64,000 bases of DNA from Naegleria lovaniensis (lineage: Eukaryota > Heterolobosea > Eutetramitea > Acrasida > Naegleriidae). Below the pieces are notes generated by a model. It was not told where the DNA came from, ran no database searches, and saw nothing but the letters and a program-made list of their open reading frames with translations. Positions 1 to 64,000 of this stretch are shown one piece after another. Within the stretch, counting starts at the first letter, position 1. The number at the start of each line of letters is the position of its first letter. A program made the position numbers and the translations under genes. The stretch lies in contig NW_025407861.1 of NCBI RefSeq assembly GCF_003324165.1, positions 364,143 to 428,142 of the forward strand, read 5' to 3'.

Positions 1-3000
1 ACTGCTGCATCATCTTCTCCAAAACTATTGTGTATTTGTTCAGAATCTGTAACATATTTGTTACTATGAATAATCTGGGTCTCTTTTTGAGGATTGTCTT
101 GAAGAATGCAATATTTCGATTCCATCTCTTCGAGTAAGGTTTTATCATGTGGATGATCCTCTATGTGATCCTCTGTTGCGTAGTCCTCTCGAGAATATGA
201 ATTTGGACAAGTCTCACGGCCGTCAATGATATCCAAGTCATAGGAAGAAGCTATTTTTCTGAGCCCTTCCTCAATGGATCGTATTCGTTCATCCATCATT
301 GCTTGGACTGCAGAGTTTATACCGTTATTTGCGCTTTGAGCAGGTTTGGATGGAGCATTTGGAGATGGTTGAAAATCTGGTGACTCACTACTATTTACAA
401 TCGTTGAACTCTTGTCTGGACGTTGATGTGGTGGTGTATTGTCATTGAGGGTTGGTGCTGTCTTGAATTTTAAAATACGAAGTTCCTCTCGTTCAATCTC
501 TCCCCAAACTCGCTTGTACTCATCGTTTTCAATCAGTATATTTCTCAGTTTCACATTCACTGATGTTGTTGTTGATTGAGGTGATGTTGAACGACTCTTT
601 GACAGAGAAGATGACCGCTTTGGAGTCGATGATAGCTCGGTTGTTGTGTTGTTTAGTTGACCGCTGGATGTAATAGACTTGTTACTAGATGCAGAAGAAG
701 GTCGTTGTTTTGGAGTGATAATCTTGGATGCATATCCGTTTTGAGCGTCCAACGATGTTGAATCAGCACTCATTAAGGTGCCAGCGTTGTGTGGCGTTGA
801 AGCTCTGTGAGATACCACTTTTGGTTTGACATGAGCATATTTTTCTCTATTTTTTCTTGCAATCTCTTCGAGAGTAAGCTCTTTTGGATCAAAGCCGGCA
901 GGTCGCGTTCTGTTGGAATTGGGCTGACTTGATGGAGTTTTGGCTCCACTTCTGCTACTTGCACGGCTTGAGGGTGTGAAAGGCCTTGGGTTCAAAAAAC
1001 CACTAGTGTTCGAAAAATTGCCACTCCTATTTAGAGATGTGAATGATGAATTTTGGTCATCATTACTTGCGTCACAAGCATGCCCATTGGTCATTCGGCT
1101 TACATTTCTTGGAGTTTTTGGCGTCGATGAGGCACTATCTGCGTTAGCATCTGTTCCCAAGTTAGAAGAAGTGTCCAAATTGGAGACTATATTCTTGAAT
1201 ACAGAGCTCTTATTGAGCTGCTGATCCAGGTTCAAAATTTCTTCGAGTATTAGCTTTTCTTGTCGGTCAAATTGAATATTGTCATTGTGCGTGAGTGAAG
1301 ATGATGTATTTCTTGAATTGAATCTGTTAGACTTGGGTGTGGAGATGGTGTTTGAAATGTTATTGTTGTTTCTAGAAGGAGCTCGATAATGAGGTGAATG
1401 TCCCGAACGAGGGGATTTTACATTTCTGTTTCCAGTTTTTGACGAATTCGTGTTGACATGGTCTGAAAAGTTGCTTCTATTCGTAGAAATCTGAGAGTGA
1501 AGTCTGCGATGAGGTGAGGTCGTTGCATTGGCTGCTGAGAATGAGGTTCGGCTATTGTTGATATTATTTGAGGAGCATCGAGAAGGTGACTGAGCAGAGG
1601 ATGATGTTCGTATGCGAGAGGAGGAGCCAGGTCTAGGAGTGAAAACCTTAGAAGAATCTGCTGATGAATTTGGCAAGCAATGTAAGGATGAAGATCGTTT
1701 CATGGGTGACTTGGAGCTCACTGTTGGCGTCATTGCTGACATGCTATTACTACTGTTATATAAAGTATATCTCTGCAATGGGGATGTGGTTCTTTGGAAT
1801 GGGCTAGTACCAGCATTGTTTTTGTGATGAGGTGAGCTCGTTCGTGAGTATTCTGGAATTTCTTCAGGAATTAAATTCAACTCCTCTCGAGCTTGCTCCT
1901 CATAATTAAAATTGTTCCTGGCTACAATTCTCTTTCGGCGTTCTTGCTCATAATGCTTGGACCCTTTGGGTGAGGGTGGCATGTTTACGGGCAACGATTT
2001 AACGTCATTGACCAACCTGCTGCTAAAGTTATGATTGGAATGGCTCGTTGAAGATGGAGAGGAGCTTCTCGATTTGTTGGAGGTCGTCATCATTCCCGTG
2101 TTTGACCTATTATTGTTACCAGAAGCATCCAGTATTGATGTGAATGTATCCCTACTACTCACACTCTCTAACATGGCCTTAATATTCATATTCTTTAACT
2201 CCTCAATACGTTTCAACAAGTAGGACGATCGATCGTCGGAGAGATGTTTGTACTGTTGGTGAGCGAAATTGGTAGCTACTCGCCTTACTTCGGAAGAAAC
2301 AGTAGGAGCAAAGTAGTGATGATTTTCAGATGGTGAGGAGGAAGTAGTTTCTTTGTTGTGATGTGATGATTGGCATGACGAGAAGGAAGAGTGTTCATTG
2401 TGTTGCTTGGGGTGGGATAATGAAGAAGACAAGGAAGGCTCGTAGGATGCCTTCTGGGGATGGAGAACAAAGTGGCGCTCAGCAAATTGATTAATGAGGT
2501 GTTCATGATCATCCTCCAAGCCTTCATCTCTATACATCATGTCATCATCGAGTTGATGATCATCAAAATGATCTGCTTCATCATCATGAACATCAATTTC
2601 GTAAGAGTCCTCCTCCTCCCGTTGTACATCTCCTCGCGAGGTCATTTCGCTTCGGAAATGTTGAAAAGCCTCCAATAATTCTTGTTTCTTCTTTCTTCTC
2701 CGAGAGCGAGACATTTCCAATAAATTCCTTACATAGCCTTCTTCATCCTCAATTTTTCCAACGTGATGAGGTGTATTGGGAGAAGAAGACTTTTTTGAAT
2801 GAGCACTGAGTGGTGAGGGTGTTGAGGTGGCTGAAGATGGTAGAGGTGAGCCTACTCCTCCACTCTGCATTGGAGATGTTGTTGTTGCTGATGGTGATGC
2901 CCTCTTCTTTTGATTCCGTAATGAGGGTTGTTGAGAAGTCATCATGATCCCTCCGCTCAATGTTGTCGTCATACTCTCCATCCGTTTCAGATGATTATCG

Positions 3001-3125
3001 TCTGTGTTGTTGTTGTTGAACTGCTTGTTATTTTCCACTATTGAATTGCTAGCAAGCCCACTACTCTGAAGGTCGGATTCGTTCGTAGACAATGAGGCTT
3101 GTGTGCTTGGAGCAAGCTGCAGCAT
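1..3125 (-). CDS. Large low-complexity Ser/Asn-rich protein, 3' part outside window
   Basis: One minus-strand frame stays open from an ATG at 3125 to the window edge, 1,041 codons with no stop, so the C-terminus lies outside. The protein is rich in Ser, Asn, Thr and Pro with many SP/TP sites. It has a basic stretch (SRSRRRKKQELLEAFQHF) roughly 130-150 residues in, followed by an Asp/His-rich acidic stretch. Short helical segments stand out from the disorder, for example KRIEELKNMN and, near the visible end, YKRVWGEIEREELRIL. No catalytic domain is recognisable. Frame was checked at about 780, 2280 and 3125 and no intron is needed. The composition resembles the neighbouring zinc-finger protein and suggests a disordered scaffold or regulatory protein; function unknown. 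Confidence 0.75.
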   Translation of the reverse strand, partial: MLQLAPSTQASLSTNESDLQSSGLASNSIVENNKQFNNNNTDDNHLKRMESMTTTLSGGIMMTSQQPSLRNQKKRASPSATTTSPMQSGGVGSPLPSSATSTPSPLSAHSKKSSSPNTPHHVGKIEDEEGYVRNLLEMSRSRRRKKKQELLEAFQHFRSEMTSRGDVQREEEDSYEIDVHDDEADHFDDHQLDDDMMYRDEGLEDDHEHLINQFAERHFVLHPQKASYEPSLSSSLSHPKQHNEHSSFSSCQSSHHNKETTSSSPSENHHYFAPTVSSEVRRVATNFAHQQYKHLSDDRSSYLLKRIEELKNMNIKAMLESVSSRDTFTSILDASGNNNRSNTGMMTTSNKSRSSSPSSTSHSNHNFSSRLVNDVKSLPVNMPPSPKGSKHYEQERRKRIVARNNFNYEEQAREELNLIPEEIPEYSRTSSPHHKNNAGTSPFQRTTSPLQRYTLYNSSNSMSAMTPTVSSKSPMKRSSSLHCLPNSSADSSKVFTPRPGSSSRIRTSSSAQSPSRCSSNNINNSRTSFSAANATTSPHRRLHSQISTNRSNFSDHVNTNSSKTGNRNVKSPRSGHSPHYRAPSRNNNNISNTISTPKSNRFNSRNTSSSLTHNDNIQFDRQEKLILEEILNLDQQLNKSSVFKNIVSNLDTSSNLGTDANADSASSTPKTPRNVSRMTNGHACDASNDDQNSSFTSLNRSGNFSNTSGFLNPRPFTPSSRASSRSGAKTPSSQPNSNRTRPAGFDPKELTLEEIARKNREKYAHVKPKVVSHRASTPHNAGTLMSADSTSLDAQNGYASKIITPKQRPSSASSNKSITSSGQLNNTTTELSSTPKRSSSLSKSRSTSPQSTTTSVNVKLRNILIENDEYKRVWGEIEREELRILKFKTAPTLNDNTPPHQRPDKSSTIVNSSESPDFQPSPNAPSKPAQSANNGINSAVQAMMDERIRSIEEGLRKIASSYDLDIIDGRETCPNSYSREDYATEDHIEDHPHDKTLLEEMESKYCILQDNPQKETQIIHSNKYVTDSEQIHNSFGEDDAA

Positions 3126-3936
3126 TGTTTTTTGGTTGATGCAGATTTTGAGTGGGCTCGCTTTCGCGCCAAAATCACTTCCAATCATCCAATTAACGGG
3201 ATGGGAATGATTTAAATTCATACATCCATCAAGTCGAATGAAATGATGGATTTTAGCAAAGATCATGATTTGATATAATAATGGAGGAGAACTTGTGTTG
3301 GCCATGACTTGCCTCCATCAATGACCACTACCGAGCTTGAACAATGGGAAACAAAATGATAATGTGCTTCGTGTGTTTGCTCGAACCACAAGATAATGAA
3401 AAAAAATTGATGACAACCACCCGGTTGTGAAGTCGATCGAACGTGGTTCTGTCATATCTTCGGCAAGAACAACCACATGTCCAAATTGGTTTTCTCTCAT
3501 GTTATTTCATCATTCGTTCTTCACCCAACAAACGATCTATTGATCATTTCCACCACAACAATTAATTCCACACAATTGCAAATTACTGTCATCATTAAAC
3601 AATAATTTCGCCTGAGCCAGTATCGTATCCAATCATACAGTGGCAAGCTGTGTGAAAATTGAATCCATGAAGATGAGGTTGGCATAATTGGTGTCGAATG
3701 CCTTGAACGGACGAAAGGTTTTTTGTTTGGACCAATGGTTGATGGCGGGTAAAAATAGTTTATTGAGGGGCGATTTTTCATTGGTTGCGATTTTATTGTT
3801 GTAACGCACCGTTGTGTTTTTATAAATAGCCAAACCGTACCCAACGGTAAAAGTTGCGAAAAAATTGCGTTGATTCAAAACGATCATTCAACAACTCACA
3901 TTCTAAAGAACCATTCTCCTAAACCCGCATCACAAA
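3126..3936. other. Intergenic, divergent upstream region
   Basis: This AT-rich stretch separates a minus-strand gene from a small plus-strand ORF. Short overlapping frames on the minus strand have no coding character. It should contain promoters for both sides; a TATA-like element is listed separately. Confidence 0.5.
3821..3828 (+). promoter_or_regulatory. TATA-like element
   Basis: TATAAATA lies about 110 bp upstream of the ATG at 3937 and faces the small ORF. Assignment as a promoter element is inference from sequence and spacing. Confidence 0.3.
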
Positions 3937-4095
3937 ATGCTCTCTCACGCTTCCGTAACTGCTGCCAAGATGGTCCACTCAAATCCATCCCGAAACTTTA
4001 GACCAGTGTGTCGAAATGGAGATTGTGTTGGAAATATTCTGGATATGGCTTTGGTGAATAGACAATTATTGATGGCCAAGAAGAACAAGATTTAA
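3937..4095 (+). CDS. Possible small protein, 52 residues
   Basis: An ATG in an A-rich context (CACAAAATG) opens a 52-codon frame ending in TAA. The product is basic at both ends (N-terminus MLSHASVTAAKMVHSNPSR, C-terminus MAKKNKI), with a central CRNGDC pair of cysteines and a short hydrophobic helix. The N-terminus, with Ser, Ala, Lys and Arg and no acidic residue, could be a mitochondrial presequence. The 5' flank is C/A-rich like UTRs of other genes here. No family is recognised; it may be a chance ORF. Confidence 0.35.
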   Translation: MLSHASVTAAKMVHSNPSRNFRPVCRNGDCVGNILDMALVNRQLLMAKKNKI

Positions 4096-4574
4096 ACATG
4101 TTCATTTGTTCGCATTAGTGGACTCTAGGATCAACTCATTCACCTTTACGAATATTTTCCTTTGAGTTTTGAGGGTTTTTGTTACTGCGCTTCTTGTCGT
4201 ATTGAGCGACAAAGCTCGTAACATGACAAGCTGGATGTGCATCGCACTTGGATCTCTCTATCGAGAGATTATGAAAACAATCTGAATCAGCATTGTCTTG
4301 CTCTCGAATTCTTTCCATTTCTCAATCTCCTCATCTCTCTCCCAACAATTTTGATTTGCGGCTTTTACTTCAATTTTCCAATATAAACAAATTTAATGAT
4401 TTTACTTCACACCAAATTATTTGTCGTTATCTCGCTTTGAACATGATTTTGTGTCTGAATGAGTCAACAACCAAATTTTGCTGTTTGCTTGAGACTCGCC
4501 CAATCTTATTTGCATGAAAAGAACTCGCAATTTATCGAAAAACCACTCATTCGATAATTTATTTTCCAACATGA
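4096..4574. other. Convergent intergenic region
   Basis: No convincing gene seen. It separates the end of the small ORF from the 3' end of the zinc-finger gene and probably holds both 3' UTRs. Confidence 0.4.
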
Positions 4575-7500
4575 TCACTCTTTAGAGTGAACATTCCGAT
4601 TGTGTCTTCTCAAATTGCTGGCTGTGGTGAATGCTTTACCACAACCCTCAATTTCACACAGATAGGGTCTTTCACCTGTGTGTCGACGAATGTGCACCTT
4701 AATATCGCTCTTTCTCTTGAATTTTCTGTTGCAAAACGAGCATTCAAATCCTTCATTGTTCTCAAGTTCAATAATTCCAATTTGACTTGCTGTAATGTGA
4801 GATTTTCGTTTCTTCTTGGTGGGTGAATGGGGAGTGTCATCATGAAGATCCGAGGCAGAATCTTCGCCATGATGGCCTTCTTCGTCATCTGAAACATTTG
4901 GAGACGTTTCCATAGCAGCTTCGTCTTGAGAATGGAATACGGGTTGGGACGCTGCTTGGTGGTGATGTGAATCAGTTGTCTGTGACACATGTTGTTGAGA
5001 TGAAGAAAAGGTGGATTGCGATGGCATCATTAGAGCGCTTCCAGAGTCTTGCTTAATTTTGATTCGTTTGGTTTTTCCCTTTTCTGTTGCAGCACTGCTC
5101 GTCACGATATGGGTGTGCATGACTGGTGTCATGTTTTCAGTCGATATTTCGTGTTGTTGTTGCTGCTTGTCCTTCTTGGGTTTTGACTTGCGTTTTTGTG
5201 GCGTCAAAGGAGATGTGGTAAATGCTTGAGCTTGGTGGATATTCTCTTCCGTGACGTTGGAGAAATTGAACTGTTTTTGCTTTCTTGACGCATTTGAGGG
5301 TGCTGTATTGACATTTTTCATGGACATCATGTGGTGATTGGTATTCATGTTCTGTTGTTGCTGCTGCTGATGTTGTTGATGCAATTTTGAAAACAATGGG
5401 TTCACAGCTCCCCCAATCATGGCATGAGTTGGAGAGGTTAATCTTGATGAATGTTGTTGTTGTTGATCCACAAATTGTGACGTTGCATTACTTCCAAAAT
5501 TCATGCTATTCCTTTCACCAGTGCTATTGACATTGGATCCCATTAGAAATTGTTGCTGTTCCATACTCCTAGAAGAGGTACCTTGATGACGTGAGGACGA
5601 TGATAATTGTTGTAAATTGGCAGAGGTTGGGGAGGAAGCAGCACTTGTTTCAATAAATCTCTGAAGTACAGAAGGATCAATAGACATGGAGCTGTTCATA
5701 TTATTGAATGACTTGTTGCTCTGGAAAGAATTGCTAGTGTTGCTACTACCCAGAATATTTGAGCCAGTAATATGACTACCACCAATGCTTCCTTGTTGTG
5801 AGCTTGTAAATCTAAAGTTGCTATTAAAGTGAGAGGAGTTCGAATGTTGAACGCCATTATTTTTCCCACTTCCCAACGAGGTATTGTTATTCACATTCGA
5901 TTTAAATGGTTGATTCTGTGTTTGTGTGGGTGGAGGATTAAAATTAAAAGACCCGGCACTATTTGAGACACTTTCATTATAGGCACTTGCTTGCTTTTGT
6001 TGTTGCTGCAACGTGAGAGCAAACAAAGAGGCAAGATCAATACCACTTTTTTGAGCATATAAAATTCCCTGAAGTAAGGTGTCCGTGCTAATGTTGAAAA
6101 AGTTATTTGTATCAATAGATCCCACGCTGTGAGTATCATTATTTGGTGATTGCATTGAATGGCTGTTTGTGGGAGATTGCATGGTTTGACTCAAATGTAA
6201 TCCCATATTGCTGTTGGAAGCAGTATTTTGCTGATTGTAATTGTGGTTCATTTGGTTCATTTCCATTAGTTTATGCTGTTGATGTTGTTGCTGCTGAGTG
6301 TTCACAGAGCTTCCTCTACTTGGTGCATTCTGCATGGTGACGTTCATATTGTTACTTGTAGAGAAATCTTCATAAGTAGATACCATTGGTGCAGTAGTCT
6401 GATTGGTTTTCGTATTGTCTGTTGTAGCTGCAACAAATTCATAATTTTGCAGAGATCGCTTCATATTGTTGAAGGACGACGAGATGGTCTCTGAGGCGCT
6501 ACTGTTCATTGAATTTTGGTTGGCTGAGGCAGCAGTCGTCGTCGAGGAGTAGTGTGGTGTTGCCGATTGTGAATGGGTGACACCAGCATTACCAGATGTC
6601 AATTTTTGAGTGGATGGTACAAAGAAATTCCCAGAATTGCTCGAAACTGGAATATTGTCGAGCGAAATGTTTAGAAAAGGGTTGGAATTAATGTTGGATG
6701 ATTCCCAAAAGTTTTGTTGCGCGGATTGAGAGGAATTGTTCAAATTTTGAAGGGATGAACCTTCTTTTTGAGGAGGGTTTGGAGTAGGGAAGGAAGCAGG
6801 TTGAAGAGGAGTGGTTGGTGTGTTTAAGAAAGAGCTTAGTGAGCCGCTTGATGTTTCGTGTTTCATGGAGTTTCCAAAGCCCTTTCTAGTAGGGTTGTCA
6901 ATGAGACTCGTGTTGGACACAGATACTGTCAAGCTACCGCCATTGTTCAAGTTATTGCTGCTATTGAAGCCCAATAGACCCATGTTTTGATTGTGAGAGC
7001 TCGTGGAGGCAAAGAATGCATCCACTACTGAGCTACTGTGGTGCAATGAGGGTGCAATGGCGTCCTCTTCCATAATATTCATAAATTCATTGTCCTCAAA
7101 ATTGATCATGTCTTCATAGGTCAATCCAAAATCGTCTCCACTCAATGCAGTGTTTAACATGTACTGATTGGGATCATCAGATTCCATTGCATTAACATCC
7201 ATATCACTGCTGCCACTTTGTGTATTGGCACCCTGATTTTTCATGACATCCATAGAAATGTTATTTTCAGAGAGTCGTTCTTCTGTGAGCGCATCATGAC
7301 TGTGAGATGCTGAGCTAGTACCATCTTTGGGTTCTCCACCACCTAGCGAGGAAATTGGTAAACCGCCAGAAGAGGATCTACCACGTTCCGAATGTTGCTG
7401 TTTCTGTTGCTCAAATAATTCAGCTCTTCTCGATCCAACAATTCCTCTAATTTTTGATCTGAGTGACGATTGTTTTTTCACAATATTATTTCCAAAGTGA

Positions 7501-8966
7501 GCATAACATGTTTGTTTTCTCTTTGAACTTTCAACCATCTTTGCAATTGGTCTCAAATAAATAATTTCCGAGTTTTGATTATTATTTGAGTTCAAATAGG
7601 GATCATCCTTATTACTGGTTAAAAGTGCATAGATGGATGGAAGTTTAACTGTAGGAGGTTCCGAAGACAATGCAGGTATCAGTGTATTGTTACTTCTTCT
7701 AGAGGTTGCGTTTGAAATTGTTGTTGATGATGTTGGAGGAGGATTTGGAATGGATGCTTCAGCAGCATTATTTGATGACGGCACAGTGATTGTAGTGGTT
7801 TTTGAAAATTTAGTTTGAAGCTGTTGTGAAGAAATGACGCTAGGATGACTGCTGCTACTCGTTGTTGTTGCTGTTGTTGTCGTCGTGGAAGGAGTAGGTC
7901 CCGATGGGGCCATGCTGTTAGTTAAGTTTGATTTTCCGCTGCTCGTATTATTGCTAGCAGTAGTGTATGGTGAATGACTGGATGAAATATTCATCATCGG
8001 AGTTGTAGCTGGGGTGCTTGTATTGGAGGATGGTGGAAAAGTTAGAGAGGAAGGGTTGGTATGAAAGGAAGTATTGGCTACAGCAGATGCTTTTGGAGAG
8101 AATGCTTGTTGTTGTTGAGAGGGATGAGTGGAAAGTCTACCACTTGTGGTTACTTGTGGTGGTGTTGTAGAGGTGGCTGATGCTGCTCCTGCTGATGGTT
8201 GTTGCATCATTAGGCTTCCACCGCTACTGCTCATCGTTACGGAAGATGATGATGATATCGAATGAAGATGATGATGGGAAGAAGAAGAGGAAGGATGAAT
8301 GGATGCCGATGGAGATGGCAATACCGAGAGAGCTCTCTGGTCTTCCTCTTGAAATGATGACTGCCCGTAGTTTTGATGATGAATAGGCTCTCCGCTCTTA
8401 CTAGTTTCCAACAATGGAGTTTTGAAAGTATTGATGGTGGTGGTATTTTGTTGTGGATGGATGAAATGATGATGATTATACAATGATGATTGCTGTGCTT
8501 TGGAATGACGATTTCTCGGCGAATCAAGTTGAGTATAATGCGATGAATTGCTGCTCCAGCTACTGCTTCCACTACTGCTGCTGCTAGGATGAAGGGAAGA
8601 AGAACTGGAAGCAGAATGAATGTGTTGTTGTACTTGTTGCTGTGGTAGCAATCGTTGTTGTACTTGTTGCTGAGGAGTATGATGATCCGAAGAAAGAGTT
8701 CTCCTTCTCGTAATTGCATCAACCGTGGTGGTGGTACTGCTGCTGCTGCTACTACAAGAAGTCCCGACAGGAGGAGAGATGAGGGCAATATTTTGTTGTG
8801 TGGTTGTGCTGGTTGAGGATAGTGGTTCTGCTACAACAGCTGTTGTGGGATGATGAAGAAGGGATGAACAAGAAGAGGTCGTGCTCGAAGTGTTGTTTCC
8901 AATGGGGAGGTTGTTACTCGTTAATGCTGTTGTCGTTGTTGAGGAAGGAGGAAATATGGTCTGCAT
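4575..8966 (-). CDS. C2H2 zinc-finger protein with long polyQ/N/S regions
   Basis: Intronless 1,463-residue ORF. Only the last ~58 residues form a recognisable domain: two adjacent C2H2 fingers (C-x2-C-x12-H-x3-H, then C-x4-C-x12-H-x4-H) joined by a canonical TGERPY linker. That is the arrangement of sequence-specific DNA-binding proteins. Ahead of the fingers are basic, NLS-like runs (KRKSKPKKDK and PTKKKRKS) and an acidic patch (VSDDEEGHHGED). The remaining ~1,350 residues are homopolymeric Ser, Thr, Asn, Gln and His tracts encoded by imperfect CAA/CAG and TCA/TCT repeats. It is likely a nuclear transcription regulator with disordered interaction regions. Target genes cannot be inferred. 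Confidence 0.85.
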   Translation of the reverse strand: MQTIFPPSSTTTTALTSNNLPIGNNTSSTTSSCSSLLHHPTTAVVAEPLSSTSTTTQQNIALISPPVGTSCSSSSSSTTTTVDAITRRRTLSSDHHTPQQQVQQRLLPQQQVQQHIHSASSSSSLHPSSSSSGSSSWSSNSSHYTQLDSPRNRHSKAQQSSLYNHHHFIHPQQNTTTINTFKTPLLETSKSGEPIHHQNYGQSSFQEEDQRALSVLPSPSASIHPSSSSSHHHLHSISSSSSVTMSSSGGSLMMQQPSAGAASATSTTPPQVTTSGRLSTHPSQQQQAFSPKASAVANTSFHTNPSSLTFPPSSNTSTPATTPMMNISSSHSPYTTASNNTSSGKSNLTNSMAPSGPTPSTTTTTATTTSSSSHPSVISSQQLQTKFSKTTTITVPSSNNAAEASIPNPPPTSSTTISNATSRRSNNTLIPALSSEPPTVKLPSIYALLTSNKDDPYLNSNNNQNSEIIYLRPIAKMVESSKRKQTCYAHFGNNIVKKQSSLRSKIRGIVGSRRAELFEQQKQQHSERGRSSSGGLPISSLGGGEPKDGTSSASHSHDALTEERLSENNISMDVMKNQGANTQSGSSDMDVNAMESDDPNQYMLNTALSGDDFGLTYEDMINFEDNEFMNIMEEDAIAPSLHHSSSVVDAFFASTSSHNQNMGLLGFNSSNNLNNGGSLTVSVSNTSLIDNPTRKGFGNSMKHETSSGSLSSFLNTPTTPLQPASFPTPNPPQKEGSSLQNLNNSSQSAQQNFWESSNINSNPFLNISLDNIPVSSNSGNFFVPSTQKLTSGNAGVTHSQSATPHYSSTTTAASANQNSMNSSASETISSSFNNMKRSLQNYEFVAATTDNTKTNQTTAPMVSTYEDFSTSNNMNVTMQNAPSRGSSVNTQQQQHQQHKLMEMNQMNHNYNQQNTASNSNMGLHLSQTMQSPTNSHSMQSPNNDTHSVGSIDTNNFFNISTDTLLQGILYAQKSGIDLASLFALTLQQQQKQASAYNESVSNSAGSFNFNPPPTQTQNQPFKSNVNNNTSLGSGKNNGVQHSNSSHFNSNFRFTSSQQGSIGGSHITGSNILGSSNTSNSFQSNKSFNNMNSSMSIDPSVLQRFIETSAASSPTSANLQQLSSSSRHQGTSSRSMEQQQFLMGSNVNSTGERNSMNFGSNATSQFVDQQQQHSSRLTSPTHAMIGGAVNPLFSKLHQQHQQQQQQNMNTNHHMMSMKNVNTAPSNASRKQKQFNFSNVTEENIHQAQAFTTSPLTPQKRKSKPKKDKQQQQHEISTENMTPVMHTHIVTSSAATEKGKTKRIKIKQDSGSALMMPSQSTFSSSQQHVSQTTDSHHHQAASQPVFHSQDEAAMETSPNVSDDEEGHHGEDSASDLHDDTPHSPTKKKRKSHITASQIGIIELENNEGFECSFCNRKFKRKSDIKVHIRRHTGERPYLCEIEGCGKAFTTASNLRRHNRNVHSKE

Positions 8967-10425
8967 GATGTTGTGTTCTCGTTCTTCCTTTTTTGTTGTT
9001 GGTTTGGTGGGATGAATTCAATAAGAATGGATAGGTCTTTTTTGTAATCATTTCAAATATTTGCGCATGAATGGAAGTTTGGGTTATGAGAGTCGATAAT
9101 AGAAATATTGCAACATCATCAATGAGGGATTCAATGATAGTAGTAGTAGTAGTAAATGTCATAGTCAAACATTGAATCCACATGATCCATATTGTATATA
9201 TTTCAATTTCATTTCAAATAATCATGTGGTCGATGAAAACGACAATAGTTCAATTCACAAGAACAGTAAGAAACGGATGAAAAGGGAAGATCTCTTTGTT
9301 TGAAATACCTACCTTTCAAGAATCCTTTTCAGAATCTCTATTTCAACAATTGTTAGTTTCAAAAGACATACGAAAAAAGTACCCACAAGCACACACATGT
9401 GGGTAAAGTGGCATGTGCGCCAAGAAATATATATTGGGTTGAACATCATCACGTCGAGCATTAATTGTTGTTGTTGTTTTGATGATCATCAGGAAAAGTG
9501 TATTCAGTACGGAAAGAACTTGAGATGTTTACATACATGATATTGTTGATTCGGAAAGCTTGCACTACTACTCGTCTCTATCGGTTTAATTCGACCACCC
9601 GGGTGGATGGATTTATGTGGAACGAGTTGGAGTTGGTGGTTTGAAACAAATCAATGAGGATCTTCTTCTTGTCGAATGGTTTTTGATTGTACTAGAGCTT
9701 GTTAGTAGTGATTGTGTGAGCGTTTTAGTGCTCGTTGTTGCTGTTGAAGGAGGGTTTTGTCGAGGAAGTGTTTCTCTTCTTCGTAAAATGTGCCAAAAGT
9801 CAACGCAGTTTTTTTCTTCAAAATAACCCAAAAAGTAAATATTTAGAACACGAGGGTAAACAGCTGGAAGCACTCATCGATTAAACGGCGTTTTCTTCAC
9901 AGAACCCATGCTCAAACACCAAAGATTCATTCATTAACAGACTTTGTATCGGACCACAAAAAAGATGGATCGATATCGAAACTACTTCATGGATGACACA
10001 TGTGGTCCTTGGAGGCATATTGGTCAAAAAGCTCGATTTGGCAAAAGCTAAGTACCACTCTCGAGCGAAAGAATCTTTGAGATTCTGCAATCTTTGATAC
10101 ATTGGTATGGACTTGTTTCAGATCATGACTGTATGAGTGAGAGGGAGTTTGTTGTTGCTGTTTATTCATCAAAAAATATTGACCAACGATCTCATCAAGG
10201 CAATTATATCAACTGTAAAGCCTCACGAATTACCTTAATTTCTCAAAATACGTGTAGATTGAGGGAGGAAAGTTGGAGAAAGAAAATAACGAATTAAGGA
10301 TTGTGGATTTTTGTATTTTGATACAGACAAGTGAAGATCCGACTTTTGAATATTCCGTGTTGATTGTTGTAACTGGTATGAGTTCAATTGCTCGGACGAC
10401 AAAAGTGTTTTCAAGTTGCGTTATT
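8967..10425. other. Long divergent intergenic region with palindromes
   Basis: No gene is supported here. It includes a (TAG)n microsatellite at 9138-9154, an 8-bp-arm inverted repeat with a 10-nt loop at 9380-9405 (TACCCACA / TGTGGGTA), a TATA-rich stretch near 9428, and a 12-bp perfect palindrome CCACCCGGGTGG at 9595-9606. Short ORFs near 9613-9873 on both strands overlap each other and have no family match. An upstream in-frame ATG at 10378 is a possible alternative start for the next gene. Confidence 0.5.
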
Positions 10426-11222
10426 ATGAAGGAAAATTTTATTATTTGTGTATCGGTGTTGATAGCCCTTCAGTGCTGCATACTTTTACTGCTTTCAACA
10501 CCTGCAAATGCTTCGCTCTCTATTTCAGCTTCAAAACACCCTCTCCGATGTGATTGTGAAGCTTTGTTTGCTCCAATAAGAATCCTTGATATCAACAATA
10601 CCGCAGATTGTGCAGAATGGATATGGTTACCATCCTATGAAAACGGTACTCTCATTCCCAATGTAAATAACACAAGTGAGTCGTCACCATCAGCCTTGAA
10701 TGGGAGTGTGATTAATTCAACACTATCTCATGGGGAAATAGGAAATCTTACCTTAAACGACGATACTTTAAGGGAGACGGTAACTAAACCAACCACTCTT
10801 AATGGAGACCATGAAAGTAAACTGGGAGGAGGGGCAATAGCAGGCATAGTGATTGGATCTATTGTGGGCCTTATATTACTTGTACTAATTACCCTTGCTG
10901 TTATTGGATTTGCAATTTTCAAATCCAAGTACCGAAACGCCAAATACTTTGTTCATGATGTGAGTGGAAAGAAGAGCGTAAGTATATTGTTGTTTCAAAT
11001 GTCTGTCTGTGTATCATCTGTTGAATGCTTGGTCCATAGTTCTCAGATCTGTCTGCTGAAATTATGAGGGCTGCTGAGGAAGACTTTGCCTCTCAAGTTC
11101 AATTTGTTGTGAGTGATGGTGAAGATAGTGACTCAATCCCTAACGGTGACGAAGACGAGCATGCACATTTTTACAATGACGACGAGATCATTGTCGACAA
11201 TAATGAGCAGTTTGAATATTAA
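10426..11222 (+). CDS. Type I membrane glycoprotein, two exons
   Basis: Exons 10426-10977 and 11040-11222, with a 62-nt intron (GTAAGT...CATAG), give 244 residues. The chosen ATG starts directly at a signal peptide (short basic N-terminus, then a leucine-rich core ending near TPANAS). A lumenal/extracellular domain of ~110 residues follows, with several N-x-S/T sites and a small cysteine cluster (RCDCEALF). Next is one strong Gly/Ile/Leu transmembrane helix, a basic KSKYRNAKY stop-transfer, and an acidic cytoplasmic tail encoded mostly by exon 2. The second exon is in frame only after splicing. A surface receptor or adhesion-type protein is plausible; no named family is recognised. Confidence 0.7.
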
Positions 11223-11812
11223 GAAAAAACATTGAATAGGCCGCTGTTGAAGCTGAAATGAATAAATCATCGATCTTGATTTAACGGAGAGGATGGTTGA
11301 CATCGTCTTGCAACAGCGGAAAGCCATAAGAAATAATTAAGGTTGCAAAAAGTTCAGAAGTATTAAAAACCAACGGATTCTTTCGAAGGAAACCTGACAC
11401 AAGAGAAGATGCACATAAAAGCACAACAATACACTGTGACTGATACCTAAGCACTAACTTTATTGGAAAGGGTGATTTATGATCAACCAGTAGCATATTG
11501 GGACATAAGAAGTCTTATCCACTATATATTTCTTACAACCGAATTTAGATTTGTGGCAATATCGTTATTGTTGCTTTACTTTCACACAAATCTTGAAACA
11601 TGCTGTTAATTAGAAGGTCATGGGAATCTATCGAAACAGCTCGAAGCGGATCGCTCTTTCAAGTTGCGCCCAGTTCATGAACCTGAGCAGGACACGAGTT
11701 CATTCTTGACCGTTTCGAAAAGCCAGGTGTCAACAACATTTAAAAAAAAGCAACTGTGTGTGAACTCTTTCGCCAATTCATCGTTACATAATTATACCAA
11801 AACACAACACAC
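11223..11812. other. Intergenic region
   Basis: AT-rich, no supported gene. It holds the 3' UTR of the membrane-protein gene and the promoter of the following one. Confidence 0.4.
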
Positions 11813-12753
11813 ATGGCATCTTCAAACTCTCGTTTCATCATATCCATTGTTGGTTCACTCGTTGGCTGCTGTGTTGCAATCATTGTTTTAGCCATTGTCC
11901 TTCCGATCGGTATCATCAACAGGTAAGTTTTTAAAACTATCATCATCATATGAATAGAACTAAAATTTCTAAATACCATGTTTTTCATCATCCATCATGA
12001 TGCTTGAAATCGATTCTTCACCACCGTATCAAACAATTACTGATCCAATTTGAAACCACTCAATCACAATTATCATCATGATCCCAATTCCAAAATGATC
12101 CAAAATGATCCACATGTTGCCAATCCATACCACCCCAACACCACAGTCTTCCACCAGAATATTGCTACTCCACTCAACATTTGAAATATCTGCCCGCAGG
12201 AAGTACCATTGCTTTGAGAAAAACCTATGGCCTCGGTCGTTTTGAACTCTTCAACGAGACTGGCCATGGCGACAAGATTGAAAATTTCAAATTCAACGCC
12301 TCTTCCATTGTCGGAACCATGAAATATCGTTCATGGGCCATTCCCTATCGTATTGATTTGATGAATGCCGAACAGAAAGGATCAGCTGAGGGACGCGGAG
12401 CTAGTTTTTCCATTGGACAACAAGTCTCTTTGCACGAGTGTCGTAACGATACCACTTCTGAATTTACTGTATTGGGAAGAATTTCTCAAACGAATGTGTT
12501 TGAATTTTGGAAACGAACATATGAAGTATATGATGCTACGACCACCAATAAGATTGCTACGGTCGAGGATAAGTTTGGAATTAATGAACCATTTGTTGCT
12601 CGAACACCAGAAGGAGTCGTGGTGGCCGAGTTTCAACAAATTACTTGGCAATTACAAGAAACTTGGAGATTATCGGTCAAGTATGATATGCCTAATTTTG
12701 ATATGAGAAGTTTGTTGATACTCGTTTCTGTCATTTCATATAATAGAAATTAA
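11813..12753 (+). CDS. Membrane-anchored LURP/tubby-like protein, copy 1
   Basis: Exons 11813-11922 and 12147-12753 (intron of 224 nt) encode 238 residues. The N-terminal ~35 residues form a single membrane anchor. After the junction comes the conserved SLPPEYCYSTQHL block shared with the next gene. A beta-rich globular domain follows with the RSWAIPYRIDLMN motif, ending in a hydrophobic helix preceded by Asp and Arg (NFDMRSLLILVSV). That ending resembles the buried C-terminal helix of LURP-one/scramblase (tubby-like barrel) proteins. The intron is supported because exon 2 aligns with the intronless paralogue directly across the junction. The fold assignment is tentative; no function is known. 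Confidence 0.65.
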
Positions 12754-13039
12754 AGCTCGGAATGAGATGTATGAATATTTATTTCTTTAAACGGAATTCA
12801 ATTGGATGAATGATTGAATTTAATGTTTTGAGTTGTTTTTCGATTAGAACACACAAGTTCAAGAGAATGGAACGACTGTTGCGCCTTAAAAAAAAATTTC
12901 TCGTTTCCTAGAATTGAGGGTGTTTTTCAAAAGGCACGGGCCATAGTAATTGTCCACTAATCCTCGCTATATTACGGTATTATTGGAAACATCTTGGGTT
13001 CTGCAACGTGTACATTTCGAGTCTGGGCTTTGAGCTATA

Positions 13040-13795
13040 ATGAATCGTGCGTTCCCGATAGTGGTAGCCTTAATAACTACACTTTTGGGCTTTTTAGCTA
13101 CCATGGTTATTTACACTCTATTATTGCCTTTGGGAGTGTTGAGTTCGTTGCCTCCGAAATTCTGTTACTCGACTCAACATTTAATGCAATTTAAAAAGGG
13201 GTCGGAGTTGAGGTTAAGGAAGAGTGGAGTGGGTCCTGGACGATTTTCAATTCTTCAAGTGCATGCTCATAATGCATCTGAACAGTACATGGGAGAGGTA
13301 AATTTCAGACCATGGGCCATCCCGAACACGGTGGATGTCATGCCAAGTTCCAAGCAAGGTTCCTTGATTGCAGAGGCCGAAGGGCTTTCATTGGGACGTG
13401 CATACAATATCCATGAATGTGTGGAGGAATTGACAACAACAGGCAATAGTAATCTAGCTAACTTTAACACACGTAGTGGAGAGTATCCTTACAAATTCGT
13501 ACAGATTGGGAGAATTGAAAAGCAACCGACATTTCATTATCGAGAATTTAACTTTTTGAGCGTGGACACTGGTTTGAAATCTCCCTCGATCAAAGTTAAG
13601 GAAGTTCAGGAACAGCCGTATGTTCAATTTAATGTCTATCTCATGGATCAGAATATGACAACTTACCCAGTCTTGACTCTTGCCAATATACAACGAAAGA
13701 ATAAGGAGGAATGGATCATCCTTGTGAAGGAAGACACTCCCTCTCTGTTGGATTTTAGAAATATTTTCGTCCTTGTTTCATGGTTATCAAAGTGA
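13040..13795 (+). CDS. Membrane-anchored LURP/tubby-like protein, copy 2
   Basis: Intronless 251-residue ORF, tandem paralogue of the preceding gene. An N-terminal transmembrane segment (residues ~7-33) is followed by SLPPKFCYSTQHL, FRPWAIPNTVDVM and a C-terminal hydrophobic helix (LLDFRNIFVLVSWL), all in the same order as copy 1. The middle is longer by a Thr/Asn-rich loop. Sequence divergence is considerable, so the duplication is not recent. One copy has an intron at the membrane-anchor boundary and the other does not. A tubby-like beta-barrel is inferred from the C-terminal helix pattern only. Confidence 0.65.
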   Translation: MNRAFPIVVALITTLLGFLATMVIYTLLLPLGVLSSLPPKFCYSTQHLMQFKKGSELRLRKSGVGPGRFSILQVHAHNASEQYMGEVNFRPWAIPNTVDVMPSSKQGSLIAEAEGLSLGRAYNIHECVEELTTTGNSNLANFNTRSGEYPYKFVQIGRIEKQPTFHYREFNFLSVDTGLKSPSIKVKEVQEQPYVQFNVYLMDQNMTTYPVLTLANIQRKNKEEWIILVKEDTPSLLDFRNIFVLVSWLSK

Positions 13796-13891
13796 CAAGG
13801 AGAACTCGGGAACAAGGTTCGCAGCACTTTCTACCCAAACAAATCCTTTAGCGATCGCAAACGCTTTGGCAAAACAAAAAAAATAGTACTC

Positions 13892-15378
13892 ATGTCATCA
13901 GGTAGCGACAACACTCCTCTCTCCAGTCACAAAAAGTTCTACGATTTCCGAGTAGAAGATTGGTATTCCTGTTGTTATTCGGACAACAAATCAACAGAAC
14001 CATTGACTTTTACCACTGATTTTTTATCACTCACCATCGAACAAGCTAATGCCATCATTCACCTCTATGAACTATTTCACAAATATCCGAGACAATTGTT
14101 GCCTGGTGATGTTGGTTTAAAATTACCAGAGCAAGATGATCTCTTGCAGCAATATATCAAAAACGCCAAAGTGAAATGCATGAATCGATTTTCGTCAGTG
14201 ACAAATGTCAATTCCATTGTTTCGGAATTTTATGATTGGGATGCCAATAATAATAATACTGATTCAACAGGTAATGCATCATCATCCACTGATTTTTCAA
14301 ACTGGGAACCCAGTTCTCAAAAACCAGAAAATTTTCACTCGACAGGATGCAGTGCTGATACAACAATTAGGTATTGCTCTACAACAAAAATTTGATGAGC
14401 TTGCAAAAGTGTCTCCTTACCCACAGATTGATGGATTTTTTGTTCGAGCATCAACACGATCGCCCAAAGACGGCTGTTTGCGCCATCGTCAAGCATTTAC
14501 CCAGCAATTAAAGTTGGAACTCGAAAAGAATGCTCAACAGTCAGGACGAGAAGTGACATTTAATGAGCCTCTTGCAGTAGTGAGAGCCTTCAACGCTAAA
14601 TTATGCGTTCAAAACGCATTACAAGCCCTCGATTTGCTCGTCAACTCTGAAAGAATCTATGCTGACTTATTTAGGGCCTTGTTGTTTATCGATGAAAATT
14701 TGAAAAAGGAACCTCAAAAAGAATTGCCTGAGCAACGTTTGGTAGTGAGACTCTTCAAGAAAATGTCTCGACCCGAATATGAATTTAGAGTATTTGTGAA
14801 ATACTTTGAAAATTTACAACAACATCAAGTAGTTGGAATTACACAGTATTTTAAGACATGCTATTTAGAAGATCTCAATCATCACGATGGAAGTTTGAGA
14901 GAACAAATTCAGAATGGTATTCAGGAATTGGCCCAAGAAGTTTCTAAACGCTTGCAAACGACTGAAAATTTTGTGTTGGTATGTTTATTCCCTTAATTGT
15001 GGTATTGTTTTTATCTAAACGTACGTACAAAAGGACGTGAGTATTGAGTATGAACATGTTCTTTCAGAGGATGGCACCAATTCTCAATTTAAAGTGACAA
15101 AAATTTGGATGATTGAAATCAATTCTTTCTCAAAACAGGCAAGCCCTTGTTTATTTAATTGGGATGAAGAAGAGACCATTAAGGTTCTGAGTGGAGAATT
15201 GCCCCTGCAATTCAGAATTTTACAAAAACCACTAACCCTTAAAGAAGGAAGACGTGAATTAGCAAAAGATGTGAGCGAAATGTTGGAACTCATTAATGGA
15301 AAGCCTCCAGTTGAAAATGGTGAAGTCAATCATCAGGACGATCGTGATCATTCAAAAAAGAATTGTATGGTTCAATAA
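13892..15378 (+). CDS. CDC123/D123-family protein (divergent)
   Basis: Three exons (13892-14270, 14371-14978, 15034-15378) encode 443 residues. Family-like blocks occur in order: an N-terminal region with a FYDWD acidic segment, then ASTRSPKDGCLRHRQ, which resembles the ATP-grasp lysine/serine block of D123 proteins. Next come SRPEYEFRVFV, VVGITQYFKTCYLEDL, KIWMIEINSF and LFNWDEEE, matching the R-x-E-F-R, ISQR-like, LIDfNPf-like and LFxWxE blocks. CDC123 is an ATP-grasp-fold factor that assembles eIF2 in the cytosol. This protein is longer and more divergent than typical CDC123, so it may be a paralogue rather than the assembly factor itself. The first intron was chosen because only the TTAG acceptor at 14370 restores frame; the alternative acceptor at 14345 leads to a stop. 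Confidence 0.65.
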
Positions 15379-15454
15379 GTGTTATGCAATGGAACGATTC
15401 ATGAATTGGACTCTCTCTGTAAAATGAAATGTTACATGTCACACGAACAACTAT

Positions 15455-16222
15455 TTATTTTAAGGAAATAATTTTGCTTAAATTGTTCTTTAAAAACATT
15501 TCACATTCATAAGGCGATTGAAATCGATACACGGTGAGATGAGGATTATTTTTCATCCATTTTACCACTCTCGATTCATATTCTCTCCAATTCCAGAATC
15601 GTTTCAACACAAAAAGCAACAAGGAATCTTGAGTTGAACAAAACTGATTGTACCAAGTTTCAATATTTCCATTGCAAATTGGAGTTTTAAACATAATTCG
15701 CTTCATGGTTCGAATGAAGAGACGGAACATGACCACACTTGCTGAATAATCCAACCAGAGAACTAAAGATGCGTGAGGAGCAACAGGTGGTTGAGTGGCC
15801 ATGACTGTGCCGTCAATGATCCATCCATTCTTCTCAGTTTTCATTTCTTCTTGTGCGTAAACAGGATCTTTGTTTTGTTGTTGTTGTTGTGATTGAGGAG
15901 GAATTTTCTCAATTTCATTGAGGAGTTGATTGGAAAAGTCTTCAATGTCTCTGGTTTTCCAAATATGGCCTTGTGATGCTGGATGATATCGATGATGGTC
16001 AATATCAATGTAATGTAAATTGAATTGAGAGGCCAACTGTTGACTGAGAGTGGATTTACCACTTCCTGGCTGACCGTGAACAATGATAAGTGGTGCATGA
16101 TCATGTCCTTGCTGAAAGAGTACTGGACCATGCTTTGAGGTCTTGTAATAGTGGTATTGGTAAAGGACTCCAAAGAGGAGTAACAGCACAATAAACAACA
16201 ACGCTAACACTAGAATCCACAT
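15455..16222 (-). CDS. Membrane-anchored P-loop NTPase (adenylate-kinase-like)
   Basis: 255-residue intronless ORF. Residues 1-22 form a strongly hydrophobic N-terminal anchor. A perfect Walker A motif (GQPGSGKST) follows near residue 50, then a YIDIDHHRYHP segment and WIIDGT. This order resembles the shikimate/adenylate-kinase and FlaR-like topology modulation kinases, where D-x-D and the W-x-x-DGT strand line the nucleotide site. A glutamine run sits in the middle. The C-terminal W-rich basic helical region (RFWNWREYESRV) fits a lid domain. The likely role is a small-molecule or nucleotide kinase facing one side of a membrane; substrate unknown. Confidence 0.7.
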   Translation of the reverse strand: MWILVLALLFIVLLLLFGVLYQYHYYKTSKHGPVLFQQGHDHAPLIIVHGQPGSGKSTLSQQLASQFNLHYIDIDHHRYHPASQGHIWKTRDIEDFSNQLLNEIEKIPPQSQQQQQNKDPVYAQEEMKTEKNGWIIDGTVMATQPPVAPHASLVLWLDYSASVVMFRLFIRTMKRIMFKTPICNGNIETWYNQFCSTQDSLLLFVLKRFWNWREYESRVVKWMKNNPHLTVYRFQSPYECEMFLKNNLSKIISLK

Positions 16223-16380
16223 TATCTTTTGCTTCTTTTTTTTTGAGATTGAAATTCATGAACTTCACACGCTTCCTGGCTCTTTCTACAGTTTATTGAA
16301 ATCGAATGATTTATGAATGAAGATCGTTTCACCTTGTAACAAGTGGCGTTTTCGCGTATCGACGAGCACAAGCAAAAGCT

Positions 16381-19300
16381 TCACATGGCCTTCAACGCAC
16401 TCAAACACAATCGTCTCACCTTCTCCGAATTCTTATTACTCTTCTTCAAATCCCATAAACGATCCACTGTACCTGCTTGGGTAATGGCTTCCTTAATGTT
16501 CTTGTCATTGGCAAATATGAGATTTAACAAATTTTTCAAACTCTCCACCACAATACTTTCCACAGGCGAATAGGTGGCCTTAATCATGAATTCAATTGCA
16601 CCTGATTTTAAAAAAGAGGGATGAAATTGTTCAAACTGAGAAAAATGAAATAAAATTCTGAGTCCATCCAATTTACATTCATCCATACTATTGGAATCTG
16701 CAGCTTTGACAATATTTGGTATTTTGAAAATGTCATGTATCTGTGTCAAGATGGTTTCATTTCTTGCCAACTTGGATATGCATCGGACAGAACGACTTTG
16801 AAGTTTGTGATCCGTTTCTAATAAATATTTGACCAAACAATCTCGAACACCATTCTTTGTGATTAATTTTCGTTGCAACATGGTATCCGCTTCACAAAGA
16901 TTTGACAGAGTGCACAGACAATTCCAAATGACCGTTCTTTCACCAGTCATGTTAATAATTAATGTTGAAAGAGAGTCCAGAAACATTTCCTTGAAAAAGG
17001 TGAAATGACTTTCTGGAAGTGTACTAATATTTGCTAACGTTCTGCTAATGACTTTGGGTAACAATTCATACTCTTCTTGTGACATTGAGTTTTGTGTGAA
17101 AACAATATTAAAGTCCAATTGTTCTTGTTCACATCTCGTTCGTTGTTCTGCTATGGAAGACGACAATCGTAAAAGGCGAATGATGGGTGTGAGACCCTTA
17201 TCGTAAATGTGTCGTTGACCTTCCTTATACTTGCTTAAATTACTCACTAATAACATGCATAGAAAAGTAGAAGACGTCATGGATACTACAAAAGGATTCT
17301 GCTCTGGAAATACTTGTTGATTCAAATCTCGTTGAAGTAAATTAAAAGCATGTTCGACCACTCTTGCTTCGAATAATATTTGATGTGTTTTGGTGTAATC
17401 GCTGAGCTGTGACAAAATATGCAGAGTTCTAGTTTCCAATAATAAATTAGAGCAATTAGATTGAACTGGTACAGAAACAAACATCTCCACTACGGTATCA
17501 AAAATGTACTTGAGGATGAGAGTGTCACGATGAATACTCGACGAAGGTACAAAGTTTGAAATTGCATCCAAAATTAAACCTTTCATAATATTTGTCTCTT
17601 CTTCTGTGTCTTCATTATTTGTGCCAAGTTCTCTCATCATGGAAAGCAAATTGTGGAAGAAACCAGAGCGATACATTTCTTCACGAGCTCGTTCATGAAA
17701 CGAAAGCGCTCGAATGACCTGGTACAGAGCTTGTTTAAGAGTAACTCCTTGCTTTTTCTTTTTTTGAGCTTGGCCTTTTCTGGCCTTCAGTGTCAACAGA
17801 TTGTAATCTGAAATGATTTGACTGAGGAGACCTAACTCTAACAAGTGGTTGGTCGTTGAGTCATCCACAAACTCGTCATTTTCAAACGTAGTTCCTGAAA
17901 GAATCAATCTTTCAATGCATATCAATACATTTGTCTTCAATAACGGAGCTCGCTTCATTTTAAATATCGAAGAAATGATTAAAAAATATGGGCTATCGTG
18001 CAAAAGCTTAGTTCGAGCCTCAGTTCCAGAAAATGATAAACATGTGACTGAATGAAACATGTCTCTCATAATATTGTAAATGGTCTTGTCAGGAATTATT
18101 TCCTGAGTAATCATGTCTTGTTGAGAAATATTTTGATCACATTGTGTTTGTTTTAGATATTCATTGAGTGTGTCCATTTTCTCGACAATGCATGAAATAA
18201 AGCCCATATCGATGAGCTTGGTGTCTGAAATTGTGGCTTTTAGATTCTTTGCAAAATGTTGATATCCACTTGGAGAGGAATGGTATCCCAGCAATTCACA
18301 CGAATATTCTGATAATTTTCGGACTACTTTCATGACGAATTGTAAAATTTCTGGATGATGCAATGGGCATGTAGTGATGGTGGTTTTTAGATATTCCAAA
18401 AAGCTATTGTTTCCAGTGGTGAGTTTACAAATGGAACGATATTCATCCTCTGACTTTTTTTCAACCGTTTTCATTAATACATAGAGTGTTGACACGTTTT
18501 CTAACTCTTCATCCTTCTTATCTCTCGTTTCTTCCAAGAGTGGCTTTAAGCATAATGTTAATTTTGGTAGGTCAACATTTGCCTCATTGAGTAAGCTGGC
18601 AATTGTGGTTCGAGCCTCTGAGCTTGATATTAAAGGCTGCTCTTCGACCTTACCAATGCATTCAGAAATTTCATCTTTGTTTTCAAAGTGAAACATGGGA
18701 GAGGATGTTAATGATCTAGATTTGGGAGGATGCGCTCTGTTATTGATAACGTCAATAGAATCTCTTCTTTGCATGAGCTCATTTAGTTGTACACTATTTC
18801 GGAGGGATCTATCGACCACCTTTCTTGAACTTTGTCTACTTAACGAAGGAGCATTGAACAAATCTGCAGAACTTGTCAGTACTCTTTCTGAGGGCGTTCG
18901 GCTGAGAAGTGGCCTCTCTGATGTCGACGTAGCACTGCTGCTCTCTTGGTTCATCAAGCTTGTCCTTTGTTGGTCGTTACTTCGTGGCTTGGCAGTCTCA
19001 AATAATGTGACAGACTTTTTCTTTTCAAGTTTTTGATTTCTTGGTTGAGCTTTGATCTTTTTCTTTGTCGTTCCATTGAGCACGTCTTGTCTTTGCTTGT
19101 TTGCAAGCTGACTCTTCGATGAGGAATGATGAGTTTTTCGCGATTTTTGATTCAAAACAATCTCTCCAGATCTTCTTCGTTTGAGATAATCCAGAATTGC
19201 ATCCGCTTCCTGTTCTGTCTTGGCCTTTTCTTGAGAAACTTCATTCGCAAGTAAAAGATTGGTTTTTTCACCTTGCATTTTGTTAAATGTCGTGATGAAT

Positions 19301-20433
19301 GGAATTGGGTTGCAAAATCTCTTTTTTTCTAAAACATTGATTGGGCAGCTTTGCCTTATAGAGTTGTAGCTATTCGTTAAATAGTTGAAACTGAGTTCAT
19401 CTAAGGTACCATTATTGGGGCATGGAAAATTGGAAGGTTGATTCAAGTCCCACTGCGTTGGTGGTACATAGGTCGGCGTGTAGAACCAAAAATTTGGAAT
19501 GCTCGTAGAGACGTCCTTACTTTTGGCGAATATCTTATGGAGGGAATCATGATTCTGAAATAGGGAAATATATGTCTCTTCAATCACTACTGGAGGAGGT
19601 GGAGAAGGGTCAGGTGGTGGTAGAGAAGCTTGTGAGGGTATCATGGTTGTTGGCAATCCTGATGAGGATAACACTGTGGATGATTTGAAATCGGTGACGT
19701 CCAGTTTTTGTAGTTGAGTTGTGGTTGTTTGCATACTCGTTTTAGGATTGACCACCTCTTGTTTCTTTTGATTTGATTCCGTTTCTTCAGCAGAGCTAGA
19801 AGATTCTTGAGAATTTTCAGTATTATTTGGGGGTGATGATTGCTGTTGTGGTGGTTGAGATGGTTTAGAAGCAAGCTTTACAAGCATTGGGCTCTTGCTG
19901 GGCACTTGACCAATGGATGATGAAGATTTTGAGTTATTGAGCTTACTGAGAGATGAAGTGACATTGGTGTCTTCTTTTTTGACAGCAGCAATAAAAGGTG
20001 TTCGTTTTCCTGTAGATGCTGATCTTGTATTGTGACTCGCTCCATTATTATTATTGTTATTATTGTTGTTATTAATACGTGGTGATAAAAGTTTTTCTTC
20101 CTTTGAAGCTGATGCACTCATTGAAACTCGTTTCTTTGGAAGCACAATCGGAATCGTAATGGGTTCCTCCGAAATACTCTTCCGTTTAATATTTAAATTA
20201 TTTACATTTTCTTTCGTGGCATTTGAAGTATTATTATTGCTACTATTTGATTTTAATTGTTCCAATGAGTGAGAGGAAGATGATTTTTTCTTGCTCTTTT
20301 TTTCATGTTGTTGATCCGTCAGTCCGTGATGATTCAATGATGATAATTTTTTTTCTTTCACCTTCTTCTTTTTAATCTTTTTCGGAGCACTGCTTTCCAT
20401 CATCATGATCAAACTCTCATTATTGGTCATCAT
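16381..20433 (-). CDS. Armadillo-repeat protein with disordered N-terminus
   Basis: Intronless ORF of 1,350 residues. The first ~700 residues are low complexity: Lys-rich start (KKIKKKKVKEKK), poly-Asn, poly-Pro (DPSPPPPVV) and Ser-rich stretches. The C-terminal ~600 residues are alpha-helical with ARM/HEAT-like repeats. The clearest block is TVIWNCLCTLSNLCEADT followed by repeated ~42-residue units such as HKLQSRSVRCISKLARNE and ESIVVESLKNLLNLI. Such solenoids are protein-binding scaffolds. No catalytic motif is seen, and a more specific family cannot be named. Confidence 0.75.
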   Translation of the reverse strand: MMTNNESLIMMMESSAPKKIKKKKVKEKKLSSLNHHGLTDQQHEKKSKKKSSSSHSLEQLKSNSSNNNTSNATKENVNNLNIKRKSISEEPITIPIVLPKKRVSMSASASKEEKLLSPRINNNNNNNNNNGASHNTRSASTGKRTPFIAAVKKEDTNVTSSLSKLNNSKSSSSIGQVPSKSPMLVKLASKPSQPPQQQSSPPNNTENSQESSSSAEETESNQKKQEVVNPKTSMQTTTTQLQKLDVTDFKSSTVLSSSGLPTTMIPSQASLPPPDPSPPPPVVIEETYISLFQNHDSLHKIFAKSKDVSTSIPNFWFYTPTYVPPTQWDLNQPSNFPCPNNGTLDELSFNYLTNSYNSIRQSCPINVLEKKRFCNPIPFITTFNKMQGEKTNLLLANEVSQEKAKTEQEADAILDYLKRRRSGEIVLNQKSRKTHHSSSKSQLANKQRQDVLNGTTKKKIKAQPRNQKLEKKKSVTLFETAKPRSNDQQRTSLMNQESSSATSTSERPLLSRTPSERVLTSSADLFNAPSLSRQSSRKVVDRSLRNSVQLNELMQRRDSIDVINNRAHPPKSRSLTSSPMFHFENKDEISECIGKVEEQPLISSSEARTTIASLLNEANVDLPKLTLCLKPLLEETRDKKDEELENVSTLYVLMKTVEKKSEDEYRSICKLTTGNNSFLEYLKTTITTCPLHHPEILQFVMKVVRKLSEYSCELLGYHSSPSGYQHFAKNLKATISDTKLIDMGFISCIVEKMDTLNEYLKQTQCDQNISQQDMITQEIIPDKTIYNIMRDMFHSVTCLSFSGTEARTKLLHDSPYFLIISSIFKMKRAPLLKTNVLICIERLILSGTTFENDEFVDDSTTNHLLELGLLSQIISDYNLLTLKARKGQAQKKKKQGVTLKQALYQVIRALSFHERAREEMYRSGFFHNLLSMMRELGTNNEDTEEETNIMKGLILDAISNFVPSSSIHRDTLILKYIFDTVVEMFVSVPVQSNCSNLLLETRTLHILSQLSDYTKTHQILFEARVVEHAFNLLQRDLNQQVFPEQNPFVVSMTSSTFLCMLLVSNLSKYKEGQRHIYDKGLTPIIRLLRLSSSIAEQRTRCEQEQLDFNIVFTQNSMSQEEYELLPKVISRTLANISTLPESHFTFFKEMFLDSLSTLIINMTGERTVIWNCLCTLSNLCEADTMLQRKLITKNGVRDCLVKYLLETDHKLQSRSVRCISKLARNETILTQIHDIFKIPNIVKAADSNSMDECKLDGLRILFHFSQFEQFHPSFLKSGAIEFMIKATYSPVESIVVESLKNLLNLIFANDKNIKEAITQAGTVDRLWDLKKSNKNSEKVRRLCLSALKAM

Positions 20434-21001
20434 GAGGAGATGATGATGGACCTCTCACTTTATAAAAAAATGACTGGCTCGAGTTCAATTTTTTAAATTT
20501 TTAAATTCTGTAGAGAAGAGAAGGCGCCAATTAATGGTTGGATAAAGAAAAAAAATTGAAAGGTCCATCGCTAGAGTGAATACTCTTTGGTTCATGATCT
20601 TTGATCGGAATAGAAACGCTTAACGATAATGACAAAACTCAAAGCAAGATCTTGTTTGAAACGTTTTAAAACTCAACAACTAAGTAGTAACCACGATCAA
20701 GAGAGTCCTGGAGGATTCTCATCAACACGCTCATGAATCTCTCAATCATGATGGGATGATGATGTTTTTTGACAAGTTCAAGCATTGGGATACATGCAAC
20801 CTCGTTCGCTCATGATGCTTGGGCACTATGGAGTCCTTGTTATCCCAAATTTCCTTTCGCCATTTCCATAACGAGTTCATTCGCGACGTTTTTGCCCCTG
20901 TCATTAACGCTCATGACATTTGCATTTCAAAGCAAATCCTCCTCTCGTCAAATCAAAGAAGAAAAAAACGACTCACTCTCACACACATTCGTTACACACA
21001 A
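20434..21001. other. Divergent promoter region
   Basis: Separates the ARM gene (minus) from the folate-receptor-like gene (plus). No other gene is supported; the ORF frame upstream of 21002 continues open but lacks coding character. Confidence 0.4.
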
Positions 21002-21853
21002 ATGAAAGCCACTCATCTCTGTCATGGGTTAGTCCTCATGTTGATGACCATTTGCCTGATGTCATCGTTCTCTCATGCTGCATCACTCCTTTCCATTTTC
21101 AAAGCTGATTCTTGGAAGAATATCCAAGAAACCAATCAAATGGTGTCCATGTGTCGATTCTTCATTCCTTCCGTACCAAGAAATTTAGCGACTTGTACTT
21201 GGTACAATTCTAATTCGTGTTGTACTGTGGATACTTCTCAAAAGATTAAAGCAGGATGGGAAAAGTCATCCGGAAGAAATTCTGGAACTTCAAACGTGAC
21301 CGTTCCACAGTTTTTAGTGGAGGCTTTTGCTGGAGGATGTCTCGATGAGTTACATCAATACAGTAAGTGTTAAGGTGTGCAAATTGTAGTTGACGAGAAT
21401 TTTTCACACTGATTTTACAATTTGTTTACGCTTTACTATGGGAAAAACAAATTGCCCAATGGTGTTATTTTCAAAAAATTCTTCTTCGGAACGTGATCTG
21501 AATGCTTGCTGTAAACAGTTTGCTATTTGTGCTCACCAGGTCAAACGACTTTCATTGAGGAGAATATTCAAATCTTTGGTCAACGTTCGACACTTTATTT
21601 GTGTAAATCATTCTGTGATCGTCTCTATCAAAAGTGTGCTCTTGTTCCAGTCACTGGAGGTCGTCCTGTGTCATTTGCTTTCTCGAATGGTGATGACTTT
21701 TGTACTCGTGGTTTGAATGATCCTGCCAACCAATTGGAAATTAAGGTGAGAACTGGAAATTGTTTCAATAAGGCAACTGCATTGGGAGTAAATTGGATCT
21801 CAATGATTGTGATGGTGGTCATCTCATTAATTGTTGCATTGATTCATGAATAA
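21002..21853 (+). CDS. Secreted/GPI-type folate-receptor-like cysteine-rich protein
   Basis: Exons 21002-21362 and 21519-21853 encode 231 residues. The ATG at 21002 begins a signal peptide ending near SFSHAAS. The mature part has the spacing of the folate-receptor/riboflavin-binding family: a cysteine-rich block (TWYNSNSCCT), then C-x-x-CSPGQ, then the conserved LYLCKSFCDRLYQKCALVP. The C-terminus is a ~20-residue hydrophobic segment with a short tail, as in GPI-attachment signals or a membrane anchor. The acceptor at 21518 keeps the CSP motif; the in-frame alternative at 21539 would lose it. It probably binds a small ligand or protein at the cell surface; the ligand is unknown. Confidence 0.7.
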
Positions 21854-22643
21854 TTGAATTATCATGTATTATGGACTTCAATGGATTCGAAAAATACAAT
21901 TAAATTTTCAAAAAATATCATTGTAAGGATGAAAGAAGAAATCAAACAACAGTTCCTTTTCGTTCATGTCCACAAAAATGTATCTTGGTCCTGACTGTCT
22001 GTTCTCAGGTCATTGCTTTCGCAACCACCCTCAAGAGAGAGCGATAGGCCTCACTGGACATGAGGACAGAGGTCCTTCACCCATCCGCGATCCCTCCGTA
22101 CATGACCAAGACTCCTCTTTTGAAAAGGATTCACTCGCACTGGTCCTCGACGCGCGAGAGGAGTGTTTAAAGACGGTCCTTGTTGAATTCTGTGCTCTCC
22201 GTTACGAGAACACCATCAACCTACCGTTAAACGCGTAACTCCATCCAGCGGTATGTTTCAGAGTGAGAACCAAAAGAGCCAAATACGTTTGAATATTTTT
22301 TATGAATTGGCCATTATGGTTTTCCGTTAAAATATTTTCATTTATGTAAGGTTTTGCTTGAGGTTTAAGGATTGATTGTTTTATTTTGGTCCAAGAGAAG
22401 AAGCTGCCTTGTACCTGTAGAAAGTCACCTGTAGTTTCCTTTAAAAAAAATTACAATCTCAGTTGAGATATCACACACACGAGCTGCGTTGTCAAGGCAT
22501 CTTCGTTGATTTAAACAAATTTCCCTTCTCATCCAACAAGGAATAGACGCCTCATTCTGGTTTCCATTCTTATTCCGAAAATCGTTGACGACACGCACAA
22601 ACGTACAATTGAGTCCTACACTGTTTAATAAACGCACAAAAAA
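21854..22643. other. Intergenic region with a GC-richer block
   Basis: Most is AT-rich. A visibly GC-richer block runs from about 21960 to 22260 and contains a 90-codon plus-strand ORF (21966-22238) with no recognisable motif, and an 8-bp inverted repeat ACTCCTCT / AGAGGAGT. It could be a structured RNA, a transposon scar or a small gene. It reads neither like the protein genes here nor like the spacers. Confidence 0.35.
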
Positions 22644-24117
22644 ATGCCCAAAAACAAAGATAACATCAATTACTATCAAGTTGCAATTGTATGTAAAGGC
22701 TAGTTGATTTATTGGTTGATGATGACGATGGAGAGCTTTTGTGCTGTTTGCACATATGATGATATGGAATGTGTTGTCATTGAAAAATGATGTGAAAAAT
22801 GACACCTGTCACTATGAATGGATCACAATGAATGATGGCTGTGATCACTCGAATTTCGTTGGAATGAAACAATGGACATGCTAGTGTGGAGATGGTGGAG
22901 TCGGAAAAACAAGTGTGGTACGTTTTTGATTTTCCAATGACATGACAATTGAACTCGTCGTTGTTGTCATCATCATCATGGTCAATGATTCAAAATTTCA
23001 CTTTTTTACGTTTAAAGACCATTCAATATTCACAAAACAAATTCGAAGGAGAAGATGTGAGTATCTAGTGTTATTAAAAATTTCCATAATAATAATAATT
23101 ATTTATTTGAAATCATGAAATTCCTTAATTGCTGATTATAATGGTCGCCGTTATTATGATTTGCTGATAATTATTGTAATAATGAAATAATGACTCACTC
23201 TGTTTTTTTGAATGTCACAAATGTCATCATCATGTTGGATCGACTTGTTTTCTAATAATTATTGTCATGCCAGGTCTATGACCCAACCATTGAAAGTAGT
23301 TTTGTGGTACGGAGACAATACGAAGATATTAGTTTGGAAATGGAAATTGTGGATACAGCCGGACAAGATGATTACAAAGTGAGTATTACTTAATCACACT
23401 TGTGTGAAATTTTGTTGAATTAATTCCCGATGATATACCAATGAACCTTTCGAACTCGAATTTCACACACGGGCTTGCAACTACCCAAATTTCACATATG
23501 GAACTTTAATTTTCACAACAAATTTAAAAAATTGAACTTGACCATAGGCCCTTCGATTCAATTACATGAATTCATGCTACGGTTTCATTTTCGTATTCGA
23601 CGTGACCAAAGCAGAAGAAAGCATTCTGAGTCTAGTTCCCTACGTCGAACAAATTCGATCGATCAAAGCAGACAAATATCAACCCGTATCCTCCTTAAAT
23701 AATTTGGACTTTCCATGCATTCTTCTCGGAAATAAGTGTGACTTGGTCAACCACATTCCAGAAAAAACCATTCAACAAATCATTCAATCCACACTCAAAT
23801 TAGAATGTCCAGTTTACTACGTTTCTGCAAAAACTCGAAAAAACATTGAGGAAGCATTCGAACAATTCACACGAGTGTTACGTGTGTTTGAAACTTTTCA
23901 GAAAAATCCAGAATGGAAATATCCTGCACATGGTAAATCCTCAACCTCACGTCTTGGAAGTACTTTGAGTTCTCATTCGGCGAGACGATCATCGACGAAA
24001 AGTAGTAAGAGTGGAGGGAGTAGTGGATCCTCTTCTTCGTCTCGAAAAAAGAATATATTTGCATCATTGGCATCTGAGGATAATAGTTTGGATCGTTTTG
24101 AAGATGATGGATTGTAA
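22644..24117 (+). CDS. Ras-family small GTPase, five exons
   Basis: Exons 22644-22688, 22885-22917, 23018-23056, 23274-23378 and 23548-24117 encode 263 residues; all introns are phase 0 with GT(A/G)xGT-type donors. Exon 1 gives MPKNKDNINYYQVAI, the first beta strand. The 33-nt exon 2 carries the whole P-loop (CGDGGVGKTSV). Exon 4 has the switch I threonine (YDPTIESSF) and switch II (VDTAGQDDY). Exon 5 has GNKCDLV (G4) and VSAKTRKN (G5). Guanine-nucleotide binding residues are complete, so it should be an active switch. A Ser/Arg-rich C-terminal extension of ~70 residues ends DRFEDDGL with no CaaX cysteine. The exact Ras/Rap/Rheb subfamily is not resolved. Confidence 0.85.
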
Positions 24118-24693
24118 TTTTTGTTTGGTTGTTTTTTGAAACTCTTGGAGTTCAATATGAATTGTTGTAAAGATTCGAATTGTTGTAGATTGTTATGTCC
24201 AATTTTTCAAACCACACACACACACACACACCTCGTTGTTGTTCTTGTGTCGTTCATGAACTCTGTACAATAATGTCCAATGAACGAATCCATTTTTCAA
24301 TACATTCTCTAATTTGAGATTATTTTGAAAAACAACGTGTTTCATCTCCTTAGAGCCCAAGACCGTTGAAAATACACGTGTTCTTTTCTTCCTCTAATCT
24401 CGTTCATCTTCAAATGATTTCTATTGAACGAAGCAGCAGCTGGGCAAGAAGAAAAGTAGCCGTTAATTCTGTTTTCGCTCATGAGAACATAGGGTAATGA
24501 AAAGTAACAACAAATCTTTGAAAAAAAAACAACAGCAACACCCTGGTGATATCTCATCACACTACACAGACAGACGAACGAATTGATCTTTAATATTGAG
24601 TAATAAAAGAGAGAGGATTATTGGTAAGTAATGATTAGGAGGATGGATGGTTCAAATCCGAAATCAAAATTTTGATCATGGTGATGATTCGGA
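24118..24693. other. Intergenic region with CA microsatellite
   Basis: Contains the 3' UTR of the GTPase, a (CA)n run and the upstream region of GFAT. A GGTTCAAATCC sequence near 24649 matches a tRNA B-box but no flanking cloverleaf can be drawn. Confidence 0.45.
24213..24231. repeat. (CA)n microsatellite
   Basis: About nine perfect CA units directly downstream of the GTPase gene. Confidence 0.9.
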
Positions 24694-26796
24694 ATGAATA
24701 TAATATCTATGGATGATGATATTCAGAGAGAGATGATATCGCAAAATTCTACAATTGAGAGAAGGAGTAGAATGACTTTCCAACATTTATTTCCTCATCA
24801 AAATAACATGATGATGAATTCATCATCCAATCAAGAAGATAATTCTCCGTTATCTTTTAATACTCATTCATCAAGCAGCAGCAGTATTGCAATGAATTCA
24901 ACTTGCGGAATTGTAGCCTTTGTATCCAAGAAGGAACCTGCGCGAGATATTCTCATGGATGGTCTCTCCATCTTGCAGAATAGAGGCTATGATAGTGCAG
25001 GTATTGCAACCATGAGACCCGATCCCAACAGCAAGGATCAACAATCGTACTCGTTCCATACCACGAAATATGCAAGTTCTCAAACCACAAGCGATGCCTT
25101 GAAGAGGCTTCGTGAAACTCTTCATACTCATGGCTCGGACACGATTGGTATTGCTCACACACGATGGGCTACTCACGGAGCGAAAACCGATATCAATGCT
25201 CATCCTCATATGGATCAATCGGGACGAGTGATTCTAGTGCATAATGGTGTGATTGAAAATTCGGGAGAATTGAAAAAAGAGCTCATTGAAAAGCATGGAA
25301 TTAAATTTAAGAGTGAGACCGATACGGAAGTGATTGTTCAGCTTATTGGAGTTTATTTGGATGAAATGCTTAAGGAAGGAGTTAAGACCGATGTGGTCGA
25401 GAAGGCAGTTCTCAAAGCAACCAAACATTTGGAAGGAACTTGGGGTTTAGTGATCATGTCGACTGTGGAACCAGATCGTTTAGTGGTTGCTCGTAATGGT
25501 TCTCCACTTTTGGTCGGTGTCTCACAAGGTAAAATGTTTGTTGCCAGTGAGAGTTCTGCATTCGCTCTCTACACTCGAGAAATGATAAGTTTGGAAAATA
25601 ATGAAATTGCTGTCATTACAGCAGATGGTGTCACATTGCCATACGAAAGAAAAATTGTTGTGGAAGAGGAAAAGATTGAAAAATCACCTCATCCTCATGC
25701 TCACTGGACCATTCGTGAAATTTTGGAACAACCAGAAGCAATTTCAAGATCTTTGAACTTTGGTGGAAGAATTAGTGACGACAGTCATGTCAAATTGGGA
25801 GGTTTGGATGACAATCGAGAATGGCTTTCTGGAATTGAGCATTTGGTCATTGCCGCATGTGGAACAAGTTATTATGCAAGCTTGTATGGAGCTCAAATTT
25901 TCCGTGACTTGAAATGTTTCAAAACCGTTCAAGTGATTGATGGCGCCGAGTTGGAAGAGTCACACTTTTGTCCAGAAAATTCAGGTCTCTTGGTTCTCTC
26001 TCAAAGTGGTGAAACTGCTGACGTGTTGCGATGCATCTACATTGCAGAACAATTGAACATTCCAAGATTTTCATGTGTCAATCGTGTTGGATCCACCATT
26101 GCTCGAACCACCAAGTGTGGTGTGTACATTAATGCAGGTCGTGAGACGGCAGTAGCCTCAACAAAGGCCTTCTCATGCCAAGTCACTGTTTTGTCCTTAA
26201 TAGGTTTGTGGTTTGCACAAAACAAGTCACCCATCTTCCAACTTCAACACCGACAAGCTCTCATTCAATATCTTCATCGTTTGCCCACATGTGCTGGAAT
26301 GGTTCTGAGTCGAGTGAGAGAAAAATGTAAGGAAATTGCAAGACACATTTTCAACATGAAGGGAAATACCTTATTCTTACTTGGAAAGGGTTACGGTGAA
26401 GCTGTGGCCTATGAAGGTTCATTGAAAATTAAGGAAGTGACTTATACACATGCAGAGGGCTATTCCTCAGGAGCATTGAAACATGGACCTTTTGCTTTGA
26501 TTGAACCTGGTACTGTGATTTTTGTTTTCATTCTCGATGACAAGTATTTCAAGATGAATATGACTGCAGCTGCTGAAATTAAATCAAGAGGAGCCTATAC
26601 CGTTGCAATTACTGACATTCCAAACAAACTTTCAAAGGAGGAAGTGGATTATGTGATTGATGTTCCATCGAATGGAACTTTTAGTGCTCTTTTGGCCAAC
26701 ATTCCACTTCAATTGATTGCGTACGAGTTGGCGTTGTTGCGTGGTCATGATCCTGATAAGCCAAGAAATTTGGCCAAGACTGTGACTGTTCTCTAA
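24694..26796 (+). CDS. GFPT: Glutamine--fructose-6-phosphate aminotransferase (GFAT)
   Basis: 700-residue intronless ORF. It converts fructose-6-phosphate and glutamine to glucosamine-6-phosphate, the first committed step to UDP-GlcNAc, in the cytosol. The class-II glutaminase domain begins at CGIVAFV (Cys71 here) with NRGYDSAGIA, HTRWATHG and HNGVIEN. Two SIS sugar-isomerase domains follow, with AACGTSYYA, LSQSGETADVLR and ASTKAFSCQ in the first and LGKGYGEAVAYEG and HGPFALIEP in the second. The ending PRNLAKTVTVL matches the family C-terminus. The oddity is ~70 extra Ser/Asn/Met-rich residues before the catalytic cysteine, which in this family must be N-terminal to act as nucleophile. The extension would need removal by proteolysis, or translation starts elsewhere. 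Confidence 0.95.
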   Translation: MNIISMDDDIQREMISQNSTIERRSRMTFQHLFPHQNNMMMNSSSNQEDNSPLSFNTHSSSSSSIAMNSTCGIVAFVSKKEPARDILMDGLSILQNRGYDSAGIATMRPDPNSKDQQSYSFHTTKYASSQTTSDALKRLRETLHTHGSDTIGIAHTRWATHGAKTDINAHPHMDQSGRVILVHNGVIENSGELKKELIEKHGIKFKSETDTEVIVQLIGVYLDEMLKEGVKTDVVEKAVLKATKHLEGTWGLVIMSTVEPDRLVVARNGSPLLVGVSQGKMFVASESSAFALYTREMISLENNEIAVITADGVTLPYERKIVVEEEKIEKSPHPHAHWTIREILEQPEAISRSLNFGGRISDDSHVKLGGLDDNREWLSGIEHLVIAACGTSYYASLYGAQIFRDLKCFKTVQVIDGAELEESHFCPENSGLLVLSQSGETADVLRCIYIAEQLNIPRFSCVNRVGSTIARTTKCGVYINAGRETAVASTKAFSCQVTVLSLIGLWFAQNKSPIFQLQHRQALIQYLHRLPTCAGMVLSRVREKCKEIARHIFNMKGNTLFLLGKGYGEAVAYEGSLKIKEVTYTHAEGYSSGALKHGPFALIEPGTVIFVFILDDKYFKMNMTAAAEIKSRGAYTVAITDIPNKLSKEEVDYVIDVPSNGTFSALLANIPLQLIAYELALLRGHDPDKPRNLAKTVTVL

Positions 26797-27137
26797 GTTA
26801 AGGGTTTATTGAGGAACATGGCGTATATATGTAGAGATGATGTATCAACAATGAACAACACAATTATAAACCCAAATGATGGTGATGATCATTGAATCAT
26901 TGGTGGCAATATGTTTTGTACGATTCGTTTCAACAGAATAGGAAAGAATCAAGGAATCATGTTGTTGGGAAATTCCTTGAAAAACATCGATTGGCGGAAG
27001 GACTACCCATATCCTCCGTGTGCACGGTCCCTTTGATCGTTCATCATCACGTGTACATGCTTTTTCACCACTTGTAAAAATTGAACGATCGAACATTGTT
27101 GATCGAATCAATTCACTAAGAAAAAAAAACAATCGAA
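26797..27137. other. Short intergenic region
   Basis: 3' UTR of GFAT and promoter of the DUF1304 gene, with an A-run just before its ATG. No further gene seen. Confidence 0.4.
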
Positions 27138-27521
27138 ATGGTTCATATACTTCCAACTCTTGTCACAAAAGGTCTCGTGGGTGGTGTCTCTGCGCTCCAC
27201 ATTTACATTTTGATTTTAGAAATGTTTTTATGGAATACACCTCGGGGAAGAAGAGCTTTCAACTTGAAGGATGAAGAATTTGCAAGAAAATCTCAACCAT
27301 TGGCAGCGAACCAAGGACTCTACAATGGTTTCTTGGCTGCTGGGTTGGCATGGTCGCTGATTCATCCCAACACTGTATTCGGACAGCAATTGGCCTTCTT
27401 CTTTTTAGGGTGCGTCGGAGTGGCTGGTGTGTTTGGAGCTTTGACAGCTTCAAAGAAAATTTTCTTTATTCAAACAGTACCTGCTCTCATTGCTTTGGTG
27501 TGTACTTACTTGTCTTGGTAA
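27138..27521 (+). CDS. DUF1304-family integral membrane protein
   Basis: 127-residue intronless ORF matching the length and signature of DUF1304 proteins, a four-helix membrane family common in bacteria and some fungi. Diagnostic blocks are ALHIYILILEMFLW, TPRGRRAF, ANQGLYNGFLAAGLAW, a FFFLGCVGVAGVFGA helix and SKKIFFIQTVPALIAL. Function is not established for the family. Its near-bacterial conservation and lack of introns make transfer from bacteria possible, though intronless genes are common in this window. Confidence 0.85.
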   Translation: MVHILPTLVTKGLVGGVSALHIYILILEMFLWNTPRGRRAFNLKDEEFARKSQPLAANQGLYNGFLAAGLAWSLIHPNTVFGQQLAFFFLGCVGVAGVFGALTASKKIFFIQTVPALIALVCTYLSW

Positions 27522-27656
27522 AATTCAACTTGAGAGAACTCGTTAAAATTTAATATACGTAAAGTTTGAATTAATTCAACTTGAGAGAAATTATTAAAAA
27601 TTGTATTTTGAATAATTCGCATGAAATTAAATTTGTTTAATATTCACCACTCTGTT

Positions 27657-30506
27657 TCAATTAAGAAGTGTCGAATAAGGAATATCATAATCAGATCGAA
27701 TGTGAATAGCAGCATTCATAAAACTCGTTAATTGCTTGGAAATAACATCCAATCGATCCTTAATATAACTTAAATGTTGATTCCTCTTATAATTTTCAAT
27801 AATTGTTTTAAATGCTTGATAGCATGCTTTTCGAATTTCTACATTGGGATCGTCCATATGGGTCGAGAGGCAGAAAAACATGGCTGTGGCTTGATCTGCC
27901 AAATGAGCAGGTAAATACAATAAGAGATGAGCCATTGAAGTGGCTGTGAACGTTCTCACCATGTCATTTTCGTCTTCCATTCGATTTCGCATTTCTGTAC
28001 ATAAATTGTCCCACTGCTTGTCTGATAAATATTGATAACAATAATCTAAATAATCAATCATGATTTTCACACACAGTGCTCTTAGAGAGGGATCAAAATC
28101 GTCGTCCATGCAACTCATTAAATGATCGAATTGACTTTCACTAGCGAAAGATTGAATGCACTCCACGTTGGTGCATAATTTTTGTCTCAAAATGCAACTA
28201 AAACAAGAAATGGCTGCCTTTCTGACATCGGCATAAACTCTTCCACTTCTCCATTTGCTATTGGGATAAATAAACTGCGAGAGAATGAATTGTAACTGTG
28301 TCTGAGAAATTTCCATTCCACAGCTATATAAAATACTATTCAACACAGAAAGTAATCGAAGAATCATTATTGGATCTCGGTCTGGAGTTAAATACATGGA
28401 AAAAATCTCTAGGACCTTATCGAAATATTGAACTGTGCTTTTTGGTGCATTCTTTAAGAGAGCTTCGAACGAATAAAAATTAGGTGACAACTTGTCCCAA
28501 GAGTTCACATCTTGTGTTAAATTTCCTAGTGCTTTCTCAAAAAATACGGCGTATAATTCTTCTGTGGACTGAAGTTGAAGAGTTGCAGCTTCTTTTTGTA
28601 ATACTTCTAGGCCGCTTTTTGAAACAGCTTCAATGGTGTTGGGCTGAGAACAAATTTTGAGAATGATGAGGAAAATTTCAAATCCTGCTTCCAAATGTTG
28701 CACAGAACCATTTTCCATACATGCATACATGACATTAAGAACATTCAATTTAACATTGGGCTCATCATTGTAAATTAAATGTTGTGCACTCATTTTGCTT
28801 AGAATACCCATCAATGAATGGTTGACCAAAGTTGCATCTCCATGTTGTAACATGAGAGCCAAGCATCTCAAAACGGTTGATAAAAATTTAGGAGAAGCTG
28901 CATATTCCGGTCTCGAGTTGTTGTAAACAATACTGAGATAGGTTTCTGGCTCAACAAAGTAGCCAATGAGAGAGATACATCGTTGTGATTCTTCCCTTAG
29001 GTCTTTTTCTTCGTCGCCACATGAATTGAAGAGAGTGAGAAGTATCTTGTCCAAATGTTGAGTAATATTTCTCTCAGCAAGAATAATGCAGATTTGCATT
29101 GATTTTGAAGCACAAATTCTTCGTGGCAAGCTCCAATCCTCAAAGTCTTCCAATAAATAGGTAACAATTTTCGAGAGATGCTTTTTACCTGCCAATAGTC
29201 TTGCTCCAAGAAGTGGTCGCTGTGTGAGCACGGAAGGAAGAGGTGGAAGTCGTTCTTGGCTCTGGTACATGATTGATTTCATTGGTGTGTTTTCATTCTC
29301 ATCATACATTCGAATTTCATTAACTTCATCTTCATAGTCACGTTCGTATTGTCGACCCATTTCAATGAGATAATCAAAGGCAGACTTGGCAATGGAGCTA
29401 ATTTCATCAGAACTCAACAATAACAAGTAGTATGCAAAGTTATGTTGAAATGAATACTTGTCTCGCAAATTGAGAGCCCAATCTACAATGACATCCAATA
29501 CTTTCTGACGAACCACATTCGATCGATCCAAACACAATTCTTTCAAAGGTGCATGTAAATCCTCAAGAATTTCCACAGATCCACACGCTACTAAATATTT
29601 GATAGCATCCAAAACATCACTTCTCACGCTATATCGCTGATGTTTCAGATATGGAAGGATATGTTTAATCAATGATCCAGAGAATAATTTAATCATGCTC
29701 TCTCGGATGCATCGACAAAGAGAAATGACACACTGAGAAGCTTCTGCTTTGACACCATGAAAATCCTCAAATGCCTTTTCAATAAAGTAAACAATTTTCT
29801 GCAAATAATCTGGGTCCTCGAGTTTGGTTGTACATTTTTCAATAATAGCTTTCATCAATTTGACAAGTGAATGCCTTACTTCCTCACTTTCCTCCATAAA
29901 TTTATCTTTAGGACCTCTCATTCTCTCCTCAAGAATCGGCATGAGGAAAGGTAGAGCCTCCTCCATTTCATTCACTGTGATATAGCTTGAAAAAGTGAGA
30001 ATCAATTTCACTGATGTTTCTCTACAATATTCAGCTTCATTACCAAACAACTTGATTAAAGGTTGATAAATATGTGAGAAGAAGAATTTCATATAATCCA
30101 CAATAGGAATCTGATCCCTTCTCTGTTCCATCACATCAAAGAGAGTTTTTAGTTTTTTCAAGGAACCCACTCGTTTTCCCTTCTCGGAACTTGATAAGCA
30201 ATTAATATCTCGTTGAAGATTTTGAAGAATTTGTTGAGGCGGTTGTTGAAGAAGGCTTTCAATTTCCGATGAAACAAATATTTGTGGTGTGGATGAGGAG
30301 GCTGTTCCTGTGTTCAAAGTTGTTGTTGTTGGGGTATTATTACGAGTGGTGTTCGTCATCGTTGAATTGGATGGACGTTGTAAGGTAGAATTTGCAGTAC
30401 TGGCCGGCTTTGAAGCCTTTTGATTATACAACGCAGCTGCCATTCTCAACTTTTCTTCCTCCTCTCTCATCATTTCTGCAAAGATATCATCGGCTTCACT
30501 CGACAT
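27657..30506 (-). CDS. DNAAF5: Dynein axonemal assembly factor 5 (HEAT-repeat protein)
   Basis: 949-residue intronless ORF made almost entirely of HEAT-like helical repeats after a ~100-residue disordered N-terminus. Features recalling DNAAF5/HEATR2 include the RPLLGARLLAGKKHLSKIV block followed by LEDFEDWSLPRRICASKSM, ITQHLDKILLTLFNSCGDEE and IGYFVEPETYLSIV, in the same order and spacing. Length is slightly above the ~850 residues of animal homologues. The family acts in the cytoplasm to pre-assemble outer and inner dynein arms before transport into flagella. Its presence fits an amoeba that can turn into a flagellate. Other HEAT proteins are the main alternative. Confidence 0.75.
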   Translation of the reverse strand: MSSEADDIFAEMMREEEEKLRMAAALYNQKASKPASTANSTLQRPSNSTMTNTTRNNTPTTTTLNTGTASSSTPQIFVSSEIESLLQQPPQQILQNLQRDINCLSSSEKGKRVGSLKKLKTLFDVMEQRRDQIPIVDYMKFFFSHIYQPLIKLFGNEAEYCRETSVKLILTFSSYITVNEMEEALPFLMPILEERMRGPKDKFMEESEEVRHSLVKLMKAIIEKCTTKLEDPDYLQKIVYFIEKAFEDFHGVKAEASQCVISLCRCIRESMIKLFSGSLIKHILPYLKHQRYSVRSDVLDAIKYLVACGSVEILEDLHAPLKELCLDRSNVVRQKVLDVIVDWALNLRDKYSFQHNFAYYLLLLSSDEISSIAKSAFDYLIEMGRQYERDYEDEVNEIRMYDENENTPMKSIMYQSQERLPPLPSVLTQRPLLGARLLAGKKHLSKIVTYLLEDFEDWSLPRRICASKSMQICIILAERNITQHLDKILLTLFNSCGDEEKDLREESQRCISLIGYFVEPETYLSIVYNNSRPEYAASPKFLSTVLRCLALMLQHGDATLVNHSLMGILSKMSAQHLIYNDEPNVKLNVLNVMYACMENGSVQHLEAGFEIFLIILKICSQPNTIEAVSKSGLEVLQKEAATLQLQSTEELYAVFFEKALGNLTQDVNSWDKLSPNFYSFEALLKNAPKSTVQYFDKVLEIFSMYLTPDRDPIMILRLLSVLNSILYSCGMEISQTQLQFILSQFIYPNSKWRSGRVYADVRKAAISCFSCILRQKLCTNVECIQSFASESQFDHLMSCMDDDFDPSLRALCVKIMIDYLDYCYQYLSDKQWDNLCTEMRNRMEDENDMVRTFTATSMAHLLLYLPAHLADQATAMFFCLSTHMDDPNVEIRKACYQAFKTIIENYKRNQHLSYIKDRLDVISKQLTSFMNAAIHIRSDYDIPYSTLLN

Positions 30507-30818
30507 TTTCGGAATGTTCTGAATAATTGTTCAATGAAAATAATTCGGTGGTCAATGATGATGATAATTTTATAATACTGTTACGACTCGGAACTGATGA
30601 ATGTGCAAATTAAATCAATTTCAACGCAATTAGATTTCTTCTTGGCGTGTGCTCAATCACTACTACAGTTATACAACGATAACGAGTATAACAACGCTAA
30701 AGAACAGTTTCAATGTAAAGTGTTGTATTTTTTTGAATTTATTTCCAATCCTCATACAATGTGCATAAATAATCGTGCGAGTGAAATAACTGCTTGATAA
30801 AACTGCACTTCCCTCTCT
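30507..30818. other. Intergenic region
   Basis: Lies between the DNAAF5 start and the EMC2 stop, both minus strand, so it should hold the DNAAF5 promoter. A 66-codon plus ORF here has no coding character. Confidence 0.4.
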
Positions 30819-32019
30819 CTAGTTTTCTGTAACACCTTCTAAGGCACGATTCAAGAGAGTAGCCATTTCCTTATTTCCACTCTTTTCATATTGTTGTACG
30901 AGTTTTTGTTTGGTGAGCGCAGAAAGTTCCCGATTCAACCTTTCACTTGAACCTAATGCCTTACAGGTCAAATACAAACCAAAGAGAGCTCTTGTATTAT
31001 TCTCACTGTTGATATTGAGAGATTGAGAGTAGTATTTCCTGGCATTTCTAAAATCTCCAATAGTGTAGAGAATGTCTGCATATTTCAAATGGAAAATGTA
31101 ATTCTCTGGACTACTCAAAATCATTTCTTCAATGCAAAAGAGTGCACTTTTGTAATCTCCAAGAGTAAGATAAATATCTGCCAATTCTTCATAAGCTTCC
31201 AAATCATTTTGATAAATTTGTAAATATCTGTTCAATGCTTGAACACTTTCTGCGAGTAAATTTTGTGACTTGTAAATGGCAACTTTTCTCTTGTAACAAA
31301 CTGCATCTGTTGGATGCATTTCAATCAAATCGTCATAGACAGCGAGAGCTTGTTCAAACTCTCCAGCACCCTCCAAAGCAAGAGCTTCAAGCTTTTTCAC
31401 TCGAAGAGTATCTCCAAACTTATTTTGAAGAATTTCAAGACATTTCTATGAAGTGTTTCAAATTGTAATGATTCGGATTTTTTCATTGTCCGACCATTGT
31501 CATGTGAATATTATTATGATTGTTGGTGATCATGACAAAATAATTTCATAATTCCGAGTCAACAGTATCCATGGTGGTCCACCAATATATTTCATCCCAT
31601 GATGAGTCAATCCAATTGGCATCCCAACATCCAATATGGGAAATATTATTTTCAAAAGCCACACAAATCAATGTTGAATCATGTGAATCATACAAATATT
31701 AATCATCATCATCATCAACAAATAATATATAAATAAAAATTCATACCCCTGCCAAAACATTATGATTCAAATCCAAAGCAGCACGCAGTAAATATTCATA
31801 AAAATCCCACACTGAATTTCCCAATCTTGAAAAGGCTTCCTTCTTTCTTGACCCAAACAACAAGGCTTCTCCACATCTCATCACCAAGTCAGGTCTCCGA
31901 AGTGCTGATCTTTCACAAACTTCTTTTATAATATCAATACAGAGTGTTGCCGAAGGTTCCGACGTGATTTCCAATGCACGTAGTTCCTTCTCTAACTCTA
32001 AGAGTGATGGTGTGGTCAT
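30819..32019 (-). CDS. EMC2: ER membrane protein complex subunit 2 (TPR protein)
   Basis: Exons 32019-31747 and 31445-30819 are separated by a 301-nt intron (GTATGA...TTCATAG, phase 0). They encode 299 residues, against ~297 in animal EMC2. Exon 1 carries the SVWDFYEYLLRAALDL block. Exon 2 carries RVKKLEALALEGAGEFEQAL, CYKRKVAIYKSQN, the TPR unit AYEELADIYLTLGDYKSALF and YADILYTIGDFRNARKYY, all typical of EMC2. EMC2 is the cytosolic TPR scaffold of the ER membrane complex, which inserts tail-anchored and multi-pass proteins. Splicing is supported by continuity of the family alignment and by the match in total length. Confidence 0.9.
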
Positions 32020-32424
32020 TGGTCAATATTTTTTGTTGTTTTCAAAAGAATTAAATTTCAAATTGGGTTTAATGAAAGAAATTTTGAACAATGAAACGAT
32101 GAAAGAGTCGAACTGAACTATTTCTGATTTGAATAGAACGCCTTGGTCTAGATAGTACTCCATCCTCATGATTCGAAAATAAATCCATTTTCAAAGTCAT
32201 CTTTCGCCCCAAAGAAACTTTCAGAAAAAAAAAAGTTTTACAAACGGCTCAAAGATTTTGGTGGTGGTTGTCATCTCGGAACTACATACACACAATCATC
32301 ATTGAGCTGTTGATATCATCATCATCATTCAAATATTTTTCTCCAACTTAACGCTATTGAACCCATTGTTGTGTCTGTAATTATATCATCATTCCATTGA
32401 ACTCTTTTCAAAAAACATTCAGAA
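32020..32424. other. Divergent promoter region
   Basis: Separates EMC2 (minus) and the following plus-strand gene. AT-rich with ATC repeats near 32315-32335; no gene seen. Confidence 0.4.
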
Positions 32425-33429
32425 ATGTTACGAATGAATTGTTGTTGCTATCAATGTGCTCCATTGGTAGATCAAGCTCTTCAATACAAGAATTTACTCT
32501 ATTATGGATCTAGTACTAAATTCTCTCCCGAGTTTGATAAAATGTATCGGAATAACAAATTAAAGTCTAATCATCATCATCATGAGGATGGTGAAACAGG
32601 CTCATACGGAGAAGAAGAATCTTCTGCAACAACAACAACAATGGATCCCTCTCATGTATTTGAAATTTATGTACCCATGATGGATGAAAATGTATTTGGA
32701 GGATTACCCTCACTCTTTGATAAAGAGACTTATCCGTTGACTTATTTGGGGAATCCAAAATCAATAGCTCAGAGTGAAGAATATAATGTGGCAACAGAAG
32801 GAACAGAAGATCAGATCAAGTTTGTTTTCAACTCGGAGGCGTATAGGAATTCTCTTTTCGTTTCCAATAATTCTTCTTCGGGAGATGGTGTTTCTGGTAG
32901 TAGGAATTCTTTGAATGAGGAAGATCAAAAAGAGTTATTACGACAAATTGTATATGAAAATATTGAACAACATGAATGGAGATATTGTATTTCGAATATT
33001 AATGCAGGAATAAGCCATTCGTTTCCTTGCCCTGGTAAGATTGGAACTGCCATTGTACTATCTCCATTCACGTGTGGACTGAGTTTTCTTCCTATTTTCT
33101 TATTTAAGGAGGTGTATGTGATGGAAGCCATGCGAAGGATTGACACATATTTAGGCAAGGTCAATAAGAAATTGTACGATAGAGCTATTGAAAAGAAGCT
33201 TGACTATTATTTGCAATTTCAAGTGATTAGAAAGGAGCATTTGGGGATTAGTTGGGTTCAAGTGAATGCCATTTCCACTAAAAAGACACCATCCATGATA
33301 CAAGGACGTTTTGTGACAAATAATACTAATGAACTTGAAACAAATCCTCATGTTTCAAGACCAAACCGATTCGATGAAGAAGAAGAGTTTTTGAGCGATG
33401 AGGAAATGCATGAAGTCGAACTGAAGTAG
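32425..33429 (+). CDS. Unknown protein with Cys-rich N-terminus and hydrophobic segment
   Basis: 334-residue intronless ORF. The start MLRMNCCCYQC places four cysteines in the first 11 residues, a possible palmitoylation or metal site. A low-complexity acidic/His/Thr linker follows (residues ~50-80). From about residue 190 there is a conserved-looking globular region with WRYCISNINAG, the hydrophobic segment AIVLSPFTCGLSFLPIFLF and a helical FKEVYVMEAMRRIDTYL. The C-terminus is acidic. No family is recognised. Peripheral or hairpin membrane association is plausible. Confidence 0.65.
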   Translation: MLRMNCCCYQCAPLVDQALQYKNLLYYGSSTKFSPEFDKMYRNNKLKSNHHHHEDGETGSYGEEESSATTTTMDPSHVFEIYVPMMDENVFGGLPSLFDKETYPLTYLGNPKSIAQSEEYNVATEGTEDQIKFVFNSEAYRNSLFVSNNSSSGDGVSGSRNSLNEEDQKELLRQIVYENIEQHEWRYCISNINAGISHSFPCPGKIGTAIVLSPFTCGLSFLPIFLFKEVYVMEAMRRIDTYLGKVNKKLYDRAIEKKLDYYLQFQVIRKEHLGISWVQVNAISTKKTPSMIQGRFVTNNTNELETNPHVSRPNRFDEEEEFLSDEEMHEVELK

Positions 33430-33614
33430 TGTATGCACTCTCACTTTTGTGGGATGCACAAGTAGTCGTTTGTGTGGAACGACCTACATATAGTCATTCA
33501 AGCTAAACGTATCCATCTCTGGTTCGTTTCCAAATAACCCTTGGCTCATGGTCAACTTAATAAATAATTTATTATTATTATTGGTTATAATTGTTCTTAA
33601 TGGTCACACCTGTC

Positions 33615-34949
33615 TTACTTTTTCTTAGATGAGGAAAGTTTTTTCAGTCGATTTTCTTTGGATTCTTCCTTCAGCTTTTCCTTTTGCTTTTCTCTCTCAA
33701 TATTTTCTTGAATTTCCAATCTATTTTTCAAATTTTTATCGGCCTCTTGTGGAGTCAAAGTAAACTCAAAAGAAATGAAGTGTAACATTTCATCAAGCCA
33801 ATTCTCGAATTTTGCAGTCTTGCTGCTTTTTGAAACTGCTTCCGAGCTATTGCTTTTGAGTGTCTTGTTATAGCTAATCTTGGTTCTCAATGTGATGCAT
33901 TGAATCAAATGAGTGGCAGCTGTACGTGGTTTCAGAAGGTCACTTATCAAAAAATCGGCATCCAAATTTGAGACAAAAGATTGAGTTGTGATTTTTCCAA
34001 TCAATCTTGGAGTATCTGTAAAACATTCGTATCGCTTTCCTGCAACCTCCAATGAAGCATGCTTTGTATAGAGTTGCAAAGGTTCATGTTGTTTTAAAAA
34101 ACTCTTATAATTCTTTGGATCACTCAATCCAAAAAGAACTGCAAACGATCTTGGAAGAGTAATTTCGAGAATGATTTCAGGTTCGCTAAACAATGATCCT
34201 CCACTCAACATGCTCATGAATGGCTTCACCATCATTCCCATGAGTAAATCTTGCTTATTTGGTAAGGTCACCTTAAATGTGAGGTGTTTCATTGCTTCAT
34301 TACCCGTTGCATAGACAATAAATTGATTGGCTCCATCACGCATAAAGTTCACCTTGGTGAAATGTTTTTCCAAAACTCTTCTCAATGCATTGTTTTCTGC
34401 CCAATTCTTAAATGTTGATTCCGAACTCATTCTTCCCATCAAGTAAACCATGACTGATACAAGAATAAAGGCTCCAATTCCCATTTCATAATAAAAGTGT
34501 TCTTGTTTGGGGAAGCCAAATAATCGGACGGGTTCCTTTTCTGTTGCTTCTTCCTCAGCTGGTTTTTCCTTGTTTTCTTCTTGTTGTTGAAGATTCATCT
34601 TACTTTGAATAGAAGTAAAATCATCTTCGGCAAATTCAAATTCATCTTCTTCATTGGATGTACTTTCCGATGATGCCTTGCTAAGGTCTTCTTTTGTGCG
34701 AGGCTCCTCTTCTTCCTCATCTGGAGAAGCTGTATCATCCAATGATGATGATGGTGTTGTTTCAATGGTTTTGGTAGGAATGGCATTCCAAAAATTAGCA
34801 GCAACATCTTCCTCTTCCTTAGCCATGACATAATTTATTCCGATCATTCCATCCTGTTGTTGATGATCATGGAAGCAGCTGAGTGCAAGAATACATAAAA
34901 GAATGGTCGTTAGGGCCAATAAGAAGACGCACCGCTTGGCAACTTGCAT
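33615..34949 (-). CDS. CCDC47: CCDC47 homologue (DUF1682, PAT complex subunit)
   Basis: 444 residues, intronless. There is an N-terminal signal/anchor (residues ~8-26), a long acidic lumenal stretch with DEEEEEP and EDEFEFAEDDF, and one transmembrane helix (GIGAFILVSVMVYLMG, ~residue 155-172). The cytosolic DUF1682 domain has FKNWAENNALRRVLEKHFTKV and LPNKQDLLMGMM, and a Lys/Glu-rich coiled-coil tail ends the protein (KKLSSSKKK). This order and the tail match CCDC47, which binds ribosomes at the ER and with Asterix forms the PAT chaperone for multipass membrane proteins. It lies 61 bp downstream of PIGG on the same strand. Confidence 0.85.
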   Translation of the reverse strand: MQVAKRCVFLLALTTILLCILALSCFHDHQQQDGMIGINYVMAKEEEDVAANFWNAIPTKTIETTPSSSLDDTASPDEEEEEPRTKEDLSKASSESTSNEEDEFEFAEDDFTSIQSKMNLQQQEENKEKPAEEEATEKEPVRLFGFPKQEHFYYEMGIGAFILVSVMVYLMGRMSSESTFKNWAENNALRRVLEKHFTKVNFMRDGANQFIVYATGNEAMKHLTFKVTLPNKQDLLMGMMVKPFMSMLSGGSLFSEPEIILEITLPRSFAVLFGLSDPKNYKSFLKQHEPLQLYTKHASLEVAGKRYECFTDTPRLIGKITTQSFVSNLDADFLISDLLKPRTAATHLIQCITLRTKISYNKTLKSNSSEAVSKSSKTAKFENWLDEMLHFISFEFTLTPQEADKNLKNRLEIQENIEREKQKEKLKEESKENRLKKLSSSKKK

Positions 34950-35010
34950 TTTTTTCTTTCCGAATTTTTCTTGTTTATTATTGTTTGAATGGAATCACCA
35001 ATGGAATAAA

Positions 35011-37947
35011 TTATTTCAAAGCAATGAAAAGAGCAAAAAAGACAATGAAATGATATAACGTTTCTAGGGTGGTATCGAGTAGGAATTTTGGTGAAAAAAC
35101 ACTCCAAATAAATAAATGATTTTGCATGAAAAGAAGAATGAGTGCACTCATGAATACACGTATCACTCGAATGAATAAATTAAGAGAGAGAATGTGAGTT
35201 CGGTTGTTGAAAGAATTATTTGGTGTGCTGTTGATCTTTTTGGTAGAATCTGCATTTTCGTTTGAATCATGTTGATCTTGTCGAGAATCGTTGTCACCTC
35301 TACAAGTTGTCAATATTGGAAACATTTCAAAAAGTATTCGTGCTCCAAAGATCTTGATAAAGAGTGAAAATCCAGTAATGAGTGGATGATAGAATGTTAA
35401 TCCTTGATAAGCTATAGAAAAATCAATATTTGAAACTGAAATGCTTCTTCCAAATTTGAAATAGTAGGAATATGAAAATAGTTGACAAATGAGTTGCTTA
35501 CTGAGTGTACTCAGTTCGTCATGACGAATTGTGGTATTCTTCTTCTTTGAGAACCTAGTTTTTGAGGGGTGTGAATTCAATAATGGTTGAGTTGACGGTA
35601 CTAATACAGAAGGTAACAAGATGGCTTGTACGACTGAAATGGCCATAAGAGGATACGTGCAAGAATGCTCATTTAAAAACCACAGATGAGCAAATGTTGA
35701 CATGGCTAGTGTTGATCTTGTCTCCGTAGAGATGAGTAGGAAAAATGCATACAGAGTGGATGCTACATAAATTACAACAATGTTCACCGTGTCTGATACG
35801 TGGAATAATCCCAAAATTTTGAAATCCAATGTATAGAGCCATAGTAGGAGATTGATTCCAAAAAGTGTGATCTTTGTGAAAATGTTCAATTTGGTTGTTT
35901 GTTTCCATGAATATGCAGTCAGTAGTACGATGGTGAAGCTGATAGACAATAACTCGATAAAATTTCTATGGGAGACTGGAGCCTGTAAAAACTCACTATT
36001 CTTGATTCCACTAATGTAATAGTCGCGTGTGATTCGATCCAATACAAGCATGATTACGAGTAGCCAGTTGTTGTCTACTGCAAAAAATAGCATTAATAGT
36101 GATGTCACTGAAAAATAGTACCATATTTGATGCTCTTCTTCAATTAAGCTACTCGAGGTGTAGCTTATCAAGTGCAATATGAAAAACGCAATTAAAATAT
36201 AATCCATCGTTGTAATTTTTCTAAAAGAAGTTTGCTTTGAATAATGAGACAATAGGTAATGGCCAATAATTAGCATAATAATTGATAAATAAAGTAGACT
36301 TGCATATGCAATGGAGTAATGTACGTTTCCACTCTGATGAATGAGGTGTTGACTCATGTCTGTGAGTACTTGATGACATTGCTCAATCATTCGTTGCATG
36401 TCTGAATGTGGTGTCACAAACAGCGAATCCCACTTGCTCAAAAAGTTGTTGTAATCTTTTTCGGACATGAGTGTCATGAGCTGTGCTGCATTCTTAATAA
36501 TCGCTTTAAGGGTGAATACATCTGATCGATTGTGGGTTGTTTTCATGTCAAAAAATTGTATAAAATTGTAACATTGATCAATAAAAACGAAATTTTCAGT
36601 TTCCACAATTATCCTCTTCAATGCAAACACCAATAAATTCCCTAACTTACCTCCAAACGGTCGCACGACATCCAGAATTAACTTTCCAACACTCAATTCA
36701 GGTATTGGAATATTGGTTAACACGGAAATTGTAGGTGAAAAATCAATTTGATTGACCATTCCTCCATACTTGTATGAGCTCGAACTCTGGGTATTGAAGT
36801 CGTCCGGCATCATTTTTGACAAGGCTGAATGAACAAATCCAAGAATAGCATTGGTTTCAAGCGGAGTACTACCTCCATGTCCTCCATCATTGGTCATGCC
36901 ATGATCACTAGCAAGTACAAAGAGTGTTTCGCTCAAGTTTACACTAGATAAAATTGGTTCAAATACATTATCATCGTAGTATTTCATCTTTGCATGAAAC
37001 TCTTCCTCTTTTGCATGAATGTGACCCAAATGATCGAGACCTAAAAAGTGAAGTATTAGTAAATCCCAATTTTGCAAGTGTTGCATCTCTTCTTGCACAT
37101 GTCGAGTGACATTATCGTCAACAATTACAGTATCGGTGACGTAGAGAGAATGAGTTGGGTCGCTCCTACCTTCAAACATTCGACTTTCAGATTGACCAAC
37201 CAGTCGAAACCAAGTTTCATCGCCATGCAAAACCATTCTCCAATTCTTAAATTTTTTCAAATTGTACAGCATTCCACTACTATTGACGAGTTGTTTCTTA
37301 ATTTCTTTTTTGCTTTCTGTTGGCGCTGATTTCAAGCGAGCAGCATAACTCAAATCATCCATGGAATGAGAATGCTCAACTTCATGATGGTCCTCCGTGA
37401 CTACATTCATGACCACATCTACGAAATTTGACATTTGTCCATTCACTAGAGCTCTCAATTTAGGCAGTGTCACAGTTGGAGCATGAGCATAACTTGTAAA
37501 CCACAAAAAGTCTTCTCGACGATCCTTAATCGAATTCAAAATATTATCTATTTTCAAAATATTCTCAAATCGGCTTGCTCCTAAAGCGTCAATAATAATA
37601 AATACAATTTTTTGTACATTTCCATTTAGAATTTCGTCATGTTGATTGTGGCTCATCATTTCTTTGAACCACTGTTCATTTTCAGCATCCATTTTTTGAA
37701 TAGAATTTGTTAATCGTTGTGTTATGAATTCAAGTCTAGATGTAGCTTCTTGGCCAAGATCTCCTCGTTGTTGGGTGCCTCCCATCGGAAAGAATCCCAT
37801 GAATGCCAATACTACTCCGAATAAATACAATACGAATAATAATAATAATATGAATGTCGTTGATGATTTGATAAATTTAATCGATAATATTGAAGAAGTT
37901 TCCTCCGATCGGAATGACAAATATGACGGCGAAGAATTTTCAGCCAT
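35011..37947 (-). CDS. PIGG: GPI ethanolamine phosphate transferase 2 (PIGG/GPI7-like)
   Basis: 978 residues from the chosen ATG at 37947 (MAENSSPSYLSF), close to the ~980 of animal PIGG. The frame is open 36 codons further upstream, but that extension overlaps a neighbouring ORF. An N-terminal membrane anchor is followed by an alkaline-phosphatase-fold lumenal domain with metal/catalytic motifs KIVFIIIDALGASRFE, AHAPTVTLPKLRAL, HFLGLDHLGHIHA and DHGMTNDGGHGGSTPLET. About a dozen transmembrane segments follow. The HGGSTPLET form resembles GPI7/PIGG (HGGSSxGET) more than PIGO. It adds ethanolamine phosphate to the second mannose of GPI in the ER. PIGO is the main alternative. Confidence 0.85.
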   Translation of the reverse strand: MAENSSPSYLSFRSEETSSILSIKFIKSSTTFILLLLFVLYLFGVVLAFMGFFPMGGTQQRGDLGQEATSRLEFITQRLTNSIQKMDAENEQWFKEMMSHNQHDEILNGNVQKIVFIIIDALGASRFENILKIDNILNSIKDRREDFLWFTSYAHAPTVTLPKLRALVNGQMSNFVDVVMNVVTEDHHEVEHSHSMDDLSYAARLKSAPTESKKEIKKQLVNSSGMLYNLKKFKNWRMVLHGDETWFRLVGQSESRMFEGRSDPTHSLYVTDTVIVDDNVTRHVQEEMQHLQNWDLLILHFLGLDHLGHIHAKEEEFHAKMKYYDDNVFEPILSSVNLSETLFVLASDHGMTNDGGHGGSTPLETNAILGFVHSALSKMMPDDFNTQSSSSYKYGGMVNQIDFSPTISVLTNIPIPELSVGKLILDVVRPFGGKLGNLLVFALKRIIVETENFVFIDQCYNFIQFFDMKTTHNRSDVFTLKAIIKNAAQLMTLMSEKDYNNFLSKWDSLFVTPHSDMQRMIEQCHQVLTDMSQHLIHQSGNVHYSIAYASLLYLSIIMLIIGHYLLSHYSKQTSFRKITTMDYILIAFFILHLISYTSSSLIEEEHQIWYYFSVTSLLMLFFAVDNNWLLVIMLVLDRITRDYYISGIKNSEFLQAPVSHRNFIELLSISFTIVLLTAYSWKQTTKLNIFTKITLFGINLLLWLYTLDFKILGLFHVSDTVNIVVIYVASTLYAFFLLISTETRSTLAMSTFAHLWFLNEHSCTYPLMAISVVQAILLPSVLVPSTQPLLNSHPSKTRFSKKKNTTIRHDELSTLSKQLICQLFSYSYYFKFGRSISVSNIDFSIAYQGLTFYHPLITGFSLFIKIFGARILFEMFPILTTCRGDNDSRQDQHDSNENADSTKKINSTPNNSFNNRTHILSLNLFIRVIRVFMSALILLFMQNHLFIWSVFSPKFLLDTTLETLYHFIVFFALFIALK

Positions 37948-37954
37948 TTTTTTA

Positions 37955-38497
37955 TTAAAAATTAACGTTGAGGTGTTTTGAAATTTCACAATCGCAACCA
38001 TCTTCTTCATTATGTAGAGGATATTGCACATGACTCTCCCACAAATGAACATCAATGTTACAATGATTTTTGCAAATAGGACACACTTCTTCGAGTTTTG
38101 TTGCTTTTTTCACATACTTATGAGAGGTGAATGCTTGTTTTGAGTGTGGAGTGATTTGAAGCTTGTTACATTCCTCTTCATACTTCTTGAAAAGGTCCTG
38201 TGTTGGATGGTCTTGATAATACACAGCTAAAGTATTGTCTGCAGGTATTTCAAGTTGTTGTTGTTGGAGTTTGATTTGTTGTTGCGTACGTCTGAACTGT
38301 TGTTTTTGAATTGTACAAGTGGAAGATGGACGACAGTGCCTACGCCAAAATTCAATAATGAATTCAATATCCTCCTTGGTAACAGAACTTTTTCCAGTAT
38401 TATTTGGTGTAGATTTCAAGCCTAATATTGAGGAAGTATATTTTCTAGCCTTGGTGATGGTAGAAGGGTGAACAAATTTGTTCGAAAGAGCTTTAGT
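37955..38497 (-). pseudogene. Methionine-less open frame, probable exon or mobile-element remnant
   Basis: The minus frame is open for 180 codons between a TGA at 38498-38500 and TAA at 37955. It contains no methionine at all, so it cannot be a complete simple gene. The sequence looks protein-like: ITKARKYTSSILG, EFIIEFWRRHCRPSSTC, a Gln-rich middle, TQDLFKKYEEECNKLQITP and a zinc-binding pattern CPICKNHCNIDVHLWESH. The F-xxY...C...I-x-x-S...F plus CxxC arrangement recalls proteins carried by eukaryotic DNA transposons, but I cannot name the family. The stop lies only 7 nt from the PIGG start codon, so this remnant probably displaced or now contains the PIGG promoter. Confidence 0.45.
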
Positions 38498-39145
38498 TCA
38501 TGCTGACAATACTGGCTTTCTGAATGGGCTTGTGTTGGGAAGACGATTGTACAACTTAACCGAATGATTGATCAATGTTTTGGATTGCAGGACATTGTTT
38601 CTACCCAGGTTCAGATTGGTAAGCAGTAGGAAGTTTTGGCAAGTTGAAGGACCGAGATGTCAAGCTGAACCATGGATTACTGGTTCGTGGATCTAGATGA
38701 TATTTTGTCCAGTCTTCCATTCAATTGTCTTGCTCACTTTCTTGTTGGTCATTGAGGATCATTCCAACGTCATTCAGTGAATAAAGATTTCTTGTTCGAT
38801 GGCATTATGAGAATAAGTGTGGTTCTATCATTTGTAGATTGGAAACATTTGAGGTAGGTATCTGCAGATGACGAGCTTGAGGGCTCAAAAGAAAGTGCTT
38901 GAGAGCTCATTCTCTTCACACAATCGGGTCTGGGAAACATTTCGAACGCAATTTTTGGACAATTCGACAATGACAATACCAAGAAATGACAAAGATGTGG
39001 ACGAAATGATGAAGAAGAGATGAGTTGTGATCAAATCACTTGAACATTAATAAACCAAGCATCAAAGGTTGTGACAATAGTATTTGCAAACACGTTTAAT
39101 GTGATTTGATTTTGATTGTTTACTTGACAAACACATTTCCAGAAA
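38498..39145. other. Degraded mobile-element region
   Basis: No intact frame. Two near-palindromes occur, TTGAGGGCTCAA at 38877-38888 and TTGAGAGCTCA at 38899-38909, related to TTGAGGCTCAAT copies downstream of the Fanzor remnant. It probably holds the decayed N-terminal half of the nuclease gene and/or element sequence. Confidence 0.35.
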
Positions 39146-39835
39146 ATGACTGCTGTTCTATCTTGTCACCAAGACATGTCGCAATACCATGTTTCTTCAT
39201 GGCAACGGTAACTTGCCGAGAACCAAGCCCCTCAACATTCAGGACAAGTTGTAGCATTGGATCCAGGAGTAAGAACATTTCAGACCACTTTTGATTTGAA
39301 ATGGGGCTAAGGAGGTGCCGAAAGAATTGGTAGATTATGTTTCTCGTATGACAAGTTGCAATCGAAGTGGTCTCAACCAGAAGTCAGACATTGCAAAAGA
39401 TACAAGTACAAGAGAGCAGGAAGAAGAATTCAACAAAAGATTAGAAATATTGTGGATGATCTACACAAGAAACTGTGTTTGTGGCTATGTCGAAACTACC
39501 AAGTGATCTTACTTCCTTCGTTTGAGACTCTGAAAATGGTAAAGAAACTCCATAGGAGAATTAATAGCAAGACAGCAAGAAAAATGTTGACTTGGTCACA
39601 TTATAGATTCAAGCAAAGATTGCTTCACAAAGCTAGAGAGCATCCGTGGACATACATTTATATTGTCAACGAAGCGTACACATCCAAAACTTGCTCATGT
39701 TGTGGACATATTTATACAGTTGGATCATCCGAAGTGTTTCATTGTCCATCCTGTGACTCAATTTTTAACAGAGATATCAATGGAGCAAGAAATATTCTTC
39801 TTCGATTCCTTACTACTCAAAGAATTAGTTTTTGA
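39146..39835 (+). pseudogene. Fanzor (eukaryotic TnpB-like RNA-guided nuclease) remnant
   Basis: The frame from about 39212 to 39835 encodes the C-terminal half of a TnpB/OrfB-like nuclease of the Fanzor type. In order: ENQAPQHSG, then RuvC-I VALDPGVRTFQTTF (Asp codon 39260); RIGRLCFSYDKLQSK; KRAGRRIQQKIRNIVDDLHK; RuvC-II VILLPSFETLKM (Glu codon 39524); NEAYTSKTCSCCG...CPSC zinc ribbon; and RuvC-III NRDINGARNI (Asp codon 39773). All three catalytic acidic residues and four zinc cysteines remain. In-frame TAA codons lie at 39209-39211 and 39308-39310. The second interrupts a conserved stretch between RuvC-I and the bridge, so the copy is probably inactive. The N-terminal half is not recognisable; the ATG at 39146 is only the frame start. 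Known active Fanzors include ones from Naegleria. Confidence 0.85.
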
Positions 39836-40090
39836 GCACCTTGTGTGCGTTGAGGCTCAATGGGTCCTTTCCCCTGGCTTTCACTCATTGAGTGTTTGCT
39901 TGCAAGATAAGCACTTTGTTCGATTTGTTTGTTTTGTTCAAATTGTTGATTTAAATAAAGGCGTGATTAGGTGTATTCCATTCGTAACGAACACTTCGTC
40001 CTGTTGATCTCTCTCTCATGTGCTGAAATGAGCATCAAGGGCTTCACAGGAAAATCATTGAGGCTCAATCGATTGTTGCAATTTTAAAAA
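39836..40090 (+). other. Structured region downstream of Fanzor remnant; candidate guide-RNA/element end
   Basis: In TnpB and Fanzor loci the guide RNA commonly overlaps the 3' end of the nuclease gene and the element end. Here a 7-bp stem CTCAATG (39856-39862) / CATTGAG (39886-39892) encloses a C/T-rich loop. The near-palindrome TTGAGGCTCAAT occurs at 39850-39861 and again at 40058-40069. These are compatible with an RNA scaffold or element termini, but no boundary or target-site duplication can be shown. Confidence 0.2.
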
Positions 40091-40429
40091 ATGAGAACCA
40101 CAGCTTGCTTCTCGAAGGCCATTTCTAGAGCCTTCTCGTCCCATAAGAATTTTTCATCAACAACAACAGGCCGATGCATGATAAAGAGCAATGGTTTGTC
40201 TCAAATGACGTGTTCCTCTCGTAATTATTCAACAACTCTTCTCTCCTCTTCATCATCATCCCAAAGTATAACATCGGGTTGTTCCAGCAACAATTATTCA
40301 TCATCATTCCTTCAAACAATCACTCAAAACGGAAAGAGAAATAACTTGTCTGGATTCAGAAACGTGCGAACAACAGCCATGCTCTCCCAAGTTTTTGCTC
40401 TGGGCTCTTGCGTTGATGATGGTACGTAA
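40091..40429 (+). CDS. Possible small mitochondrial-targeted protein
   Basis: 112-codon ORF. The N-terminus is basic and Ser/Thr-rich without acidic residues (MRTTACFSKAISRAFSSHK), a good mitochondrial presequence. Poly-Ser follows, then a conserved-looking end RNVRTTAMLSQVFALGSC. A GTAAGT donor overlaps the end of the frame and a CCGTAG acceptor lies at about 40497. Splicing there would end the protein at the same Thr. The downstream stretch to 40743 may be 3' UTR or a further exon; the frame could not be joined convincingly. No family recognised. Confidence 0.45.
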   Translation: MRTTACFSKAISRAFSSHKNFSSTTTGRCMIKSNGLSQMTCSSRNYSTTLLSSSSSSQSITSGCSSNNYSSSFLQTITQNGKRNNLSGFRNVRTTAMLSQVFALGSCVDDGT

Positions 40430-40855
40430 GTGTCTTTGCAATGAATAGTGTCTGAAATGTTATCAGATGATTGCTAATAATGAATTCTTACCGTAGCTAA
40501 CACATGATTGGGCTACGATATTGGGTTGCTTTTGACCTTCTAGGTTGGTCATTCTCTAAACATCACGCGTTCCCTAATTATTATTATTATTATTTTGTTC
40601 AGTTCGGAGTAAATTGTTGTATTAATTTCTACAATGATACCTTCACGAATAAAGGTGTTATTATCAAACCAATATGGTCTTCCAAGAGAAATGATTATTT
40701 CAGTGCCTTCTCATCAACATGGAAACCCACAAAAACGACATGATATTCTTTTGATTAATCGAGATGATTCGTAGCATTCATTCACCCACACGACGCTCGG
40801 AAAAAGTTTTATGTACATTCAATGTTTTATTAATGCATAAGAGATGATGTATCGC
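40430..40855. other. Intergenic/3' UTR region
   Basis: Contains the possible intron and 3' part of the previous gene and the 3' end of profilin copy 1. A run of TTA repeats lies near 40580. An open frame at 40504-40743 is of doubtful meaning. Confidence 0.35.
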
Positions 40856-41254
40856 TTATTGCAAAGTTCCTTGCTCAACCAATTGATCAGCAATCTTCTT
40901 CATGTACGAATAGACATTAGGATTCTTGTGTGGTTCACCGAACAAACCAACAATGATGGATCCCTTCAACACGACACCTGAGACACCTTGCTTCTTGGCA
41001 GAGGAGAATCCTTGGAAATTCTCTTCATCAGCCAACAATCCCATATATTTGACTCCACCCAAAGTAATACCAGTGGATGGAACTGAAGATGGATTGGCAG
41101 CTTGACCAGCCAAAGTTTTGGCTTCTTGAGCAGTTACATTCCAACCAGCAGTAACACCCCAAATAGTTCCATCTCTGCCCATGATCAAAGCTTTTTGGAT
41201 GAGACCTTGGGAAGGAGTGACAAATTGACCATCAACGAAAGGAGTCCAAGACAT
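40856..41254 (-). CDS. Profilin, copy 1
   Basis: 132-residue intronless ORF starting MSWTPFVDGQFV, typical of profilin (N-terminal W for poly-proline binding). It has the GRDGTIWGVTAGW strand, KYMGLLADEE and a C-terminal helix with KKIADQLVEQG. It binds monomeric actin, poly-proline proteins and phosphoinositides in the cytosol and drives amoeboid actin turnover. Its protein is identical to that of the second copy 750 bp away. The DNA differs at silent positions, for example near codons for YSYMKK and NVY, so the copies are not an assembly artefact of one identical sequence. Confidence 0.95.
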   Translation of the reverse strand: MSWTPFVDGQFVTPSQGLIQKALIMGRDGTIWGVTAGWNVTAQEAKTLAGQAANPSSVPSTGITLGGVKYMGLLADEENFQGFSSAKKQGVSGVVLKGSIIVGLFGEPHKNPNVYSYMKKIADQLVEQGTLQ

Positions 41255-42003
41255 TTTTTGTTTTGAGTGTTGACTTGATGCTGTGATGGCTTAAAACGTA
41301 CTTATGTGTGAAAAAGTCGTCATTGTTGGATTGAGAGGTGATAACATGACGTTAAACTCGTCATTCGGCAAAGTTGGCAATTCACTTCCAATACAACATT
41401 GAGTTTGTTCTTTTTAACACTGTGTGCCACCTGGGACAAGCTTGACCATTTACAATTTGATTTGAAAATGTGTGGTTTGGAAACTGATAACACTTTCACA
41501 CATGTCAACACAATTTGAAAAAATCGTAAAGTGAAGGTTGTGTAATTCGGGTTAAATGTTGGAGAGGGTGTCGTTGACGATTCGGGGAAATTCAATGAAA
41601 TACATGATCGGGTCCTCATTGATTTTCATTGAAGAGCGTGCATAAGGTCTAGCTTGATAACATTAATCCAGTAAGGTTGGTTGATGGTTATAATCTAGAA
41701 GAGATCTCTCATAATGATGGTTCTTACAACCTTCGTAATCGATGAAAAAGTATGCAAGGAAGGTTGATTCTATTATACAACTCGGAACTGAAAACTAAAT
41801 TAACACAAACGACAATTATGTAAAGGTGTATTTTGATGCACACTTTCCGAAAACTCTAATTTGATCTATCGATATGAAAGTGTTTGATATTCACACATGC
41901 AAGCTTGATACATTGAAACATTTACAAAGGATCAATATTGTATTAATTTAATCAAACTACTACTATTATTATTACTTTTACGTTTACAGTGTGTACAATA
42001 TGT
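41255..42003. other. Spacer between profilin copies
   Basis: Contains the promoter of copy 1 and 3' region of copy 2. No gene supported; it is not visibly similar to the sequence upstream of copy 2. Confidence 0.45.
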
Positions 42004-42402
42004 TTATTGCAAAGTTCCTTGCTCAACCAATTGATCAGCAATCTTCTTCATGTATGAGTAAACGTTTGGATTCTTGTGTGGCTCACCGAACAAACCAACA
42101 ATGATGGATCCCTTCAAAACAACTCCAGAAACACCTTGCTTCTTGGCAGAGGAGAATCCTTGGAAATTCTCTTCATCAGCCAACAATCCCATATATTTGA
42201 CTCCACCCAAAGTAATACCAGTGGATGGAACAGATGAAGGATTGGCAGCTTGACCAGCCAAAGTCTTGGCTTCTTGAGCAGTTACATTCCAACCAGCAGT
42301 AACACCCCAAATAGTTCCATCTCTGCCCATGATCAAAGCCTTTTGGATGAGACCTTGAGAAGGAGTGACAAATTGACCATCAACGAAAGGAGTCCAAGAC
42401 AT
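42004..42402 (-). CDS. Profilin, copy 2
   Basis: Encodes the same 132 residues as copy 1 with no amino-acid change, in the same orientation. Only synonymous differences are seen. Flanks are dissimilar, so homogenisation is limited to the coding region, by strong purifying selection or gene conversion. Both have intact starts and stops, so both are probably expressed. Confidence 0.95.
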   Translation of the reverse strand: MSWTPFVDGQFVTPSQGLIQKALIMGRDGTIWGVTAGWNVTAQEAKTLAGQAANPSSVPSTGITLGGVKYMGLLADEENFQGFSSAKKQGVSGVVLKGSIIVGLFGEPHKNPNVYSYMKKIADQLVEQGTLQ

Positions 42403-42968
42403 GTTTTATGAAGAGAGAGTGTTGTGTGTGTGAGGAGGATTTTTTTATGAAAATTTTTTGATGACTTGTTGAATGGCAAGAAGTGTTAAGCTTGATGACT
42501 TGTCAATCAACCTGTCCTTCGTCTGTCCAATGAAAAGAGAGTAATGAAAGACGGAAGTTGTTTACAAAATGATGAGGTGTTGTTGCCATAGATTCGAACA
42601 TCATCTGACAGATTTTCTTGTAAAAGAAAAAGAGTGAGATTGGATGGTCAGAGAAAACCTTCAAGAGAAGAAATGATGGTTGTTTCGTTAAACAGAAAAT
42701 CGTGAGTTGGTAAGGATTCGAGTTCGCAGTTCCTGGAAGCATGCCGAGATTGATCGAAATTATCAATGGCTTTCATTCAAAAAATTGCGTTCATATTAAT
42801 AACAACGATAATTTCACGAGTGTTTCTTTCAATAGTTGGTCACATTGAGAAGAAATCACATCCCGAAAAAGAATCTCGGAATGATCCCAACATTGAAACA
42901 CATTGTCAGAACATTTAATTGAAAAACACAACAACAACTACTTGAAACTCCAATCCAACCATATTTTC
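42403..42968. other. Divergent promoter region
   Basis: Between profilin copy 2 (minus) and a DUF4116 gene (plus). AT-rich, no gene supported. Confidence 0.4.
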
Positions 42969-44579
42969 ATGAAAAATCAAATTTTACAAGATATCCATGC
43001 AGATTTGTGGATTTATCACATTTTCTCCAATTTACGATATTTGGATTTCATTTCGATTCGATTAACTTGTAAAACTTTTTACAAATATTTAGAAAATTCT
43101 CCAACATCATCGAGCCGCTACCATGCATTCAAAGCCTTTTCCAAACTCGTCCATAATCCACGAGCTCAAGGTTATTTATTTAATATCAGTGATCATGTGG
43201 GGCTAATGCCATATTCTCGTTCTCAATATTCAACTCCTTATTATGCATCCCGATATTCATCCATGGATTGGTATTATTTGAATTGTGAGGAATTTGAATA
43301 CATCATATGGATGATTCCGGATCATGTTTTAAAACGTGTTTGGGGCAATCTCACCAAGAAATTAATATATAAGGCTCGTGTTGAGCTTTCTCCCAATTAC
43401 GATAGGCAAACTTCAAAATTTAATGATTTCCTTCAGACGATACGGACTTGGGTCAAACACAAACCTCAAGTCTACATGATCATTCGGGAGTGGGTCTGTG
43501 AGAGAACGGATGAACTCGAGTTGGAATTGACGAGTGATTTTCAAACCATGTTGTCATTGATTCATGTAGGAGGAGCTCCCTTCCAATTAGCAGCACTTTC
43601 TCTCAAACAAGACAAAGAATTTGTTTTGAAGGCTTTGGATTATGTGGATATTAGCTTGAAGGAGCTTTCTTCCGAATTGCACTATGATTATGATATTGTG
43701 TTGAAGGCAGTGCAACGAGATCCCACGAATTATGTGTACATTCCACATCAACTCAAGTCCAACAAGATATTGGTCTTGGAAATGATCCGCAATGCATACA
43801 AGCTCAAAAAACCAATGAGTGGTCTTCTCTCGAACAAGTCCTTCATTGAAATCTTTGAAAAGAATGTGATACCTCTTCATAGGTCCGATTGTGACGTGGT
43901 CGAGTTGGCCATACGACAAGATCCTCGTGCTCTCTCGTACGCCTCTGAATCTCTCAAAAAGAATAAGCCATTTATCATGTTGGCTCTCTCAATTTCTAGT
44001 TTGTGCATTGCCTATGCTGCACTGGATCTCACTCATGATCGAGATGTTTGTTTATTGGCACTTCGAAATGCAGGTCCAAACAAACACATCATTCTTCGTC
44101 ACATTAACAGTTTACTGTATTTTGATGAAGATTTTTTGAAAGAATGTGTTACCATCGATGGACTAACTCTCTCCTATGCTCCTACTGTTGAAATGACGAA
44201 AAATAAGGAAATTGTTCGAATGGCCCTCAAACAAAATGGATTGGCCTTACAGTATGCTCATTCATCATTGAGAGATGACGAAGAAATGGTCAGAGAAGCA
44301 ATCGAGCAAGATGGAGAAAGTATCATGTATGCTTCCGAGGCATGTAGAAACAATCCAGAGATTGTACGCCTTGCCTTAACACGGAGTAAGATGGCTCTCA
44401 TGTATTGTAGTGAGAGACTACGAGAAGATGAAAGCACAGTCATGTATGCAGTGTCTTGTCATCCGAGTAGCTTTAAATTTGCTTCTGAAAAGTTGAAGCA
44501 AGATTCTGAGTTTCGACAGAGATTGTTGAACATTTGTCCTGATATGAAATTTGAAGAATTTGGAGGAAGAATATTGTAA
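42969..44579 (+). CDS. DUF4116-repeat protein with F-box-like N-terminus
   Basis: 536 residues from the ATG at 42969; the open frame continues upstream without another ATG. Residues ~1-60 (ADLWIYHIFSNLRYLDFISIRLTCKTF) look F-box-like. From about residue 200 there are repeated ~25-residue DUF4116 units of the form D-x-E-x-V-x-x-A-x-x-x-x-G-x-x-L-x-x-A-S-x-x-L, for example DEEMVREAIEQDGESIMYAS. DUF4116 solenoids are abundant in Naegleria and in giant viruses; their function is unknown. The F-box hints at a substrate adaptor of SCF ubiquitin ligases (inference). A second, frameshifted DUF4116 gene is 10 kb away. Confidence 0.8.
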   Translation: MKNQILQDIHADLWIYHIFSNLRYLDFISIRLTCKTFYKYLENSPTSSSRYHAFKAFSKLVHNPRAQGYLFNISDHVGLMPYSRSQYSTPYYASRYSSMDWYYLNCEEFEYIIWMIPDHVLKRVWGNLTKKLIYKARVELSPNYDRQTSKFNDFLQTIRTWVKHKPQVYMIIREWVCERTDELELELTSDFQTMLSLIHVGGAPFQLAALSLKQDKEFVLKALDYVDISLKELSSELHYDYDIVLKAVQRDPTNYVYIPHQLKSNKILVLEMIRNAYKLKKPMSGLLSNKSFIEIFEKNVIPLHRSDCDVVELAIRQDPRALSYASESLKKNKPFIMLALSISSLCIAYAALDLTHDRDVCLLALRNAGPNKHIILRHINSLLYFDEDFLKECVTIDGLTLSYAPTVEMTKNKEIVRMALKQNGLALQYAHSSLRDDEEMVREAIEQDGESIMYASEACRNNPEIVRLALTRSKMALMYCSERLREDESTVMYAVSCHPSSFKFASEKLKQDSEFRQRLLNICPDMKFEEFGGRIL

Positions 44580-44685
44580 ATTGGAGGTGTAGTCAGGAAT
44601 GAATAGTATTGTGGAATGATCATTTTATTTACAATTTAGAATTATTATTAATATTGGAATCTAGGTATTTTACACAGGTGTTATG

Positions 44686-47451
44686 TTACTTTTCATTAAG
44701 AGTCAGAGAATAATCTAGCACTGTAGTAACCACTGTAGTTGATTGTGACAGTTTTTGCAATTCTTTACCTCTCTTTCTCAACTCCTTCACAAAATTCAAA
44801 TTCGAGAAACAAATGTTAGGATTTCCATAGAACTGAACACTCGACCGAAATGCATTAAGTTCCATCACTTCATCCATGTATGTACGGTTGTGGTTTTCTG
44901 TGTCAATCCATTCATCCAAGTTTTCAATCAAAGTATCTAGAGTTTCATTCATTTCCATATATTTTCGATGAGCCATGAAATCCTTTGCTTGAAGAAGAGC
45001 ATCCTGAACGGCTAATTGTTTTTTGGAAGCTTGAGAAATTTCAGATTCTAATGTGAACACTTCGATCGGTCTTGCTTTTCCTTTGAGTTTAATCACATCA
45101 ACGAACAAGCACACAAACTTTTTTGATATTAATTCGTAGGTATTTTGTCCAATGAGAATGGTGGTGTCATACCTCTTATTCAATGTTTCTAATCGCCCTG
45201 CAGTGTTCACAGTATCACCAATGGCTATGAAAATATTGGTAACGATGAAAAGTGACACCAACAACTTACCTGTATAATTGAAACGCTCCTTAGATCCAAC
45301 ATTTCCAATCATGGCATTTCCAGTGTTGATACCAACTCGAATTCTCACTTCTGGCCAGCCTTTTCTTTTGCATACATGTCGAAATTTTTCAATTTCAGTC
45401 AACGCTTGCAATGCAGCATGACAACACCTCTCGGCATGATCGTCGACTTGATAGAGTGGGTGAGAAAACAGACTCATGGTTCCATCACCAATGAATTTAT
45501 CAATGACTCCATGATTGGCCTCCACAGCCTCAGTAATAATTCGAAAATATTCTGACAAGACTTTTAGCAAGACATTGACATGTGAGGATTCTGAAAAGTT
45601 CGTAAAATCTGCTATATCTGTAAACATGATGGAAGTATTGCAACTTGCCACTCCGAGTTTTGCGCCAACTCCATTCTTGACAATATCCTTGACAATATCT
45701 CGTGGAATATATTTCATGAACGAATGCAATGCACTTTTCACAAGTTTCGTCGATTGTTGCAACATGTCCAATTCATGAACGGTTTTTAGCACTCGCGAAG
45801 ATTTAACTTGATCGACTTGTAGTCTCGCAATTCGACTCATATCTCGTGCGACTTTCATGATTGAGTACGAAACAATTTGTGTCAAGACAACTGCCAGCAA
45901 TGATCCACAGACCACCAACACAATGGAAAGGGACAATAATTCTGGAGAACTTGTGAATACAGTTTTAACAAAGCCATACTTTTCAGCGCTCAAAATCATG
46001 ACCCAATCAATACCGTGACCATCGTTGATAAATTTCACACTCACTCGATGGCCCTGAACGAACAGTACAATTGTAGTGGTATTAGAACTTGAAGCATCTG
46101 AATACAAAAGACTCGAATTGGAAGGACCTTTCACTCCATACAAGATGTTTCTATTCACCAATTCGTTGTAAATCAAGAAAAAGACATCATTTGAAGTGGA
46201 ATTCAAATGCACTCTTTGGGTAGAAGTGTCTTGAATGACTCCAATCGAAGAAGTTACAATATATCCACTTCTTTCGACAATGACAATGTCCATCGTTTTA
46301 GTTTGAACATCTCTGAATTGCAGAATGGTTTGATTGAGGAGGAAATCCATTTGAATCATGTCAAAATGCACTCCAATGACTTGTGTGACAGGATTTTTCT
46401 CAAGAGTTCCGTTTTGTGAATTCATTGTGTAATTGTAAGTCGAATAGTTTACGGTGGTACAGGCAGCAATGCAAATACCCTTCACTGTGACACGACTGAA
46501 AATATTAGACCACTGATAATCTGGATATTGTTTTTTAAGACCTGCTTTGTACCTGTGAAGTGTCAACTAAGGCGAAACACAGTACTGTGTACTTACCAAT
46601 CTCTCTTTAAGGTATCATAATTTGGATTTCTCTGATATTCCTTCACTGGTTCATAAAACTCATTAAATGTCGATGTAATGACAGTGCCCATCTCATCTCG
46701 AATCAACACAAATTGTCTCGTTTGAGTCATCTCAATGGATATGAAATTGCGCAAACTATTTCCATAATAAAATTGAGTAGTCATGGGATAACCTAATTTC
46801 GTTGGAGCAAACAAGGACAAGACTCGTTTCGAAAGAATTTGTAAATTGGGAATGGAATCTCCAAAGAAATGATTGGAATTGGAGAGTAATTGATGTAATT
46901 GTTGAAGAATGGCTTTTGAGGTTGAGATGTGAGTGTTGATATAGAGAGCAATGGCATCCGATTGAATGGTGGAAATGTCTTCGATTGATTTATCTCCACT
47001 GCAGTAGTAGTAAGAAGTTGTAGCATTGGAGATAATCCAATTATGGAATATTATTGGTCTCGATTTAGAAAAGAAATACAACTTACCTCGATTGAATCAA
47101 CACGATCATTGAGCCAATACAAATGAATGTTTGCAACAAGAAAATAAGCATTAAAACATTCTGCAACGAATGAGGAGCTGGACACACCCTTCTCAACACT
47201 CTTTTCACCAATGGTTGTCCTTCATCCCCATTCAAAGTTTGTTGTAAACGAAGAATATTCAATGAAGAATCCATGGAAAGTGAGGAACGACTCATTGTAT
47301 CAGAAAATACAGCAGTCGAAGAACGAGTCATTTCTGGAACGAAATTGGTCGATGCTTTCACCACTTGAGTGGATATATTAGTGGAGGAAGAACACTGGGA
47401 AGTTGTGCCAGGGTCTTCGAGTTTGGCAGGCGGCGTTGGATGTATTTTCAT
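44686..47451 (-). CDS. Receptor-type adenylyl/guanylyl cyclase (class III), four exons
   Basis: Exons 47451-47087, 46998-46597, 46552-45270 and 45224-44686 encode 862 residues. Order: disordered cytoplasmic N-terminus, transmembrane helix (LMLIFLLQTFICIGSMIVLI), a ~400-residue extracellular region resembling a double Cache sensor, and a second transmembrane helix (LSIVLVVCGSLLAVVL). A short linker follows, then a class III cyclase domain. Catalytic features: FTDIADFT and GDGTMSLF metal aspartates, DKFIGDG with the lysine typical of adenylyl cyclases, and NYTAIGDTVNTAGRLE. It should make cAMP at the plasma membrane in response to an external ligand. The last intron (45225-45269, 45 nt) keeps frame if retained. 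The start at 47451 is the first ATG in frame. Confidence 0.85.
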
Positions 47452-47909
47452 GCTTCGTTGGTTTGGAATTGTTTTTTTGGAGTGTTTTTGTGTGGGGAGA
47501 TGAATAGAGCTCTTGGAATCAATAAACCATTTCAGCAACACTAGTGTTCCCGAGCTCTGGCGGTTGAATTACTGTCGTAAAGGAATTTTGAGATTCCATG
47601 TAGAGATGGTCGTGAGATTCTATGAAGAGATGAATATTTCTTCACTGTTGAGAGCTATTGGTCCATGTAATTGTACATGAAAGGAGGAGTCAATGGTATC
47701 TGTTTGATCAATTCGAAAATACCAAAATGTCAAGGGAGATAAATGTTGCGAGTACAAATTTAGGCCTCAACCCTTTTCCTTCAATTTATGATTCAACATT
47801 AATTCCAAGAGATGTTCATTATTAATAGTGTGACGGTTCGTTAGCTCTTTCAGAGAATGTCGAATGAATCATGGATGGTATTTGAATATTCTCTGAACTA
47901 GGATATTTT
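47452..47909. other. Intergenic region
   Basis: Upstream region of the cyclase gene and 3' flank of the LRR gene lying downstream on the minus strand. No gene seen. Confidence 0.4.
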
Positions 47910-49379
47910 TCAAATCTTCAAAGTAAGATGGGCTGCACTCTGTATCAAATCCTTTTCACATTCTGATTCAATATTATTGAAATACAAACGCAATTCTCTC
48001 AATTTGGTCATACCGTGAATGATATTATAAGCACCTTCTGCGCTAATGTTGTTTGCAGATAGATCTAAATATGATAAATTCTTTAGATTCTCGCTTGTGG
48101 ATAGAAATGTGGCGCCTTCGTTACCAATGCAATTCATATCAATCTCCAAAATCGTTAAATTCTTCATTAGAGTACTTTGGGCAAGGTATTTTGCTCCTTC
48201 AGAGTCAATTTCGTTTTTCGTCAAAGATAGTTCTTTCAATTTCGTAATGTGCTCGCTTTGTGAAAGATGTTTCGCTCCATCAGAACCCAGTGCGTTGAGC
48301 TGTAGTTTTAAGCATGTCAAATTGCTCAATAAAGGACTACTTGAAATATATTTTACACCGTCGGACCCAATAGAGCAACCACTCAAATGCAAATCGGTTA
48401 AATTCTTTAGATTACTACTTTGGGAAAGAAGATGAGCTCCTTTAGAACCAATATTACTCGAACGCACGTGTAGTGTCGTTAAATTCGTCAGGGCTCGACC
48501 ATTTGAAATATAGTTGGCACTTTTTACACTAATATTACAGTTTCCCAGGCGTAGTACTGTTAAATTCTTCATCTTCTCGCTAATGTGTTTTGTTCCTTCA
48601 TCTCCAATATCGTTTCCAAACATGTCTAACTTTCGTAATTTTCTCAAAATTGAACTGTTTGAAATAAGTTTAGTACCTTCGTAATCAATGGTGTTTCCAG
48701 CCAAATTTAACTCGGTCAGATTACTCATATTGTCGCTTTGGGAAATATTCTCAGCACCGGTAGTGTCAATATGATTATAACTCAAATCCAAACGCTTTAA
48801 ATTTCTCAACTTATCGCTTGCGGCAATATGTCCCGCTCCCAGAGAACGAATATTGTTTTCACTTAACATTAAATCTGTTAAATTTCTAATGTTATCACTG
48901 TTGGCAATAATATAAACATCTTCAGACGAAATACTATTTTTGGGTAACTTCAATGAAGTCAAGTTTTTCAACTTTTCGCTTTGAGCAATATATTTTACGC
49001 TTTCTCTAATGTTATTCCGTTTGAGGAGCTTAGATCTGGTAGAACCAGTGCCAGGTAAGTCTAACACTTTCAAGTTCCTTACATTCTCACTCTCCATCAT
49101 GGACTTGATTTCATTAGAACTAATTTTATCTGCTGGCAAATGTAATTCCGTTAAATTTCGTAAATTCTCACAATTTGCAATGTATTGGATAGTTTGATGA
49201 CCATATGGAAAGGAAGGTTTCCGAGGAGAATTACAGAACGAAATGCTGAAAGGGAATTCCATACATTTCTGATACCATTGTTTTGAAACTCGCGTACAAA
49301 CTCCAAGAATAAACACGGTATCAAGAAAATGTAAAATTTCAAAAATAATATCATCCATCATCATCATGATTTCTTTCAT
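47910..49379 (-). CDS. Leucine-rich-repeat protein with F-box-like N-terminus
   Basis: 489 residues from ATG at 49379. Residues ~8-45 (DDIIFEILHFLDTVFILGVCTRVSKQWYQKC) match an F-box-like helix set. At least 15 ribonuclease-inhibitor-type LRRs of ~24 residues follow, with consensus L-x-x-L-x-x-L-x-L-x-x-N-x-I-x-x-x-G-A-x-x-I-x-x-S. Such proteins are typically substrate-recognition parts of SCF ubiquitin ligases. They form a large, rapidly expanding family in this lineage. Repeats are very regular, indicating recent internal duplication. The substrate is unknown. Confidence 0.85.
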   Translation of the reverse strand: MKEIMMMMDDIIFEILHFLDTVFILGVCTRVSKQWYQKCMEFPFSISFCNSPRKPSFPYGHQTIQYIANCENLRNLTELHLPADKISSNEIKSMMESENVRNLKVLDLPGTGSTRSKLLKRNNIRESVKYIAQSEKLKNLTSLKLPKNSISSEDVYIIANSDNIRNLTDLMLSENNIRSLGAGHIAASDKLRNLKRLDLSYNHIDTTGAENISQSDNMSNLTELNLAGNTIDYEGTKLISNSSILRKLRKLDMFGNDIGDEGTKHISEKMKNLTVLRLGNCNISVKSANYISNGRALTNLTTLHVRSSNIGSKGAHLLSQSSNLKNLTDLHLSGCSIGSDGVKYISSSPLLSNLTCLKLQLNALGSDGAKHLSQSEHITKLKELSLTKNEIDSEGAKYLAQSTLMKNLTILEIDMNCIGNEGATFLSTSENLKNLSYLDLSANNISAEGAYNIIHGMTKLRELRLYFNNIESECEKDLIQSAAHLTLKI

Positions 49380-49567
49380 CAATAATGACGCTGTTGATTG
49401 CTCCTATTTTTTTTAAATATTAATTTAAAATAATGAATAATTTTGATGATGAACATTTGTAGTTACGGAGCCATAGATTGGGCTTATATGAACCTGATAG
49501 TTTTTGTTCATCCAGCAATTGTTTTAATTATTTAATAATTTTTTTGTTGAAAGAAGTCGCGAAAAAA

Positions 49568-50317
49568 ATGCCTAAAAGTCCAAATGATCCCGACATGAGC
49601 CACATGCGAAGCAGTGATTTCAAGCTCGTGTATGAATTTAATGATGATACCTACTTGTTGGTGGATGCATTGGAAAAGGATTATATTCACTCTCATTTAA
49701 TAGCTTCGTTGGAAAATTCAAACACAAAATTAAAATTTTGCTTGGAGATTGGTTGCGGAAGCGGTTATGTAACCACGTTTGTTTATAAATTATTGAATTC
49801 GAGTTATGAGCAATATTTGAAATCAACTGGTGTTTCATTTTGCTTGTTATGTACAGATATTAATCCGAATGCTGCAGCAATGACTCGGAAAACATTTGAA
49901 CGAAATGTGGAGCAAAATCCAAAACATGTTCCGTTTTTGTTTGATGTGGTGTTGAGCGATTTTGCCTCTGCTTTTGAGAAACGACTCAAAAATAAGATTG
50001 ATTTACTTATTTTCAACCCTCCTTATGTTCCATGTGAGAGGGATGAAATGGGATTCAACGATGTGAGAGCTGCATATGCAGGCGGAGAAAATGGACGTGA
50101 AGTAATTGATCGCTTTTTGCCAATGGTGAAAAACATTCTTTCTCCAAATGGAGTGTTTTATTTTGTTCTGATTGAAGATAATAACCCTCAGGAAATTATG
50201 AAATTAATGTCACAGGAAGAATATGGTTCTTTTAAGAGCAGTGTCATCTTGAAAAAACGAATTCAAGGAGAGCATTTGTACATTGTTAAATTTGAAGGAA
50301 GTTCCAGATTGAAATAA
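49568..50317 (+). CDS. N6AMT1: eRF1 glutamine methyltransferase (MTQ2/HEMK2)
   Basis: 249 residues from ATG at 49568; upstream in-frame codons lack a good start. The SAM-binding Rossmann fold has LEIGCGSGYVTTF (motif I) and the N5-glutamine methyltransferase signature FNPPYVPCERDE (NPPY). The N-terminal VYEFNDDTYLLVDALE block is characteristic of the MTQ2/N6AMT1 branch. The enzyme, with its Trm112 partner, methylates the GGQ glutamine of release factor eRF1 in the cytosol. It has also been linked to histone lysine and other substrates in animals. The protein is slightly longer than human N6AMT1 (214). Confidence 0.9.
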   Translation: MPKSPNDPDMSHMRSSDFKLVYEFNDDTYLLVDALEKDYIHSHLIASLENSNTKLKFCLEIGCGSGYVTTFVYKLLNSSYEQYLKSTGVSFCLLCTDINPNAAAMTRKTFERNVEQNPKHVPFLFDVVLSDFASAFEKRLKNKIDLLIFNPPYVPCERDEMGFNDVRAAYAGGENGREVIDRFLPMVKNILSPNGVFYFVLIEDNNPQEIMKLMSQEEYGSFKSSVILKKRIQGEHLYIVKFEGSSRLK

Positions 50318-51514
50318 TTGGAAATTTTAATGAAGACCAATAGTTGACTATTGATGTCACAAGGATTCAGAGTTGTCCACCATGAGAGCACATCCGTTAG
50401 TGACAGTACCACACTTTGTGATTGGCTTTTCCACGTTTCAAAGAGGTACTCAATTCTTACATAATAGATTAATGTTGACCACTAAGTAAAATCGCTTAAA
50501 TACCTCTAGATCTCAATCCGAACATGACGAAAAGTTCTTTCTGCAACTTCAAACACTTCTTTGCATTCTTCACTTCATTATTGTCGGATAAATTCAATGA
50601 CATTGGGTTCTTGTGAGGGGTGGAAGAAATCGCCCATCCTAGCACACAGCTAATAGCCCGGATGGGGATGGTTGCAAAAACACTGCTCAATCGCAGCAAC
50701 TCCAGCAACAACAGCCACCAAACAATCCCGAAATATTTTTATTCCAGTAATTGATAGATTTATTGTTGCTTGAAACACATGCAAGATCTGGCCAAACTTT
50801 ATTCACAACAAGTGACTTGTGGCAATATCGACCACAATGTTGTTGCGTTCAACATAATGTAGTTCTGAATGATCATTGTTGGTGACTTTAGTTGCATGAA
50901 CGCATATTCTTCGCATTCGGTATCTTTTGCCCAGATGGAATGTTAATGATCATCTACGTTTCGTTGTTGTCTTCTAGTGCAAGCTTTGAAATCTTCTTCA
51001 TTCTCCAATTTTTTCCAATTCTAAGGAGTTTCACAATCTGAATTCAACAATGCATCGAATCCTGCAATTTTCAAATTGTAGATCACAGTGTACAACTATG
51101 GAGCCACGAATAAACAACTTTTTCTTGATGTTCTTATTTATCTAGACGGGCCATCACCGAAAATATTTTCTCCCAATCGTCGTCCAAACCAACTCTCAAC
51201 TCTTCACAGCAGTCCAAAACTTGGTCCAATCTTTGACATCATCGACCTTCACCTGAGTTTCAAATCCAAAAATTAATCACATTTCGAAAATTAATCAAAT
51301 TGATATGAATAGTTCTTCGACTTGTGTGAGGTAATGAAATGCCGTGCAGCATGTTTACTATCGCCACGAGTGTTAGTGGCCGTGTTGTTGGTGTATGCTT
51401 TTCATTTTTTTAAAATAAAAATTTTTTTATTAGCAATCAGCCGCTTCAGCGAGTCCAGCCCGCCCAAGAAATCCTCATTTCCAAAACGCTCTGGAAATTA
51501 CTATCCGGATGCAA
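50318..51514. other. Intergenic region with inverted copy of a gene end
   Basis: About 1.2 kb without a supported gene. It contains a 38-bp inverted copy of the 3' end of the coiled-coil gene (listed separately). A somewhat GC-richer patch lies near 51430-51520, next to that gene's stop. Short ORFs at 50496-50711 and 51088-51276 have no family features. Confidence 0.5.
50615..50652 (-). repeat. 38-bp inverted repeat, left arm
   Basis: Reverse complement of 51524-51561 with one mismatch. The right arm overlaps the last codons of the coiled-coil gene, so this arm looks like an inverted partial duplicate. Confidence 0.85.
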
Positions 51515-53841
51515 TCAAATTGTTAGCTGTGTGCTAGGATGGGAGATTTCTTCCACCCCTCGTTCTTGTTCATGCTTTAAACTTAGAAGAAGATCTTTTA
51601 GCTTCGATGTGACATTGTTGTGTTGAAGTAATTGATCAATATCTTGCTCTAGTCTTGATTTGATTTTCCTTAACTTTTCGTTTTCATGTTTGAGATGTTT
51701 GAAATCTTTCTCTAATGTTCTTAGGTTTTTCTTGAGAGCGTCCATTTCTTTGTCCTTTTCTTCGATCGATTTTATGAGGTAATTGTAGGGTTGTGCAGCT
51801 GTCTCTAAATGTTTTTTAGTCTTGTTCAATCGCTCAGTCAATGTGGTAATTTCTTTTTCTGCATTGTCCAAGTCTGTGGTTTTTTGAGCAAGCTGCTTTT
51901 CCAAATCGAATACCTTTTTGGCTAACTGAATACTATTTTTCACTCGTTTTCCTGTTGGAACAAGTGATGATATTTCACTCGCTATCCTTTCAGATTGAGT
52001 AGAAGAATTTTCCTGACCACTTATTTGCATGATGGTATCTAGGTCTTTTTCCAAATGCTGATACTGATTTAATTCTTTCATGGAGGCTTCATACTTGGTT
52101 TCTAATTCAGTTATTTTCTTTCCCATTGTGCTTTGGAGTGTATAGCATTCAGTTTTCATAACATCGAGCTTTTTGTTTAAAATTTCGTTCTCCTTTTTAC
52201 ATTGTTTCAAGTTTTCAATGGTATCCATTAAGGTAACTTGCAGTCGTTCATTCTCAAAGATTTTGATGTTAGCTTGCGTTCTCATCTCGCTCATTTGCTT
52301 TTCCATCACACTCTTCAATGTATTATATTCAATCATGAGATTGTTGTGAGCATCTCTGCTGTCTTCTAGCTGTCGTTTCAATTTTTCAACTTGAGACTCT
52401 GCTGCTTCTTTTGATTCACGTATTAATCGGTTTTCTCTTTCAAAAACTTCTTGTGAATTTTGTTTGATGGATTCCAAATCTTGCTGAGTTTTGTTTCGAA
52501 GCTGTTGAATTTCCTCTTGCAAATGCCTTTCGTATTCTGTTTTCGATTCTTCCTTCACTGTCAATAACCGATCGTACAAGGCCTTCTTCTCTTTTCTCAT
52601 TTCTTTCACCTTGTTTTCAAGCCTGACAATTTCATTTTCGTCTCTTGCTCTGTCGCTACGTATTGATTCAACCTCCTTTGATAAATACATTTTATCATTT
52701 TTCAATAATTCCACTTGCTGCTTTAAGTTTGTCATTTCCATGAGCAATCCGTTGTGCTCTTCACGTAATTTATCAAGCTCGTTCTTGGAAACATCGAGTT
52801 CAAGTTGATAACGTCTGGCGTCATCTTCATAGTTTTTTGCTTTAAGGTTGACAGCATCGAACATTTCTCCTTTGGCTTTATGTTCTTCGAGTGAAATGAT
52901 TCTCGAGTTAAGCTCGGATTCTACTTTTTGACATCGTTTTTCTAAAAGTTCCACTTGAGATTTATGCTCTTGCACCAAGCTTTCGTACTGTCGCTTGTAC
53001 TGAGACTTCTCTTGCTCTGATTTTTCGAGTGTTCTTGTCAATTCTAAAATGTTTTCTTTGAGAGCATTATTTTCTTGTTTATATTGTTGTGTATTCTCTC
53101 TTGCTTCTGCTACAATTGTTTCAGCACTCATAATTTTTTCCTGATCGTCGTGTTGTCGACGCTCCAATTGCTGTATGTTTGACTGAAGAGTTGCGAGCTT
53201 TTTTTCCGTTCTTTTCGTTATTTAACCAAATTGTCAATGGCCCAAGCAATGAAATGAACAACTTACTGTTCCAGCTGGGTTTTATATTTTAAAATTTCCA
53301 TCTCCAAATAATGTTTTTCGTTTTTAAACTGAGCTTCCTGGTCAGCGAATTGAATTTGAGATTCCCTTAAAATTCTTTCAAATTCAATCTTTTTTCGTTG
53401 CAATTCCAGTTTGTATGAGCCATGCTCGGAATATTTGTTTCTTTGGGAGGGAATTATGGATAAAGAACTGTCTTCGACTGAAGAAGAAATTTGTGGTGAT
53501 GATACTAAACTTCCAAAGTCTTTATATACACGAGAATGATGTGCTGGTGACATCATCGGAACACTTGAAATTCCAATGCTCAGAGAAGATAATTCCGAAG
53601 CTAGTTTTTCAAGGTCATTGGAATCTATGGATGAGCTTAAGTGAGATCGTTCGATGAGTTCTCCGATCAGTTCTCTATTGTATGATGGTGATGTTGTTGA
53701 TGTGAATGGAGAACCACCGAACTTGTTGTTGTTGGCTTTTCCTCCGAGAAAATAATCATGATGAGCCATTAAAAATTCATCATCTTCGTCAACTTTGGGT
53801 TCTTGTTGCTCCGATATGGTTGATTTTGTGTTTTTGGTCAT
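51515..53841 (-). CDS. Long coiled-coil protein, two exons
   Basis: Exons 53841-53267 and 53210-51515 (57-nt intron, GTAAGT...AAAAG) give 756 residues; an ATG at 53934 would add 31. The N-terminal ~120 residues are Ser-rich with a DEDDEFL patch. From about residue 165 to near the end, heptad-rich Glu/Lys/Gln/Leu sequence forms an almost continuous coiled coil (for example LEHLEKDLDT-like and KLRKIKSRLEQDIDQLL segments). The splice joins TQLEQ to TEKKLATLQ, keeping the coiled coil in register. It is likely a structural or tethering protein of golgin, centrosomal or cytoskeletal type; the exact role cannot be assigned. Confidence 0.75.
51524..51561 (+). repeat. 38-bp inverted repeat, right arm
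   Basis: Overlaps the stop codon and last ~12 codons of the coiled-coil gene. Pairs with 50615-50652 (37 of 38 positions). Confidence 0.85.
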
Positions 53842-54025
53842 TTTTTTTCTTTCAAAGTTTTGTACAAATTTTGGCGGGTTGCACTGCAGTTTATTAACGT
53901 TATGCAAAAAGGCAAACAGATTGTCGTGGTTCATTCAAAAGTTAGTCATTCGTTGATAGTTATCAAGTGGTTGCACGGTATCACAACCATGTTTGAATCA
54001 ACATTGCGAATTCCAAAGTTTAGGG

Positions 54026-55799
54026 TTAGAAAAACATGTCAAAGGTATCGTTGTGTAGTAAGGATACCCACTGTCCGAATTCTGATGTTTCCGAATGAAC
54101 GTACCCATTATAGTAATGATTCATTCGTGTCAAGTAGTTTTGTTCAAAGTCGTCTGAAATCGGATATCCATGCTCCAATAGTACAAACATTTTCACCTCA
54201 CTCAGCAAATCGTCACGCCAATCGTTATTAGAATGATAATTGAGTAATGTACGTAGTACTGTGTGAGGATCCGTTTCTGCTGCTTTCAATGCAATTTCTC
54301 TGTCCCATTGTAAGCGATTAGAAATGTAGTAAAACACACCACCCCCTACGTGGTTTATAGCTTGTAAAATAAAATCCTTATCGTCTTTCAAAGAATAATT
54401 AGCCATTTGCAAGACATCTATGTGTCTTTTCATTGCACGAAAACAACACTTCCTTGTCTTGCAACATGTAATTATTTAACACAAATACATCCCTTCCCAA
54501 CACGCCAGCATATTTCATGATAAACTCTCTATCGTTGCCAATTTTTTTTGGAAAGTGGCTTATTACTGAATTATTATGCTGATAAGCTTGCATGATTATT
54601 TCTGGGTCCTCTTTAAATGCATGCAAGTAATTTATGTATTTACCATCGATCTTGATAGCCTCTAATGCAAATTCACGGTCATTCCTAATCTCGACAGGTA
54701 TGCCTTCCCATGCGACCAATGCCTTATTTTTCAAAGCTCTTAAAATAAATTGCTTATCATTTCTGAATGGATATGGAACGTTATCGAGGGATAGTGCTCC
54801 AAATGCAGATTGATGTTTCAATAGTAAGAATTCAATAGTATCAGAACAAGATTCACCTACGAGTGTAAGTATTTCTGAATGGTTTTTCAACCTTGGTGAG
54901 GCATGTGGAAAAGCATTTCTATTTTGCTTTATAGCCTCTATTACAATATCCTTGTCATCGGTCATATCAAACAATGCATGGGCAAGGGAAGCTCCGTTTT
55001 GTCGAACTGCTGACTGCACAACTTCTCGATCCAATTTTAACGTAAATGAAGCATGTTGTAAAGCATGACCATTTTGTTGAACTGCTGCCATCACCACTTC
55101 CTTGTCATCCTTCAACATTAATGATGCAAATTGTAGTGCCAATCCATTTTGTTGAACTGCCTGTAAAACAACTTGTTTGTCCTTTCTTAACTCTTGCGAT
55201 GCACAGCCAAGAGAGGCTCCATTTTGCTTTACCGCTAATACTACCACTTCTTTATCGCTCTTCAATTGCTGTGATAGAAAATATAGAATGTTGTTGATGT
55301 TACTTGGCTCTGTGCAATGAGTGAGCAGCACATCCAGAACAAAGTTTTTGTCATTTCTATATTCATTGGGTATATGGTTCAATACGTTAATATTTTGTTT
55401 CACAGCTTGTATCACTACTTCACGATCTGTAAATAAATTTCTACTAGCGAACCGAATGGCATGACTGTTCGCTCGCACGGCCTGCAAGAGCAAATCTTTA
55501 TCACTGATTTTGAACATGCTTTCACTCAAGCTCTCATGAATGACTGCATTTAAAATGATTTCCCGATCATGAATAAATTCAATCGGAAGAAAGGTCAATT
55601 TGTCGACAATTTGTTTGTTTTTAATTTGCTCCAACCACTTGTATTTGTTTTCGTTATATTTTCGTCTTCCCTTTGAATACTCTGCAAGTGTGGTTCTCAT
55701 CATGAAATAATACTTGTTCGGAATTTGAAGAATATTTGAATCATCCAACAAGCATAACACAACACGTGATGATGATGATGAACTTTCCAATGGCTGCAT
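54026..55799 (-). pseudogene. DUF4116-repeat protein gene with a frameshift
   Basis: From ATG 55799 the frame encodes ~466 residues with about a dozen DUF4116 units, such as DKEVVMAAVQQNGHALQHAS, then ends at a stop at 54399. Homology continues without a break in another frame (MKRHIDVLQMANYSLKDDKDFI and on) to 54026. The frames join cleanly if one base is removed from the A-run at 54440-54443 (TTTT in the sense strand). This is either a recent frameshift or a homopolymer sequencing error. Without the error the protein would be about 600 residues. It is a paralogue of the gene at 42969. In-frame codons extend upstream of 55799 but overlap the divergent neighbour. Confidence 0.75.
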
Positions 55800-55861
55800 T
55801 TTTTGTCTGTTTGGAATTGTAATCTTGATGAACGAGCGAGTGTTCAGTGGTGAACTAAAAA
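55800..55861. promoter_or_regulatory. 62-bp bidirectional promoter
   Basis: The only space between two divergently starting ORFs (ATGs at 55799 and 55862). It must hold transcription signals for both if those starts are right; promoter assignment is inferred from position. Confidence 0.35.
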
Positions 55862-56974
55862 ATGTCAGGTCGTAATAATCAAACATATTCATTGGATCCT
55901 CTCGTTGCAACCACGATTTTATTATTTTCTGATTACTCGGATTGGCCAGTCATCCAACCGTATTTAATTTCAAAAACATTTCATCACGTATTCGAATCAC
56001 AACGCTTTTCAAAACAATACCTGATAAAATTGTTTCAATTAGATAGTAATGAACAGAAACGACTCGAAGAGTGTTTGGAAATTCATCATCAATTTATCGA
56101 AACAGAAAGCAGTTTTAAAAGACGTAAAATTGAACATGAAATGACCTATCACAAAATTTTGCAATTATATGTCACTAAAAGTTATTGCAGCGTTGAAACT
56201 CAAATGCCATCCTTGCTTAACCAGTACTTGATAGCCGATAAGTACTCAATCGAACGATCTTGTATTGAAAGGCGCATGAAACATGTACTTTCAAGACTCA
56301 ACAAAACTCGAAAACTATGTCGAGCATTTTCACAATTTTTCTCAAACGAGGAATGGGTTGTGAGTTACTCAACATTTACACTTTCACGGGCTACATTGTG
56401 GAAATTATTTGGAGCTTGTCAATTTCCTCAACATGCCGCTTCTTACGAGTTAATTCCAACAAGACGCACACAACTCTCACACGCTGAATTGAATGCACCA
56501 TTCAAAGCCGTTTTTATAGATGATTTTAAAGACACCAATGAAATTCTGTCAGAATACACTGTTTTTACAAGCTGTGGATTTCCTTTGAGCGTGCAAATTA
56601 CGTATCATTCAACTGTACCACTGCATGATGGTACTGGGGAGAGTTGTATTGTCAATGGACAGCAATTATTTTCTCATGAAATGTCAGACAAGGGTGTCTC
56701 TTTTTCTGAATATTCCGAAGAGTGTTTAAATTATGTGAAATCAATTTTGTTTGGATCCTACACACATCAAGAAGATGCATTAACCTTGAACACTCTCTTG
56801 TACAATGTTTTACGTTTAGGACTGTTCAAGTACTCGCATAGCTATGAGTCATGCGTTCGAGGTGATTCGAAAGCACTTCCAACATTCAACAACAGAATAT
56901 TTAGCAATCAAGAAGAGGAAGATGAAGAACAAGATGAGGAAGATGAAGAGGAAGAACAAGATGAAGAGCAATAA
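55862..56974 (+). CDS. Unknown protein with F-box-like start and acidic tail
   Basis: 370-residue intronless ORF. The first ~50 residues (LDPLVATTILLFSDYSDW...LISKTFHHVFES) resemble an F-box-like domain of the kind seen in the DUF4116 and LRR proteins of this window. A helical, charged middle (FKRRKIEHEMTYHKIL) and a beta-rich region follow (FKAVFIDDFKDTNEILSEY, FPLSVQITYHSTVPLHDG). The last 22 residues are nearly all Glu, Asp and Gln. No family recognised. Confidence 0.7.
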   Translation: MSGRNNQTYSLDPLVATTILLFSDYSDWPVIQPYLISKTFHHVFESQRFSKQYLIKLFQLDSNEQKRLEECLEIHHQFIETESSFKRRKIEHEMTYHKILQLYVTKSYCSVETQMPSLLNQYLIADKYSIERSCIERRMKHVLSRLNKTRKLCRAFSQFFSNEEWVVSYSTFTLSRATLWKLFGACQFPQHAASYELIPTRRTQLSHAELNAPFKAVFIDDFKDTNEILSEYTVFTSCGFPLSVQITYHSTVPLHDGTGESCIVNGQQLFSHEMSDKGVSFSEYSEECLNYVKSILFGSYTHQEDALTLNTLLYNVLRLGLFKYSHSYESCVRGDSKALPTFNNRIFSNQEEEDEEQDEEDEEEEQDEEQ

Positions 56975-57116
56975 TACTCACTCCACGATCATCGGTATGA
57001 ATTGGACACTAATCAACAAAAAAAGTTTAACAGGAAAGTTGGCGGTCAATTCTAACATGAAATACTTTACTGGGTTGTTTACACGCTTAAATTGAACATT
57101 TTGGTAGTACATTCAT

Positions 57117-58635
57117 TTAAGCATATCCTGTTTTCATTGACATTGTTCATCATTATTTCACATTGTTGAAAAAATATATAGAGTAAGTATTGATAAATTG
57201 TTAAAATAATTAATAATAATTAATAATAATTTACCTGTATACATTTCACTTTCGAATCCACATTCATCAGTTCCCTTCAAAATCCAGAAATAACCCTACA
57301 TTAAGGTGGTTTGTAATATTATGAAAATTTCACATTGTAATAAGTTGTCAAGAATTAAAGACTATCAACAATACTATTACTGTACATACATTCATGCCCC
57401 AACCAGTTCCCCACGAGTTGGCAACAATCCAATACTTCTTGTTACTCACTGAATCAACTCCATAACCAACAATCTTGACAGCATGACCACCCAATGACTC
57501 CCCAGAGACATGATGATACACTCCAGATTTGTAACTCATAAAATCACGATAAACTGTGAAAACGAATTCATATTGATCACGAACAGTAAGCCATCATGAT
57601 GATCATCCACCACGTTACTTCAAAACTCAATCTCTTACCTGTGAAACCAGTTTGAATAGGTCCATATTCAACCAATTCATTCTCAGCGTTGGCCACACCT
57701 ACAACCTTCTTGGATGATTTGGCCTTGTACAAGGTAATGTCTTGACCTTTGGAACATTTGGATGGACATTTACCTGTGTTCAAGAGTAAAGTATTTCGAA
57801 AACAAATGATTCCATAAAGAATAGATAAGTAATCGATGATATCTTAGAGAACTATCCTTCACACTCACACAACCTACCATTACTTTTACCATTACCAGAA
57901 GTATAGGGAACACATGAATCACTTGGAATACCAGTCTTGACCAAAAAGTTCCATGCAAGACTCAAATATCCTCCGTCGCATCCATAATTTCTAGTATCAC
58001 ATGAAACCATGTATTGAGGTGAAAGAACAAGATCTGTTTTACCATCAGTGGCAATACATAATCGATCACTCAATACTTCAGAGGCAGAGAAAGCCCAACA
58101 TGAACCACATTGTTCTTGATCTCTGTAAAAACGACATGATGATGATTATAATGTTAGTTATAAAATTTGTAATCCCACTGAGTGAAGTGACAGCTGTCAA
58201 AACATACCTAATTTCATGAATACATTTTGGCCATTTAGCTCTGGAGTCAAAGCTTGCTGGTGCAGCAGCAGTGTAGGTGGTTGGTGTGGATTGTTTATGT
58301 CTTTCAGTGATCATGTCATCGGTTCCTGGTTGAATCAAAACAGCTCCCAATCGCTATGAGAATAGTTTCGTGACAGTTATAAGCAAGAATAATAATAATA
58401 ATATTTGAACGCACACAATTCATTGAATTGCTTCATAGTGACATACCTTTCTGAAATCTTCCACACTCATATTTTCAAATTGTGGATAGTGAGTGGCTTT
58501 CCAAAAAACCTTTGGACTGTTGTTGATTAATTTAATCAAAACAGGATCATTGACAGGTCTGGTTGGATCTAGACCAGTCACGATCACAGCAACCGATACA
58601 ATAAGAAGAGTGGCCAATAAGATTCTTTTGAACAT
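57117..58635 (-). CDS. Cathepsin-B-like papain-family cysteine protease, seven exons
   Basis: Exons 58635-58447, 58353-58208, 58122-57878, 57773-57639, 57553-57390, 57295-57235 and 57127-57117 encode 316 residues. The signal peptide is [21 protein letters not shown]. The propeptide has an [20 protein letters not shown] segment. The mature enzyme has oxyanion Gln and catalytic Cys in [25 protein letters not shown], catalytic His in [11 protein letters not shown] and Asn in [10 protein letters not shown], then [16 protein letters not shown]. The occluding-loop region of true cathepsin B is short. The enzyme should be lysosomal or secreted. Introns are 93-118 nt or less apart from the second (85) and last, with clear GTA(A/T)GT-type donors. 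The final 11-nt exon is the least certain part. Confidence 0.85.
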
Positions 58636-58876
58636 TTTTTTAGGTGATGAGAATTGAAAAATCTTGTGACAGATGAAGTTTTTATTGCCCATCCCTCTCC
58701 GAAACCCTCCGAAGCTTGCTCCGTGATAAAAATATCATAAATTAAAAAGTAAGGTTTCTTCGGTAGCATGTTGGTATGGAAATGGTCGAATGCATGGGAA
58801 TGATGATTCCGGAAGAAGGTGTTCTTCGGAGAAGTCTTCGGATGGAGAACGGTAAAACCTTAGTTTTGTTGATGAC

Positions 58877-59158
58877 TCAAGATTCGGAAGGTGTATTGCT
58901 TAATGGTTGAGGTTCATCCACCTTTCCTTCATCGATGTACTGTCCTCCAAATAGTCCCTTCTTCAAGTTGAGAACAAGTAACCATAGAATATTGTCAACA
59001 GGTTTGCTCTTGTCGTCGTCTAGTCCGCAGTGCGAACCTGAATTTATAATTTCTGTTAAACATTCGAACAATGCATACCACCTATCAAACATGCAATTCA
59101 ATTTGTGAACTATCACGAATCATCATTGCATGTTACATTGAAATTTCTGGCTCGACAT
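58877..59158 (-). CDS. Possible 60-residue two-exon protein with CxxC
   Basis: Exon 1 59158-59137 (22 nt) and exon 2 59037-58877 are separated by a 99-nt intron (GTAACA...TTCAG). Spliced, the start reads MSSQKFQCSHCG, creating a C-x-x-C across the junction. It is followed by LDDDKSKPVDNILWLLVLNLKKG and ends TPSES. The C-terminal exon has clear coding character and a stop shared with the longer unspliced frame. The hydrophobic WLLVL segment could be a membrane or interface helix. No family recognised; the model rests on splice signals only. Confidence 0.4.
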
Positions 59159-59258
59159 TGTTGGAAGTTTCAAAGACAGAACTTGTCTTCTAGTTCACAG
59201 ATCTGTTCATCGATGATACTCGATTGCAATCATCTCCCAACAACATCAAGTCAAAAAA

Positions 59259-60321
59259 ATGTCAACAAGTTCAAAGATGACCACAAGCCTCGTTTTTCTC
59301 TTCGCACTCTTGCTGTGTCTTGCTTCCAATGCCTTCTGTGTCACTTACAAGGACATTATCCAACAAGCAACTGGATACAAAATAGCTCCTAGAACGTTTG
59401 ACGGCACATTGAAAACTCCTGGAACACCTGGAGTTTCAAATTGGCACATTGCTCAATGGAAAAACGCGTATGAACTCGGTGCTTTCAATAATCAATATTC
59501 TGTTTCCAATCCTAGCTCTAGAGTGGTTTATACTCCATCCAATAATACTCTTGAGCTTGCTTTAAATGGAAATCTGTTGGGTTGTGGTGTTGCAATACAA
59601 GGACACCACAATACTTTGCAATAACTAGCACTCCGCCGTCAGTTGCCTGCAAAAAATATTCGTTTAAAGATTCTGCAGCGATAAAATGACGGTGCGGAGA
59701 TACCCCCCCTCTCCGGAGCAGGGGGGGTCAGTTTTGATGTGTACCTGTATTGAAGCGAACTTGTTTGCAGAGCCAACGACCTCCAATACTTATACAACCC
59801 CACCATTTGTTCCAGCCATTGAAGGACCTCTCATTAATAATGGAAGACAATTGTATCACACATTGACTGTTCGACCCTATTACATTAGACAAGTGGCTTC
59901 CTCATGCTTGACTCAAGCTACTTTTATTACTTCCTTTGTGATGAAAAATTATGATAATCCAAGCTTGACTGTTTTCTATCAACTAAGTCTTCATTATGCT
60001 ATTGTTAGTCCATCTCGTGTTCCAGCCAAGAGTTGGTTTTTCAATGGAGCAAATACTAACACTCCAAATACTTGGGGTTTTGATGACGTGATTGGATCCT
60101 ATGGTCTGACTTATCCAGCAGTTGGACAAACTCTAGTGTTTGCAAAGGACGTCAAGCCAAGACTTCGTCAAGTGATTGCTGACGCAGCCAACACAATTCC
60201 TGCTGCAAATAAGAACCCAGACAGATGGTATATTCAATCTGCATATTATGGTCCTCATGTTTGGGGTGGTCTTTTTACAACCTATTTTGCCAGCAATTTC
60301 AGGTTGGCTGAAATGTGGTAA
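59259..60321 (+). pseudogene. Disrupted secreted-protein gene
   Basis: The first frame (59259-59624) encodes a signal peptide (SLVFLFALLLCLASNAFC) and ~95 residues of mature sequence, then stops. A second frame resumes the protein from about 59754 (IEANLFAEPTTS) to 60321, including SWFFNGANTNTPNTWGFDD and SAYYGPHVWGGLFTTYF. The two frames look like halves of one ~300-residue secreted protein split by ~130 bp of GC-rich hairpin sequence. No GTA(A/T)GT donor fits, and simple removal does not restore frame, so the gene is probably inactivated. Family not recognised; a lectin or adhesin-like extracellular role would be a guess. Confidence 0.55.
59631..59728. mobile_element. GC-rich double-hairpin insertion (MITE-like)
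   Basis: First hairpin arms are CTCCGCCGTCA (59631-59641) and TGACGGTGCGGAG (59687-59699). The second is a tight stem of A+C7 (59702-59709) with G7+T (59721-59728) around CTCCGGAG. A short TTTGCA occurs on both flanks (near 59615-59620 and 59768-59773) and might be a target duplication. Base composition differs sharply from the surroundings. Confidence 0.4.
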
Positions 60322-63300
60322 TCTCAGTAAAATGGCACCTTTACATTACAACTCTTATCATTTGGTTGCAAATAAATTACGGATGACAAAGCAGCTATGG
60401 TCTAAAAACAAACAATAAAGGTGGGTGAAGAAGTGTTATGGAATGATTTTTGTAGCTGGTCAAATTTTTGACCTGGACAGTTCAGGTTCATGAAGGTTAA
60501 AAATTTTGACCGGGAATATATTTGGTCAAACCCATTTTACAGCCACTCTTGTTTGTTGATGGGTTTGGCGGGCGGTATGTCGTTTGGGGCGCTTGATTTG
60601 CGATAATGACATTCCAGCAAAATTGAAGATGCGGTCTTTGTCTCGAAAGTTTGTTCTCATGGGGTTTGGATAGGTGACCGCCTTGACTTGTAATCTTAAT
60701 TTTTCGACATGCTTAATCATGGGATTTTTAATTTTTATGAAATCGTCGGGGATGGAGGTATATCTATGTGTTGATATGACTTTCATCCATTAATTATGGG
60801 TAATTATTGAACTGTATTCGCTTAAAGTAGACCTCTCGTGCATGGTCGGGGTTTTCGTCATCTTTGATGTTGAGCTTGATCCAAGCATTTCATTCGATAG
60901 ATTTTGAAGAGTAGTATATTCGTGCTAGCGACATCATTGGATAGTGAGCTAAGTTGGTTGAGTCGTTCAACAAATGGTAACAGGTGTCAAATTTTTGATA
61001 GAATTTAAGCGACACCATTTTTGTAGATCTCACGAAAATAATGGGGGTCATGATAGAGCGTTCGATCAGGTTTAGGGTAGTTTTCGAGAAAATCAAGTTT
61101 AAAGGAGTTTCAACGAGGTCAAAAATGACATGAAAATTTTTCAAAAAAAAATTAAAAAAAAATGAAGCCAAACTTCCCTGCATTTTTGAGGTGATCATCA
61201 TCAACATCGGGTCATGTTTCCATTCATCATCATGACATATTCATATTGATCACATCAAATGTGCACATCATGATCAACATTCATCAGGAATATTTTGTGT
61301 GTATGAATACACATGGAAATGATAATCATCAAATAGTAATGGTTGGAATTGTAGTGAACTGCTCCCGTTGGATGTGATGATCATGGAATGAATCTGATGA
61401 TCGGAATGTTGTTACAGTGATCAGAAACCATAGAATTGATCGTTGGTTCAATTCAAAATGATGGTTATTTCATGAATGGTATTCAAGTGAAGTGTGATGG
61501 TGGCTCTATGGTAGAGCTGAAAAGTACGATCGAGACAAGCACTTCACAGAACTTCATGAAATTGATATGGATGGATGTTCTGATCATCCAAACAACAAAT
61601 CATCAGTTTTATTCATTGACATGATTGTTTCATGGAATAGGAGCACTTCGCTTTTCTCGGAAAACATCATTTCTTGAGGAAGGGTACAACTCTCCTCTCT
61701 TGTTCATGACTTTCATTCTATCATCAATACACGTTGTGGTCATCATTGTAGAAGTGTTTCATGTGATTGTGAGTGGTTGAAAATGATCATGATGAATTGT
61801 TGTTGGTATGTATTGTTGTATGATTGAATGATCATTTTATAACAATTGACTGATTCAGTTTTTCGATAAACCGATGATTGTATTGTTGTATAATACCTTG
61901 CGAAGAACAATTCTATGACTATTGATGATGGATATGATCATTATTAGTGGAGTATCATCATGAATGTCGTAGTGATGTGATACCATGTCCTTCCGAGAGT
62001 GAGTGTGTCATGAACAATATACATCAACATGTTCTTCATGATGAGTGTGATACATCCATGTTGTTTTTACTCACTGACTCAACAAGTTGTGGAAGTGGTG
62101 TTTCACTCTTTCAAATTATTTTTCTTTTTCACATGATACTACGATACTGAATAATTTTAAGAATATCACAGTGGCTTTATATGATAGTATAGAGTGTGAT
62201 ATTGTTATTTTGAAATTTGTGGAATTTATCTATATGAGTTGATTTTGTTATGAGGCACATGAGCTGTGTTGAAAATGATTATTAATTAATTTTTGAAGAG
62301 TTGTCAGGAGAGTGATGCAGATAGTTTTTTATGGTAGATGAGATGGTGTACAACACATTGATATCAATTCTTGTATTTGTTCATGTCTAGAATGTATTGT
62401 TGTTGAGCACCTGAGAAGATTTTGTCATGAAGTACATTACAATGTGAGACATGGTTTTTTCCTAGAGTTGTTGCAATCACCCATGTGTTGATATTGTTCC
62501 ATTGTGTTATTATTGATTGTGTGGAGTGATGTGATTCATTGTATGATGGAAGGATTCTGTCAGGTCATGTTTGACACTCTTTCATGGATAGCCTGTGTTG
62601 ATTTATGATGGCTGCATTGAAAATAAAGAGTTAATTCATTGATTTTCATGATCAGTACATATGAAATGTATGGTGTATGTGGTTGATATGCGTCAATGTT
62701 CAAGTCATCTTGATTTTGAATTTTGTCTGGATTTACTGACCCTACTCTTCCGCATTTAGAATTTATCCAAAAAAATGTTGTTGTGATTGATCAGTGTTGT
62801 TTGATGTTGTGATGACGGAATCATGATTGAAATCATTTGTAGTGATCGTAGATGTGTCTTTCAACCGTATTGGATACGTCTACCATGTTCGTTGTTATCA
62901 CCAAATGGATGAGTGTTCAAAGTTGTTCATGAAGAGTGATGAGATGAAACATGGTTGTTTGAATATTCATTCAAGTTGATAAACATGCTTGTCATGATGG
63001 TGTGATCACGTGATAGTGATTGTGTTGATCCATCAATTGTATGTGTTGAGCAATGTTTCAGTCATTACAATAAAGTTTGATGTTGTGATGGATGACATCT
63101 TTGTTTTGTATATTAAATATTCTTTCATGATCATGAAGTACTCATGTCATAGTGTGAGTCCTATCATTTTGAAGTGTTGTATATTGTTGTTTGCTTGGTG
63201 TGATATGAAACTTTGAAAAAATTGTTACATTTTCTTTATATATTGTGATGATGTTCACTACTCTTTATGAGATTGATATATCATGTTTATCATGTATATG

Positions 63301-63435
63301 CCAACATGTCTATGAAGTATTATTGAATGTGTATTGATACTTGCTGAGATAATTGATAAATGTTGATTTGGAGTGTTTGAAAAATTGTGGTCTTAGTCTC
63401 TTTACATGGGTTTGATAAAAATTCTACTCTTTGGG
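60322..63435. other. Gene-poor subtelomeric region
   Basis: About 3.1 kb with no supported gene. From 60440 to 60530 there are palindromic GGTCAAA motifs, including GGTCAAATTTTTGACC at 60458-60473. From 60526 to 61207 weak minus-strand frames with stops may be a decayed gene. From 61200 on the sequence is AT-rich with many ATGATCAT-type words, and the plus strand is strikingly T/G-rich and C-poor towards the telomere. Short ORFs here look random. Confidence 0.6.
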
Positions 63436-63500
63436 TTTATTCTTTGGGTTTATTCTTTGGGTTTATTCTTTGGGTTTATTCTTTGGGTTTATTCTTTGGG
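63436..63500 (+). repeat. Five 13-bp transitional repeats
   Basis: Unit TTTATTCTTTGGG repeated five times without change. Each unit contains one TTTGGG telomeric core plus TTTATTC, bridging unique sequence to the telomere. Confidence 0.95.
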
Positions 63501-64000
63501 TTTGGGTTTGGGTTTGGGTTTGGGTTTGGGTTTGGGTTTGGGTTTGGGTTTGGGTTTGGGTTTGGGTTTGGGTTTGGGTTTGGGTTTGGGTTTGGGTTTG
63601 GGTTTGGGTTTGGGTTTGGGTTTGGGTTTGGGTTTGGGTTTGGGTTTGGGTTTGGGTTTGGGTTTGGGTTTGGGTTTGGGTTTGGGTTTGGGTTTGGGTT
63701 TGGGTTTGGGTTTGGGTTTGGGTTTGGGTTTGGGTTTGGGTTTGGTTTGGGTTTGGGTTTGGGTTTGGGTTTGGGTTTGGGTTTGGGTTTGGGTTTGGGT
63801 TTGGGTTTGGGTTTGGGTTTGGGTTTGGGTTTGGGTTTGGGTTTGGGTTTGGGTTTGGGTTTGGGTTTGGGTTTGGGTTTGGGTTTGGGTTTGGGTTTGG
63901 GTTTGGGTTTGGGTTTGGGTTTGGGTTTGGGTTTGGGTTTGGGTTTGGTTTGGGTTTGGGTTTGGGTTTGGGTTTGGGTTTGGGTTGGGTTTGGTTGGTT
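63495..64000 (+). repeat. Telomere, (TTTGGG)n
   Basis: Nearly uninterrupted TTTGGG for ~506 bp (about 84 units) with single-G losses near 63745 and 63948 and degenerate units at the extreme end. The G-rich strand runs 5' to 3' outward, the orientation of a right chromosome end. This marks the window end as a chromosome terminus. Confidence 0.95.

Follow-up and report, generated by a model that had tools for sequence, protein, structure and literature searches.

A truncated, stop-bearing Fanzor2 remnant and its sibling elements in the genome of Naegleria lovaniensis

Introduction

Saito et al. 2023 (PMC10432273), as far as the accessible part of that paper goes, call the biological role of Fanzors unknown. 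The same part describes NlovFz2 from Naegleria lovaniensis, which uses CCG as TAM, contains a disordered segment of 96 residues and is presented there with no report of inverted repeats or a transposase. According to the available text of Yoon et al. 2023 (PMC10711439), the Fanzor fingerprint consists of a DPG motif and a glutamate placed six residues before the zinc finger, an active site also possessed by the cyanobacterial IS607 TnpBs termed 'pro-Fanzor'. Structural work locates the Fanzor glutamate in a loop ahead of the TNB domain (PMC11423790, available part), and a C4 zinc ribbon followed by RD appears as a Fanzor motif in the accessible portion of Bao and Jurka 2013 (PMC3627910).

Here, we analyse a locus in N. 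lovaniensis within the window, i.e. a stretch of 64 kb (C40:364143-428142) whose end coincides with the contig end. We conclude with high confidence that this locus is a fossil: a Fanzor2 transposable element that has lost its 5' part, carries a stop and probably belongs to the NlovFz2 family. Its intact siblings in the genome look like the Fanzor kind that has already been studied.

Results and discussion

The window contains the 3' portion of a Fanzor2 element

The element remnant extends from 39218 to 39963 (+) of the window and comprises the 3' part of the gene, an untranslated region and the right end. Its borders follow from blastn with the intact sibling L008 (92% over L008:1348-2122, corresponding to window 39218-39964, the only stretch of L008 that matched) and from lining up the right end with other copies, an alignment that also assigns the GGCG terminus to 39960-39963 (+). 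Tblastn with the intact 495-residue protein reveals a degenerate coding remnant at 39215-39832 (+), equivalent to residues 285-495 (7.4e-128, 92%). A sequence-only reading of this DNA had delimited the feature as the frame 39212-39835 (+), which contains ALDPGV, LPSFETLK, CSCCG/CPSC and NRDINGARN and is interrupted by TAA at 39308-39310 (+); the frame was correct, whereas homology begins at 39215-39218 and not at 39212. The part following the TAA matches PF07282 (7.3e-19), NCBIfam NF040570 guided_TnpB (1.7e-27; 96.7 bits, just below the cut-off of 100, the sequence being a fragment) and PDB 9b0l 'TnpB-like protein L79' (5.5e-20), which excludes chance resemblance.

The left end of the element and more than half of the gene are absent from this copy. 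A complete protein with WED/REC and RuvC parts was not found in it, but solely residues 285-495 with a stop, and the copy cannot make a nuclease. The sequence-only reading had considered that the N-terminal half might reside in upstream exons of a functional gene, and the retained RuvC residues would agree with this. However, neither tblastn nor blastn detected N-terminal homology in the 64 kb (the only further tblastn match of the intact protein in the window, 14 residues with E 1.7, is taken as chance), and upstream exons are therefore not supported. Moreover, intact siblings consist of one uninterrupted frame, the remnant has an in-frame TAA, and the stretch upstream is made up of other repeats, which renders a split functional gene extremely improbable.

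At the contig end, the window carries a TTTGGG array of ~84 units (63495-63994), which follows a 13-base repeat (63428-63503). The array is read as a telomere, and the Fanzor2 remnant lies ~24 kb from it. Rfam yielded no match within the window.

Active-site residues are retained, with the catalytic glutamate at 39671

The DPG of RuvC-I is read at 39260-39268 (+) and occurs in 57 of 70 relatives. The zinc ribbon spans 39692-39754 (+), with cysteines at 39692, 39701, 39743 and 39752, and is the part recognised by PF07282. It is followed by the RuvC-III aspartate of the RD motif at 39773-39775 (+), a position held by Asp in 67/70 relatives. These three motifs, located in one frame with the TAA, had been described correctly before. 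The RuvC-II glutamate, which had been assigned to 39524-39526 (+), was misplaced: we reject E39524 as the Fanzor catalytic residue on the basis of the published definition and of the relatives, 39 of 70 of which have Glu there. In a six-row alignment, a second family of the same genome has N at this position, and the relative from a Microcoleus phage has K.

The published position corresponds to the alternative RuvC-II glutamate (Ealt) at 39671-39673 (+), six residues ahead of the first zinc-ribbon cysteine. The spacing is exact in the window copy, in which E39671 is followed by AYTSKT and then Cys 39692, and the residue is invariant in the six-row alignment. All 70 relatives have Glu here, a count biased by the use of the Ealt motif as search motif in the scans for relatives (104 loci, 37 of which were dropped ahead of the count as short, duplicate or containing stops); among 72 rows, E[AQ]YTSK is absent from only 4, each of which has E. 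Given this bias, it is the published definition that carries the point, and the loop placement of the glutamate, as far as given in PMC11423790, is in line with E39671. With DPG, Ealt, and the C4 zinc ribbon followed by RD all present in the window copy, and with the profile and structure matches listed above, the earlier assignment to the Fanzors is borne out.

The genome harbours intact siblings, probably of the NlovFz2 family

We searched the genome of N. lovaniensis (30,690,286 bases in 97 contigs) by tblastn and obtained at least 65 matches, so that copy counts derived from it are lower bounds. The full query of 159 residues is matched, at 93-96% identity, in at least 15 scored places besides the window copy (16 with it). 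The sequence-only reading had suggested that a sibling may be active elsewhere in the genome, and intact siblings do exist: the uninterrupted 495-codon frame is present in four copies (L005, L007, L008 and L010), with pairwise dN/dS values of 0.13-0.23 for the six pairs among them. Open frames of 482, 459 and 435 codons are found in L003, L004 and L009, respectively. The element L008 measures ~2,061 bases. Its protein scores 147.3 bits against guided_TnpB, exceeds the thresholds for HTH_OrfB_IS605 and the TNB domain but not the one for OrfB_IS605 (25.4 vs 30.5), and has 116 residues ahead of the first recognised domain. The best solved relative is PDB 9b0l, which the intact sibling matches with its residues 81-485 at 1.2e-25; this TnpB-like protein L79 of a mimivirus is distant from the amoeba protein.

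As far as the accessible description of NlovFz2 goes (PMC10432273), the present family agrees with it in having CCG beside the left boundary at the sibling left ends read and a Fanzor2-type protein with an N-terminal extension; no inverted repeats were noticed here and no transposase was found. The length of the stretch before the first domain, 116 residues here compared with the 96-residue disordered segment, speaks against the assignment. The likeness is one of TAM and description, and membership of the NlovFz2 family is probable. The window copy differs from NlovFz2 in being truncated and stopped.

A second fragment shares the stop of the window copy

The TAA at 39308-39310 is also present in the fragment L024 (C40:330835-331062), which is located 72 kb away on the same contig. 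It is thus neither an error nor very recent. That a sequencing or assembly error had introduced the stop into an otherwise intact copy is also contradicted by the left part, which is missing regardless, and we give this reading next to no credence. The sequence-only reading had spoken of a recently inactivated copy: inactivation is confirmed, whereas 'recently' is too strong in view of the common TAA and the loss of the left end and most of the gene. L024 has 5 of the 9 derived bases that it covers in common with the window copy; three of these five occur in other copies too, leaving the stop base and one more base as private to the pair among the copies compared. L024 lacks a 15-base in-frame deletion at approximately 39300-39301 (+), which among the copies aligned there is confined to the window copy (L001). 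A repeat upstream of the remnant (38713-39013, +) is 95% alike to C40:332169-332473 near L024, in a different relative orientation. Duplication of a previously stopped fragment is the simplest account of the two.

Relative to the sibling majority (built from 14 copies, several of them broken themselves), the window copy carries 20 changes in 618 coding bases. Ten are synonymous and ten are not, where 76% non-synonymous changes would be expected without selection (p 0.015), so that some of the divergence may date from a time when the lineage was under selection. We also considered motif-directed insertion at the truncated left junction, where a CCG is present; it is taken as chance, because no CCG is present where L015, L020 and L024 begin on the left.

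Insertion was exact at two sites

The left end is missing from the window copy; the boundary was read in siblings. Their left end starts with TTGAAGCC (in one copy TTCAAGCC) and is preceded by CCG in 20 of 20 rows listed. As L023 and L030 are one locus, this amounts to CCG at all 19 distinct left ends read, among 37 left-end matches. The right end reads AAATAAAGGCG in 20 of the 24 distinct copies listed (our count; 20 of 24 terminate in GGCG). Inspection of 17 distinct flank pairs by eye revealed no target duplication.

Two loci reveal the target before insertion. The L022 element lies inside a gene. When its flanks are joined at CCG, an open frame of 260 residues is restored that has three PF13475 (DUF4116) stretches, the best of which (189-227) spans the join at ~199. 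Here, the CCG belonged to the target. The second case emerged when the 17 joined flank pairs were compared with the own genome, yielding 36 matches, of which 34 were known flanks and one crosses the join of L008. This match, L180 (C26:304887-304940), lies ~200 bases upstream of L008 and is a second, unoccupied version of its target. It is 91% alike to the joined flanks over 54 bases, with no gap at the join and the first 12 right-flank bases perfect, and reads CTG in place of CCG. The restored frame and the unoccupied duplicate thus demonstrate that the target was split exactly at both places.

The remaining match, at C34:74570, concerned the right flank of L014. C34:74570-74617 and L014 (C26) represent two right ends with the same host flank, which suggests a segmental duplication.

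The right end may provide a guide RNA

The region downstream of the coding remnant, 39836-39963 (+), is a putative guide-RNA (omega RNA) scaffold by predicted fold only. The right ends of 18 copies align closely, and their predicted consensus fold is multi-branched, with compensatory changes in 0/31 pairs. A 21-nt guide, the length given in the available part of Saito et al. 2023 (PMC10432273), would correspond to the host flank at 39964-39984 (+).

A copy with a dead protein might still possess a live right end, whose 'ghost' guide RNA would be loaded and used by intact Fanzor proteins of other copies. Saito et al. 2023 (PMC10432273, accessible part) describe such ghost loci for S. punctatus and name N. 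lovaniensis in a figure legend on them. Further, in 11 degraded copies (L019, L024 and L029, which do not have this stretch, are left out) the right end (L008:2020-2118) shows 12 changes in 958 bases as compared to 132 in 4,405 in their 3' coding part (Fisher p 0.0018). However, the right end is likewise slow in the 14 better copies (7 changes in 1,386 bases vs 334 in 18,766 for the whole coding region), so the bias does not single out broken copies and may predate insertion. In addition, the right end of the window copy has a short insertion that the other 17 aligned copies lack and that shifts the prediction towards a different fold. For this copy, holding to the consensus pairs costs 9.6 kcal/mol relative to its best fold, the second highest value of the 18 (1.1-7.6 kcal/mol in the others, 12.8 in L025), and its own best fold surpasses shuffled sequences weakly (z -1.78). 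The would-be guide matches perfectly nowhere else in this genome, the nearest being two places with 3 mismatches. A working guide RNA from the window copy may be left over, but use of such ghost guides is unlikely, and we retain the reading of the copy as a fossil. Right ends without a frame do exist: 8 of 40 scored right-end matches reach to within 13 bases of the end while no protein match belongs to them (our reading of the match tables), one of which, C34:73626, is ~0.9 kb from another copy.

A model for the intact element

An intact element encodes the 495-residue nuclease and would carry the guide-RNA scaffold at its right end, with the guide presumably read from flanking host DNA. Insertion splits the target exactly after CCG, and the right end of the element then places GCG where the empty site has CCG. 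Owing to this exchange, the nuclease would cut empty alleles and spare occupied ones, and copying would occur by repair. In a more far-reaching version, which appears quite unlikely, broken copies still donate guide RNAs, and RNA-guided cutting and repair copies all members of the family in trans, with no transposase dedicated to the task. A hint that a broken copy had moved comes from L011 and L012 (C4), which occupy different insertion sites and have one nonsense codon plus ten other derived bases in common. Mobilisation in trans or conversion between copies would both do. Since L011 has even more derived bases (15) in common with L015, which has no such stop, conversion is an equally good reading. 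The internal gaps of the copies, which could be read as interrupted repair, present a mixture of microhomology and filler at 23 junctions, one of which is an assembly gap.

The family represents a natural test of the role of Fanzors: its ends are sharp, its CCG boundary agrees with the motif determined biochemically, two of its insertions are exact, and a single genome holds copies that are intact, broken or without an ORF. The family is worth more than the window copy, which is a fossil of a system already known.

Relatives in cyanobacteria, phages and a second amoeba family

Long matches with 30-38% identity were obtained in Brasilonema, Microcoleus and Okeania. The cyanobacterial IS607 TnpBs have the same DPG and Ealt active site as here (Yoon et al. 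2023, PMC10711439, available part), but are prokaryotic, unlike the amoeba elements. In the one cyanobacterial neighbourhood read, the Microcoleus relative L078 overlaps a frame recognised by its sequence as an IS607-like serine recombinase, which the amoeba elements lack. Lack of target duplication and the exact joins at L022 and L008 agree with an IS607-type element, whereas its serine recombinase TnpA was not found here: a profile search of the genome ignoring introns gave no match to PF00239, with a positive control that rang in 10 of 14 cases.

Two phages also contain relatives. L074 (Microcoleus phage My-WqHQDG) is a TnpB with DPG and Ealt and 33% identity over 95% of the amoeba protein, and L075 (Vibrio phage F100) is a TnpB relative that keeps DVG, Ealt and RD, has lost the zinc-ribbon cysteines and adjoins an annotated thymidylate synthase. 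A single-protein scan of viral_contigs returned no relative.

Finally, a second TnpB/Fanzor family occupies at least 12 places in the N. lovaniensis genome and is 40-44% identical to the window copy. Three of its members, L071, L072 and L073 (C2 and C45), have identical C-terminal frames of 263 residues and are 98% alike over ~2 kb, a similarity which suggests that this family has spread recently.
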